Assembly: GCA_005656395.1 (NCBI GenBank)
Contig: SRSI01000046.1
Span: 806,001 to 870,000, forward strand
DNA: 64,000 bases
Source: Strongyloides papillosus
Taxonomy: Eukaryota > Nematoda > Chromadorea > Rhabditida > Strongyloididae
Direction of reading: 5' to 3'
Part shown: positions 1 to 64,000 of the stretch, piece by piece
Position numbering within the stretch: the first letter of the stretch is position 1
Layout: every line of letters starts with the position of its first letter
Made by a program: the position numbers and the translations under genes
The notes under the pieces: generated by a model
What the model saw: the letters and a program-made list of their open reading frames with translations, nothing else
Databases searched by the model: none
Told to the model about the DNA's origin: nothing

Positions 1-882
1 ATTATCTAATGTTATACATGTTAATTGATAATTATCTCTTTCTGGAGAGTAATTTTTAATATATTCACTTTTTGATGATCCTTCTAAGCAAATTCTTAAA
101 TATTCATATATTTTTTTTCTTGTTCCATCATTATTTATAACAGATGATTCAGTTAGAAGTTTATCAAAAATAAGTGAATAATCAAGGAAAGCTATTCTTA
201 AAATTGAAATAATGTCTACTATAAATTGTTTGCGATTCTCATAATCAAAGTAAATCCATTTCATTGCACTATCATAGACAAATTCCTCATTGGGAACGTC
301 AAGATAATCTTTATCTAATATACTTATAAGGGATTTTATACTAAGTAGGCAGAAAGATTCTTTCTCACTAAATTCACAAAAATGTTTTCCATAAAATTTT
401 TGAGCTTTCTCATTTTTTTCAATAGAAAATTCTATAACAGTCATTATTTTATCATTAAATAAAATATCTTTATCCTCAAAATTAAATAACTCTTTTATTG
501 CTTCACTTCTTAATGGTTCCATCTGTAAATAATCTGCAGCATACACAACTTCAAGAATATTATCTCTAAAATAATCAATTTTACCCTCATAAATATAAGT
601 AATAATTAATTCAACCGCTTTTGGTGATAACATATCCAATGTTACAGTATTTTTGTCTTCATTGTCGTGATTGTAAAATTGATTAAATGAATTAAAATAT
701 GGTATGGATGCATGGATAACTAATTTATGAACGTGAAACTCTTTTCCATCAGATGTTTTAATAATAAAATCACACATTTCATTATTTTCACGCATTTTCT
801 TTAATTTATACATTATTTTTAATGATTGAGAAGTCCTGTCAAATTTATTACACCATTCCTTGTAATCTTCCTCTTGCTCCAT
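1..882 (-). CDS. BTB-BACK (Kelch-like) protein, 3' end beyond window
   Basis: An open frame reads leftward from the ATG at 882 to base 1 without a stop, giving 294 codons of an incomplete protein. Residues about 37-135 look like a BTB/POZ domain: the pattern CDFII, then KEFHVHKLV, then a region ending in YIYEGKI is the usual BTB core in which the charged His-Lys pair sits before the dimer helix. The following ~120 residues, with LLSIKSLISIL and FVYDSAMKWI, match a BACK domain. BTB-BACK proteins usually act as substrate adaptors of cullin-3 ubiquitin ligases; whether Kelch or other repeats follow cannot be seen because the C terminus lies outside the window. Nematodes have many such genes, so no orthologue is named. 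Confidence 0.85.
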   Translation of the reverse strand, partial: MEQEEDYKEWCNKFDRTSQSLKIMYKLKKMRENNEMCDFIIKTSDGKEFHVHKLVIHASIPYFNSFNQFYNHDNEDKNTVTLDMLSPKAVELIITYIYEGKIDYFRDNILEVVYAADYLQMEPLRSEAIKELFNFEDKDILFNDKIMTVIEFSIEKNEKAQKFYGKHFCEFSEKESFCLLSIKSLISILDKDYLDVPNEEFVYDSAMKWIYFDYENRKQFIVDIISILRIAFLDYSLIFDKLLTESSVINNDGTRKKIYEYLRICLEGSSKSEYIKNYSPERDNYQLTCITLDN

Positions 883-1371
883 AGCAAAAAAATAAAACAA
901 TAAGTTAACAAATATAAAGCAATATATTTAAAATAAAAATAATATTTTTTTTAGTTTTTATATGTACTTTACAACTGATATACTATATCATAAGATAAAC
1001 TTTAATTTTTCAGTGTGAATTACTTTGAAAGAACAGTTATCTGAAAAATTCATTATTATTTTCACTAGACAAACAAATAAAAAAAGTTATTGACAAATTT
1101 TTTAAAAGAAAAAAAAAACTAGAATTACATAACAATTGTAAAGAGGTTTAAAAAATTAATAAGCTAACTTACTTAATATCATATGATGTTTATTTAAAAA
1201 TAGTATATTAAAAAATTTTAAATGGATGTCAATAACAAGAAATGTTACCATGGCTCTTTTTTTATGATAAGTGGAAAAAAATTTTTTATCTATATTTTAA
1301 ACAATATATATGAATTTCTATAAGTAATAATGTAAAAAAAGTACTAGACATAAAGAGGCAATATATTAATA
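883..1371. other. Intergenic, nothing recognised
   Basis: AT-rich spacer between two minus-strand genes. It must hold the promoter of the BTB-BACK gene and the 3' UTR end of the reductase gene, but I see no distinctive motif. Confidence 0.6.
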
Positions 1372-2443
1372 TTATTCTTCAGTTGGCTCTCTTTTTCTTT
1401 TACAACGTCCAACTACTCTATTGAAATGTCCCATGTAGAAAAGGAAGATTCCACGGAATAAGCCATTAAAAAATATCTGAGTTGTTGCAGCTAATATACT
1501 TTTTTCAGGAGAACCTCCAGCTGAGAGGTGTCCTAACATCCAACCATCTAAGCCGATATTAACACTGTAATCACCATTTTCAATTCCTTTAACTAGTTTC
1601 TCTGCAACGTAAGATGGTTCAAAAAGTCCTGCTGATTCACTTATCAGTCTAACTTCCTCTGGCATCGTCTTTAATTCCTCGGCAAATCCTTCAGTATTTG
1701 TATTTGGAGGATATAAAACAGTAACACCTATTCCATATGGTAATACTTCCATACTTAATGCATCAGCAAAACCACGAATTGCAAATTTAGATGGTGAGTA
1801 TGCAGTATAGCCCCATATAGCACATTGTCCAGCAGCAGAACTAACAAATACAATATGTCCACGTTTTCTTTTTTTCATTTTTTCGATAACAGCTCTTGTT
1901 GCATATACTCCACTAAGATAATTGACCTTCATCTGTTTGTCAAATGATTCAATTGGTAATTCCTCGAATGCCTGTTGTGTGGAAACACCAGCATTATTGA
2001 TAAGAATATCAACAGGACCACATTTCATTTCTGCATCCCTTATAACATTCATTATTGTTTTAAAATCACTACTCATATCGGCTGAGTACCAGAAAGCTTT
2101 TGTTTCATTACCCAATTCTGAAGAGAGTTTATTTAACTCATCACAAGTATTTTTAAGTGAAATTTCATCTCTTGCAACAATTGAAACATTTGCACCTTTT
2201 TTTATTGATGCTATGGCAATTTCTTTACCTATCCCTTTAGATCCACCTACAAAATCAATTTATATAAATATTATTTTAACAAGATAATAAAATTTATTAA
2301 CCTGTTATCAAAACATGTTTTTTTTTAAAGTCTAATGGTGTTTTTTTGGAGAGTGAAAATAGTAAAATAAAGAAGAAGATGCCACCCACTCCAAAAAAGA
2401 TGGCAGCTGCCATTGTTAGATCAAGAATAATATGAGGAATCAT
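1372..2443 (-). CDS. KDSR: 3-ketodihydrosphingosine reductase (KDSR family)
   Basis: Two exons (2443-2302 and 2246-1372) joined by a 55-bp GT-AG intron at 2247-2301 give 338 aa, close to the 332 aa of human KDSR. The protein is a short-chain dehydrogenase with an N-terminal membrane helix (about residues 8-32). It has the NADPH-binding motif TGGSKGIG at 47-54, the NNAG motif near 131, and the catalytic Ser184, Tyr197 and Lys201 with correct spacing. A hydrophobic C-terminal stretch (about 300-325) resembles the membrane segment of KDSR. The family reduces 3-ketodihydrosphingosine to dihydrosphingosine in the second step of sphingolipid synthesis at the ER membrane. The intron falls exactly inside the nucleotide-binding glycine motif, and splicing restores it, which supports the model strongly. 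Confidence 0.93.
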
Positions 2444-4977
2444 TTTTTAAATAAATTACCATAACAGGGATAAAACTGTAAGATGAATGTTAACTTAGAA
2501 GAGTGATATTGCTCCAATTAAGTATGTACTACAAAGATAAAACATTACAATTAAAATGAATTGATAAGAAAATTACACATGTATGTTGTACACTCTCTGA
2601 AAATCACATATTTTTTTAAACTTCATAACTTTACTTCCTCAAAAAATGCAAAATTTCAAAAATGTTCGAGAGTGCAGATGCCACAGAACAACAAATGTTT
2701 TGTGATCGCTTAACAAACGGTTTAATATAGCATTTTCATATAACTAGATGATAATAATGTTTTATTAATCATCGATAATAATAGAAATGCACGGGATCGA
2801 ACATCGGTACGTAATATCTGGAGTACTAAATGTTCCAACTTCGACATTAAAGAAGCCCACATCCACTTTTTATAATAAAGGATATATAATGCATCTGAAA
2901 GTAAAAATGGAGTTGGAAATCTAATGATATTAATAATGATAATTTTGCAATAAATCTATTTTTATTAAAATAACAATTGTCCAGTTACTACTAATAAAAG
3001 ATGAATTCAAACTGATGTAACATCTTTTGTAAAATGGTTATTCCTTTATGGTTGAGTTAATATTAAATAAAAGTAATGATTGAATAATTATCATTTATTA
3101 TAATATAAAAGATACATGGTATATCCTGTTTCAAGGTATAAATATAAATCGTATAAATATCCTCATCTTTAATCTACTTTTTGACTCTATTGTAAAACGT
3201 TGGAAGATATTTAATCAATTCCAAGATATGATATGTATTTTTAAAATAAAACTTTATACAATTATTAATTTATTTGACATTGAGTAATAAAAAAAATGAT
3301 CTAGATTAGTAGGTAATTCAGAATGTAATACTTTAAATATTATTTTTATCAATTTTCATGATTCAGTTTATCTTTTTTTTTAACTCAATTTTTGTAATTT
3401 TATCACTCTGATCCATTTTTAATTAGGTTGATTTATATCAATTTACTTATATAGCTTCAACCATTCAAAGAGAAGTCAATTTTCCACTTGTAAATATTTT
3501 TCAAAAATATTTATATATTATTCTATAATTCTATTTTCCCTAAATTAAATAATGCTATGTAGGAGAATGTCATTAAAAATCAAATTAACAAATGTATTTC
3601 ATATATAAAACCTTTCACCTTGTAACAATTTTTATAGCAATCAAAAAGATTACATTAACTTTTTTTATGGAATATTTTTACAACTACTCTATCCAATTTT
3701 TAAATTTTCTTTGAAATATTAATTAATTATCTTATTCAATTGTCATTCTTTAATAAGACATTTTTACCGGCTACATCATGCTGTTCATTGAGAATACATA
3801 TATGTACATAAATTTCTAGATCATTTATTTCTAAATTAAGATGAATGTTTGTTTACTCCAAATTCTTTCCATAAATGATGTTATTTTTTTTATAAAAATA
3901 GATAAACTTATTAGCGAAATTAATGTACCATTAATTTTTCCTATTTAACTGTGCCTTAGGATTCCTTAATTTCTCAAGTACATTAAAAATTAGGTGTATA
4001 ACACAATAAGTATATTTTTACAATAAATTTTAAATATTACTTAACGGATAATAACAAAAATTTGATTCTAGAAATAAAATATTGCTGTTACACATTTTTA
4101 CGGTCAAGGACAATTTAATTTTTTTCTTTCTCTTGTACTTTGATTGTAAAGACATTTTTTTTTGCCAAATATTTTTACTAAATAACTAGATAGGTAATTA
4201 AATATAGTATTAATTATTTATACAAAATTTTTGTATTTTTTTCATTGTTTTTTATCATCAAAATAAAATGAAGATATGGTTAAAGAGTCGTTTGGTAAAC
4301 ACCGTCACTTTTTTAAAAAAAGTAATATTTTATTTCATTTGTAGTTTTAAATCGTTCAAAACAAGAACGAAATGATTTAAGTATATTAAAATAGAAAAAT
4401 TTAACGTTTTTACATTGTTTTCTAACTATATTTATTTAAAAGACTTATATATATATAGCGCCGAAGGTCAGTTAATTTCTTGATATCAATAACCTTTCTT
4501 CAGAAAATACAAATTCTAACTGTACCCTATAAAGAAGGAGTGTTAAAACAGCGGCACTTTCTAATATTTCCACTTTCAAGTCTTCTTTTATCACTATATA
4601 AATGATATATATAAAGGTGATCTTGATATAGTTACCATTTTTATAATATGCCTAGTAATTTTAAAAGTTTTTGTTTTACCATTTACTCTCCTATTAATAA
4701 AGTATATGGTATTGCGGAATGTTACAAAAGGGTAAATGGCATAGAAAATAGTTCTATATATTTGGCAGAAAATAAATTAGTTAATATAAAGAGGTGGTGT
4801 TAAATATAAAATTAATTATAATAATAAAGAGAAATGATAGTTGTTATAGTTTAGTTTTGTCAAATAATTATATTACATTACTAATTTATATCACCTTATG
4901 TCTTCTACGTATTTTCGTTAATATTTTTTTTGTAAATACTTTTTTTTATTTTCTATATAATTAATATATTATTTAAG
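2444..4977. other. Intergenic 2.5 kb
   Basis: Very AT-rich spacer between divergent genes. It presumably holds both promoters. I see no convincing RNA gene; a tRNA-like stretch near 2785-2875 is listed as rejected. Confidence 0.5.
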
Positions 4978-7900
4978 ATGGTCCCTTCGTTGAGATATCT
5001 AATTATTGTATTAATTTCTATATATTTATTTATTTCTATTATTAAATCTGCACCAACTACATTTCCGACATGTAGCCCAGAGGAGTTTCAATGTAATGAT
5101 GGAGGTTGCATACCTTTAGATTCATTTGGAAATGGTAAAAAAGAGTGTGCTGACGGTTCTGATGAACAAAGTGAAGAAACTGGTTCTCAACCAGCACCAC
5201 CTCCTGAGGAGATACCAAATAATCCGCTACCTGAAAACCCTGTCCAAGAAAATGAAAAAGTACCTCAACACAATATAGAAGATCCATTTGAAAATATTCC
5301 AACATCAGAACCAATACCTGAAACTCCAAATGTTGATCCACCAAAATCGAAGACATTAAACAAAAAAAAGTGTTCCGACGATGGAAAGAGTCGTCGTAAA
5401 GAATGTACCTCAAACCTTAAATTATGGTATGAAGATGTTGAAAGCGTCAATTTCTTGAATATCTCAATTCTTAATGACTTCAATTCTATTGACCTTCTAC
5501 AACAAGGTTGTGAAATGTTATCTCAATATCGTAATTGTATGGGTGAATTTGTTGGAGAATGTGTCTTACCAAAGAAACTTAAAGAATGGTCTGATCTTGA
5601 GATGTATGCTTGTCAACTCCTTCTTCCAGCAGCTCGTGAACATGGTACTGGGTGTTTTTCAATTGTTAGAAATAGTCAATGCCCAACAGAGTTAGTTTTA
5701 TTTATATTATCATTTTAATATATCATTATTATTATTAATAATAATTAAATTTCAGTAACGTTATCTCAACATTGACCTCGCCATTTTGTCGTCTTGTACG
5801 TGCTACTGCTGGTGACCTTGATTGTATTGAAAGTAGTAAAACCGATGAGAAATGTAGCGAAATGGCTGTAGAGTTGTTGGGACCTTTAAAAAGTGAGACT
5901 GATCATATGATGATGGAATCATTAATCTGTGAAACAATAGAAGATGCACATAATAGAGGTGATAAAAATGACGATGAATATGATGATAATAGTGTTCCAA
6001 CTACTGATAATGAGACAACTGATACAACACAAGAATCAAAAATAGAGACTGTTGATAAACTTGAAGATAATGAAGACAAAAATTCAAATGCACCTACTTC
6101 ATTGACAACACAAAAAACTGCTTTAGAGGAATCAAAAATTGATGATGATGAGCCGTTATTATCATCTGTAAATATTTTAGATTCATTAGCATTCTTTACA
6201 AATCTAGAAGAAATCTGTTCAGAAGACAAGAAAGATGATATATTTTTACCATTGAAATCAATCGTTTGCCAAAATAAAAGTAAATTAAAACAACATTCTG
6301 AATGTTTCGTGAAAGCAAAAGGTATTGTAAATTGTCCTGTTAAATCACCACTTGATGTCACTACAAAATGCGCTGTTATTGAAACTTTTAATTCAAACAT
6401 TGATTGTATCATCACAACATTGAATGAAGAATGCACTGTTGAGGAACAGGAAACTGTAGTTAAGATTCAGGAGAAACTTAACGATGATGCAATTGTTTTA
6501 CAATGTTATAAAACAGAAGAAGCAACAAATAGTACTGAAAATATGTCAAATGATGGGTTCAATTTAACACCAAAAAATACTAGATGTACATCAAGACAAG
6601 AAAATTCAGCTCTCGTATGTTTGGTGGAGTTAGTTGAATTGAATAAGCAAATGACCAATTTTGCTAGTTTCAACTTCCTTTTAGAAGTTAGTAATATTGA
6701 TTCAACTTTTGTAAATAATGTTTGTGGTTTGTATGATAGATATGAAAAATGTCTTGGGGAGACTGTATTTGCACAAAATGAAGGAAAACGATGTGCTTTT
6801 AATTCACCTCTTAATTCTCTTGCCAGAATTGGATTATCTCCTATTTGTAATTCGGAGAACAGACATAAACTTTCAGAAGCTAGAGAATGTATAGAAATTA
6901 TTGGTACAGTAGGACATGGAAATTTAACTTGTAAAGACAATGGATTACAAAATATGGGAAATGCTGTTCAAATGATGTTACAGGGAATACACGGTGAAGC
7001 ATTACTTTGTAAAGTTTTCTACAGTATTAGATCTACTTTCGAATGTGGTGAAGCTCTTATTAAGGAAAAATGTTCACCTGATGCTTATAAAAAATTAAGT
7101 GAATTAAAGGTTGATTTTGATAATATCGGTATTGAGGAAGGATGTCCTCCCGAGATGCCAGGTGATTTGGATGAAATTATAGCTAAACCAGTAAAACCAA
7201 CATTACTTCAACCAATTACACCAAAAGATCCAAAACATTCAAAATCTGCAATCGTAAGTCCTGTATGTACACCAGAAGAACAAAGAAAATTCCAAATTTG
7301 TGTACAAAATTTAACATCATATCAACCACATCCATTAGCTGTAATTAAAATACCAAGACAAATTGATGAAGCATGTCTTACATATAAAGATTTTAAAGAT
7401 TGCTCCAAGAATGTTAAATGTAATCCACTCTGGGCACAAGGGATGTCAGCTATGTTTGAGTATGCCTGTGGTAAAGGATATGATCAATATCAAAATATCA
7501 AATCATGTATTAGAAAAACTACAACAAGAAATGATATTCGTGAATGTGTAACAAATTTCTCGAAAGGTGCACCATCAGAAGCATGTTCCTCATCAAGAAC
7601 ACTACTTGAATGTTCCGTTGATATTATTGGAGATAAATGTGGTGAGACAGCTAAAACATGGGTAAAAGAGTATGTACAAAAATTCGCTTCTGCCATTGAT
7701 TCATCCTGCCAAATAGAAGGACCATCAATTACAACGACAATTCAAGCAATCAATTGTTCACCGGTAGAAAAGCAAATGATTTATACATGTGCTGCACCAC
7801 TTAATGATATCAGTAGTCGTATTGATGAATTATTTGAAGGTGGTTTACAGACATTTATGAAAAATGTTAATAATCTTGCACCAGTTTTTGCTCAGGGATG

Positions 7901-9530
7901 TAATTTAACTGCTGAATTTAGATCATGTATTGCTCCAATTTATGCTACACCAACAGAATGCATAGCATCATCATGTCTTATTAGAGCAGGAAATGGAATA
8001 TGTGATAAGGAAGATGTACCTACAGCTATTGATGAAAATTTAAACTGTGTCTTTAGTAATGCTGCTGATCCAAACTTTGCTAAGTGTCTTAGATCTGGAA
8101 TTGCATCAATAAAAGACTTTAATATGAATACATTAAGAGCAATTTTACCTAAATTTGTTGAGTGTGTTGAACCGATGGTACTGAAGAAATGTGGACCAGT
8201 ACCATTAAATGTTCTTAAATCATTTGGTACAACTGATGTATGTCCTGTTGAATTGTTACCAACAAATGTTGAAAAAACAGACAAACCAATAGTACCATTA
8301 ACAGGTTCAATTTGTGATTCTGAAACTGCTACAAAATATGACACTTGTAAGAAAGATTTTTATAGAAATTATAGATTTGTACCAATCCAATTAATTCCAA
8401 ATGTTAATGATACAACAAAAATGTGTCAAGAAGCTCTACAATTAAGTCAATGTGTTGAAATAGAAAATGTTGGTGTCTGTGAAACCAAGTCACATAAAGC
8501 TTTAAAAAATCTTATAGTATCTATTTGTAAGCATGGTAATATATTCCAAAATCATTCGAGTTGCCTGGCTAATGTTGTCTCCAGTGATGAAGGGGCTAAA
8601 TGTTTAGAAGCATTTATGAATGTACAACCAAATTCAGATGAAGATTTATGTAAAGTAATTAAAGATTCTTCTCAATGTCTCTCTAAACCTGTATACGAAA
8701 ATTGTGGTCCTGAAGCTGTTAACTTTGCTTATGATACAATTAATTCCTATACACAAAACTTAGATGAAACATGTCATATTACTTCACCATCAATATCATT
8801 ACAAACAGGATGTTCTGAGGAAGATCTTATTGCATACCTTCAATGTGAAGCTATTATCGACAGATATCATTATATACCAATTGCTGTGTTACCTGATAAC
8901 ACAAAAATGGGAGAATTTTGTAACTCTGCTAGGGATGTATATAAAACATGCCTTAATAATCTCAAGTGTAAATTTGAGCCAGCAACAACAGCTTCACTTA
9001 GCTTGTTTGATGATCTTTGTGGTACATTTAAAGAGGAACAAATAAAACATGGTGATTGTATAGCATCAATCTTCAATTCATTTGAAGGTAAGAATTGCCT
9101 TCAACCAATTACTGCTTTAGATGTACTATCAAAAGAGGGATATAAAGATATATGTCATGGTATGACATCAGCATTCGAGTGTGCTGCACCGTTAATAGAG
9201 GATAAATGTAAATATGAGGCTGTCCTCCATTCAGCATCATTATATGAAAACTACCTTAGAAAATTTGATAATAAATGTACTTTAGAAAATATAAAAGCAA
9301 CGAGAAATTTCAAACCGATGGATAGTAATGTTACAACGACTGAAGTTACAACAGAAAAATCCACTACAAATCCTGTTACTGAAACAACAATTACAGAAGA
9401 TTCTCTTACCACAGCATCTCTAACAACAACAACTGTAACAAAATCAAAAGAAAATTGTGCTTCTATCAACTCATCACTATCACTAGCATTGTTCTCGGTT
9501 ATCATCTCAGCCATAATACTTTTCTTTTAA
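4978..9530 (+). CDS. Large secreted or GPI-anchored cysteine-rich protein (degenerate LDLa + DUF19-like repeats)
   Basis: Two exons (4978-5690, 5756-9530) with a 65-bp GT-AG intron give 1,495 aa. A signal peptide covers about residues 1-24. Residues 32-63 are an LDL-receptor class A module that keeps Cys 1, 2, 3 and 5 and the DGSDE calcium motif but lacks Cys 4 and 6. An acidic, Pro-rich linker follows. The rest consists of at least six units of about 150-170 aa with regularly spaced cysteines, typically beginning with a C-x2-EE/Q-type motif and ending with a Cys after a helix. This pattern is like the nematode T20D4.11-like (DUF19) domain. The C terminus is a Thr-rich mucin-like stretch followed by a short hydrophobic tail ending in FF, which fits a GPI-anchor signal or a single membrane span. 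An acidic low-complexity segment lies near residues 290-360. Extracellular or cuticle-surface location is inferred; the molecular function is unknown. Confidence 0.85.
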
Positions 9531-10202
9531 TAATATACTTAAAAATAATATATTATATATATTCCAAAGATATAGATATTTTTAAATGATTCTCAAAATG
9601 TTTTCATATTTTTTAATAAACAATTTATAAATATTGATATATTCTATTGACTATTTTTGTCAAATTAAAAATAAAAAGAGATAAAAACAATTAATTATTA
9701 ATTTAAAGTTATAGAAATATAGGAAGATAATTAGTATTAATATATGAAAAAAAATAATAGTTTTTATAATTGATTTAGACAATTACAGAGTGTACAGTAG
9801 AGTAATTCTAGAATATTACATCAAACCATTTGATAAAATAATGGAATTAATATATTTATTATGCACAACTTGTGAATACATAATAACAATAAAAGAAATT
9901 AAAATAAAATAATAAGGCTAATAGTTTTATCCAGTATTATTATTAAATAACAAAATATTAAATTTTTTATACATTTTATAACCTTGGTAATTCATATTTT
10001 ACCAATATAGATATAACATGAATTTAGTCTTTAAAAAAGATATTTTTGTTAGTGTGTTATTAAAAAATAATCACTTTTAATATATTTTTAGTTGAAAACA
10101 AACGAAAAATAACTGACGAATTATTTTAATATTTATATAAAATAAAAAAAGATTTCTTAATTACAATAATCACTTTTAAGAGATAAAATTTAAAAAGAAT
10201 AC
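9531..10202. other. Convergent intergenic spacer
   Basis: AT-rich spacer between the 3' ends of the cysteine-rich protein gene (+) and the collagen gene (-). An AATAAA hexamer near 9616 could serve polyadenylation of the former. Nothing else was recognised. Confidence 0.5.
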
Positions 10203-11201
10203 TTAAAATCCTGGTGCTAATCTTGGTTGTGCACAATGATCACAGTTTCCACTAACTCCTGGTTTTCCTGTTGCTCCAGGCTCGCCTGGTGCTCCGTGAG
10301 ATCCTGGTGGTCCCGGTGGGCCTGGAGGTCCTAAAGCACCTGGTGATCCTGGTGGGCCTTGTGGTCCTGGATTTCCTGGACTTCCCGGAGGTCCCGGCTG
10401 TCCTGGGCGACCCGGTTGTCCCGGTCTTCCCGGTGGTCCAACTTCAGTTTTGTATTGACCTGGATCTCCTGGTGGTCCTGCTCTTCCTGGCATTCCTGGA
10501 GCACCAGGCAGACCAGGTGGTCCACGAATTCCAGAATCACCTGCTTTACCATCATCTCCATCTGGTCCAGGTTCTCCAGGAGGTCCATCAGGTCCAGGTG
10601 GTCCTTTTGGGCCTGGAGCTCCAGGAGCTGCTTCACATGGACATTGTGGTGGGAAAGCATCCGATAGACTGGCAACCATTGGTGCTGGTGGACCAGGTGG
10701 TCCTAAATCACCAATAGCTCCATCTGGTCCATCAGCTCCATCACGTCCTGGTTGTCCTTGTGGACCTGGAGGTCCTCTTTGACATGAACAACATCCTGAT
10801 GCGGATCCACGTTGTACTGGGTCATCACGTGCCTCAAAATCATGAAGACGTCTTTGCCAATAATCTCCAAGTGTGTCACGGGCCAAACGACGATGTGTCA
10901 TGATCATACGTGCTACTTTTTCACTTTTTTTGCTGTTTTTATCCATTTGAATATCCAACATTTCTTTCCAAATATCTCTTGCGCGACTCTGTACAAAAAT
11001 AGATAAATTATTTATAAAAAAACTAAAAAATCATACTTTACAATATTCTAAATCCATTTCAACACTGGATTCCAATGTTTGAATATAGTGAATAATCATA
11101 GGAAATGTGATGAGACATGATGTCAAAGCAACAGTACTGAAGACAATCCCAGCAAAAGCTACAGGTCTCAGACTTTTCCGATCCTTCTCGGAATTTGTCA
11201 T
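10203..11201 (-). CDS. Cuticle collagen (col family)
   Basis: Two exons (11201-11037, 10988-10203) with a 48-bp intron give 316 aa, a typical length for nematode cuticle collagens. A signal-anchor hydrophobic segment lies at about residues 15-38. An N-terminal non-collagenous region follows, with the basic stretch THRRLAR as a likely subtilisin-type processing site. Then come Gly-X-Y blocks from about residue 125 to 300, interrupted by cysteine clusters (CCSC before the first block, CPC between blocks, CDHC at the end). The C-terminal PRLAPGF resembles the PR-x-APGY ending common in this family. Such collagens are trimerised, cross-linked through these cysteines and laid down in the cuticle at moults. 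The GC-rich Gly-Pro coding stands out against the AT-rich surroundings, as expected for collagen. The individual family member cannot be assigned. Confidence 0.96.
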
Positions 11202-11653
11202 CTTTAAAGTTAGGTAAAGGATAACAAAAATGAAATTGAATGAATATATAGGAATAAGAATGTCAATGAAAAAAAGTTATACCCACCCATATGAAATGAA
11301 ACTGGATTTTTATTTTATAAAGTGGTTTTATGTGTAAATCTTTATACTAATAATAATCTTAATGTATAGTGAGGAAATATGTTCCACAATTGTGATCATT
11401 GTACAGTTTCATGTTTTGAAGGCAAAGATGATAATTATGTTTGGATTATTTGGTGTAAGCACTAGATATGGAAGAAAATTTGTATAATAAAATAATGGTA
11501 ATTTTAATAAAACATAATAAAAAAGAAATTAATAAAAAAAGATGTTTATAAAATGTATTATTTATATATTTATTCAAGATCATATGAAACAATAAACAAA
11601 ATTTATATATTACACGCAATACTTAATTAATTATAGCTAAATGTAGCATTTTT
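11202..11653. other. Intergenic; collagen promoter region
   Basis: AT-rich spacer upstream of the collagen start and downstream of the lin-59-like gene. No motif beyond AT-rich runs is clear. Confidence 0.4.
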
Positions 11654-14600
11654 TTAATGCAATTTTTGAATTATTGCATTGAGTTTGGTATTTTTTACAT
11701 TTTTTAATATTTCATTTACATTGATATTCTCTTCAAAATCGATATTAGTAGGATTAGATTTATTTACTGCTACAAAAGGAGTAAAATTTCGTTTTATAAT
11801 TTTTTTGGAGGAAAATTTTTTAAAAGCATAAGGTTGAGTATTAATAAGATATAATTCTTTTTGAGGAATTTTTTGAAAAGTTCTTTGTTTTTCATCTATT
11901 TGATATTCATTAATATAAATGTCATCTTCATGATACCTAGGAATTATTGGACGACCAAGGCAATATGTTTCGAGATCAAGAACTAAACAACGACCAACAG
12001 CTAAGTCAATGGGTACTGTACGATAAAATGGTGTACGGAGGAGTTCATTTTTGAAGAATAATCGTGAAGAGTCACAAAATGTTTCATGTGGTCTTGCATA
12101 ATAATAACCATAGAAATATTTTTTACCAGTTTTATCTGTAAAGATTCTTTCAATACGAAATGGTCTGAGATCTACACGATCATATTTTTTATCATCTGAT
12201 ATTGGAATGTTATCATCTTTTACATACACTGTTCCGTTTATCCTTAACTGTAAACCATTTGAATTTACCATTGTTTTATAGTAGGTACATCCTGGTATTG
12301 TAAAATCAGGTAAATTTTGTAAAAGTATATCAACATGTGGTGTACATTTAATCTTATCTTTACAAAATTTACACTTAAATTCTTTTGCCTCCACTACCTC
12401 ACCAGTTAAACAATCACCATGAAGCCAAAAATAACAACTATCACATTGGACCATCTCGCCTTCATCCTCAACAATCCCACAAATACATCTTACACAATCA
12501 GAATCTTCACCTTGTGACTTCATAACAATAAGATCTGGATTATATGAACCAACTTGTACTTTTGAATTTAAATATGTTAAATCAAATTCAGTTATATAAC
12601 CATTTTTTTCTTTCCTTCCATTTGTGTGAGTATTTATTAAACTAGTGTGATTAATATATTTGTTAGCTCTTTTTGCAGATGCATAATGTTCCTTAATTTC
12701 ATTAAATTTCTCCTCTGACATGTAATTACATATACATTTAGAAATAGCATACTTCATGATGGAGTTGAATGTTTTTGCACAATTACAACGGACCCCCCTC
12801 ATTCCTTCAATAACAATCCTCTTGATTTCATTAATCTTCAATATTGGGAAATTTTCTTTTTCAATCATAGTTTGTGCAAAACAATCAAATATTTTATTCA
12901 ATTTCTTATCTGCAAAAGGAATCCTTTTTTCTAGTACCTTCTTTTCACGAATCATTCTTCTACAATTTCTTATCAAAAAAATACTACTATTTCTAACAAT
13001 GTTTTTTTCTTTTTTTGAGATCTTAAAAGTTAGCTTTTCTACATCTTGATAAATGCTTATACCTGGAATTATGCCTTTACATTTTTTACTTTCACATCTG
13101 CATATAGTATCTTCTTTCCTTTTTATCCAATAATCAGAGTAGTCAATTGTTAACTCTTCACCTATTAATATTTTTTTGATTGAAAATATTGCAAAACGAT
13201 AACTACCATTTACATTCCATTTTTCTATTTTACAATTGGGATCACAACTGTGATTTAAAAAACGTGCTAAACTACCTTTACCTCCACCATCAATAACAAA
13301 ACCAGGTTGTAATTGTAAACCATATCCTTGAACTTTCCTTTCTTTATAATTGTTTGTTGTAATAATTTCTCCAGTAAATTCTAGAACATATTCATTCTCC
13401 TCAATATCAACATGGGTACGGAGACCGAAACCTTTATTTTCTGTTTTGTAATGTTGTAATTGGTGGACCTGTTGATTTTTTTGTATCCTCCTATTTTCAC
13501 ATTCATAATATAAATTACAACTAACATGTGTACATTCCATAAATTTTTCTCTTGAAGGACAGGTTCTTGAACTTGTACATGGTATGTCAGCATCACACTC
13601 ACACTCCTCTGGTGTAGGTAATGAGGGAGGTTTATTAACAATAATATTTGAACGAATTTTGATAAATGTTTCTGCATTTATCTTACTATTATTATGTTCT
13701 TTCATCATTTTAGAAGAAACTTTTGAAGACACAACTTTTGAACCGGTACGTGAAGGTGTTGGTTTTGAGGCAATTGATTTTGGGGGATTTTTTGAAGCTA
13801 TTGTTTTAGGACTTATTGGTGTACTTTTTAATGAAACAATATTTTTTCCATTATTTCCTTTGGAGGAGGGTGATACTTTTGATGATTGTTGTATCAGTGG
13901 TTTTATACTCCTACATCCACTTCCTCCATTTATTATTTCGTCATTATTATCTTTTTTGAATTTTTTACTCTTAACATTTTTTCCAATAGATGTTGCTGGT
14001 CTTTTCATTGTATTAGTATTCCTTCTTGATGTTGGAGGAGTCTCCTGATTACGAAGTTTTTTAAGAGAATGTAGGAATTTCTCAAACTTTTCTAATCTTT
14101 CACTTTCATTCTTTCTCCATAATGCTAAGTCTATCTTTTGAAATGGATTATTACAATAGGCACTATGAGGTTTACTTTTTGGTATATCGAAATCTAACTT
14201 TTCTAAATCATCAGCCATCCTAGGAACCATATTATCAAAGTTTTCTTTCAATTTATTTCTTTTTAACCTCCTAAATTCTTCCATTATCTCTTGACTTGTT
14301 ACCTTCTTCCCAACAGTCAACATTGGATTGGTATCTATATTCTCTTTACGCTTCTTTTCCAAATTTTCATTTTTTTCAACTTGTATAAGACTAGAACATT
14401 GTAAGAAAGTTTCGGAATCTAAATGGCTTTTTAATGTTTCAACTATCTTTTCTGGAGCCATTCCAGGTGTGATGGATATAATTGGACTTGTACTATTTAT
14501 CTTAGGTTCACGTTTCTTTGTTTTTCTACTTTTCTTTAGGGAATTAGTTGTTTGTTTATTGTCAGGCTTAGCAAGTATGGGGGGACTATCTAAAGGTAAT

Positions 14601-15901
14601 TTTGGCATTGAATCATCATTAGTATAATTAACCGATTCACCATGAGAATCCAATGTTACGGGAACTAATGTCGGCATATCAGAAAAGTCATCTTCATCCT
14701 CCTTTCTTTTTCCTTCTATTTTTATTATTTTATCACAAACTGTTTTAGAATATTGGATTCCAACATTATTCTTGGGTGATTTCATTGGTGGTGTCATCGC
14801 ATTAATAGATGGAGGTGAACCACCAATACTTTGAATACCACTATCTGGAGTTCCTGACATTTGTTGATTATTATTATTGCTATTATTATTATTTGTTGTG
14901 TTATTGTACCAATTTTGTCCAGATTGTTGATTTTGATTGAAATATTGTGGATTGTGTTGTGATCCATTAATGTTATTAATTGATGATTGTTGAGCACAAA
15001 ATGATTGTCCTTGATTTCTATTTATAAAGGCTACATTGGAAGATGAAGAAGAAGATTCAGGTAAACCTTCAACACCGGATAAAATATCGTTTTGTTGTTC
15101 AAAAACATAATTTGATTTTGAATGATTTGTATTAGTTATAGTATGATCATTAGTATGTTGATATGAATTATTATCATAAGTTTGATGATGTGAGTACGAA
15201 GAAGAAACAGAAGATGTGTAAGAAGGTGATATATGTTGATGGGGTGTAGTTTCAGTATATTTCTCATTTTTTAGTGATATTATTCCAGTATTAGTATTAT
15301 TAGAGATTTGTTGTTGTGGAGATACTGTTGATGTAATATATTGAGATGTTGTAGTATTTATTGTTGGATGGATATAATTATTAGATGTTGGTTGATATGA
15401 ACATGATGGTATCATTGAAATATATGAATCATTTATTCCATCTTGGCATGATAATTCTTTTAAATTCTGTTGAACATCACCATTAATACCTCCTCTACTA
15501 CTATTATTACTTGGACATGAAAAATTACTTTGTGGAGTAACAACTCTATATCCATGAGAAATATTTGAACTTAAAATATTACCTCCATTTTGAAGGTAAC
15601 ACGTCTGTACAATCATATTATGTGGAGTTTGAATATTAACATTTGATGTTGAGTTAGTACTGCTAATATTACATGTATTTGATTTTTTTGGCATAATTTT
15701 AGGTAAATTATTATTAGTGGGTTTAGGTGCAATATTAGTAAAATAATTACCATTTTGATGGTTTTGAGATGTTTGATCATTAGAATTACCAAAATTAGTA
15801 TTTACATTATTTCTAGGTCGTATAAATAAACCAACATATTCAGCTTCTCCACCATCTTCTGTTCTTCCTTTAAATTTACATGGAACTGCTTCGTAACTCA
15901 T
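11654..15901 (-). CDS. lin-59: ASH1/LIN-59-like SET-PHD-BAH histone methyltransferase
   Basis: A single 1,415-codon exon. The first ~400 residues are Asn/Gln/Ser-rich low complexity, followed by a basic, Lys-rich region. An AWS motif begins at about residue 764 (CECD...CTSSRTCPSR). It is followed by a SET domain with NHSCDPNC near residue 884, the ELTIDY segment carrying the catalytic Tyr, and a post-SET CRCESKKC near 931. A PHD finger follows at about 1134-1180 (CICG ... C-x2-C ... WLHGDC) and a BAH domain at about 1215-1335. This AWS-SET-postSET-PHD-BAH order is that of ASH1, whose C. elegans member is LIN-59; ASH1 methylates H3K36 and counters Polycomb silencing. The bromodomain found in vertebrate and fly ASH1 is not visible. 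No intron in 4.2 kb is unusual next to the spliced neighbours but normal for intron-poor nematodes. Confidence 0.92.
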   Translation of the reverse strand: MSYEAVPCKFKGRTEDGGEAEYVGLFIRPRNNVNTNFGNSNDQTSQNHQNGNYFTNIAPKPTNNNLPKIMPKKSNTCNISSTNSTSNVNIQTPHNMIVQTCYLQNGGNILSSNISHGYRVVTPQSNFSCPSNNSSRGGINGDVQQNLKELSCQDGINDSYISMIPSCSYQPTSNNYIHPTINTTTSQYITSTVSPQQQISNNTNTGIISLKNEKYTETTPHQHISPSYTSSVSSSYSHHQTYDNNSYQHTNDHTITNTNHSKSNYVFEQQNDILSGVEGLPESSSSSSNVAFINRNQGQSFCAQQSSINNINGSQHNPQYFNQNQQSGQNWYNNTTNNNNSNNNNQQMSGTPDSGIQSIGGSPPSINAMTPPMKSPKNNVGIQYSKTVCDKIIKIEGKRKEDEDDFSDMPTLVPVTLDSHGESVNYTNDDSMPKLPLDSPPILAKPDNKQTTNSLKKSRKTKKREPKINSTSPIISITPGMAPEKIVETLKSHLDSETFLQCSSLIQVEKNENLEKKRKENIDTNPMLTVGKKVTSQEIMEEFRRLKRNKLKENFDNMVPRMADDLEKLDFDIPKSKPHSAYCNNPFQKIDLALWRKNESERLEKFEKFLHSLKKLRNQETPPTSRRNTNTMKRPATSIGKNVKSKKFKKDNNDEIINGGSGCRSIKPLIQQSSKVSPSSKGNNGKNIVSLKSTPISPKTIASKNPPKSIASKPTPSRTGSKVVSSKVSSKMMKEHNNSKINAETFIKIRSNIIVNKPPSLPTPEECECDADIPCTSSRTCPSREKFMECTHVSCNLYYECENRRIQKNQQVHQLQHYKTENKGFGLRTHVDIEENEYVLEFTGEIITTNNYKERKVQGYGLQLQPGFVIDGGGKGSLARFLNHSCDPNCKIEKWNVNGSYRFAIFSIKKILIGEELTIDYSDYWIKRKEDTICRCESKKCKGIIPGISIYQDVEKLTFKISKKEKNIVRNSSIFLIRNCRRMIREKKVLEKRIPFADKKLNKIFDCFAQTMIEKENFPILKINEIKRIVIEGMRGVRCNCAKTFNSIMKYAISKCICNYMSEEKFNEIKEHYASAKRANKYINHTSLINTHTNGRKEKNGYITEFDLTYLNSKVQVGSYNPDLIVMKSQGEDSDCVRCICGIVEDEGEMVQCDSCYFWLHGDCLTGEVVEAKEFKCKFCKDKIKCTPHVDILLQNLPDFTIPGCTYYKTMVNSNGLQLRINGTVYVKDDNIPISDDKKYDRVDLRPFRIERIFTDKTGKKYFYGYYYARPHETFCDSSRLFFKNELLRTPFYRTVPIDLAVGRCLVLDLETYCLGRPIIPRYHEDDIYINEYQIDEKQRTFQKIPQKELYLINTQPYAFKKFSSKKIIKRNFTPFVAVNKSNPTNIDFEENINVNEILKNVKNTKLNAIIQKLH

Positions 15902-18900
15902 AATAAAATTGATACATGCATGTTTGTTTTACTAAAATTTAAAAAATCAATCAAATTGGAAAGAAATTATACTTGTGAAATATAAACGCGCACTCTAAAG
16001 AAATATATTTATGTATGTTGATATGTGTGTAGCGGGATAATTTATTTTATTTATATTAATGTTTCTTAATACAAATTAGTCATCTTTTAAAATAAATTTC
16101 AATTTAATATACATAAAAAAATACATAAAACGTTAAAAGGAAGAATGATGTATAAAAAAAATATATATAATGTTTTACTAAATGATAATTATAGTATATT
16201 ATTTAATAAAAGGTTAGGATATCTTCAAAAAGGTAATACCAAGAGGATTATTATTATGAAACATATGCATGTAATAGAATATAAGAAAAATGCACGTGAT
16301 TGTATGTCTATTCTTTTTATAAATTCGCGATTATATTGAGTGTAGTTTAAAGTGAGGAGATACTTTAGTTAGGAAAAAGATGCGATATTTGGAAAGGGCA
16401 ACATTGCGTTTTTGGTTGTACTTATAATTAAAGAATTGTTTTAATATAATAGTTATAATGTATTAATTGTTCCAGGAAATTGGAAAGATGAAACTTGAAG
16501 AGGAATTAATAATGAGAAAAAAATAATTTTCATAATTTATTTATCATGTTAAAAGGTTAATGTACAAGTGTTCTAAAGAACTATAAAATTAATCATTTTT
16601 ATCAAACAATTAATGAACAGAGTATAACGTTGTGACTTTTACCTCATCATATCACTTAAAAATAATAAATAACAACCAACTAACTGATTAATCGATGAAC
16701 AAAGAAGTGCGAAGCAGTCTTATTAATATATCAATTTTATGATATATAAACATTCAACTCAATATAAATATATGAAAACATATGCGATTCACCGATAGGC
16801 TTAACATTAAATTTGACTTTTTTTTAGATGATACATATATTACACAACAATAATCTCAAAATTTTTTGATAAAAACATGTAATATTGCCTTTAATAGGCA
16901 AATTAACTAGTTTGCACTTTAGTAGCATTTAAAAAATTGTACTCTTTTATTTAATTTTTATTATATTCTTTATAAAAGGTTTTACATATCTTAGATTTTT
17001 ATTAAAAAAATCTATTACAAGAAAAATCTTTGCAACAATCTTTAATTAACCATAAATATTATGATATGATAAGGAAAATTGTATAATTGAAAAGAAAAAT
17101 TACTAAACTTAAATAGATTGTTTAAAAAGAGGATAAAAAAGATGAAAGTTAAAGGAGATAAGTAAAGATACAACAATAAAAATTTGATAATAAAAAAAGA
17201 TCAAGTGAATATATATTATAGATATATGTTATATTTAATTTATCTTTATGACAATTTGAATATACAAGTATAAATGATAGGTTGTTAAAAATTTCGATAA
17301 ACAAAAGAATATTGTGATATGATAATAATTTGTAAATGTTGTTATAATATTTGAAATATTAAAGGTAACAACTATTTAATAAGATTTTGAATTATGCACT
17401 GTGTCAGGAAATATGTATATTTATAAATAAATAAATATGTATATATATATATATATAATGGAACGGAAAGTAATTAATTTGTCATCGTAACTTTAAATTA
17501 GATAGCATAACATTTCCAATTTTTGATAGATATAAATTATAGAAAAGATCAAAAGAAAAGGAAGGCTCATTGTATAAAATTCACAAACACTCCTGATCAA
17601 CTTTTCTCTATCTTACATGATAACTTTTTTAACCTCCTATCAACCTATATCACAATATTACCACTCAATATAATCAATGTGCGCGAACCAACACCTAGGC
17701 TTGTCACAATCATTCTTACTATAAAATATATAATACAGTTAAACAACACATATCTCTATCCTACATATACACCAATTTTCTTTATACAACAGAACAAAAT
17801 AAATTTAACATATATCAAATAAAGTTCCACACATTAGAATGATTAATTCAACAAAAATAATATGTGTAGTATTTTTTAACAAGGCTTAATTCAATGCTTT
17901 TTTTTTGACAACTTTTAGCGGTATGTACTATAAATATATGTATATATAAAATTAAGGCAGGAGAATGTAAAAAAATCAAGACTTCCATTTTAAAATACTT
18001 CATCTCCATCATTATATCATTTTAAAATTTATATAAATATACTCACCTACCATACAAATAGAACAAGGGAATAATAGTTTTGACGATGACAAGATAAAAT
18101 ATAATAGATATGGCGGCTGGTGGACACCAAAAAAATTAGAATACAAAATATTTAAGTTTTATTGTCATTTCAGAAGAAAGAGGAAATAAAATTGGGAGTA
18201 GTGTAGTTGTTTTAATGTGCGGTTATCATTTTTAAATGTTTATTTATAGTTTGCATTACTAGATGAAAGTTTATCAATAGTATATTAATTAAATTAATCA
18301 TTAACATGTGTCAAAAAAAATTTATAATAATATTATTGTTACTTAATTCTTTCGTACTTCCTTATCTACGGAAATTAATGGTTTATATATTAATAGACGT
18401 ATGAAAAAAAAGTATTAAAAGTAAAATTTGCAAATTATGAGTTAAAAAAAAGTAAGATTATGAAAATAATATTTAATTAAATGTAATCCATTTATGAATG
18501 TATCAATATCAGGGAATAATAATAATCAGGTCATCGATTAATAAAATATTCTTAACCGAAAATTATAATATTCACCGACTTGTCAACAACCTCATAATAA
18601 ATAAATTCTCTTACACATGTCAATAAAACTAATGCTTTTCTATTTTGACAATTGTAAATATATAGAGGGAAATTAATTGAAATGTTTTGACTAAAAACAC
18701 TACAGAAATATACCATTATTTTTCCTGAATGACAGAAGGAAAAATTACTGCAATTCTATTATTTTTTTATTATTCAACTAATTATACTTTAAAGATAATG
18801 CTATAATTGAATGAAAAAAATAAAAAAAAATATGTTATTAAAAATAAAAAAAATATTTTTTTAGAACACTTTCTAAAGTTTTATATAGAATTTAAATTTA

Positions 18901-21900
18901 AAATTGTATAATATATAAATATATTTTTGTGAGAAAGAAGAGGAAAGTGAAAACAACAATATTTAAATCAAATCTTTAAATAATCTATTATTATTTAAAA
19001 CAAACTACAAGCTAAAAATGCCTTTTTCATTTGTTCAATTCCCAAATTTATTAGCAAAAAAAATATATATGTGTATGTTATTACATATAAATATTTATAT
19101 TAAATTTTTATTATTACACTTCTATTTTCTTTTTTATATAATATATATGAGACAAATAAGCCATCAAATTGGGAAGAAACAAAAAGAAGTTGGTTTATCA
19201 AAAACCTTAACTTGCCATAACTTTATCTCACCACATTATTCATTCTTTACTTACTATATACCATCTATAGTAGAGAAATATATATTTATTTCATTTATAT
19301 CAAAGTAAAATATCTTAAACAGTCTAAACTCGAAAATTTTCTTATATCAACACACATAACAATCCTTCCTTTTTTTTCACTATTTTTGTTTTAACTCTAT
19401 GTATATGCCTCACTAAACGGGACAAGATTACTTTTTTATTTATATCAAAAAAGGAATTATACTAGTTGTAGATATATATATGTGACATCAGATATATTTT
19501 AATAAAATGAATGATAAGCATAAGAAAAAAAAAGTGAAAGTTTAACGTATTTTAATGGTAGAAAGTTTATAAAAGAAAGGTTGTATAAATAAAGACTTAT
19601 AAATAAAAGCTAATTTTGATAGTGGCAAATGTTAATATCATAAATTTTTATTTACTCCTTTTTTCGTTAGATATTTAATAAGTTTATGTGAAATATTATT
19701 ATGGCACGTGTATATAGAGATAGTAAAAGAGATAAGAACTAAAAATACTATTTCACTAAAATGCATGAATTAATGATAAATGGTGTAAGGTTAAATATAT
19801 GTAAAAAGTGGCAATAGTTGAGGAAAATATCAAAATTGTATTAACCTCTTCTTTAATAAATTTATAAAAAGACACTATAGATGGAGATAATTATAAAAGA
19901 GAAATTAGAAAGAATTTGTATTGTTAAATGGATAGAGAGAGCGGGCTATATACTACGTATTACAACCATTTGATGTGCCAATGTAGGATATAGAGTTATA
20001 TATAGTCAAATGGCATACTGATTCAGGTTTAAGGAAAATAGTAGATGATCGAGCGCGAAACGGCATTTTCAAGAAGAGTGAAAATAAGACAAAGACAAGT
20101 AATACAACGATTAATTACTAACACACATTATTGTGTAATTAAAAAGTTAAAACAAAGTCCAAATATAACGTAAGATCAATATGATTTATCACATTTGTAC
20201 AATAACAAAACACAATGTATAGTATAATTACTTCTATAATATGTTCATAAACATTTTTACAACAAGTAAAATGATATAAATTTACTTTGAAGAAAGAATA
20301 ATCAAATCATAAAAACATTAAAATTTTGACAGATAACAAAAAAAAATAACTCAACATGTCAAATGTGGGAAGCATCAAAACAATTCTAAATTTTAATTAC
20401 CACATTCATGTCATTATTTTTTTCAAATTCTCTTACTAGAACCACCAACTTACTTATTATTTGAATTTGCTTTTTCTCAGTCAATTTTTCTCAAGGTTCC
20501 ACCAACATTCTTTAAAAATATCTATCTATATATTGTATATCTCCTCTACCACCATACATATTAACAAACATTACATTCTTGAGTTAAAATGGCCGACTAA
20601 ATTATTACATTTATCATGTACACATATATATTTTCTTTAAATAAGGAAGTTAGTATTTTAATATATCTTCATATCTCAATTTTTGTAAGTGGTAAAAAAA
20701 AGAAAAAACAAAAATCTGAATTCCAAATTATGTTTTTGCACTTTTATAAAAATGTAGAAAAATTTATAGTCATATTATCTAAACTATAAATAATAAAAGA
20801 AAAATGTGTATTTTTTGGGACAATTAAAAATATATATAAATTGCAAATAATAAAAACATATAACTATTTTTTGGAAATAAAAAAATAACAAAATGTTAAG
20901 AATGTTTTTAATAAGTTAAGTTTATAAAAATGCTTTAAAATTAAAGATAAAAAGTGAGAAAATACTTAAATATATATAATAACAAAAACATGTTGATTTT
21001 AAATATTAAAAAAGTGTTAAATTATATGTATATACATTTATACGAATTAAATTATAAAGAATAGAATGTTGTATAAAAATAACTGACATTGGCATTAAAG
21101 TGCGTGTACTTTAAATTTAATTGTTAATGTTAGAGGAGTTAGAAAATGGCTAAGTAATATATAATCACATAATCAATCAACATATGGTAAAAGGGAAGTT
21201 TTGGTTTAACCATGTTCTGTTTATACAGTTGATATAGATGACCATTGAACAAATAAAAATGTATAGAAAAGATATTGATCCTGATAAGATAGTACAATTA
21301 ATAAACAATTTACATGATTTATTGAAAAAACAAATAAAATGTTAAAATTCAACTATGCATTGTTAAAAAATTGGAAATAAATAAATCATTATATAGATTA
21401 TTGTATATTAAAAAATTTTGGATGAAAAAGCATATGTTGTTGGTATATGTACATAAAACTATTATTATACATTAAAATGTAAAAGGATCAAAAATTATAT
21501 TTATTAGAAGATTCTAGTTTTTCTTAGTCACGTTGTTTATAACAAAATAATAGTAATCAATCGAAATGAAGGAATAAAAGCACATTTATTTTAAATATTA
21601 TTAATATTTGCCTAAATGTCAAATTATAAAAGGCATGAGAACTAATTTAGTAAAAAAAATACTAGTTAAAGTTGTTATTCAAATATCATTATATAGAGGT
21701 TAAGGGAGATGTGAAAATAATAAAACCAAAAGTTGTTTTTGAATATAAAGATATATCAAAACAATTTTAACTTAAATTTACAATGTAGAACCAATTTTAT
21801 GATATAGAAATTAGGTATTACTTTATATGTGTATTATTATTACATTTGCAGACATTAAAAAATTAATTTGCTATAAAAGGTCTTTCCATGCAAAATTGAT

Positions 21901-22573
21901 ATATGATATTAGATAAATGTATTTATAATAAGTTAAAGTAATTGGATAAAAACTTTTTTTAACTTTATATAAAGTAAAAATTAGATCTATGGTTATAAAA
22001 AACGTCCTTTGATAATTGAGAATAGTTATTGAAAGCCTTTTAGCAATTTTAAAAGCTAATTCCAGCTTGAGATAAAATGAGAAGATAAGCAAATACCAAC
22101 TGTTATAAATTGTACTTTAATTTTTTTAAGTAAAATTGTTATTGCTTCATACATGTAAAATATACAATTGCCGACTTTAAAATTATTACGATAAAATGTA
22201 CTTTAAATATAAAAACAAGGAAAGTTATCAAATAGATGAATAAATTCATTATTATACTATTTATAAAAGAAATTTTATATGCAATAAAAATACGTACAAA
22301 CATTTTATCAGTTACATGAAAACAATGTTGCCTACAACCACCATATTACCATCATACAATCCTTACTTATTATTACTTTTATTAACAATTAAAACCAAAA
22401 CAAGTAATTTTGAATATCACATTCACATGTGTATGCTTTTAATGTTTATATTTATATATTTCTATTGCAGAGTAGGTCATCATTTCTCCATTTTCTGTTT
22501 CGCAACAACCAACTTCCACGAAAGCAAATCAACTGTTAGTTAAGTGTCTTTTATATTTAAAAATTTTATAATA
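15902..22573. other. 6.7-kb gene-free interval
   Basis: The longest empty stretch of the gene-bearing half. It is extremely AT-rich with A/T runs and short simple repeats (for example a TA repeat near 17440-17458). The open frames inside (16145, 17523, 19018, 21871) have low-complexity, hydrophobic or Ile/Tyr/Lys-rich translations typical of chance frames in AT-rich DNA. It may hold long regulatory sequence for the two flanking divergent genes or unrecognised noncoding RNA. Confidence 0.5.
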
Positions 22574-23739
22574 ATGACCAATAATAGTAATTGTGGTCTT
22601 CCTATTGGGGTTTATCAAATAAATATTGGAGAATCTTTATTATCAAAAGATAACAATAAAACATTTCACTCTATAAAATGCATGTTTAAAAAATATATTT
22701 TTATAATAATAAAATATTATTTGTAATTTTAGATGACTTTCGTCCAGCCAGTATATCAGCTGGTGGTGCTGAAACTTTTCTTCAATTTTCACAGAATAAT
22801 TATGCTAATGTTGCAATTGAGAATGAGTCAAATAACTCTTTAATACTATACAAAGGATCAGATAATAAGATAAGCAATAATAAAGAATGTATGATGTTAC
22901 TTGATCCTAACACTAATAAATTAACGATTGAAAAATTGAGTAGTCAGATAAGAGTAAAATATTTAAGAAACCCAGCAGATCAAATTGTTCAAATTATTAG
23001 AGAAAAAATTCAAAATAAAAAAGGTATGAAGAAAGAGAAAACATCTGAAATTTGTAGGTCAGAGGAAAGAGAGAAAAGTACACCTATCAGAAATCCATCT
23101 ACCTTTGTTAAATTAAAAGAAGTAAAGACATCGAAAATGGAAGATGAGACAACAACTGAAGAGCTCTTGCAAGGTTTAGATATAGACTCACCGAAAAATG
23201 TTAATGAAGATGTTGTTAAAAATGAAGAAAAACCCTCTATGAAAGGGGCTGTAAATATATCAGATTTCGAGGATAGCAGTGATGGCGAATTTGACGATTT
23301 CCTAGATAAAGCAGTTAAAACAAAAGAAAATACCACTCAGGATGTTGTATCGGGTACAGAGAAATCAAGTAATAGCAATAATACAAGTAATACTAAAGTA
23401 AACTCAGAAAAACCAAATGATGATTTACTGGATTTCTTTGATAATATTGATGACTTTTCAAATAAAAGTTTCCCAAAAAGTCCAAAAAAACCTTCACCAG
23501 AGATTGTGAAAAAAGTAGTTCCCAAGGAGACGAAGCCTGATCCATTTAATCAAAATATTTTTGGTTCTTTAGATGATTCCTCAGATGAGGATCCTATTAT
23601 AGAGAAAAACGATAAGCCTAAGACAGTAGAAAACAAAAATAATGGGCAAAATAAAAAGATGGTAGGACCAGGGGGACGCATGTGGCACGATGACTTAGAC
23701 TTAAGTGAGGATGAAGACGAAGATTCCGATGATGACTAA
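22574..23739 (+). CDS. eaf-1: ELL-associated factor (EAF) homologue, with a GC-AG intron
   Basis: Exons 22574-22679 and 22733-23739 give 370 aa. The N-terminal ~110 residues are the EAF domain. IGES near the start, FHSIKYDFRPAS spanning the splice junction, a Cys-x3-LDP segment and IEKLSSQIRVK match the corresponding conserved motifs of EAF1/EAF2. The rest is a long acidic, Ser-rich tail ending in a run of Asp/Glu/Ser, typical of EAF transactivation regions. EAF binds ELL and stimulates RNA polymerase II elongation in the super elongation complex. The intron (53 bp) starts with GC rather than GT: only T|GC...AG|AT keeps the frame and restores the conserved Tyr-Asp-Phe. The only GT nearby (22684) would create a stop right after the junction. 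The ATG at 22574 is chosen because upstream in-frame codons offer no ATG. Confidence 0.88.
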
Positions 23740-24412
23740 GATATATATTATGTATACCATTAGTTTTATTTATTCTAGTAAATAATTAATTATAATCCTT
23801 GTTGTTCTTAAATACAATGTATGATCGTTAGAATAGTGCCTTATATTTTTATAAAATGTTCATTTTTACTAATTTTTTCTATGAAATTAGGGATTCTTAA
23901 ACTAGACCATCATTTTTTCATTCCCCGTTAGGTTGTAGCATTCATTAAGATCGGTGTCTGAACCCCAAGAAAGATGTACTAGATTTATCGCTGACCATAA
24001 AAAACTTCAAAACTATGTTTTTTTGTAAATCACAAAACAAAAATACAAGTAGAGTAATTTTACTTAAAACTACCATATAGATTCCTCCAAAATATATGAT
24101 GTGCAGGCATTGTTGGAGAAGTGTATCTTATTAAATATTTTCCCAATAGAGAATAATTGGTACGAAAACTTATGATTCTCTTATTTTTCTTAGCTTATTT
24201 TTGTTTATTAAAAATTATTAAAATGCTAAATATTGCTTTCTATAATAATCTTTAGAATGACTTGAAACCTGACATTTTTAAGTTCAAGTTTTTTTAATAG
24301 TTATTATTTTTATCTTGTATTGAAAATTTCTTACTTTATATTTATTTTTTTTGTCGTTTACTGATATATCCTTGTACTTTTCACTAAATTTTTATATTTA
24401 TAGGGAATAAAA
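23740..24412. other. Intergenic; upstream region of rpl-32
   Basis: Spacer between two plus-strand genes with no clear feature. A T-rich acceptor-like sequence ending in TAG lies about 10 bases before the rpl-32 ATG, so trans-splicing there is possible. Confidence 0.4.
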
Positions 24413-24870
24413 ATGGTTACCATTAGAGGTAAGGCTATGAAAATCATCAAGAAGCATCCAAAACGCTTCACTCGCCACGAATCTGACCGTTACAGACGTG
24501 TTAGACCAAACTGGCGTAAACCAAAAGGTATTGATAACAGAGTTCGTAGACAATTCAAAGGAGCCCGTATCATGCCAGGAATTGGTTTTGGATCAGATAA
24601 AAGAACTAGATTTGTTTGCCCAAATGGACTTAAAAGAGTAGTTGTTCACAATCTTAAAGTGAGTTTAATATTTTTGTAATTAAGATAATGACGAATATGA
24701 ATTAATTTTAGGAACTCGAAGTCCTTTTACTCCAAAACAAAATCTATGCTGCTGAAATTGCTAAAGGAGTCTCAGCCAAGAACCGTAAATTAATTGTTGA
24801 ACGTGCTAATCAACTTGCTATCCATGTCACCAACAAGAACGCTCGTCTCCGCACCGAAGAAGCCGAATAA
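24413..24870 (+). CDS. rpl-32: 60S ribosomal protein L32 (eL32)
   Basis: Two exons (24413-24658, 24712-24870) with a 53-bp intron encode 134 aa, the normal eL32 length. The basic N-terminal half with KHPKRFTRH, the central [13 protein letters not shown] and the C-terminal NARLRTEE are hallmark eL32 sequences. The protein sits on the 60S subunit surface. Codon use is visibly biased (many C-ending codons, for example CGT/CGC and AAG) compared with the AT-loving neighbours, as expected for a highly expressed gene. Confidence 0.98.
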
Positions 24871-25130
24871 ACCTTTAACAATTTGTTTTTGTTTGTTGTT
24901 ATAAACGATAAAACTTTATTCGTTGTTGTATGTTTCTATTTCTTTTTAAAAAATGGCGTTTAAACTTATTTTTTTCCTCGGCAAATGATGTTCATGATAA
25001 AGAATGAATTTTACTCATTTATTATATGTATGATAGTGTGGTAATTAATATTAAAGTAGTTTCATTAATATTTAACTAAAAAGTAGTATATCTTCTTTTG
25101 TTTTTATAAGATGTTGTTGTATTTATAAAG

Positions 25131-27276
25131 ATGGCTTGGGTTAACAATCTAAGAAACTGGCAAAGATTTAAAGATTCACATGAATATATGAAACAGGTAA
25201 TAAACTATTTCTAGGTTCTAACATTAAATTTAGGTGTATGGTGATCCAAATGCTCATTTAGAAAGGTCTGCTGAAACAAAATTTGTTACAGATCGTGAGT
25301 ATTGGGGTAATTTTGGGTATGGTGAGTGTTTTAACTCCACATCTACTGAGGTACAATGTGAAATAATACAGGGTGAATTTGATCCCTCAACATTGCCATA
25401 TGAAAAAAGAATGGCATGGCATTTCCGAGAATTCTGTTATAAAACATCAGCTCATGGGATACCAATGATAGGACAGGCACCAAATAAGTATTATCGTACT
25501 GCATGGATAATACTTTTTTTAGGATGTATGATAATGTTATATCAAAATGCACAGTCAGTACTTGAAAAGTACAACAAAAATGAAAAAATTGTTGATATTG
25601 AGCTAAAATTTGATACTGCTCCTTTTCCAACAATAACACTGTGCAATTTAAATCCATATAAAGCGTCTGTTGCCAAAAGTATTGATCTTGTAGCTAGGAC
25701 ATTATCAGCATTTGATGGAGCTATGAATAAGGCAGGTGGAATTGTAAGTGAGAAAAGGAAAAAAAGAAAGACTGTTGACATGACAGCTGGACATCTTTTT
25801 GAGCCAGGTTACTCAAAATGTGATTGTAGTGGGTCATCTGAAGAAGAGTCATTTGAAGATGGATTTGAATGTGAAGGCAATAAGTTCAAGTTACTGACAC
25901 CGACAAGTAAAGAAGATAAGTGTGTATGTGCTTTTGATAGAGCCTCTAAAGATACATGGCCATGTTATTTGGAAGATAAATGGATTAAATCTGAATGTTT
26001 ATCATGTGATGATCATGCTGTTTGTAAAAAAGAAATTGACTTAAATTTTAAAAAAAATGGAAAAAAACATCCTTGTCTATGTGCACCTATTGGTGAATTT
26101 TGTGTAGCATACGATGATAAAACACCAATATTAGAGATATGGGAATTTTTATCTGGTGGTACACCAACAGAAGATCCTGGTTTCGTAGAAGCTATGGGTT
26201 TTTCAGGAATGACTGATGAAGTAGCTATTGTTACAAAAGCCAAAGAAAATATTATGTTTGCAATGGCAACACTATCGATGGATGAAAGGAAAGTTCTATC
26301 AACAACAAAAAGAGAATTAATTCATAAATGTTCATTTAATGGAGCAGCTTGTGATATAGATAATGATTTTATTACTCATGTTGATCCAACATATGGTTCT
26401 TGTTTTACTTATAATTATGATAGAACTAAAAACTTGACATCTATTCGTGCCGGACCAATGTATGGTTTAAGAATGTTAGTATATGTTAATGCATCTGAAT
26501 ATATGCCAACAACTGAAGCAACTGGTGTAAGGTTAACTATACATGATAAAGAAGAATTTCCTTTTCCAGATACTTTTGGTTACTCGGCCCCAACGGGATA
26601 TATAAGTTCATTTGGATTAAGATTAAGAAAAATGACAAGATTACCTGCACCATATGGAGATTGTGTACCAGATGGGAAGACAAAAGATTATATTTACGAT
26701 GAGTATGAGTATACAGTTGAAGGTTGTTATCGTTCATGTTTCCAACAATTAGTACTCAAAGATTGCCTTTGTGGTGATCCACGTTTTCCTGTTCCAGATG
26801 GAACAACTCATTGTCAGGCAACTGATCCAGTTGCACGTAAATGTTTAGATGAGAAATCAAAAGAACTTGGTGGTGTTCATGGTTCTTTTAGATGTCGTTG
26901 TCAACAACCTTGTAAACAAAGTATATATTCTGTAACATACTCAGCAGCAAAATGGCCATCTTTATCATTACAAATTCAATTAGGAGCATGTAATGGAACT
27001 AATGAGGAATGTAATAAACATTATAAAGAAAATGGTGCTATGGTTGAGGTATTCTATGAACAGTTAAATTATGAAATGTTAACAGAATCAGAGGCTTATG
27101 GATTTGTAAATCTTTTAGCTGATTTTGGTGGTCAACTTGGTTTATGGTGTGGTGTTTCTTTTTTAACATGTTTTGAAATCTTAGATTTTCTATTTCATAC
27201 AATTTGTCTTATTGCACGACATAATTATGAAAAAATAAAAAGCAAGTTTATGAAAAAGAAAGACGATCTTTTTTAA
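25131..27276 (+). CDS. mec-4: DEG/ENaC channel subunit, MEC-4-like (touch receptor)
   Basis: Exon 1 (25131-25196, 22 codons) joins exon 2 (25234-27276) across a 37-bp intron, giving 702 aa. The N terminus ([32 protein letters not shown]) and first membrane helix (about 111-128) match MEC-4-type degenerins. A large cysteine-rich extracellular domain follows, and then the pre-TM2 segment [16 protein letters not shown] and TM2 (about 651-682) with the G-L-W-C-G-V-S pore sequence. Ala643 occupies the position whose replacement by bulky residues makes MEC-4 degenerate neurons; here it is the normal small residue. MEC-4 forms an amiloride-sensitive sodium channel in touch neurons together with MEC-10. 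The extracellular variable region is shorter than in C. elegans (768 aa in total there). MEC-10 is the alternative, but similarity to MEC-4 looks stronger throughout. Confidence 0.9.
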
Positions 27277-27397
27277 CAATAATTTTTATTCATTATTTAT
27301 GATGTATAAATATGATTATATTGTAAAATAAATAATATTGCAAAATAAATTCTAAGATTTGGTATTCAAAATTCTATTTACACATATATACAATTTT

Positions 27398-29400
27398 TTA
27401 TACTAAGTTCTCATTTGTTGGAACTTCAACGGGTAAATCAGAAGAATAAGATTGTTCTTTTATTCGGTTTAAAGCATGTATTACAGCAAATGGAAGGTGA
27501 TCCAAAGCTACCCGAGCATTTAAGTGAATTTCAGATAGACACTCTGGTGTAATCCAACGCCATTGAGCTGTATCTTTGTCGGATTGGATGTGAAGTAATT
27601 GACCGGGTGGATATAAATGTATTCGATCTGCTTGGTATGTTGTATGACGCATACTTATACGAGTTTCTGTAATTGGTTCTTCAATAAGATCATCACCTGC
27701 AATTGAAGGATATTCAATATTATCATTAAAGAATGGTACATTGTTAGATCTTTGGTAATCATCACTAACATGAATCCTTTCATTCCTAAGAATAAGTTTA
27801 AATACTCCTTTAGTTAATATTTCATATTTTTTCATTCTTGTCCTATATAATTCTTCTTCTATAGCACATTTTAATTTAAACAAACTATGATATGACATTC
27901 TTGGAACAATATCCTCACCAACAATTATTGATAAAACAGAATCTTTTAGATATTTTCTTCCTTCTTTATCTAAAACACATCCAGGTGGTGAGATGGCGTA
28001 ACATTTGATATTTCTTGAATATTTTTGTTTTAATAATAATGTTAATAATGCCCCAACTCCCCCTCCTAAACTATGTCCTGTAATAACAAGATCATATGAT
28101 GGATAATCACTGAATGATTTATCGAGAATTTGTGAGTCATCTAATTTTGTTAAAATATCTTTTGCAACAAGTAACATTCCTTTATGTGCTCTAACTTTAA
28201 TTTCATCACCTTCAATAGTATTATCTGAATGAACATCTAATGAAATAACATCTTCATGTAAAGAGAGATCTGTAACAAAGTCATGGATAGATGCAGATCC
28301 GCGAACAGCAATTATAATAGAATTTGTTTGATGATCAAGGCAAACGATAAAAGGAATTTTAAATATCAAATTTTCGAAACTAACAAATAGTAAATCTTCC
28401 TTTTTAATTCCTGTTAACATTAAAAATGCTTTTACATTCAATTCTAATTTCCTCATTTCTTCCTCTTCATCCTCAAACTCACTTTCTTTTTTTGAACAAC
28501 ATCCACAGCAATTAGCATTTTTAATAAATTGCCAAAGTACTTTTCTATTTGAATTAAGAGCTATGAAACTTGTCCAACCATATACTGCAAATGCAAATTC
28601 AGTAAATCTATTTGTTTTACCAATGTTACTTATCTCCATCCATTCTGGAACTTCATTATTTTCAATTAATTCATATGGAGATTCTCTTCTATCAATATTA
28701 TTTAAATATAAAACAAGACCTGCTAGAATGTCAGAGATAACAAAATCGTTATCTAAGAAAAATGCTGTTAAAATATCTGCAACCTCATCTAATGCATTGT
28801 TTATTTCATGATCATTAACCAATCGCAAATATTTTAATATTTGCTTTAAAGTTTTTTTATTCTCAGTAGCATAATAGTCTAAATTTTTATTACCATGCTT
28901 ACTAAAAACCAGTAAGACACCAATTGCAAAGACAAACAACAGAATAATTTCTAATACCAATGCTACCAATATTATTATTTTAGCATCACAATTATCTTTT
29001 CGATCTATAAAAAGGAATACACTTGCAACACCTGTGCAAATTCCCTCTAAAATGAAGAAAAACATTTTCATGTATAGTAATTTTGATACATTTTTTCTTT
29101 TCTCAACCTCCAAAATTGTTCCTTTTCCTGCTTCAATTGTTAAAAATGCACATATTATGATGGTACAAAAATTTAAAACAAGAAGGAATGCAAAAGCTTT
29201 AAAATATCGTGCTTCTTCACATAACTTAAAATTGTACAAGCTCTGCAATATTAGCATTATTAAAAACCTAAAATGTATGTCATTCATCTACTATTAAATA
29301 CATACCAAAAAACTCTAATAAAACATTCCAAAAATCCAGGAAAAACTAAGTCATCCGAAGCAATATTCCATCTCCTCCCAAATGCTATTAAAGCAGGCAT
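27398..29400 (-). CDS. sn-1-specific diacylglycerol lipase (DAGL)
   Basis: Two exons (29400-29306, 29267-27398) with a 38-bp intron give 654 aa, close to DAGL-beta. The N terminus ([18 protein letters not shown]) matches the conserved DAGL start, and four hydrophobic helices follow within the first ~150 residues. The class 3 lipase core has the nucleophile elbow GHSLGGG with Ser431, the Asp in GEDIVPR, and a C-terminal LDHLPF motif that corresponds to the catalytic-His region of DAGL. The [10 protein letters not shown] segment before it is also typical. A Cys-rich cytosolic loop (NCCGCCSKK) is present, as in DAGL-alpha. The enzyme releases 2-arachidonoylglycerol-type monoacylglycerols from diacylglycerol at the plasma membrane. 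It is arranged head-to-head with the PPM1G-like gene. Confidence 0.93.
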
Positions 29401-30887
29401 AAGTGATATAGAAAGTGTACCAAAAAATATTCTTAATTTTACAAAATAACTTTTAGAATGTAGATATATATAATATTCTCACTTAACTTTATAGTTATTT
29501 GATATCAATATTTCTACTTTTTGTTATTGCATCTACAAAAAAAAATATTACATATTATTAAAAAAAATGTTAAAAATAATCAAAAGTTTATATTATTCAT
29601 ATTATTTTGTGAATTGTAGTCATTCGATATAACAAAATGACGTAGTATATAAAAATAAAATGTAATGCCAACACTCAACTGAAAAAAAAATAAATATTTT
29701 TAAAATAATATAATTTTAAAGGATTACCTAAACAAATCATTTTAACTTTTTTAATCTACTTTGATAATAATATTAATGATAATCCTTTTCTATACAAAAC
29801 TTTTGAATGACATATGAAATGGAACACATTGTTATTATATAAATAAAACAGATGATAAAATGAAGTAAAAAAATCACCCTAATACAAAATTAGTTTACAC
29901 ACTTTGCTAATGTTTTAAAATATTGCAAGGCGATAGAATTTTATTCTTAATGACAATTAAATTTAAAGAATGACAAATTACTTACACTTGATAAAAAAAA
30001 GTTGATGAAATAAAATTGTGATAGTTTTAATGAAACTAACTTCACAAATTTTTTTAAATTTATAGAAAAATATATAGTAGTTAGAATAATATAAAAGATT
30101 TCTGCAAAATAATTGTTTACGAAACTAAAATATTATCAAAAAAATGGGTTACTTATATTATGCTATGCATTTATATTGGAACAATTTTAGCATATGTAAA
30201 ATATCGAGTTATCAAGCCAACATTTTTCCATAAAAAGAGTGAAATTTAAGGGGAAATCAGCTCAACAAATATAAATATTATCAAAAAAATTTAATGGTAT
30301 ATTTTTCATATATTTATAATGATAACCTAATTTTATTTCTATAATTAAAGATTATGTTTACTTTTTAAAAAGATAAATATAAGTCAATCAAATAAATAGC
30401 AAACAAGTACCTTGGATATATGATATATTACATTAATTTAGCTTTAATTCTTAATCTCCGCCCTAGGCTAAATCTAAACGGATTAGAACACATATTCTTA
30501 GTCATAAGTATGTAAGAAAATAGTTACATCCCTGTGTTCAGATATAATAATTGCCATTAAAGGGACATTACTCATGTTTTCTTTTGGATAAGTGCGTACG
30601 TGAATTTTGTCCTAGGAAGAAAGTTTGTAGACGTTATATCTTGTAGCGAGAGCAAATTACCCCGTCGTCCTCGAGAGTAAATGCTTCACCTTTACTCTTG
30701 AAATACGTATTTATAAGGGTATATTAAATCTCATGTATTATTTAAAAAATAATTCATTTTGTCAGCTTATTTTGGTAAATATTTAAAAGTATTCGAACTG
30801 TTGCTAATTTTTTTTACTTTTAAATTAAATATTTTAATTAAAATTAAGTCTTTCTCTGTTTTTAGACTAAATAATCCGTTTCATATA
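29401..30887. other. Divergent promoter region of DAGL and PPM1G genes
   Basis: A 1.5-kb spacer between divergent genes. Most is AT-rich, but 30440-30720 is visibly richer in GC than its surroundings and contains a good hairpin (see 30671-30701). A TTTTTAG acceptor at about 30858-30864 lies 23 bases before the PPM1G-like ATG and could be a trans-splice or 5' UTR splice site. Confidence 0.45.
30671..30701. other. Inverted repeat able to form an 11-bp stem
   Basis: TCGAGAGTAAA and TTTACTCTTGA pair over 11 positions with a single G-U and a 9-nt loop (TGCTTCACC). It lies in the GC-richer patch upstream of the PPM1G-like start. Whether it is an RNA structure, a protein site or chance is unknown. 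Confidence 0.4.
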
Positions 30888-32282
30888 ATGGGTGCGTATT
30901 TAGACCGTCCTATAACTGAATCACATTATGATTATGGAAAAAATGATAAGATTAAGTATGTTGCTGCAAGTATGCAAGGCTGGAGAACCGAACAAGAAGA
31001 TGCACACAATGCAATTTTAGATTTGGAAAAAGACATTCATATGTTTGCTGTATATGATGGCCATGGAGGTAAAGATGTTTCTACATACACTGCAGATCAT
31101 TTTCCACAGTTTCTCATTCAACAGGACAATTGGAAAAGTGGGAATTTCAGTAACGCTTTGATCGAGGGTTTTATTTCATTTGATAATGTTCTAAGGCAAC
31201 CAGATGTTTTGAAAATATTAAGTAGTATTGCACAGAAACAATGTTCGTCAGAGAATGGCATGGATAACGATAGTGATGAATCTAAAGATTTGGCTAATGA
31301 GTCAGGAATGAAAATAGAAGATGTTCTTCAACGTTACGGAGTTCAATTAAATAAGGCAGGAATAACTACTGAAGATCTTGTGGATCAAGCAAATGCATTT
31401 TTGCAAAAGAAAATTATGGAAAGAGAAGAGAACGAAAGAAATGAAGCAGAAATTGGTAAGAAAAGGGCACCACCTCCACTAGAAAATAAACCTGCAAAGA
31501 TTATAAAGTTAGATGATATCGATGACAAATCAGAATCATCTAATGATTCAGACTATGATGACGACAAGGCAGCTGAAGATGCTGAAGAGGAGTTGTCTGA
31601 TGAGGAAAATGCAGAAGATGAGGAGAATGAGGATGAATGTAGTGCTGATGAATTAGATGAAGAAGAAGACTTTTCGAATGTAGGACCAGAGACACCTGGT
31701 TTAGATTCAGGTACAACTGCTTGTGTCGTTGTTATACACAAAGAAAATATAATAGTTGCAAACGCCGGTGATTCTCGCGCAGTTTTGTGCAGAGATGGGA
31801 AAGCAATTGAATTGTCTTTTGATCACAAACCAGAGGATGAGAGTGAAAAAAGCAGAATTGTAAAGGCAGGTGGTACAATATCTGCAGATGGCCGTGTAAA
31901 TGGTGGCCTTAATTTGTCTCGAGCTTTAGGGGATCACAATTATAAACAAAATCATGAATTACCACTAGAAGATCAAATGATTTCTGCTAAGCCTGATATT
32001 ATTGAAGATAAAATCACAGATCAAGATAACTTTTTAGTTATTGCCTGTGATGGTATTTGGAATTCGATGTCAAGCCAAGAAGTAGTAGATTTTGTCAAAG
32101 ATTTATGGGGCAAAGAAACTTTAAAACAAATTTGTGACAAGATAATGGCAAATTGTCTTGCCGATAATACAGATGGTGACGGTACAGGATGTGATAACAT
32201 GACAGTTATTATAATTGACTTAAAAAATACTACTGAGTTGGGTCAATTCGAGAAAACTGAAGGTACTAAGAAAATTGAGTAA
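30888..32282 (+). CDS. ppm-1.G: PPM1G-like metal-dependent protein phosphatase (PP2C)
   Basis: The 464-aa protein starts at the ATG at 30888. That choice is supported because MGAYL opens PPM1G proteins and Gly2 is a potential N-myristoylation site; the longer open frame upstream begins without support. PP2C motifs occur in order: RTEQEDAH (33-40), VYDGHGG (55-61), then a long acidic insert of Asp/Glu/Ser (about 205-265) that is the hallmark of PPM1G. After it come DSGTTA, NAGDSRAVL, DHKPED, GRVNGGLNLSRALGDH and ACDGIWNSMSSQEVV. The final GDGTGCDNMT carries the last metal-binding Asp. PPM1G is a Mn/Mg-dependent Ser/Thr phosphatase linked to splicing and histone exchange; the acidic insert is thought to bind basic substrates. 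Confidence 0.94.
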   Translation: MGAYLDRPITESHYDYGKNDKIKYVAASMQGWRTEQEDAHNAILDLEKDIHMFAVYDGHGGKDVSTYTADHFPQFLIQQDNWKSGNFSNALIEGFISFDNVLRQPDVLKILSSIAQKQCSSENGMDNDSDESKDLANESGMKIEDVLQRYGVQLNKAGITTEDLVDQANAFLQKKIMEREENERNEAEIGKKRAPPPLENKPAKIIKLDDIDDKSESSNDSDYDDDKAAEDAEEELSDEENAEDEENEDECSADELDEEEDFSNVGPETPGLDSGTTACVVVIHKENIIVANAGDSRAVLCRDGKAIELSFDHKPEDESEKSRIVKAGGTISADGRVNGGLNLSRALGDHNYKQNHELPLEDQMISAKPDIIEDKITDQDNFLVIACDGIWNSMSSQEVVDFVKDLWGKETLKQICDKIMANCLADNTDGDGTGCDNMTVIIIDLKNTTELGQFEKTEGTKKIE

Positions 32283-32402
32283 CGTAGAGGTTTAATGTAT
32301 ATCGATCTCTTTTATTATTACTTACTTTTTTGTTCTCTTTTTTTTATTTTATTTATATAAACACTAACAATTTACTATAAAAACTCGATTTCCTAATATA
32401 AT

Positions 32403-32813
32403 TTATTTTTTATCTGAAAATTTTGTTTTTATTCCGTGTTTCTCGAAGAAATCAGTGATCTCGCCATCTTTGTGCATTTGAACAAGGATATCGCTTCCTC
32501 CAATAAACTCTTTATCAACATAGACTTGAGGAATTGTTGGCCACTCAGAAAATTGCTTTATACCTTCTCTTAATTCACTATCTTCTAAGACATTATATCC
32601 TTTAAATGGAACTTCATGATAATCAAGAACAAGTTTAACATTTCTTGAGAAACCACATAATGGTTCATCAGCTGTACCTTTCATAAAGACGACAACTTTA
32701 TCTTTATTGAGGTATCCTTGAATTCTGTCCTTTAATTCTTGAGATAAAGTTGATGTGCTACCAAAACGAGAAACAGATTTAGTAAAGTTAACAATCCTAA
32801 GTGTCCGAAGCAT
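32403..32813 (-). CDS. glrx-5: Monothiol glutaredoxin 5, mitochondrial
   Basis: An intronless 136-aa protein. The first ~25 residues are basic and hydroxylated without acids, fitting a mitochondrial presequence. The monothiol active site CGFS follows VVFMKGTADEPL, and the WPTIPQVYV cis-Pro loop and GGSDI motif bind glutathione. GLRX5 transfers [2Fe-2S] clusters in mitochondrial iron-sulfur assembly. It lies 178 bp downstream of the PP4 gene on the same strand, close enough to suggest joint transcription, though this is not proven. Confidence 0.95.
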   Translation of the reverse strand: MLRTLRIVNFTKSVSRFGSTSTLSQELKDRIQGYLNKDKVVVFMKGTADEPLCGFSRNVKLVLDYHEVPFKGYNVLEDSELREGIKQFSEWPTIPQVYVDKEFIGGSDILVQMHKDGEITDFFEKHGIKTKFSDKK

Positions 32814-32991
32814 AATGAATTCCTAAAAGATATAAAAAAATAAAGGAAAGGATTCTCCCTATGTTAAAATATATCCGAAACAAAACGGCATAACATAATC
32901 AACATAACGTAGACTAACTTTTATTAAAAATTAACCTTAGTAATAAAATACCGAGTTGACATACATATAATTATTGTTCATTTTGTAATAA

Positions 32992-34143
32992 TTACAAAAA
33001 ATAATCTGGCGTTGGCTTTTTAGCAGGTGCACCTCTATTCTCCTGAGGGGCAGCTTCAAATACTGTAAAATCTCTATCTAGACTTTCAGATAATTCCATA
33101 ATAGCTGCAACATTACCACAACGATAACAATAATTTGGAGCTGACCATACAGTACAGACAGTTTCTTTAAAATGATATTTATAACCTTCCATAACCAATT
33201 GATGGGCACGGCATATAAGTTCTATTTGATTTTCGTGACAGAATTTTTCTGTGACATCATTCCCAAAAAGGTATCCAGCACCTCTTGGTGACATTTGAAA
33301 TCCATTACCTTCCTCAGGGTCACTCCACAGTAAATCACACATTGGACCATCATGAGGTACCTCCTGTCTTCTATCAATTGGCCTTATTGCATCAATATGT
33401 GATATTGCTGGAGATAAACCTCCATGAACACAAAAAACTTTATTACTAACAATAGCAGCTAGGGCAAGGCAATCAAAAACTTCTGTGCACATCTTCCAAA
33501 CTGAAGCATTACCATACTTCCTCATGCACTCATCATAAAATCCATAGACCTATAAAATATATGATATTTCCAAAATAAATATTTACCTGAGTGATCTGCC
33601 GAGATTCATGATTACCTAAAAATGTTATAAAAAAATTAACTATTATTTTTAACTAAAACCACCTCTTATGAGAATTATGCGATCTGGATATCGTACTTTT
33701 AAAGCGAGTAAAAGAAGAAATGTCTCTACAGAATAAAAACCCCGATCAACAAAATCTCCTAGAAAAAGATAATTAGTTTCTGGAACCCGTCCACCAACAC
33801 GAAACAATTCCTTAAGATCATAAAATTGACCATGAATGTCTCCACAAATCTGTAGTATATATTATTAATATTTTTGTATGTTTTATTTATAAACTAACAG
33901 TTACAGGAGCATCTACACATTGCACATTGGATTCTTGAATTAAAATTTCTTTTGCTTTGGCACATAACACTTTGACATCAGATTCGGGAATTAATTTACA
34001 ATCAAACAGTGTTTCAATTTGCCTAAAAAATAGAGGTATTAAAAAATTCAAGTAATATGTGATTGTTCTTACTTGTCAATGTCACTCAATTTGGGTCCAG
34101 CTATTGAAGTAGAAGACAAATATTCATCGATCTCAGAAAGCAT
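32992..34143 (-). CDS. pph-4: Ser/Thr protein phosphatase 4 catalytic subunit
   Basis: Five exons: 34143-34073, 34022-33899, 33849-33663, 33615-33587 and 33549-32992, with introns of 50, 49, 47 and 37 bp. All have GT-AG ends and phase agrees throughout, giving 322 aa. One exon is only 29 bp. Metal-binding and catalytic signatures appear in order: GDIHGQ, GDFVDRG, RGNHESR, HGGLSP, RAHQ and [11 protein letters not shown]. The C terminus PDYFL is the PP2A/PP4-type tail that is carboxymethylated. [15 protein letters not shown] and the PSKKP-like end ([12 protein letters not shown]) favour PP4 over PP2A or PP6. PP4 acts in centrosome maturation and meiosis in nematodes. The N terminus is about 15 residues longer than human PPP4C. 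Confidence 0.95.
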
Positions 34144-34995
34144 TCTATTTTATTAACATTAATTGTGACTATTTATCAAAAGTAGACAAAAAACAATTGA
34201 AAGATTATCTTCAAAGAAATTTCAATTTTTATCCGCGTTTACATATGCTACAATACTTATAAACGCTATACCACAAGGACATCCTATTAAGAGATATTTC
34301 AAATTATATTTGGTAGTAAGAAAAGAAAGAAGAACATTCCGGCAAATTATTTTTTGACTTCTACAATTAATTATTTGATCGAAATTAAGAAATAACTGTG
34401 AGATTTATTTACCTGTTTAAGAATAGTTAATAATATGTTGTCTAAATAATTTCTGGGGGATTTTATAAAAATCGATTGCAGATCTTAGAAAATCTTTACA
34501 TTAATGATAATTTAAGACATATATTCTGTAAACAATCATAATTTTCTGAGCATTATTATCAATTTTTCTGTGCACTTTTATGTTTGTATTCAACTTTTTT
34601 TCAAAGTAATAAATTTAAAAAGCCAATATTTACTTTGTTTTAATGGTATCTAAGTAAAAATATTCAAATTTAGTGAAACCAAATAATGATTTGTAGAACA
34701 AAATAATGTTGTTGTTAACTACAATTTCTAAGAAAATGTCATGTGTTTATAGTAAGAGACATTCTCCGAGTGCATCCATACTCTTTAAGTTATTAATATT
34801 CTTCTTTATCTTATTTTTTTTTAAATTTCTTAGTAACATTTTATCAGTCACTCCTGTCAAGATATTTCATTAGAGAAATGTCTATATAATACCTTATCAT
34901 ATGGTTGTATCAAACATAAATATGTTTGCGTTTCATATGATTAATATACAATCCATCTGATACTATTGGATTTCACTTATTTTTTTAAAAGCTAG
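34144..34995. other. Divergent intergenic region
   Basis: Spacer of 852 bp between the PP4 and calpain-7 starts; AT-rich, with nothing recognised. Confidence 0.4.
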
Positions 34996-37163
34996 ATGTC
35001 GTCGTTAAGAAATTCTGTTGCGAGAGCAATAGCTCTTGATGAGAGCGGTGATTATGAAAAAGCTATTGAATCATACGTTCAGTGCATTGATATTATTATG
35101 AACGAGGTATGCTTTTCTTTTTAGTTATTTTTCTAATGAAATTTAAGATGAAAAATGAGAAAGATAACAAGAAAAAAGATGATATGAGAAAAAAAATTGA
35201 AAGTTTTATCAAAAGAGCAGAACATTTAAAATTAGAATTAAAAAAAAGCACTATATCAGATGATATGTTTCCCGCAGTTCCAAATGATGAATTAGTAGCT
35301 ACATCTCCATCTGAATTTAAAAGTGAAGTAAATCATACTCCATCATCAAATGACCTACTATCAAAAGAAGAAATAGCTGTCCTTATGGAAACATCATTGA
35401 TAAATGGAGTTAAGTATGTTCCATTTATGGATATTGATTTAAAAGAAAAATTTGTTGGTAATGGGAAATTTAAAGATCCGGATGGTTTATTAAAATTGGC
35501 ATTGAAACAAAAAGAACGATTAAAGGGATGGAAAAGAGTTAGTGAAATATCACCAAAACCAGTAATTATTGATAAAATTGATTGTAAATCTGTGAAGCAA
35601 ACAGTTGTGTCTGACTGTAGTTTTGTCGCTTCTTTAAGTATCACGTCAGAGTATGAAAATAAATTTAAAAAACAATTGATAACCAAGATTTTGTACCCAC
35701 AAAAGAATGGAATCCCTATTTATAATCCATATGGAAAATATATGGTTCAATTATATATAAATGGTATTAAACGAAAAGTTATCATTGACGATTTACTACC
35801 TGTCGGTGAAAATGGGAAGTTACTTTGTTCAATGTCAAAGAATTCAAATGAATTTTGGATATCATTAATTGAAAAAGCCTATATGAAAGTTATGGGTGGC
35901 TATGATTTTCCTGGTTCCTCTTCAAATATTGATATGTATGCGCTAACTGGTTGGATTCCTGAAAGAAGTCCACTTAAAACCACTGATCCTGACAACCCTG
36001 TTGACAATGAATTAGTTTTTAACAAACTTTTTCATAGATATCACCAAGGTCATTGTCTCATTACTGTATCAACAGGAAAACTGTCTAAAGAAGAACAAGA
36101 AAGAACAGGACTAGTTGAACTTCATGCGTATGCTGTTTTAGATTTAAGAGAAATTGATGGGACAAAATTGTTGAAATTAAAAAATCCTTGGACACATTTT
36201 GAGTGGAAAGGAAATTACTCAGATACAGATACTGAGCATTGGACTCCACGGTTGATGAAAGCTTTAGACTACGATCCTAAATCTAGTCAAAATAATGATG
36301 ATGGCATTTTTTGGATTGATTACAAATCACTTATTCATTTCTTCGATGTTTTTTATATAAATTGGGATCCAAATATTTTCCCATTTAAAGGAGTTATTCA
36401 CGATTCGTGGAGTGCTGGAACTGGGCCTGTTAAAGACTTGTATACTGTTAGTCAAAACCCTCAATACACATTGGATGTTTTCCCAGAATATGAAACAACA
36501 TCTATATGGATTCTTTTATCTCGTCACATTACAGAAATCAGTGATTTTGAAGACAACAAAGAATATATCACCGTTATTGTATATGAGGGAGGAAATAAAA
36601 TTTATTTACCATTTGATGTTAAACCAATTCACAATGGAGCACGGATTAATTCTCCACATTATTTGGGTCAATTATTAATAAAAGGAAAGGGTCCTAAAAA
36701 ATATACACTTGTTGTAGCACAATATGAAAAATCAAAAACAATATTATATTCATTGAGAGTTTTTTCAACAGCTAAGATTAAACTGAAAAAAATTATTTCT
36801 CAGTATAAATTTAATGAAAAATTGAATGGGATGTGGAGTAGTAATGAATCAGAGAACAAATCATCGTTCTTAATTGTTTTAGATGACTCATCTGATAAGA
36901 ATAATTTGGTTTTTGAGATCAAAGCACCTAAACAATATCATGCTTCTATTTATCTACGTTTAGTTTCACTTAAAAGACCGACTCATAATTCATTTGAAAC
37001 TGCCTCTTGTGATAAATATAGAAATGGATATAATGTTCTAGAATTGAAAGACGTACCATCAGGAACATTTAAGATTGAAGCTAAGACGTATACCGAAAAT
37101 CAAAATGGACCATTTTTCTTATCAATTCAATCATCTTGTAAATTTAGAACAAAACCAGCTTAA
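34996..37163 (+). CDS. Calpain-7 (PalB-like) cysteine protease with one MIT domain
   Basis: Exons 34996-35106 and 35148-37163 with a 41-bp intron give 708 aa. Exon 1 plus the start of exon 2 form a MIT domain (about residues 1-75), which binds ESCRT-III tails. The protease core has Cys194 in SDCSFVAS, His363 in LHAYAVLD and Asn383 in KNPW, the full calpain triad. Nearby SLIEKAYMKVMGGYDFPGSSSNID is nearly invariant in calpain-7 proteins. Two C2-like beta-rich domains fill the rest, ending in GPFFL. Calpain-7 usually has two MIT repeats; only one is visible here. An upstream AG (35123) cannot be the acceptor because it leads to an immediate stop. No EF-hand domain is present, as expected for this atypical calpain. 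Confidence 0.94.
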
Positions 37164-37443
37164 AGTATTTTTTTGACAATGATTAATGTTATTTTAATGT
37201 ATTGATAAAGTTTAAAAAATATGTTGCATTTATTTTTGCTACGAAGATTAATGTAGTATTATAATAATGGATGTTTTCTTCTGAAATCACCAGCTGTTCA
37301 TACAACACTCGTGATTATAGTTGAGATATTTCTTTTATGATTAATTGTTATAATATAAACTTAAGAAATATATTCATATTTACCATTTAATATTAAAATA
37401 AACTTATATAAATAGCATTTATTTTCTTCAAATTATCAAAATA

Positions 37444-37957
37444 ATGAAGATTCTACTTATTTTTGTCTTGACAATTAGTGTCATTCTCCTTACCCATGTA
37501 CATGGTAACTTTTTAACTCATATCTAGTGATAAAAATACTTTTTAAGGTGCCGTTTATGATACAAGATATGAATATGTAGGAAAAGACTTTGAAGACAGA
37601 ATACTTAAATCTCCTATTAGAAGAAATTACATAAATGGTGAGGATCACAAGTATCGTGACTCATTATCCAGAGAATATTTAGGGCCTAGAGATGGTGATT
37701 ATGAAACAATAAGAATAGAACGAATGAGAAAGTACCCCTACGGATATCACCCTCGTGATCGTAACATTTTTGAAAGAGATAACATATATGATCGTAGAGA
37801 AAGAGACCATTGGGATTATAATAGAAGAATTGACTATGAACACGATAACGCAAGATATATTAGAAGACAAAACCCTAACCAATTTTGGAAAAACGGAAGA
37901 AAATATGAAATGATCAATGGAAAACCGTTTGAAGTTTTCAACGCAGGCACCCACTGA
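37444..37957 (+). CDS. Small secreted Arg/Tyr/Asp-rich protein, unidentified
   Basis: Two exons (37444-37504, 37548-37957) with a 43-bp intron encode 156 aa. Residues 1-21 form a clear signal peptide ending in HVHG. The mature part has no cysteine and is dense in charged residues and tyrosine, with repeated short Arg/Asp/Tyr combinations (RYEY, YRDS, RRNY, YDRRERD, RRIDYEHD). The intron lies exactly at the signal-peptide boundary, a common arrangement for secreted proteins. I recognise no family. Dibasic sites (RR, RK) occur, but there is no repeated peptide-amide motif to suggest a neuropeptide precursor. A cuticle or host-interface protein is possible but unproven. Confidence 0.78.
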
Positions 37958-38206
37958 CAACATATGCATGAAGTATAACGAACATGTCAACTTCTACGAA
38001 TATATCTTCTAAATATATTTTACATTATATACACAATATATAATAATCGCACATGTCTAGTATAAATAAACTTTATTTTTTCTAAAAAAATCTCTTCTTT
38101 GAGCCATCGTAAAAATTAAATCTATATTATTGTTTGACTTAGATGCCCACAATACTTTCACATCGGATAAAAAAATTCATCTAAAATTTATTAAGGGTTA
38201 TCAGAT

Positions 38207-38708
38207 TTAGAGAGCAAAAACCATTTCAAAAGCTTTTGTCAATCCAACATCATTGTAATTAAAATGTAAAAGTCCAGCTAAACAGGAGATAGCAAAGATG
38301 ATAGCTGTAGCACGACCAGCTTTAGCTAAAGTGTTTCCATAAAGGAAGGGACGAGCATAATCAGTAGTAACCATATGCCATCCACTGAAAATTTCTATAT
38401 ACAAGACTAGAAAAATACTAAACCTACAGGTAAACATGAATTGAGCATCCAATGGCCAAAGCCATATCCATAGCTGGTCCATGAATAAAGTAAGCAGCAG
38501 GAATAAATGGCATAAATGCAACGGTCAAATACTTTTCAAGCATGAATTCTTTAGCTGGTTTCATATCGACTGGGAGTGGTTTATTGGAAAGTGCATCAAA
38601 TTGTGGGATTTTGGTAGCTACACCAGAAGTAGCACGAACACAAGAAATAGATGGATAAATTTTTAAAGAGCGAGCTCCATTAATAGCAACACGTGAAAGA
38701 AGAGACAT
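38207..38708 (-). CDS. sdhd-1: Succinate dehydrogenase cytochrome b small subunit (SDHD)
   Basis: Exons 38708-38428 and 38384-38207 with a 43-bp intron give 152 aa. A basic N-terminal presequence is followed by three hydrophobic helices typical of the complex II membrane anchor. The junction restores SIHVYLGWHMVTTDY: the His three residues into this segment is the likely haem b ligand, and the DY pair lies by the quinone site. The C-terminal HFNYNDVGLTKAFEM matches the NYHDVGI-type ending of SDHD. It anchors complex II in the inner mitochondrial membrane. It is divergent from the RAD6-like gene with 223 bp between starts. Confidence 0.94.
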
Positions 38709-38931
38709 TGTTGACGTCTATATAACTGAAATGTTGAAAAATATATGTAAAAAATATCGGAATTCAACTATTTTAAGACTTGTCACGTACATTGTAAACA
38801 TAGCTGAAGTGACATAAAACCAATAAAATTATAGGAATATCTCAACACGAACAATAATATACTTTGTTAGCTAGGATAACAACAAATAAAATCAAATTAT
38901 TATATATCTTATTTTCAAGAATATTTTCAAG

Positions 38932-39632
38932 ATGAGTAATCAAATGAGAAGGAGACTTATGATGGATTATAAGAACATCAAAGTAAGTCATAGTTCTTTC
39001 TTGATAAATTAAACTTTTAGAATGATCCTCCACCAGGGATAGAAGCAAGACCGAATCCAGAAAATATATCAGAATGGGATTGTATTATACTAGGGCCCAT
39101 AGGAACCATTTTTGAAGATGGTGTTTATAGATTAAAAATGGAATTTAAAGATGAATATCCCATAAATCCTCCAGTATTAAGGTTTATCACAAAAATGTTT
39201 CATCCTAATATCTACGTGAATGGAGATATTTGTCTTGATATTCTCCAGAAACGTTGGCTTCCATCATATACAATCACTTCAATTTTAACTTCCCTTCAAT
39301 CATTATTAGATGATCCTAATTGTGATTCACCTGCAAATGCAGAAGCAGCAGAGTTATTTCAAAAAAACAGACCGGAATACAATAGGCGTGTCAGTGAAGT
39401 AGTTATGAATTCACTGTTATTTAATGGTAAACTAACTAAAAAACAAGAGCGGAAATTGGAGCATATGGATAGAACAAAAATCCCGTATCTAGAAGATTTG
39501 AATGTTTCGGATTTTGAGAAAGATCTGTTTAGTGATAGTGATGATGACGAAAGTGAAGAAACATCTGGTACACATTCCTTGGAAACAGAAAAGAGTTCTC
39601 CAAAATCATCTGACCAGACGGAAGATGATTAG
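38932..39632 (+). CDS. ubc-1: Ubiquitin-conjugating enzyme E2, RAD6/UBC-1-like with acidic tail
   Basis: Exons 38932-38982 and 39021-39632 with a 38-bp intron give 220 aa. The UBC fold occupies residues 1-150 with RRRLMMDYK at the start, the HPN motif and the active-site Cys88 (GDICLDIL), the same residue number as in RAD6. The QSLLDDPN segment is RAD6-like. The C-terminal ~60 residues are acidic and Ser-rich, as in C. elegans UBC-1 and yeast Rad6 but unlike vertebrate UBE2A/B. RAD6 enzymes monoubiquitinate PCNA and histone H2B. Several family positions differ (for example RFITKMF and KRWLPSY), so it is a divergent member. Confidence 0.9.
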
Positions 39633-39922
39633 TATTAACAATGTAATTAATATTCGTATTTATTTTACAATAAAATGTTCTTATTTGTTCCATAAATTGT
39701 AATATTGAAGTTACTTTATTAGGCCTTACAAACTTTTGAGTTACTTTTTTCTCTTTGGAAGTGGCATTTTCCCAATAAATACTTTGAAAACAAGCGAAAA
39801 GTACTTCCAAATTTGAAAATAAATATCTTTCCGGGTTTATTTAACTTTTATAAAAAGGATCCTACACTTACACGTTGTTCTTTTGATATATTAAATGTTT
39901 CTATTTGTTCATTCAATTTCAG

Positions 39923-41098
39923 ATGTCAGAAAATCGATGTACTGGAAGAGCATCAAAGAGGAATATGCCATCTAGAAAAGGGAACTATTCTTCAATAGAT
40001 TCTCATAACTCACATGATTTAAATTATGGAAAACAAGAATTATTGGATAACCTAAAAATTTTTTTTGAAAAGAATGATTATAATAGCATGGAAGATATAG
40101 TTATTGAACTAATTGAAGAAAGGAATAAATTATCGAGAAAGCTAGAAGCCATAAATGCGTCTGATCTCGGTGAATCAAAATGGTATGTTTTATAAAGTAA
40201 TTTAAATGTTTTTAATATTTATTTTAGTATGCCTAAGTTTACGTGTGAATTTTCAGAAATATTTGACAAGGTAAATTCTCTATCAATGGAAAAATATTTT
40301 TTAGAAATGGAAAATAAAAGGCTACAGGGAGAGGTAAAAGAGTTACATGATTTAAATATAAAGAGATTAGAACCTTTATTGGAAAAAGCTATAAAATGTC
40401 CACATTGTCATAGTACATTCAAATATAGTTTCGATGAGGATGAAAGATTTAACTCTGAAAGATTTGAAAGAATGTCTAAAACATTTAATAAAGGAATTAA
40501 CACATCAACAGGTAATATTTGCTATATACCTGTTATGGAAAATGGTCAGATGACAACAACAAAGAAATCTTCTATTGATGAAGATATAAACGATGGAAAG
40601 CGTGTAACTGAGGAATGGTTAAAAAAAATAAAACATTCTCAAAAATCTACAAAACCATATCATATGCTTATATCTGATAGACAAAGAAAAAATAGAAATA
40701 TTAAAATGTTGAAGGCAATGTATAAAGCAAATGCTGGTAATAAAATCGATCCTGAAACAATTGATTATATTATAAGTGAGACAGGTTATGAAGGTCAATT
40801 AAAATTTACTATATCAATTGAAGAGTTATCACCAATAATTATGCATCATAAATTTTCAAACAGAGGATTATTTGCACTGAAGGCATTAATTGATGGGAAA
40901 GCTGGATGGAAAGTTTTTCCAACAAGACAACAAATAGCTGGGGTGCGTGCAGACACAAGTGAAAATCCCCTGAACAGTAAGTTAAGTTCTCCAGTGGATG
41001 ATGACCAAGCTGAATTTTCAAAAACTTCAAAAGATTTAACAGATGAATCAAATGAATCATCTAAAACGGTTGAGACCATCAAAAATGAAGAAGCATAA
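39923..41098 (+). CDS. Unidentified coiled-coil protein
   Basis: Exons 39923-40182 and 40228-41098 with a 45-bp intron encode 376 aa. The ATG follows directly after TTTCAG, a likely trans-splice or cis-splice acceptor. Residues about 40-80 are an amphipathic helix. About 90-140 form a coiled coil with leucine and methionine heptads (MEKYFLEMENKRLQGEVKEL), followed by CPHCHSTF, a single zinc-ribbon-like Cys-x2-Cys. Then comes a basic, helical stretch (RQRKNRNIKMLKAMY), and the tail is acidic and Ser/Thr-rich. There is no signal peptide or membrane span. I do not recognise the family. It follows the E2 gene on the same strand by 290 bp. Confidence 0.8.
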
Positions 41099-41586
41099 TA
41101 ACAAAGTCTTAAATATTAGATAGAGGAATCGAATAACAATTTCCTTTAGAACCACTCAATTTTTCAAATAATTGTTATCTTGATAATTTTTATTTCAAGA
41201 AATGGTCTTGTTTTTCCATCAAATCTCACATTAGTTGGAAGGATCTATGTATATTATGAAGATTAGGCACTATAAAAATGACTGTTTTAATAAACATTAA
41301 ATGTATTTTTTATTGTATTTAAAATTTGTATATTTAAATTTGAAAATAAAATAATATATCATATATGTTCTCTAATTTCTTGTGCTTACAAATTAATGGA
41401 TCAAACTTTAATGTGTAAATAGAATATATTTTACTTATTTAAAATAATGTTGTTAAAAAGAATTTGAGTTAAATCGTTATTAATAAAATAACAAAAATTA
41501 CTTCGTTAATTTGGAAAATTCAAAAATCGTATATAATAACTCTTTTATTATTAAATATAATTATATATATTATTTGAATTTAAAAA
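41099..41586. other. Convergent intergenic spacer
   Basis: AT-rich spacer between convergent 3' ends; nothing recognised. Confidence 0.4.
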
Positions 41587-42123
41587 TTATCTGACTAAAC
41601 CACTTTGTCCTATAATCAATAAGAATTCTTCATAATTAAGTTGTATGAATCCTTGATGACCAATATCCTTAACTCTAAATGCTTCAGTCAATATTTGTAA
41701 AGTAATAACCGCTCTGATAAAGTCATCCATGAATAAGGTCATATATCTTTTTCTTGCAAACCTAGTTACAAAGAGTAAAATGGAAGCATCAGATATTCTA
41801 TATCCCATATAAAGTAAAATTTCTTTAAATTCTGTCACTTCAACTGTACCACTTTTGTTACGATCGACACGATGGAAAGCTCTTCTCCATCCTTCAACAT
41901 AAGAGAAAGCTATACGGAATTGAAGCATATTGAGTTTTTTAAGTCCATCTCTATCAACTATCGAAAAAAGTAAAGAAATTGTATCCATGTCAAATCTTTC
42001 TGTCGTTCCATTGAAGATACCCCTTTGGAATTCGTCCATAGTAATGAAACCACTTCTGTCTCTATCTAAGATAATAAACAAAGCATCGGCAGCAGCATAA
42101 TGAACATTAAAATTGTATGCCAT
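41587..42123 (-). CDS. Penta-EF-hand protein (sorcin/PDCD6-like)
   Basis: A 178-aa intronless protein starting at the ATG at 42123; five further upstream codons are open but begin with TTG. EF-hand loops are visible: DRDRSGFITMDEF and DRNKSGTVEVTEF have the full set of acidic or oxygen ligands. A middle loop (DRDGLKKLNMLQF) and a C-terminal one (DIGHQGFIQLNYEEF) are degenerate. The linker FSYVEGWRRAFHRVDRNKSG is characteristic of the penta-EF-hand family, which includes sorcin, grancalcin, calpain small subunit and PDCD6/ALG-2. They dimerise via the fifth hand and bind partners in a Ca-dependent way. No Gly/Pro-rich N terminus is present. The exact subfamily is uncertain. Confidence 0.9.
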   Translation of the reverse strand: MAYNFNVHYAAADALFIILDRDRSGFITMDEFQRGIFNGTTERFDMDTISLLFSIVDRDGLKKLNMLQFRIAFSYVEGWRRAFHRVDRNKSGTVEVTEFKEILLYMGYRISDASILLFVTRFARKRYMTLFMDDFIRAVITLQILTEAFRVKDIGHQGFIQLNYEEFLLIIGQSGLVR

Positions 42124-42984
42124 TGTAAAAGAATACAATGAAATTATATTTAGAGAAAAATTTTATTTTTAATAAAATTTTGGAAGAATAAATTTGAAAA
42201 TAAAGTAAATAAATTTATGTAAAAAAAATCCTCAAAAATTATATGCGGCAAAGGAATTGAATATGCAGACTTTGATGGTAGTATATCATTTCTATATTGA
42301 ATTTTTTGCCAAAAATAAGGTAATATACTTGGAATTTTTTAATAAATAATTTACAAATTAATAAAAAAAGCAGGAATATTAAACAGAAGTTTTTTCAAAT
42401 GGTAATATGAATATTTCTACCACTACCTAGTCAAGTGGGGAAATTTTTTAAGCTAATTCTATCGTAAAAAATAATTCATCTGCATTCGCAAGCAATTTTT
42501 AATTTATTTTTTTAAATATGCCGTAGAATTGTTTTTGGCAGGTCGACTGGTCCGCAAAGCACATTTTTTTTATAAAAGAGTGTTATGTATTAAATCATTT
42601 ATCAAATGTAATATTTTAGAAAAATTAGATATTTTTTTGCTAAAAACATGGTTGGCATCTTTTGGTCCATAACTTGACTAATTTTCAATTAATGTTTTCA
42701 ATGTTATGTTTCTCCTTCATTCTATATTTGTACCTTTAAAATGAATCATAAACTAAAATATCCCATTTATTTTTGCAAAAATTATTTGAAAAACAAAAGT
42801 ACACAAAAAGTGGTCTTTTTAAAAATAATTTAGCCAATTTTGACCACAAAAGAACTTTATTAAGCTCCCTTAGTTACAAAAAACACATCTTTTGGTTATT
42901 TATTTATAAAAATCAATTAAATTTTAAAAGAGTTATGGTGGGGAAGAAATTTATCTTCTTATTTCTTTTTATTATAAAAATATA
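42124..42984. other. AT-rich start of the repeat-rich region
   Basis: No gene seen. At 42547-42569 lies CTGGTCCGCAAAGCA followed by ATTTTTT, a motif repeated in the same orientation at 63093. Confidence 0.5.
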
Positions 42985-43950
42985 AATTAATTAACTTATA
43001 CTATTTAGTTTTTTTTTAGTGAAAGGTAATAAGAAAAATACTTTCTGTTGTTAACTATTAATTCTTTATACGTTGTGCATATTACTTTTTCCTGGACAAT
43101 CTACAGAATGGCCAGACAGGTGTTTCCTATGATAGTGCTATTTAACCATATTTCCCATACAGAGGTACTATAATTGTCTGTGTATTTAGTTTGAATAAAC
43201 TTGAGATGATAAGGTATTTTGAGATTATTTTAATGTAAAAATATATGAGCTGATAAGCTGAATATATTCAAATTCTTAAATTTTATATAAAATTACAATA
43301 GATTTCTTTAAATTAAATGATCAAAACTTCATTGATTTGTGGCGATGCCCACGAAATTATTTCTGGCGAGTGTGTTCTGGCTGGTCATCTTAAACATGTC
43401 GTAGACTATTAAAATTAAATGCCATTAATCTTGTTGAAATATGCCCGTCTTAAAACGAATTTAATTTTTGTTTACATATAATTTACTAACATTGTTGTCT
43501 CTTTTTAAAGAGATACTTGGATTTAATTAAATTATGAAATACTTTTGTAATTTTCTACATAAGTAAATAAAATAAATATGAATAATTAATATTTAAGCTG
43601 AAAATTAAGAAATGAATTAATGATATAACGAATTATAATGTTTTAATATAAATTTGACAACTTTAAAATTACTTCATCAAGGAAATTAAAATATCTCAAC
43701 ATATTTTAAAATAACAATAAAAAGTATTAAAAAAAGTTAAATATGATGTTTATAGCACTAGTAATATTTAAAAATTTTGTATTCAGAGTTTGTATATGAT
43801 ATTACTATTTTAAAAACATTTTTTAAAGATATTTTAATATGATGAAAAATTTAAGGAAAAAATGGAAATATATAAAACACAACAATTGACTATGAAAATT
43901 ATAAATATAGTATAGTAAGCAATGTATTTGATGAAGAAATAGTTAATTAA
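42985..43950 (+). repeat. Left copy of ~1-kb diverged direct repeat
   Basis: Aligns along its whole length, in the same orientation, with 49275-50230. Shared landmarks in order: TTTTTCCTGGACAATCTACAG / TTTTTCTGGACAATCTACAG, CATTTCCCATA, GTACTATAATTGTCTG, TTCATTGATTTGT, CACGAAATT, GAGATACTTGGATTTAAT and ACTTCATCAAGGAAATTAAA. By eye identity is about three-quarters. No coding potential is seen. Confidence 0.8.
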
Positions 43951-44329
43951 CGCTAAAATAAAAGCAATAATAGAATGAATAATGCATCAATGATTGGAAA
44001 ATTTAAAACTGAAACTAGCACAAGCAGTTTATGCACAATAAATATTAAATATTTCTTTTGTTTTAATAATTTAAATTTATAATATTTTGAATATCGTAGT
44101 AATTATTTACGTCAAGTCTCTATTTTTCATATATATTTATTATATATAGAAGTGTTAATCATATGAAATATGCCCAATCTACAACTCACATAAATAGGAA
44201 ATACTTGAAGAAGGAAGATCTTAGACTTAGTGATTACAAACTTTGTTATACAATTTATTCTTTACATTATAATAAGTACTTTAATTTATAATTGTATACT
44301 ATTTTTGTTACAAAAACGCAAATTATCTG

Positions 44330-47132
44330 AGGGTTCAGATACCTTTGGCGATCTCTTCATGTTAACAAAATTAACATTTGATAGTCAGACATATGCTTCA
44401 TTATGATTGTCCAAAAAAAAGAGAAAAAAAACTGTGTTGGAGTACTGCAAAAATAAATGTTCAAAAGACTTTCCGAAACCATTCGCTTCAGAAACCTTTA
44501 TTAATAATCTAACAGGAAGAGTTTTTTATCAAAGAAGGGACAATACCAATGATAAAATTACTCTTGGAAACGGGCGAACTATCAACAACAGTTTCGTAGT
44601 CCTCTATAATGTATTTTTATTAAAATACTTTAACGGGCACATCAATATTGAAATAGTAAACCAAGTACTGGCTGTCACATATCTTTTCAAGTATTTTGTC
44701 AAAGATGGTGAAACAAATAAGGTAAATATAGAAGTTCTATTCAAGGAAGAAAAGAAGGATGAAATTTGCGAGTTCCAGAAAATTAGATGCGTAGAACCAA
44801 CTGATGCAACATGGAGAATATTTGAATATCCTATTGTTGCTAATACTGTTACTGTTGAAGTTTTATATATACATTTGAAACCCAATGACAAAGAAAAATA
44901 TACAATTCCTTTAGAAGAAAACGACTTTTTTAATGCTCCGCATCTTCATAAAGATTCGGATGCATTAATGCATCTTCTAACAACCAAAACAGTTGGAAGG
45001 TCAAAATTAATGGCCTATTTTCAATTAATGGAAGAAGAATATAGTAAATCTAATCCTGATAATGAAATACAAGCATTGACTTATGAACTGATACCAACAT
45101 TATTCAAATGGGATCCTCTATATCCCAAAGATGATGAAAGTATTCCACGTCATCAAAAAGGTGCATGGATTAGAAGAGTTAGAAAAACAAAGGCTATTGG
45201 TAGAATAGTCAGAATAGCAAAAGCAAACAAAGAATTATTTGCAATGAGAACCCTTCTAATTCATAGGAAGGGAATCAAATCTTTCGTTGATCTAAGAACT
45301 ATTGATGGCATCCAGTTCTCAACTTTTGATGAAGCAGCCAAATATCTAAATTTAACAGATAAAGAAAATTTACAAAAAGAATACTTTGATGAATTAGGAA
45401 AAATTCTTACCTCTCGAGAGTTTATCAATGCATTTTCAATTTACATTTGTCAAGCACCTGAATTTAAAGAACATAAAAAAGTATTTGACATACATAAGGA
45501 TTATATGAATCAAATTTTTATTCAAAGATATAGAACAAGTAATGGCCAACCAGTATCTGAAATTTTAGCTATACAACAAGCAAACAGTCACTTACAATAC
45601 GAAATTTGCATCACATTAGGTGCTAATGGTTATGATATTAAAAAATCAAATCTTCCGTTTGGAACTATATTTTATCCAGATATAATTAACTACGATGGTG
45701 ATGATATTGAAGAAGATACAAGAGCACTTCAAAAATACATTGACAGTGCTACAAAATGTTCAAAAACAAGTCTTTGAGAATTTTAAAGCTATCCGTGCAT
45801 CAACTAGAGATAGCAAAATAATGATGATAGAAGGCCCCGCTGGAACAGGGAAAACATTCTTATATAACTTACTCGCTACATATTTAAGAACAGAGGGAAA
45901 GTACTATATCAATTTGTCAGGTACCGGTATAGCATCATCACTTCTATACCAGGGACAAACATGCCATTCACTATTCGAGATACCATTAAGTATAAATGAT
46001 CCTGGATATGATGTAAAAATGGAAAAAGTAAGAAGACTACCTGACACAGAAAGAATGAGAATAAAAAATGCAGAGGTGTGTTTCATTGATGAAGTATCAA
46101 TGTTAAGTGCAAAGCAATTAGACTACATTGATAAAGTCCTTCGATTACATGGTGGGAGACATAAACCTTTTGGAGGAAAATTCATCGTTATGGGACGAGA
46201 TTTCCGGCAATGTCTCCCAATAATTAAGGATGCCACTACAGCGCAGTTAGAGGCATCAACTATTCTTAAAACAAAAATATTCACACATGGTAATCAAGTA
46301 AAAAGGCAATACCTCACGGATAACATGAGGGCTGGAGAAAATGAAATTGACTTTGCAAGATTCCTGCTACAAATTGGAAATGGGCAAAAAATTAATGAGA
46401 CTGAATCATTTTCTCTGGATGGGAGAATGAACAGTAATAGATTAGTGACAATACCAAATGAAATGATATTTGAAGGCGATCTAGAAGGATTCATTGTTGA
46501 AATATTTGGATTAACAAAAGAAGATATATCAAACTACTTTAACAGGGCCATTTTAGCCCCAACAAATTCCTCAGTAATGGATATCAACATTTTGGTGCTT
46601 CAAAAGTAGTTTACTGATATTGATGTATTTTATTCAAATGATAAGTTATATTTCGAAAACGAAAAGAATCCTAGTAATTTTGACATATCAACTGAACTCC
46701 TAAACACATTTACACCTTCAGGATATCCTTTACACAAACTAAAAATTTCTAAAGGATGTGTCTCAAAATATAAACATTAAAGAAGGTCTTTACAATGTGG
46801 CAAAATTAATATATGAACAAGTTGTTTCAGTAAGTAATGGAGATGGCTGCAGGAAACTCTTTAAATACAAATCTCTTGATGGACAGAAAATGCATTATGT
46901 TTCCCAAGTGAAAAATAATCCAGTAGACCTGAAATGTCCTATACTTTTCACCAAGTATCAATTTCCAGTGAAACTGAGATATGCAATGACTATAAACAAG
47001 TCACAAGGACAAACATTTGAGAAGATGAGATTATTAATAGATAATACTAGGATATTTTCACATGGACAACTTTATGTGGCATTCAGTAGAGTTAAAACAC
47101 CTAACTCAGTTAAAATCCATTGGATCCATTAA
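44330..47132 (+). pseudogene. Decayed Helitron-type helicase (PIF1 family), Rep domain missing
   Basis: Three overlapping or adjacent frames make one damaged protein. Frame 1 (44407-45777, with traces back to about 44340 beyond an in-frame TGA) carries the Helitron linker region (KCSKDFPKPF, YQRRDN, HINIEIVNQ, YLFKYF). A frameshift near 45755 leads into the PIF1 helicase (45695-46609) with Walker A GPAGTGKT and Walker B CFIDEVSM. An in-frame TAG at 46607-46609 is followed by more helicase sequence, and a second frameshift near 46750 leads to 46758-47132, which has the final motifs MTINKSQGQT and SHGQLYVAFSRV. The HUH Rep nuclease that should precede frame 1 is not found; upstream sequence is AT-rich noncoding. 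It is therefore an inactive, 5'-truncated Helitron remnant. A cellular PIF1 is excluded by the Helitron-specific linker. Confidence 0.88.
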
Positions 47133-47270
47133 CAAACACTTCAAAGAAGAGGAAAAATAAAAAATGTAATCCATGATGGGGTATTAAATCATGCGCTAAG
47201 ACAACAACTACGACTTACTCAAAATATGGCTAATTTAACAATGCACGTGGAACAACAATAAATAATATAA

Positions 47271-47817
47271 AATAAACTTATTTTTTTATTTAATAAGAAT
47301 TTATATATATTCTGATTGATATTACTTAAATACTAAAAGTTTAAATAACATATATTTTTTGACAACTATAGAATCACCTTTAAATTTTGCTTATATTATG
47401 GTAACCTAACACAATTCAATGGCATTTATATTTATTTACTATAAAAATGTCTTACAAATTTTGATATTGATAAGTGTCAAATTGTCACTTAAAAAACATT
47501 ATTCATACCTCACTGTCAGACATATTAATGGAAAAACTATTAATCATAGTATACAAGACTTCACACATTTATATAACAGTTGTAATGCTGCGTTTCAGAA
47601 TTGTAGTATTTTTCTATCAAATAATTAATCAAAAATAAAGAAGGCATTAGTATTATAAGTTTCAATGAGAAAGTAAATATCTTTGTGATAATTAATTATT
47701 TTGATAAATAATACTTTCAAAAGTGCAACGTTGTTTTTAAAACAATTCTTTAACTACATTACTTCAATTTACATTGTTCCATTATGTTTATCTTTATTTT
47801 TTATTAATTCTAAAGCA
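47271..47817. other. AT-rich interval downstream of helicase remnant
   Basis: No gene recognised; a short chance frame at 47419-47628 is hydrophobic and low complexity. Confidence 0.4.
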
Positions 47818-48282
47818 ATGAGTCATTATTTTGGATTTTTAGTTTTTATCCAATTTGAGACACTTACACCATAGCAATTAGAAAATTCTCTGGCCAGACA
47901 TAATTTAGATTTCATTTTTATTGAAAGAGATGTCTTAACAACTCCAAGAAATGTTAATGAGTATAGACCTTCTGAAAAACATTTAGATGTAAATTCATCA
48001 TTAATTAAATTTACAACATTCATGGATTCAATGCGTTTGGCCAGACGAATGAGAACATTTTTTAAAAGAAATAAAAAAGAAATCTATATTCACTACTTTG
48101 ATGAATACGTCAAATTCAAATAGAGTAGATATCACTACCCCTTAATGGATAGGCAACCAGGAAATGAACTTTTCAATATAAATTCACAATCTCTAGATTA
48201 TATTATGACTCCTGAAAACCAGATGCCCAGAAGAAGATATAAGGAGGAAGATGAAGAAAACCAGAGAACTTGGGAACATTAA
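47818..48282 (+). pseudogene. 155-codon reading frame interrupted by two TAG codons
   Basis: From the ATG at 47818 to the TAA at 48280-48282 the frame is kept with protein-like composition except for TAG at 47872-47874 and 48121-48123. The segment between them is 82 codons long. The C-terminal part is basic then acidic (MPRRRYKEEDEE). Frames 2 and 3 are heavily broken. It lies between the helicase remnant and the right 1-kb repeat and is probably a further gene of the same old element. I recognise no family. Confidence 0.55.
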
Positions 48283-49274
48283 TTTTTTTCTATAATCTTT
48301 TTTTAATTTTAAATTTGTCATCCCTTTTTTTCTCAAATAAATTTTTTTTAATAATTAAACATTTTATTCATTTTTAAATGTTCAAATCACGTTGTCCAAA
48401 AAATTTGAATTGCATTTTAATTATATGCGAAATTTTAGATGCCTTTACAATGAGCATTTATAAACATATAATAGTATTCTTTTATTATGTTTGAATAGTT
48501 CTTATTATAATAAATTATATTTTAATGATATTATACTAATTTCATAGGCAAAACTTTTTTATCATCTGTCATGATAACCTATGAAAATGAAACTAACATT
48601 AAATTTAGAATATTTAACTTTAAAACAAAATCAAATACTAAAATAATATTTTTAATAATTAAGAATTTTGTGTAAGTAAATAAAAATTACTTTTCGTATT
48701 TATTGTTATGACATTTTAAAGTTTTCTAAACATATTGATGTTATTAAATTGCATATACAAACTAAATACTATTAACCAGTTTACAAACTTTACACGAATT
48801 CGATTTCTATCAACTTATTTCTTAATATACTATAAAAATGAAGTTAGTCTTTAAGAAAAGTAAAATATCTTTAAAACGTTAATATTAAAAAAATTACATT
48901 ACTTTTAATTTTCGAATACACATAATTTCGTAAACAATGACAAAATTTATGCGATAATACAAAATTTTGTGCTGCATGCAACATTTTTGTTATTATTTGC
49001 TAATTTAAAATAAGTTTATTTTTTAACAGGTAGAGAATTTATTACATTCTATGAACATTTATCAAAATATATTTTCTTCTGTGTGTTGTTTATTAGTTTC
49101 TTTAAAACATACACAGAAAAAAAGTACTTCTCTTTATTATATTAAAAAATTAAAATTTTTATTTTATTAATATTCAATAGTAATTTTTGACAAAGTTAGA
49201 TAATTAAAAAATGTTATATTGTCCTACGAAAAAGTAAAGACGAGCGAAGCAAGTTACCGATTGTAGAAATCTAT
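48283..49274. other. AT-rich interval
   Basis: No gene or clear motif seen. Confidence 0.4.
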
Positions 49275-50230
49275 ATTAATTAACTTGTACTATTTAATTT
49301 TTTAAATAAAAGGTAATTTGAAAAATACTTTCCTGTGTTAACTATAAAACACTTTTTACGTTTTACATATTATCTTTTTCTGGACAATCTACAGGATGAA
49401 AAAAGTAAAATCTTTCTTATGACAGTACTTTTTTACCCCATTTCCCATATAGAAGTACTATAATTGTCTGAGTATTTAATTTTTATTTAATAAATTTGAG
49501 ATGTTAAGATATTTTGAGATTATTTAAATGTAAAAATACATAATCTGATTATAATTAAATTCTTAAATTTTACAGAAAATTATTAAAGACTTCTTTAAAT
49601 TAAAAGATCAAATTTTCATTGATTTGTAGTGGTGCGCACGAAATTGTTTCTGAGATGGAAATTGTGTCTGATCATCTTATATATACAATAAACTATTAAA
49701 ACCAATTATTATTAATCGCATGAAAGTAAATCTATCTTATAACGAATTTCAATTTAATTTGGAAATAATTTACTAGAATTGTTGTCTCTTTTAAAAGAGA
49801 TACTTGGATTTAATAAAATTATAAAATATCTTTGTAATTTTATACATAAGTAAACAAAATAAATATAAGAAAATAGTATTTAAGCTTAAAATTAATAAAT
49901 AAAATGATGTCATAACAAATTTTGTCATTTCAAATATTTATTTACCAACTTTAAAATCACTTCATCAAGGAAATTAAAAAATATTAACATATTTTAAAAT
50001 GACAATGAAATAAGAATTGAAAAAGTGAAATATGATATCCATAACTTCAGTAGCGTTAAAAACATGGTATATTTCGAGCTTGTACATAATGTTTACTGTT
50101 GTAGAAACATTTAATTAAGTTATTGAGTATAACGAAAAGGTTAAGGAAAATATCAAAAAAGCAATTGGCTATGCAAATGATCAAATTAAGTACAGTAAAT
50201 GATAACATTGGTGAAGAATTAGTTAAATAT
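49275..50230 (+). repeat. Right copy of ~1-kb diverged direct repeat
   Basis: Same orientation as 42985-43950, separated by about 5.3 kb that contains the helicase remnant and the broken 155-codon frame. The order of shared blocks is identical, with small indels only. Confidence 0.8.
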
Positions 50231-51262
50231 TGTTCAAAATGTACTAGCTTTTTTAACGAGGTGCTATCCTCGGGTGATAAAATGAAGTAAAGATATAAAT
50301 TAAATCTTTTATTAATATAACGTTATTACAATCTACTCTATCTTCAATTATGACATTTAGAATAAATTCATCTTGGTATTTGTATCTGTTTCTGAATAAC
50401 GCCTTCTGGAAGCGTTACATCCCCTTCCCTGCTACTTCATAGCGATCTGGGAATGTATTTGTCTTATGTCAAATAGGTTTGCTTATCCTCATTGCTTGAC
50501 ATTAAAACTTTATCGTGGTATTAGAAATTTATTTTATCTGATAGGGATATTAGAATTGTTTCTTTTCTTTCCTTCGTTTGTCTTTTTCTTACATCGAAGC
50601 TTGTTTAGCTTATGTGAATAAATCTTATAATATTTCGTTTAATGTTTGGCAGCATATTGTTTTCTTCCAAGTTAGCATGGATAATAATTAAATATTGTTT
50701 TGTCAGGATGTTTCTTGCAAGAGTATTGATCATTAATAACAATTCTAAGTGGTTATATTCATTGTCTTTTGATTTTTTATAGTTCAGTTTACTAGTTAAT
50801 ATTTTATTCAATATGAGGCTGTTTTATATAATTCTCTTAGTACATATGTAATGTTTTTTTCTCTTCTTAGTTGTTTTGATCTGATATTTCTAGAGTTGGA
50901 TAATAGAAAGTATATTGACTTTTGTTGTAAATATATTAATACTAACGTCTTAGGTATTTTTCATATCCTTTATGGTTGATAAATTTTGTCTACACATCCT
51001 TGTATAATTAAGTACATTATACAATATACTTTTTTTGTTGCATTTATGTATATTGAATGATTGATTATTTTATCTTTAATTAGATAATGTTTTGTATATG
51101 TCTGATACATATGCAGGAATATTTTTTACTTTTATTACTTAAAAGTGTGTTACTTGTTGCAAAATTGCGTGTATATCCTTCCCTTTTCAGAAGTCTAGTC
51201 GAAAGAGAGTATAAAATACATAAAATTAAGGTAACAAGTACCACTCTATTATTCATCATCTA
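50231..51262. other. Noncoding interval, T-rich on the plus strand
   Basis: No gene seen. Base composition changes from A-rich to strongly T-rich after about 50320, with a GC-richer patch at 50400-50450. It could contain a retroelement LTR or leader for the frame that follows, but no second copy is present in the window to prove this. Confidence 0.4.
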
Positions 51263-51301
51263 GTGATTGACGAATCTATATTGGATCTAGACGCAGAAGA
51301 A

Positions 51302-52255
51302 ATGGTTACTGCTAAATCAACAGGCAAGGAAGTAATCCAAAAAGTACCACCATCAACTGATGGTGTTGAAAATCCATCAGGTGGAGGTAAAACATCTTCC
51401 GATAATGAAAAGGAGAAAGAAGATGGCTCTAATTCGCCACCAGAAGGCAGCGGCAAGAAATCACCACCAAATAACGGTGGTAAACGAGTGCCTAGAGAAA
51501 AATTTCCAAATGGAAAGAAAATAGTCAAACCACTATTTTCATTTGAAGATTTAGTAAAATCAATGCAGCGTGGTGAGGTGCAAGTTTTGCTAGATAAGCA
51601 TGAAATGAAGGGGATCCCACACCGTGGGATAGAGGTTAACAAGGTATGCGTGCCACTTATTGCTTTAATAGGCAATAAACAAGTGAAAAACGGGAAGATA
51701 GTCGACCGGGAAGTAGTCAACATTCCATCTGGGCGAAGACTAGTACCCAGTGTAGGCATAATAAAAGCCTATGAATCTAACCGGCATGAAAGTTTGGTGA
51801 AAATATTAACCAGCAAAAGTTGGGAACTCATAGAGTTCACTGCTTTTACAGAAGGGCAACAACCCTTGTTCAACAATGTCAGTACAAGAGTACTGATTAT
51901 AAAATTAAGATTTTCATGTACAAATATGAAGTTGTTGGTATGCAAGACAGTTGAATTCCCCTGGTGAAATTCAATTTCTGCAGAAAGAGGCATGTTGCGC
52001 CATTTTTCTGCCTTAAAAGGAGTTGCATACTCCAATTGTCACTTTCTGAAAAAGGTATCAATTCCACGTCAAGTGAAAATCCTTATGTGTTTCAGTAAGG
52101 ACTGCAAGTGCGATTTTCGCACCGTTATGGGACAACGGAGAAAGCCGTATATCTTCCAATGCCCTATAAGTTGCATGGGTGGACCAGCAACAATAGCGTA
52201 CGCCGAACTCACGGATATATGGAGATTCGGCCAATGGAACAATGTATTTGTATAA
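51302..52255 (+). pseudogene. Unidentified element ORF, one frame broken by a single TGA
   Basis: Starting at the first ATG (51302; the frame is open back to about 51230) the frame runs to 51964, meets TGA at 51965-51967, and continues in the same frame to the TAA at 52253-52255. The first ~80 residues are Pro/Ser/Gly/Lys-rich and disordered (PPEGSGKKSPPNNGGK). The rest is compact and mixed, and the part after the TGA is Cys-rich (CKDCKC, CPISCMGG). GC content is clearly above the surroundings. It points opposite to the neighbouring Ty3/gypsy pol. A gag- or envelope-like product of a retroelement is possible, but no diagnostic motif is seen. Whether the TGA is a mutation or readthrough signal is unknown. 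Confidence 0.5.
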
Positions 52256-52478
52256 ATATGTTGATTATTGCAGTTGTACCATTTTGTTAACAAATAAATT
52301 TTAAACTGACTCGTCTATTAATGACTTTATTATTTTTTTTTGTTTAAAATATTATTTTACATATATGTATATCCATTTCGCATATGGATAATAGTTAGTA
52401 TTGTCAAGAAAAGAAAATCTTTATATGACTTTATCTGTTATATTTGCATAATGCACAGAACAGTATATTGGTTTTAAT

Positions 52479-55047
52479 TTATGTATTATCATAGGTTGCA
52501 GATAGTGAAGGAATGACCTTCAATCTATCAGTGGTAATTCTTTCTTCTCTACCAGTGAGTCTACCAGTACGAGAACATTTTTGTATGATATATGTGTCCG
52601 CATGTAAATGCTTAATTATTTTACAAGGATCTTCAAATATATCTTGATTTTTATGTGATGTGTGATTTAACTTTTTATGTAACACACGTTTCATCACAAA
52701 CATGCTGGAGGAAAAACTTTTCGTTTTCTCTTAGGCTTTGATTCACTAAATTCGGTACGACCGAATTGTATAATATCTTTCAAACCACTAAGGGATGAAT
52801 TAATTGCAATCTCATCTGAAAATTTATCAGCAGTATTGAGAATAAAATAACAAGGTAGATAACCTGTTGAAGTATGCTTTGTACGATTATAAGCATATGT
52901 TAAAGCATATACAGCATCAGTATTGATAAATCAGATTGTGCTCTGATAACTTCGCGAATTGTACGATTGAATCGTTCAGCGAAAGCATTTGAAGTATGAT
53001 TATGTGGAGATGACACATAATGAGTAACATTAACAGATTTAAGATAATCTGATAATTTATTACCAATAAAGCCAGATCCTACATCTGTACGTAATACTTT
53101 GGGAAATCCAAAAGTGGAAAAGCACTTCATTAATTGTAGAAGTGTAGTATTTTGATCTTGTCGTTTGGTAACAGCAGTATACACAAAACGACTATATTCA
53201 TCTATTATCACTAATACGTGAAGATGATCTTCAAGCTGTATATAATCAGTATTTAAAGTTTCCCAAATACCTTCAGGTTTAGGGATGGATTTAGTATTGG
53301 TAGCTGCTAAATTAGAGGATTGGTGTTTCACTTTCCAACATACCTCACAGTCTTGCAAAATACGTTTCATGTCTTCAAGCATCTTAGGCCAGAAGAATAT
53401 AAGACAGAATTTATCTGCTAGTTTATCGAAACCAAAATGTTGTCCTATAGTAAGATAAGGTATCTTACAAATAAGACGTAACAATCAAAATACCAAAATA
53501 ACTAAACAGAGGTTGGTCGAGGTGTAATCAAAATTAGTATATTATTTAAGTTATATTTTATATCATGTGTTAAGAGTTAAATTATTAATAATTGTATCGT
53601 TTATGTTAATTAAGTTAAATGTTAAGTTAATTTAATTGTAATGTTTATATATTGTAGGCGTATAAACAATTAAATAAAATTTTAATCTATTAAAGGATGG
53701 CTACGGAATCGTCTCAACAACTCTTCCCTTAGCACCTAAGGAACAAAAACACGTCGTTTACCTCTGTAAAAGACATTGATATCACCATCTTAAATGACAT
53801 CTTTTTCATTAAGAAATTTATGAAATTTACTTATAACATATGGAGTATTCATTGGATTCTCCATTATAGGAAAAACGTCTTCAAAGAGACCTTCCCTCAG
53901 AAGAACGGCATTAAATTCCGTCCTACTAAGATAATCGGCAACATGATTATCTTCTCTTTTAAGATATACGATTGTAATATCGTATTCCATTATAGCCATC
54001 TGATATCGTTGAAGAATACCAGTCAACTCTTTATTTTTAAGTAAATCCAACAATGGCTTATAATCGGTAACTACCTTAGTATGTTTACCATAAATATATG
54101 GTCTAAATTGCCGTAAAGCATAGACAAGATCCAAAGCTTCCAATTTAATTATTGGATAATTTTTCTCTGCAGGTTTCAGAGATCTCGAAGCAAAGGCAAT
54201 TGGTTTATCCTTTTGCGTAAGAGCTGCACCTAAGCCTTGAAATGAAGCGTCGGTGTATATGGTATATGGCGCCGTATGGTCCGGAGGAGCCAATACTGCA
54301 GCATTTATTAGTGCCTGTTTTAAGGCTTGGAAAGCATCAGCTTGTTCTGATGTCCACGAATATGAGTTAATAACTCTATATAAAGGTTCAGCCAATGCTG
54401 AAAAATTTTTAATGTGCCTTCTAAAATAAGACACAGCCCCAAGAAAAGATTTAATCTCTTTTTCTGTTTTTGGTTCACGTTTATCCGTGATCGCCTTAAC
54501 CTTATCAGGGTTAGGATGGATACCATCAAAATCAATGATGTATCCTAAATATTGAGCATTTTTTTTGCCCAAATTGACACTTATTTAAAGTGATTTTCAT
54601 ATTATATTCTGCTATACGTGACAGAATATTATCAATATTGTGAATATGAGATTCCTCATCTTGAGAACAAGTGAGAATATCATCCAAGTAGATATAGCAA
54701 TCGGGTATGTTGCTAAGGACTTTGTCCATTATATCTTGAAGCTTATCTGGCGATCCAGTAAGTCCCATAGGCATTACCTTATATTGGTAAATTCCTCTAT
54801 GTGTAACAAAAGCAGCAATACGCCTGCTATGTTCATCAAGAGGTATTTGATGAAATCCTTGTTTCAAATCAAATACGCTGTAGTACTTATGACCACTAGC
54901 TTCTTCAGTCAATCTATCTATCCGTGGGATAAGATGTGACTGTTGTTTTATAAGCTTATTAATAGCTCTGAAATCGACGACAAAACGCCATTTCATGTCT
55001 TTCTTTCGTACTAATACGACTCTACACACAAAAACTAATAGTGACAA
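52479..55047 (-). pseudogene. Truncated Ty3/gypsy retrotransposon pol (RT-RNase H-integrase), multiply broken
   Basis: Read leftward: reverse transcriptase from about 55030 (FVVDFRAIN, FDLKQGFHQI, YLDDIL), a frameshift near 54565, then RNase H on 54572-53790. That RNase H keeps all four catalytic acids (TDAS, KLEAL, VTDYK, HVADYLSR). Next come stops at 53790-53792 and 53736-53738, a 242-bp insertion (53449-53690), and the integrase with its zinc-finger Cys pair (CEVC) and core (NTDYIQLEDH, LRTDVGSGF, AFAERFNRTIRE). A frameshift near 52915 follows, then a last frameshift near 52700 into the C-terminal tail ending at 52479. Gag, protease and the fingers of RT are absent because the homology stops abruptly at about 55030. 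No LTR pair was found. It is a dead element. Confidence 0.9.
53449..53690. mobile_element. 242-bp insertion within the pol pseudogene
   Basis: Pol homology stops in the integrase zinc-finger region at about 53691 and resumes at 53444 in mid-motif. The intervening bases are AT-rich and noncoding. CTAT occurs on both sides (53445-53448 and 53687-53690), fitting a 4-bp target duplication; counting one copy the insert is 238 bp plus CTAT. One end carries GTAAGAT-AAGGT-ATCTTAC, a perfect 7-bp hairpin (53450-53468). It has no GT-AG ends, so it is not an intron. The element family is unknown. Confidence 0.6.
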
Positions 55048-56622
55048 AAATTTTAAAATTCAAAAAAAAATTTATATGTCATAAGCAATAGCGACAGTCA
55101 CTATTAAAAAAACATGGGTATTTTTTTGTTACAAACAACGATAAATTTTTTTTCTATAACAATATGCAAAATTTAATAAAACATTTTTAAAATTTAATAA
55201 ATTATATGTAAAAAAAATTTTTTTTAACACAATAAGTTAGAAATATAGAAACCTTGGTAATTTTAAAAAATAAACATTAATAAATAACATTTATAAACAT
55301 AAAAAAATAACATTTACAAACATAAATAAATAACTTCTACAAACATAAATAAATTTTATATCTTAATCAAATATCTTGAAAGTATTAAAATAACATAAAA
55401 ATTAGCCTTTTATTCTAATTTATATAATTAGCTTGCTTATATTAGCATTTGATTTATATTTTAAAGTATTTTTGTGACAAAAAATGTTTTAAGAACATCA
55501 AACAATTGAAGATCATAGAACAATTATATTTTCTCAAATTCGGGTAGCTGATGGATATACAGATGAAGGAGGGTGATGATGATGGTGATAATGCCATTGA
55601 GGAAATTGAAAACAATGTTCAACTGGATCTTGTAAAAAAAAAATGATGCTGCCATGTCTAACTGAGGAGGATGTTCTAAACAAAAAGTTTTTTTTTTAAA
55701 TTCTAAAACTTTAACTTATAAATACAGTCAACTCCCCCTATAGAAAACATACTGGGATTGAGAAATTTAGTAGTCTCTTATAGAGAATGTACTAGAGGTT
55801 TCTTATAGAGATTTACTATATTAAAAGCTCTTATATGTAGTAATAACACTAAAAAAACTAAAATTCCATGCATTAAATGTTTATAATAAAAATAACTCCC
55901 CAGATTAAGCAATTGAAAATGATTCAATATAATTTTCATCCTAATTTGACTTTATTTAGGTGAAAAAGTTAGAAGGTAATGATTGCTTCATGAGATATGT
56001 TTTATCTTGAAATTTTTCAACTGATTCTTTTAAAGAAGATTTATCATGTAATATTGAATATTGCTTTAGTACATTAAAATTTTTTTAACTTCATCAATTG
56101 ATAGAGCAATAATTTCTGGATCATTATATATTGGTTCATCTTCTAAGCATATGTCTTGATCTACATTACATCCTGTTAAATTATTTGTTTCTATATCATC
56201 AAATATTATGTGACTAAAGTGTGTAAATAATAGATATTTCTATTGAAATGGAAACGATTTTTGATTTTCAACACCTTTTTCAACAAATAAAAAAGCAATT
56301 TTATGTTAAGAATATCATCTACATGGTTTCTTATAGGAAGACAGTTTCTAACAACGATTTTTTTTTGTTTCTTATAGAAAACCAAAAATGTATGAAAATT
56401 TAATTTCAGTTTTGGGACCTTAGACTGTGGTTTCTTATACAGGTGTTTCTAATAGAGAGAGTTGACTGTATTTTGTTTCTACTAATAGTGACATAGGTTG
56501 AAAATTATATAATTGTTCTAAAAACAAATCATACTTTGTTTTTTGTGTTCATTAAGATCGGTTTAAATGTAAAAATATAACATGTCACTATTAAGAATTT
56601 TATATATGTTTTTGTCACTATA
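55037..56622. mobile_element. Candidate DNA element with ATAGTGACAAAAA inverted ends
   Basis: ATAGTGACAAAAA (55038-55050) recurs inverted at 56609-56621. Further copies of AATAGTGAC/GTCACTATT lie just inside each end: AATAGCGACAGTCACTATT at 55087-55105, TAATAGTGACAT near 56483-56494, and GTCACTATT at 56584-56592. The left end coincides with the abrupt end of the Ty3/gypsy RT. The right side does not resume RT, so this is not a simple insertion into that element. No transposase is seen apart from the nested Tigger-like element. Confidence 0.5.
55725..56468. mobile_element. Tigger/pogo-like element, 744 bp, TA target duplication
   Basis: Both ends begin CAGTCAACTC in inverted orientation and stay similar for about 24 bp (CCCCCTATAGAAAAC versus TCTCTATTAGAAAC). 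TA flanks each end (55723-55724, 56469-56470), as for Tc1/mariner-pogo elements. TTTCTTATAGA-like subterminal repeats recur several times near both ends. On the minus strand 55960-56222 translates to an acidic, helical segment with one frameshift that resembles the C-terminal tail of pogo/Tigger transposases. The DDE core is absent, so it is an internally deleted, non-autonomous copy. Confidence 0.8.
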
Positions 56623-58663
56623 ACGTCTCTTGTTTCTTATAATAACATTGGCTATTCAAAATTTTTAAACAAAAGTAGAATTATCATAAAATCAAGAGAT
56701 TTTCTTTGAATAAAACAAATTTTTATTAAATTTGAAAACGTCATATATTTTATTAAAAATTGTGTCACACAAAATTTTTGTGTGTGTAAAATAAACATTC
56801 TGCACAATATTATTAGTATTACTTTTCTATGTCTTCATCATGATATTAAACTATATTGCTGCCTTTTAGAGATTTCTTGCTTCTCAATCAAAATGCTAAA
56901 ACTTTTTAAAGAGCTTATATCAAGTATTTTTATCCTAAAATTAATAATATATTTATAGCAATGTGTTTATTGTCATATAAAATTTGGGCATTAGACTGTT
57001 GTTCTAAAATTAAAAAGAAAATAAATTAAAATAAAATTAATTTAATCGTAAATTTATTTTCTTGAGTTAGTAAGTACTGAAATTTTAAAAATTCAATTGT
57101 ATTTCCTCTTTGATTTCAAATAATTACCAATAAAATGGTAAAACCATTTACATAAAAATAACTATTTTTTTATCATATTCTAAATAATTTCTTGTTCCAT
57201 AGAGATGCATCATATCATTAACCATCCATTTATTTGCTTTATCAATCAATTTATATTCTAAATATTATTGTAATACAACATTCCATTAAATTCTCACGTT
57301 TATTTATTAAAATAAGTACACATAGATTTGAAAATAAGTGCTTTGAGAAATATATTCTTAATACTCTATTAATAAATCTCATTATGGAAAAAGAAAAATT
57401 TAATGTAAGAAAAAAACTTCTTTTAAAAATTTCGTAATTCCGTTAAATGTTAAAATTATAAATACTATATAAAAAGGCCACCAAACTATAAAACAGCTGC
57501 AAAACAGCACAAGATTAAAAATAAATGTTTCAAAAGCAATAGGTAAAATGCTATATCTTGATAAAAATATCCAAAGAGAAGATAAGTATTACAAAAAAGA
57601 TTAAACGTGTATTTTCGTGAGATTGCAATGCTTTTGTTTTGCCAGATAAAATAGACTCGTGTGAAGATAATAAAAATTTAAACACTTTTTTTATATAAAT
57701 TTCATGAAATTTGGTAAAACAGCAAAAAAATTTGAAGGAGAAAATAACGATATTTTTAATGAAGATTTAAAAGAATCTTATAAAATGATCTTTTGAAGGA
57801 CCCTTTTGATTATTTAAATAATTTAAACTACGGAATTCGTTTTTTGTTTGAAAATTTAAGATAAATTTTGTTCTAAATAAAAATCGTTTATTTTTTACTA
57901 TTTAAAGTGATTAAACATAGTTAAGAAAATTATATGAATAGAAAAACGATTTTTTGTTAAATAAGTTGATTATATTACTTGGTTTTTTCACTTATATTTT
58001 TTAAAACGTACTATTTTTTAACATTGAGTTAAACGTATTTTTTTATAGAAATAGAAATTATACATATCGAAATTGTAAATTATTTTCTCCTTAATATCAT
58101 TTATTCAATATTAATAATATAAATTATTTATTAAAAAATTATCATTTTATATATTGACATACTGTTTGAATATTTTTGTTAAATAGCCGTCTCAAATTAA
58201 AGAAATTCTTAGTTTATTTATTATCGTTTTGTTTATAATAATGTTGTTAGGCGTAGCAACTTTTTTTTGGGAGAAAAAAATGAGCTAAGCTAGTTTGAAA
58301 AAATTGCCACAGCTACTTTTTATGACTTTTTTAGCCTTAATACATAATTCGATTTCATCTCTAGGAAACTACAAGTTTGCTCGTCATATTATTTACACAT
58401 GTTTCATATAATTGGTCGATAAAATTGTTGAAGAAAAGCTAAATAAGAAGTCAGAAGTAAAAAAAAATAGCATAAGAAATTTAAAAATAAAGAGTTCATG
58501 TGCATACATGTTTATTTCTATTAGAGCTTTTTAATACTATAATGTAAAATTTTTTTGAATATTATCGTTTTAAAATGATTTATAAATTTAAATATCGTTT
58601 ATTCATTCAGTTGTTTCTAGGTTTTGCTTTGTCTTCAATTTTTATCTGTACAATTAAAAAATA
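56623..58663. other. 2-kb AT-rich interval left of the LTR element
   Basis: No gene recognised. The open frame 57234-57437 is Ile/Lys/Phe-rich and looks like chance. Confidence 0.4.
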
Positions 58664-58757
58664 TGTTAGATGCTAATTTTAATTAAATATTCAAATTATT
58701 GTTTTATAAATAGCATCTTATTTTAAAATAAATTATGTCTCATGCAAAAATCTAACA
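58664..58757 (+). repeat. 5' LTR, 94 bp
   Basis: Differs from the 3' LTR at about five positions. It contains TATAAAT at 58705-58711 and AATAAA at 58727-58732, so the promoter and polyadenylation signal are packed within 30 bases. This is among the shortest LTRs expected for a Ty3/gypsy element. Confidence 0.93.
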
Positions 58758-58770
58758 TGGCGCCCCCGGC
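58758..58770 (+). other. Primer-binding site
   Basis: TGGCGCCCCCGGC starts with TGG immediately after the LTR, as expected for pairing with a tRNA 3' CCA end. The tRNA would need to end in CGGGGGCGCCA; its identity was not determined. Confidence 0.75.
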
Positions 58771-58823
58771 TTTAAAACCCTTCACGTCATGGTTTTGTAG
58801 AATATGCTCAACAACATCTTCGC

Positions 58824-59370
58824 ATGTATGTTCCAGAGGAACAGCATGTCCAGGTACTCATCAATGCATTACCAGAAGACATTAGAGAAGCTTTTGAAGA
58901 TCTTCGACCTGAAATCGGTGAAGAAGTGCAAACAATCTGCAATTTCTTGGATGAACTATTGAAGAGGAACCCAAGAAGGAAGTACTTGAAGAAGCGAGGA
59001 ACCAATTATACTCAATCACTTTCGGGCATACGGACCTGCGTCCATTACACTCATATATACAACGAACCTCTAAACTTATTGCTACACTTTTCGAACAAGA
59101 TTGCAATAGTGATTTGGTAGAGCAAATAGCTACGTTTCACTGTATTATGAGAATGCCAAAAAGGACCTGACAGCAGCGTTCTTCAAACATCTGGAGAAGG
59201 AGAAAGAAGTTCTTTGTAAAGAATCATTTCATAATTGGGCAACTCGCAACAAAACATCCATCCATCAACGTTTGGTCCCTGTCAAGGGTGATAAAGATAA
59301 AAATACGATTGTAGAAAAAAAAAGACACCCCAAAAATAATTGGCCTATCTCACTGGACAATTAAAGCTTT
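58824..59370 (+). pseudogene. Short gag-like region with two frameshifts
   Basis: The frame from the ATG at 58824 gives about 50 acidic, helical residues (INALPEDIREAFEDLRPE). Near 58975 coding character moves to another frame (up to about 59140), then to a third (about 59150-59360, LTAAFFKHLEKEKE). Total length of about 180 codons is short for gag, and no CCHC zinc knuckle is visible. A true gag is inferred from position only. Confidence 0.6.
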
Positions 59371-59398
59371 AATTGGCAATGTTAAACTTTCAACAACA

Positions 59399-61678
59399 AT
59401 GTACTTAGACTCGTGCAGCGGTTTCAATTATCTATCAATGAAATCATGGAAGGATCTTGGTGAACCAAGTCTTGACCTTCTAGATACTGTTGAGATCAAA
59501 GATGTTGGTGCAAATATAATATCATGCTTAGGTGCTTTAGTCATTCCTGTAGTCTTGGATAACATTGAACACACGTGTAAGTTCTATGTCTGGGAACATG
59601 AATGTGATATTATTGGCTTCGGTGATCTTAAGCGATTAGGGTTCATTGGTTGTGAGAGTATAGAAAAAAAATTAGAAAATTGTGCTCAAGTCCGCGTTCC
59701 AAAATTGTCCATGTCATTTGATGTTTCAGAAGATTTTAAACCTTGTGTTATGCCTTTCCGAAAACTTAAACTAAATGTACATGATCTGGTAAAGCAGCGA
59801 CTTGAAGAGGAATGTAAATTAGGTTATTTGAGGAAAATTCCATCAAAGCAAGTTTCAAACGCGAGTCCAATTGTGGTAGTTCCCAAAAGCAACGATGAAA
59901 TTCGCATATGTGGAGATTACACTCGAATCAACAAGTTTATTATCATTCCGGAAGCACAAGATAATATATCAATTAAGAATATTCTTCAACTCAGAAAGAA
60001 GAACGTTCGTTATCTTTCTTCTATTGACTTGAAGGATGCTTATAAGCAGTTCACAATTCATGGTAAAAATCGAGAATTAGCGACTATTAATACACCATTT
60101 GGTTTTTATGAACCACTGAGAGTTGTGTTTGGTATTGCTTCTGTGCCTGCGTTGTTCAATAATGCACTGGCTGATCTCATTGATCCTATACCAGATACAT
60201 ATAGGTACTTTGATGATATAGTAGTAATTAGTAAAACTGAATCTGGTCATAGAGCAGCGTTATCACAATTATTTCAAGTTTTGGAAGAAAACAACATTGT
60301 GTGCAATCGCCAAAAAAGTCAAATTATGGTGAACTCCATTGACTTTCTTGGTTTCTGTATCTCGTCTGATGGCACAATCCAAGCGTCAAACAAAATAAAA
60401 GGTTCGATTCTGGACAGTCCAACTGATTCAACCACTCTGCGTGGTGCCTTAGCAAAAATGTTCTATGCTAGATTGTTCATTCCCGATTTTGCCAAGTTAG
60501 CTAAATCACTGTATCCAAAGAAAAATAAAAAATTTTGTTGGACTGACTTGAAAGAAAAGCAATTTCAACAATTAGTGCAAGCCTATCATCAAGCACATTC
60601 ATTACATATGATTGAAGACAATATTAATACTTTATTTATTGACGTCGATCATGATAATGAATTTGTTGGTTTTGCTGTTTCTTGGATGAAAGGTGGCAAA
60701 CCGTTTTTATTATATTCCAACTCTCGTGTACTCCAAGGCTCTCAAAAACGTTATTCACTAGCTTTACGACTTCTGTTGGCAGTTTCAATAGCGGCGGAAG
60801 AATTAGAGAGTATCTTGTTGTATAATAACATCGTGGTATATACACCATCTGTTGATATTAAAAAAATGTTTGATTCCTTTGTTTCATTTGACGAATGTAT
60901 CAGTAATGATACCACATTTGTTCGTTTAATGGCCAAGCTTTCTCCTTTTCAGATCAAATGGGAAGTTAAGAAGAAGAATTCTAAGTCTATTTCAGATGTT
61001 CCACACTTCTTAATCGCTAGCAAAGATGCTGAATGTGAAACGATCCTTGACCCGAAGTTAATCATTGATGAATACAAAAATGATTATACGTATAAGGTTC
61101 TCAAGAATCAAGATAGAAAGAAATGGCCCATTTGTCTGCGAAAATTCAAAACTGTTCATGAAGATCAAGGCTTATTGTTTCTTGATCATCGTTTGTTTAT
61201 CCCTTCAACACTTCATAGTGAGCTGCTCTCTAAGCTCTACAGTCCCCATAGATCCTTACTTCACATGCGGCGTACGATTACAATGAAGTTCATTGTGGAA
61301 GGCTATACTAGAAAGACAGAGAAATTCTTGATCAATTGCAAAGAGTGTCAAACTGCTCAAAATAACCTGAATAAATTGATAAGCAGTCTGCCTAAGGCTA
61401 CGTTTTCATCTGAAAGAATCCATATTGATAATATGGTATATGGAAAATCAAAAATTTGTGTCATGTATGACAGTTTCAGCAGATTGACCAAAGCTTTCTT
61501 TATCAAGTCTTACGCATCAAAAGAAATGATAAAATGTGTAGAAAAATGGATAGAAGAAGTTGGTACTATCTCAATTTTAGTCAGCGACAATCACCGGCCT
61601 TTGATCTCCAGTGAATTTGATGATTGGTTGAAAGGTCATAATATCTATCACATTAGAAGCATTTCAATAGAAGTATAA
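59399..61678 (+). CDS. Pol: protease, RT, degenerate RNase H, integrase (5' part of pol)
   Basis: 759 codons. Protease: LDSCSGFN at 3-10, with Cys6 where the D-S/T-G triad has Gly. RT: PIVVVPKS (157-164), SIDLKDAYKQF (208-218) with Asp210, and catalytic YFDD at 270-273. RNase H region about 410-535: Asp415 and Asp533 fit the first and last acidic residues, but the Glu position is Leu458 (SLALRLLLAV) and the middle Asp position is Pro483 (VVYTPSV). Integrase: His617, His622, Cys647 and Cys650 form the zinc finger; Asp677 and Asp730 are the first two of D,D-35-E. The frame ends early at 61678; the expected SNG-x-x-E segment continues in another frame, so a frameshift near 61660 separates it from the next ORF. 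Confidence 0.92.
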   Translation: MYLDSCSGFNYLSMKSWKDLGEPSLDLLDTVEIKDVGANIISCLGALVIPVVLDNIEHTCKFYVWEHECDIIGFGDLKRLGFIGCESIEKKLENCAQVRVPKLSMSFDVSEDFKPCVMPFRKLKLNVHDLVKQRLEEECKLGYLRKIPSKQVSNASPIVVVPKSNDEIRICGDYTRINKFIIIPEAQDNISIKNILQLRKKNVRYLSSIDLKDAYKQFTIHGKNRELATINTPFGFYEPLRVVFGIASVPALFNNALADLIDPIPDTYRYFDDIVVISKTESGHRAALSQLFQVLEENNIVCNRQKSQIMVNSIDFLGFCISSDGTIQASNKIKGSILDSPTDSTTLRGALAKMFYARLFIPDFAKLAKSLYPKKNKKFCWTDLKEKQFQQLVQAYHQAHSLHMIEDNINTLFIDVDHDNEFVGFAVSWMKGGKPFLLYSNSRVLQGSQKRYSLALRLLLAVSIAAEELESILLYNNIVVYTPSVDIKKMFDSFVSFDECISNDTTFVRLMAKLSPFQIKWEVKKKNSKSISDVPHFLIASKDAECETILDPKLIIDEYKNDYTYKVLKNQDRKKWPICLRKFKTVHEDQGLLFLDHRLFIPSTLHSELLSKLYSPHRSLLHMRRTITMKFIVEGYTRKTEKFLINCKECQTAQNNLNKLISSLPKATFSSERIHIDNMVYGKSKICVMYDSFSRLTKAFFIKSYASKEMIKCVEKWIEEVGTISILVSDNHRPLISSEFDDWLKGHNIYHIRSISIEV

Positions 61679-61722
61679 GTAATGGGTCAGTTGAGAAAGG
61701 TATTCAATCTGTTCGACATGGT

Positions 61723-62748
61723 TTGAATCAACATTTATCACTAGCCCAAACCATTACAAAAATTAATTCTTCTATTGGTGCAGATAAGCTTACGAATTGT
61801 CAGCGTTTTGAAATGGGTAAAGCAAATGATACTTCAGTATCTCTCCATGACAAGTATACAGTCCAAGTTACAGCATTGAATGGTAGTGGTTGGTATAAAG
61901 TCAAATACGACGATGATGATTGGAAAGAATGTGAATTAGTATCTAAAATTGACCAAAGTTGTTTCAAAATCAAGGACGGAGAAACTTACCATATCAGAGC
62001 GAGTGATGCTGTGAAATTGTCAACTGTAAAAGTTTCAAGTGAATTCAAGGACCAACAATTGTGGAACATACATAATGATGAAGTTGTGAAAGAACCACAG
62101 GATCCACTTGAATCATCTGATGCAGAAAGTACAACTACTGCTGCTGCGCCGTTGAATGACGACAATGACCCAATAAACTACCTACCAGATAGATGTGTTA
62201 ACCAATCCGAGGTTGATGCAATTACTAAAGACTTCGTGGATGATTGGATTGTAGCATCAGATGCAGCTGAAGCTAACATCAACAACCACACAAGTAAAGG
62301 TTGGGCAATTGTTGCAACAAATGGTACTCAGGTAATAATTCAAGGTAAAAAAGTTCATGGTAACACGAGCACACAAAAATTGGAATTAGAAGCTGCCGTT
62401 AAAGGTCTGGAATTCCTTCGAGCTAATTCAAAAAAGGGTTTAATTTTAAGTGACAGCGGATTTGTATGCTCTTCTAGTCAGTGTAATTATGATGTAACAG
62501 CCTTTCCTGATCTCTGGAGCTCATTCAAAGAAAAAAAGGGAGAGACAAGAATTGTTCATGTAAGTGCCCACTCAAAAATAGTGTTAAATGAAATGGTTGA
62601 CTTGTTTGGAAAATGTTACGCTGCGGGAATAGTGGAAAAAGACATGGAATGGCCTTGTGATCTTAACACGGCAGTAATAAGATCTCAAGAGTTCAAAGAA
62701 TTACTTAATAAACTATTGAAAGATGATGCTGCGGATATCAAAAGTTAA
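61723..62748 (+). CDS. Integrase end plus second, complete RNase H domain (3' part of pol)
   Basis: 341 codons, open upstream from about 61660 where the frame carries the integrase motif SNGSVEKGIQ with the third catalytic acid; the first codon counted here is TTG. Residues 1-100 resemble the integrase C-terminal beta-barrel (GSGWYKVKYDDDDW). A Ser/Thr/Asp-rich linker spans 125-150. Residues 173-300 are an RNase HI fold: Asp180 (VASDAA), Glu221 (KLELEAA), Asp244 (LILSDSGFV), His283 and Asp293 (AHSKIVLNEMVD), the complete D-E-D-H-D set with the usual NE-x-x-D ending. This domain is extra, because an RNase H already follows RT. It ends 11 bases before the 3' LTR. Confidence 0.9.
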   Translation: MNQHLSLAQTITKINSSIGADKLTNCQRFEMGKANDTSVSLHDKYTVQVTALNGSGWYKVKYDDDDWKECELVSKIDQSCFKIKDGETYHIRASDAVKLSTVKVSSEFKDQQLWNIHNDEVVKEPQDPLESSDAESTTTAAAPLNDDNDPINYLPDRCVNQSEVDAITKDFVDDWIVASDAAEANINNHTSKGWAIVATNGTQVIIQGKKVHGNTSTQKLELEAAVKGLEFLRANSKKGLILSDSGFVCSSSQCNYDVTAFPDLWSSFKEKKGETRIVHVSAHSKIVLNEMVDLFGKCYAAGIVEKDMEWPCDLNTAVIRSQEFKELLNKLLKDDAADIKS

Positions 62749-62758
62749 AAAAAAGTGG
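62747..62758 (+). other. Polypurine tract
   Basis: AAAAAAAAGTGG, all purine but one, ends exactly at the first base of the 3' LTR, the expected site of plus-strand priming. Confidence 0.7.
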
Positions 62759-62852
62759 TGTTAGATGCTAATTTTAATTAAATATCAAAATTATTGTTTT
62801 ATAAATAGCATCATATTTTTTAATAAATTATGTCTCATGCAAAAATCTAACA
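62759..62852 (+). repeat. 3' LTR, 94 bp
   Basis: Same length and ends as the 5' copy; mismatches cluster at two places (TTCAAA/TCAAAA and CTTATTTTAAAA/CATATTTTTTAA). Confidence 0.93.
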
Positions 62853-63068
62853 CCTTAATAAGGAATTTTTTACCTAATAATAAATTTTCCTTAATAAAAA
62901 ATTTTCCTTAATAAAGAATTTTCCTTAATAAAGAATTTTCCTTAATAAGGAATTTTCCCTAATAAGGAATTTTTTACCTAATAATAAATTTTCCTTAATA
63001 AGGAATTTTTCTTAATAAGGAATTTTTCTTAATAAGGAATTTTTCTTAATAAGGAATTTTCCTTAATT
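62853..63068. repeat. Minisatellite of ~17-bp CCTTAATAAGGAATTTT units
   Basis: About 12 imperfect units start at the first base after the 3' LTR. A larger block containing TTTACCTAATAATAAATTTT occurs twice (near 62869 and 62967), so duplication occurred at two scales. CCTTAATAAGG is nearly self-complementary. Confidence 0.9.
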
Positions 63069-63594
63069 AGACCCGCCTTCGGCAGCTCATAGCTGGTCCG
63101 CAAAGCATATTTTTTAAAAAAAAATTTTTACACAAAATCATTAATCAAAGTATCTGTATAAAAAAATTGTTTTATCGAATTACATATTTATGGAGAAGTA
63201 GAATAAGCGAAAATACATTGTTATAATATATGAAATATTTCTGATTGTGAGAATCATTTTTAACGTTTACATTTATTGAAACCGTTTAGTTTAGTAAAAA
63301 AATTACCAAACAAAAAGAATTTTATTAATATCTAATGGGTGAATAAAAATGAATGCTTGAATCATTCCAAATAAATATTTAATTGATCTTCTATTATATT
63401 TTTAAGATTGATATAAACGATTTAATATCATTTTTCTATTAACTATGTCAGCCATCAGCTCCATCAGCTTCTGGCTCGTGGTCATATTGAAAATAAATTT
63501 ATACTTTATTAAATATTAATAAGACAATTATTTTACAATTTTAACGATATATATATTAATTGTTTATATTAAAATTTATATGTTATGTAAATTT
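63069..63594. other. AT-rich interval with a repeated motif
   Basis: CTGGTCCGCAAAGCA at 63093-63107 followed by TATTTTTT repeats the motif at 42547. Otherwise nothing was recognised. Confidence 0.5.
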
Positions 63595-64000
63595 TTATAG
63601 GTAGTTGATATAATGCGTCAACTGCCGACAACTCCCCTCCAGAAAAAGAAGTTTTACATTTTTCTTTGTTCGTCTAGTTATATTGCCATTTGTTTCTTCT
63701 ATCTCTATGATACTATTACCTATTTGTCTAATTGCTTTTCCTTCTGACCATTCATTATTGAGATCTGGTCTTTGGCGATAGAAACAGAAGCGATCTAATT
63801 TTATAACTTTATCCTCTTTGATATTATCCACTTTACTCTCTAAACGGTATTCTAACATACGATCATAATCCCCTAGGAGTAATTGAAGCGGAGTCCATTT
63901 TTTATTTTCAATAATTTTGTATGGTGTCATTCTAGTTTTAGCCAAGGCCATCTGTAGAGCTGTCGTTTTGGGTACTTGTAAATGTTGGAGACGAGCGAGA
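63595..64000 (-). pseudogene. Retrotransposon integrase C-terminal fragment, runs off window
   Basis: The frame is open from the right edge (63999) to the stop at 63595, about 134 codons. TALQMALAKTRMTPYKI and TPLQLLLGD resemble the end of an integrase core. The rest, with VIKLDRFCFYRQRP, EGKAIRQIGNSIIEIE and a basic tail, fits the beta-barrel C terminus of Ty3/gypsy or BEL/Pao integrases. Without the core it cannot be assigned to a lineage. It may be the intact end of an element lying to the right. Confidence 0.75.

What the first reader, a model, noticed from the sequence alone, without database searches (positions are those of the whole stretch)
61723..62748. Second RNase H domain downstream of integrase in a Ty3/gypsy element
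The protein just before the 3' LTR contains a complete RNase HI-type active site (Asp180, Glu221, Asp244, His283, Asp293) although an RNase H region already follows RT. Dual RNase H is known from retroviruses and from some plant LTR elements (Tat lineage), where the new domain is next to the old one. A position after integrase, at the very C terminus of pol, in a nematode is not something I recall described. The new domain would allow RNA-primer removal and plus-strand priming independent of the RT-linked domain.
Basis: partly seen in the sequence, partly recalled or inferred. Interest (0 to 1): 0.88.

Follow-up and report, generated by a model that had tools for sequence, protein, structure and literature searches.

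The report
Second RNase H after retrotransposon integrase
A group of jumping genes in Strongyloides roundworms carries an extra RNA-cutting enzyme domain at the far end of its protein, behind the integrase, while the original one beside the copying enzyme has lost its active site: a step best known from the origin of retroviruses, found here in an unusual place.

Summary
Window 58664-62852 is a 4.2-kb LTR retrotransposon (94-nt LTRs, 95% identical) whose last coding part ends in a type I RNase H (62233-62637; PF00075 E=1.2e-8) with exactly the five residues named. The integrase frame is broken in this copy; a C14 copy carries RT, integrase and RNase H in one open frame. It is not one odd copy: of 28 element places read, 21 have integrase then RNase H in one frame, 6 the same order in broken frames, 1 no same-strand integrase. 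Annotated S. stercoralis and S. papillosus proteins share the order. D-E-D-D is complete in 18 of 18 C-terminal domains, but in 0 of 16 RT-linked ones, against 108 of 114 in ordinary relatives. RT and integrase trees each put these elements on one side of one branch; the RNase H tree is unresolved. Reading: one old gain of an RNase HI behind integrase, which took over catalysis while the native domain decayed. A new variant of the dual-RNase-H theme; biochemistry untested, donor unknown.

The parts
58664..58757 (+). 5' LTR, 94 nt, TGTTAG...CTAACA
   Evidence: (95% identical to the 3' LTR)
58758..58770 (+). primer-binding-site-like stretch TGGCGCCCCCGGC directly behind the 5' LTR
   Evidence: the same stretch follows the 5' LTR in L009 and L014; its 10-mer complement hit 6 places in the genome, none in a tRNA gene
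58824..59120 (+). gag-like remnant
   Evidence: same start as part of the 236-aa ORF upstream of pol in the open copy L009, compared by eye
59399..61678 (+). pol frame: protease-like DSC motif (by eye), RT, degenerate RNase H, integrase N-terminal and core parts; ends inside integrase
59963..60355 (+). reverse transcriptase core
   Evidence: PF00078 residues 189-319, E=5.6e-23
60539..60874 (+). RT-linked (native) RNase H, catalytic residues lost
   Evidence: PF17919 residues 381-479 E=2e-5 and PF17917 residues 412-492 E=4.5e-4, both under their curated cut-offs; catalytic columns
61193..61672 (+). integrase zinc-binding part and catalytic core (incomplete in this frame)
   Evidence: PF00665 E=1.2e-8 and PF17921 E=0.016
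61723..62748 (+). open frame with integrase C-terminal part, linker and RNase H
61849..62022 (+). integrase C-terminal domain-like stretch
   Evidence: by eye, against the open frames of the other copies
62233..62637 (+). acquired RNase H domain with D180, E221, D244, H283, D293
62747..62758 (+). polypurine tract AAAAAAAAGTGG directly before the 3' LTR
62759..62852 (+). 3' LTR, 94 nt

Best explanation
The window holds a decayed copy of one family in a group of Strongyloides LTR retrotransposons of Ty3/gypsy type whose Pol runs RT, native RNase H, integrase, RNase HI. An ancestor gained a histidine-type RNase HI of cellular kind behind the integrase. The gained domain kept its complete active site, while the RT-linked RNase H decayed into a non-catalytic, tether-like domain, as reported for retroviruses, Tat, Chronos/Archon and Odin elements. 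Shown here: domain order, residues, decay of the native domain, single-branch RT and integrase trees, LTRs, polypurine tract, 5-bp target-site duplications, identical LTRs in two copies. Inferred: the C-terminal domain degrades the copied RNA, makes the polypurine primer and removes primers during reverse transcription, either while fused to integrase or as a separate protein after proteolysis.
For: Order RT-integrase-RNase H in seven full-length frames of the genome (L009, L010, L011, L043-L046) and in P0121, P0124, P0126. Integrase upstream of RNase H in 27 of 28 places read. D-E-D-D in 18 of 18 C-terminal domains, His at the fourth site in 16. Native RNase H D-E-D-D in 0 of 16 against 108 of 114 ordinary relatives. 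RT tree: 16 rows one side of a branch, 97/97, 96% of bootstrap trees; integrase tree: 19 rows, 100/99. The domain is not a copy of the native gypsy RNase H: four native rows split off at 100/99. Family B copies on C13 and C59 have identical LTRs and 5-bp target-site duplications.
Against: No activity is shown. The RNase H tree does not resolve the element domains as one group (0% of 200 bootstrap trees), though one clade is not rejected (p=0.209). Two of 18 lack the histidine (C9, C3). Pairwise dN/dS among near copies was near or above 1 in three of six comparisons and uninformative in two saturated ones. Trees are unrooted with long branches, and hold no retroviral or Odin rows. The window copy is itself broken and has no target-site duplication.
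Confidence: 0.83

Rival explanations
1. A host RNase H gene or fragment was captured by, or happens to lie beside, this one copy and is not part of the element.
For: In the window the domain is in a separate frame from RT and integrase core; the host has its own RNase H1 (L017).
Against: 21 of 28 places read carry integrase and RNase H in one open frame; three annotated proteins of two other-named species entries do too; host RNase H1 groups with human RNase H1 and not with the element domains (97/92).
Confidence: 0.01
2. The C-terminal domain is a duplicate of the element's own RT-linked RNase H that moved behind integrase.
For: Both are RNase H folds; duplication needs no donor.
Against: Four native gypsy RNase H rows split from the element domains at 100/99; the element domains match RNase HI structures and carry the His of cellular RNase HI. 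The degenerate native domains of these same elements were not placed in that tree.
Confidence: 0.05
3. The domain is a working RNase H, but acts as part of integrase: it stays fused and makes the exact LTR ends by removing primers where integrase then acts, rather than serving bulk RNA degradation.
For: In 21 of 28 places it is in one frame with integrase; 85-210 residues lie between the integrase-core match and the domain in 18 proteins.
Against: Polyproteins of this kind are normally cut by protease (established knowledge), and no cleavage site was looked for. Loss of the native active site in 16 of 16 rows suggests that the domain took over the general job.
Confidence: 0.2
4. Both RNase H domains are active, or the C-terminal one serves another purpose (for instance a counter-measure against host RNA/DNA-hybrid sensing or small RNAs) and host RNase H does the reverse-transcription work.
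For: Host RNase H1 exists; non-LTR elements can rely on host RNase H (stated in PMC5348765, passages).
Against: 0 of 16 native domains have the four catalytic residues; LTR elements copy inside particles (established knowledge), where host RNase H is not expected.
Confidence: 0.08

Closest known systems
Retroviridae, lokiretroviruses, Odin elements (dual RNase H with tether)
   Same: A second RNase H with an intact active site; the RT-linked one has lost its catalytic residues (PMC9040795, passages). Histidine-type domain.
   Different: There the new domain follows the tether directly, before integrase; here it lies behind integrase. Common descent was not tested: no such rows were in the trees.
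Plant Tat elements (additional archaeal-like RNase H, structures #1-#5)
   Same: Ty3/gypsy type; extra RNase H; native domain decays whatever the position of the extra one (PMC10508981, whole text).
   Different: [quoted passage not shown] P0135 (celery) has it between RT and integrase. The Tat domain is of archaeal type.
Oomycete Chronos and Archon
   Same: Ty3/gypsy type, dual RNase H, native catalytic residues lost (PMC5348765, passages).
   Different: Archaeal-type domain in the retrovirus-like place; Chronos has a chromodomain, not an RNase H, behind integrase.
Chromoviruses
   Same: An extra domain fixed behind integrase at the end of pol (PMC12440569, passages).
   Different: The extra domain is a chromodomain, not a nuclease.
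Plant and oomycete L1 and Utopia elements with RNase H
   Same: RNase H at the C terminus of a retroelement polyprotein (PMC5348765, passages, says so for the L1 elements).
   Different: Non-LTR elements without LTRs or DDE integrase.

Membership tests
Ty3/gypsy LTR retrotransposon | LTRs with TG...CA ends, primer-binding site, polypurine tract | tested here: met
   (a matching tRNA was not found)
Ty3/gypsy LTR retrotransposon | Order RT, RNase H, integrase in pol | tested here: met
Ty3/gypsy LTR retrotransposon | 4-6 bp target-site duplication | tested here: met
   5 bp exact in L010, L011 and L014, 4 of 5 in L009; none in the window copy
Ty3/gypsy LTR retrotransposon | RT nested among Ty3/gypsy | tested here: inconclusive
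   separate from 32 ordinary rows by one branch, unrooted, no BEL/Pao or retroviral outgroup
Ty3/gypsy LTR retrotransposon | GPY/F motif behind the integrase core | tested here: not met
   0 of 18; but only 23 of 110 other proteins (P0002 among them) have it by a stricter pattern, so it is a weak criterion here
Retrovirus-like dual RNase H | Additional RNase H with complete active site | tested here: met
   D-E-D-D in 18 of 18
Retrovirus-like dual RNase H | Native RNase H catalytically degenerate | tested here: met
   0 of 16 complete, against 108 of 114
Retrovirus-like dual RNase H | Additional domain directly behind the native one, before integrase | tested here: not met
   behind integrase in 27 of 27 places with a same-strand integrase
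Retrovirus | env gene behind pol | tested here: not met
   no room: pol ends 10 nt before the 3' LTR in the window and about 30 nt before it in L011; env elsewhere was not searched
Tat/Chronos/Archon-type archaeal-like RNase H | Arg at the fourth active-site position | tested here: not met
   H in 16, D in 1, K in 1 of 18
RNase HI (type I, PF00075) | D-E-D-H-D active site and RNase H fold | tested here: met
   residues; profile; the fold itself not shown (AlphaFold model too poor)
RNase HI (type I, PF00075) | Cleavage of RNA in RNA/DNA hybrids | not testable with these tools
   needs an assay

The most novel reading that the evidence does not exclude
In these elements the catalytic RNase H works as part of the integrase: it stays attached in the particle and makes the exact LTR ends, removing the tRNA and polypurine primers, where integrase then acts, while RT keeps only a tether. 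Polymerase and RNase H would sit on different proteins and the last RNA-removal step would be coupled to integration, unlike any LTR element or retrovirus that I know of.
Probability: 0.22. Interest if true: 0.88.

Novelty: new variant of a known kind. Interest (0 to 1): 0.72.

Why it matters
Gain of a second RNase H with decay of the first is counted as a hallmark step from LTR retrotransposons to retroviruses (PMC10508981). Here it appears in nematodes, with a histidine-type RNase HI, at the far end of pol behind integrase, in many families of one group, some of them recently mobile. It extends to a new position the Tat result that the native domain decays wherever the new one sits, which fits loss of redundancy rather than neighbourhood as the cause. 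It also makes a clean question testable: can the RNase H of a reverse-transcribing element act from the integrase side?

Tried and rejected
Single-copy capture of a host gene: rejected by open frames elsewhere. Duplicate of the native RNase H: disfavoured. Protein-database search with the integrase C-terminal plus RNase H region of family B: 1755 candidates, none at E<=0.01; RT-region searches from two other families then found Strongyloides relatives. AlphaFold model of the window ORF with 5 sequences: mean pLDDT 36, not used. tRNA for the primer-binding site: a 10-mer hit 6 places, no tRNA gene in any of the 6. dN/dS: not informative. First integrase tree: by mistake I had labelled the window element's own integrase as ordinary, which gave 2 changes; one search leaves that row out. 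Ribosomal RNA search for the host was unanswered and not repeated, so the species is not fixed: nearest annotated proteins are 93% (S. papillosus, P0001) and 96% over 59% of the query (S. venezuelensis, P0123). Papers: the ten counted searches listed, and the passages I read showed, no LTR element with an RNase H behind integrase. Most subscription papers are not held, nor is the 2015 MBE paper on Tat; Repbase could not be searched. Figures were not seen.

Full report
WHAT IS THERE. The finding sits at the end of a 4.2-kb LTR retrotransposon, window 58664-62852. The LTRs are 94 nt, 95% identical, start TGTTAG and end CTAACA, with TGGCGCCCCCGGC behind the 5' LTR and AAAAAAAAGTGG before the 3' LTR. 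The pol frame 59399-61678 holds RT (PF00078, E=5.6e-23), a weak RT-linked RNase H (PF17919 2e-5 and PF17917 4.5e-4, both under their cut-offs) and integrase (PF00665, 1.2e-8). It stops inside integrase. The frame 61723-62748 begins with the rest of integrase and ends with RNase H (PF00075, 1.2e-8, residues 186-295). An ordinary gypsy RNase H in the same window (53793-54572, minus strand) scores 6.4e-35 and 1.3e-29 with the two RT-RNase H models.

IS IT REAL. The window sequence alone was too divergent to match a solved structure (best E=0.34).

NOT ONE ODD COPY. The genome (58.2 Mb, 79 contigs) has 55 PF00075 matches, all over the cut-off. One, L017, looks like the host's own RNase H1 (2qk9 at 1.5e-25). 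I read 26 of the other 54, and two family-A places that are not in that table: 28 in all. In 21, integrase and behind it RNase H lie in one open frame. In 6 (the window, C50:187954, C24, C27, C19:987698, C5:2088429) the same order lies in broken frames. In 1 (C8) no integrase was found on the strand of the RNase H; one lies about 4 kb away on the other strand. The 28 places not read may differ. Seven full-length frames show RT, integrase, RNase H in that order (L009, L010, L011, L043-L046). The copy on C14 carries the window's own family open (1145-aa frame). Copies on C13 and C59 have identical LTRs and 5-bp target-site duplications, so they inserted recently.

OTHER SPECIES. The host is a nematode: 66 matches to the cuticle-collagen N-terminal family, 0 of 14 control genomes (that the family is nematode-specific is recalled). 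Searches with RT regions found relatives annotated in S. papillosus (P0001, 93% identical to family A; P0126), S. stercoralis (P0002, P0121, P0122, P0124, P0125) and S. venezuelensis (P0123, P0127). P0121, P0124 and P0126 are single proteins with RT, integrase and RNase H in that order; P0127 has integrase and then part of the RNase H. P0002 ends, as annotated, before the domain; P0001 has RT and RNase H but no integrase hit in its gene model. Of 115 retrieved proteins with RT and integrase, 5 have such an RNase H: P0121, P0124, P0126, P0127, and P0135 from celery, where it lies between RT and integrase, as in plant Tat elements. The searches were capped (120 of 138 and 18 of 18 proteins listed) and biased to relatives of two families.

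THE NATIVE RNASE H HAS DECAYED. At the four catalytic columns of the RT-linked RNase H, 108 of 114 ordinary relatives with letters at all four read D-E-D-D; 0 of 16 rows of these elements do. The 16 are 12 genome pieces (two of the window's family) and P0002, P0121, P0124, P0126. The second D is gone in 15 of 15 rows with a letter there; E is kept in 4 of 15, the first D in 8 of 16, the last D in 6 of 14. Three pieces (C1, C28a, C7) are cut short near the end, and the alignment of the first D is unsure in family A. Nine Strongyloides proteins were kept out of the ordinary set beforehand; 9 of its 123 aligned rows lacked a letter at some column. The C-terminal domain reads D-E-D-D in 18 of 18, with His in 16 (C9 has D, C3 has K).

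ONE GAIN. With RT columns only (300 columns, 48 rows), the 16 rows form one side of a branch, 97/97, in 96% of 200 bootstrap trees. With integrase (222 columns, 43 rows), 19 rows do so at 100/99. The RNase H tree (27 rows, 149 columns) splits four native gypsy RNases H from the rest at 100/99 and groups the four cellular ones at 97/95, but leaves the 18 element domains unresolved: 2 changes, one group in 0% of bootstrap trees; one clade is not rejected (p=0.209). So a single gain rests on RT, integrase and the shared position, and the donor is open. The domain is mostly of histidine type. The trees are unrooted, have long branches and hold no retroviral or Odin rows. dN/dS was not informative: near copies gave 0.27 to 3.1, and two distant pairs were saturated at silent sites; one integrase pair gave 0.16.

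HOW IT PROBABLY WORKS. A Ty3-type element needs RNase H to degrade copied RNA, leave the polypurine primer and remove primers (established knowledge). The RT-linked domain has lost its active site and the C-terminal one has not, so the latter very likely does these jobs (inferred). Whether it acts fused to integrase or free after proteolysis is unknown; 85-210 residues, the integrase C-terminal part included, separate the two matches in 18 proteins. In Ty3 and CaMV a second RT molecule supplies RNase H (passages of PMC11363490), so action from another protein is plausible.

COMPARISON AND NOVELTY. Dual RNase H with decay of the native domain is described for retroviruses, lokiretroviruses and Odin (PMC9040795, passages), plant Tat (PMC10508981, whole text) and oomycete Chronos/Archon (PMC5348765, passages). 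The Tat paper lists five arrangements, none behind integrase, and reports decay of the native domain whatever the position; the present elements extend this to another position and another phylum. Ten paper searches (named in Tried and rejected) showed no such element. A paper on S. ratti small RNAs speaks of LTR gypsy targets, and the passages I saw give no domain detail (PMC9203780). Passages were also seen of PMC8775202, PMC9289625, PMC13195028 and PMC12440569; none describes it. Subscription papers and Repbase were out of reach, so it may be catalogued as plain gypsy.

VERDICT. New variant of a known kind; well supported by sequence, untested at the bench.

Noticed in passing
window 52903-55047 (-): An ordinary Ty3/gypsy element in broken frames, with an intact-looking RT-linked RNase H (D-E-D-D) and integrase; ordinary and dual-RNase-H elements share the genome.
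   Followed up: partly
window 62853-63067: Tandem array of a 17-bp unit CCTTAATAAGGAATTTT, 12.4 copies, starting directly at the outer end of the 3' LTR; the copy has no target-site duplication.
   Followed up: partly
window 63595-63999 (-): Open frame that resembles an integrase C-terminal part of another element (by eye).
   Followed up: no
window 44407-46609 (+): Two ORFs, the second with a GPAGTGKT Walker motif, look like a Helitron/Pif1-type helicase (by eye).
   Followed up: no
L045 (C9 family) and L046 (C3 family), C-terminal RNase H: The fourth active-site position is D and K instead of H by the alignment, in otherwise open 1524- and 1497-aa frames.
   Followed up: no
L009, L011, L018, L021, L022, L027, L028, L031, L033, L034, L036, L043-L046, P0121, P0124, P0126: No GPY/F-like triplet between integrase core and RNase H in these 18.
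   Followed up: partly
L017 (G000:C22:758436-758807): Exon of the host's probable own RNase H1, PDB 2qk9 at 1.5e-25.
   Followed up: partly
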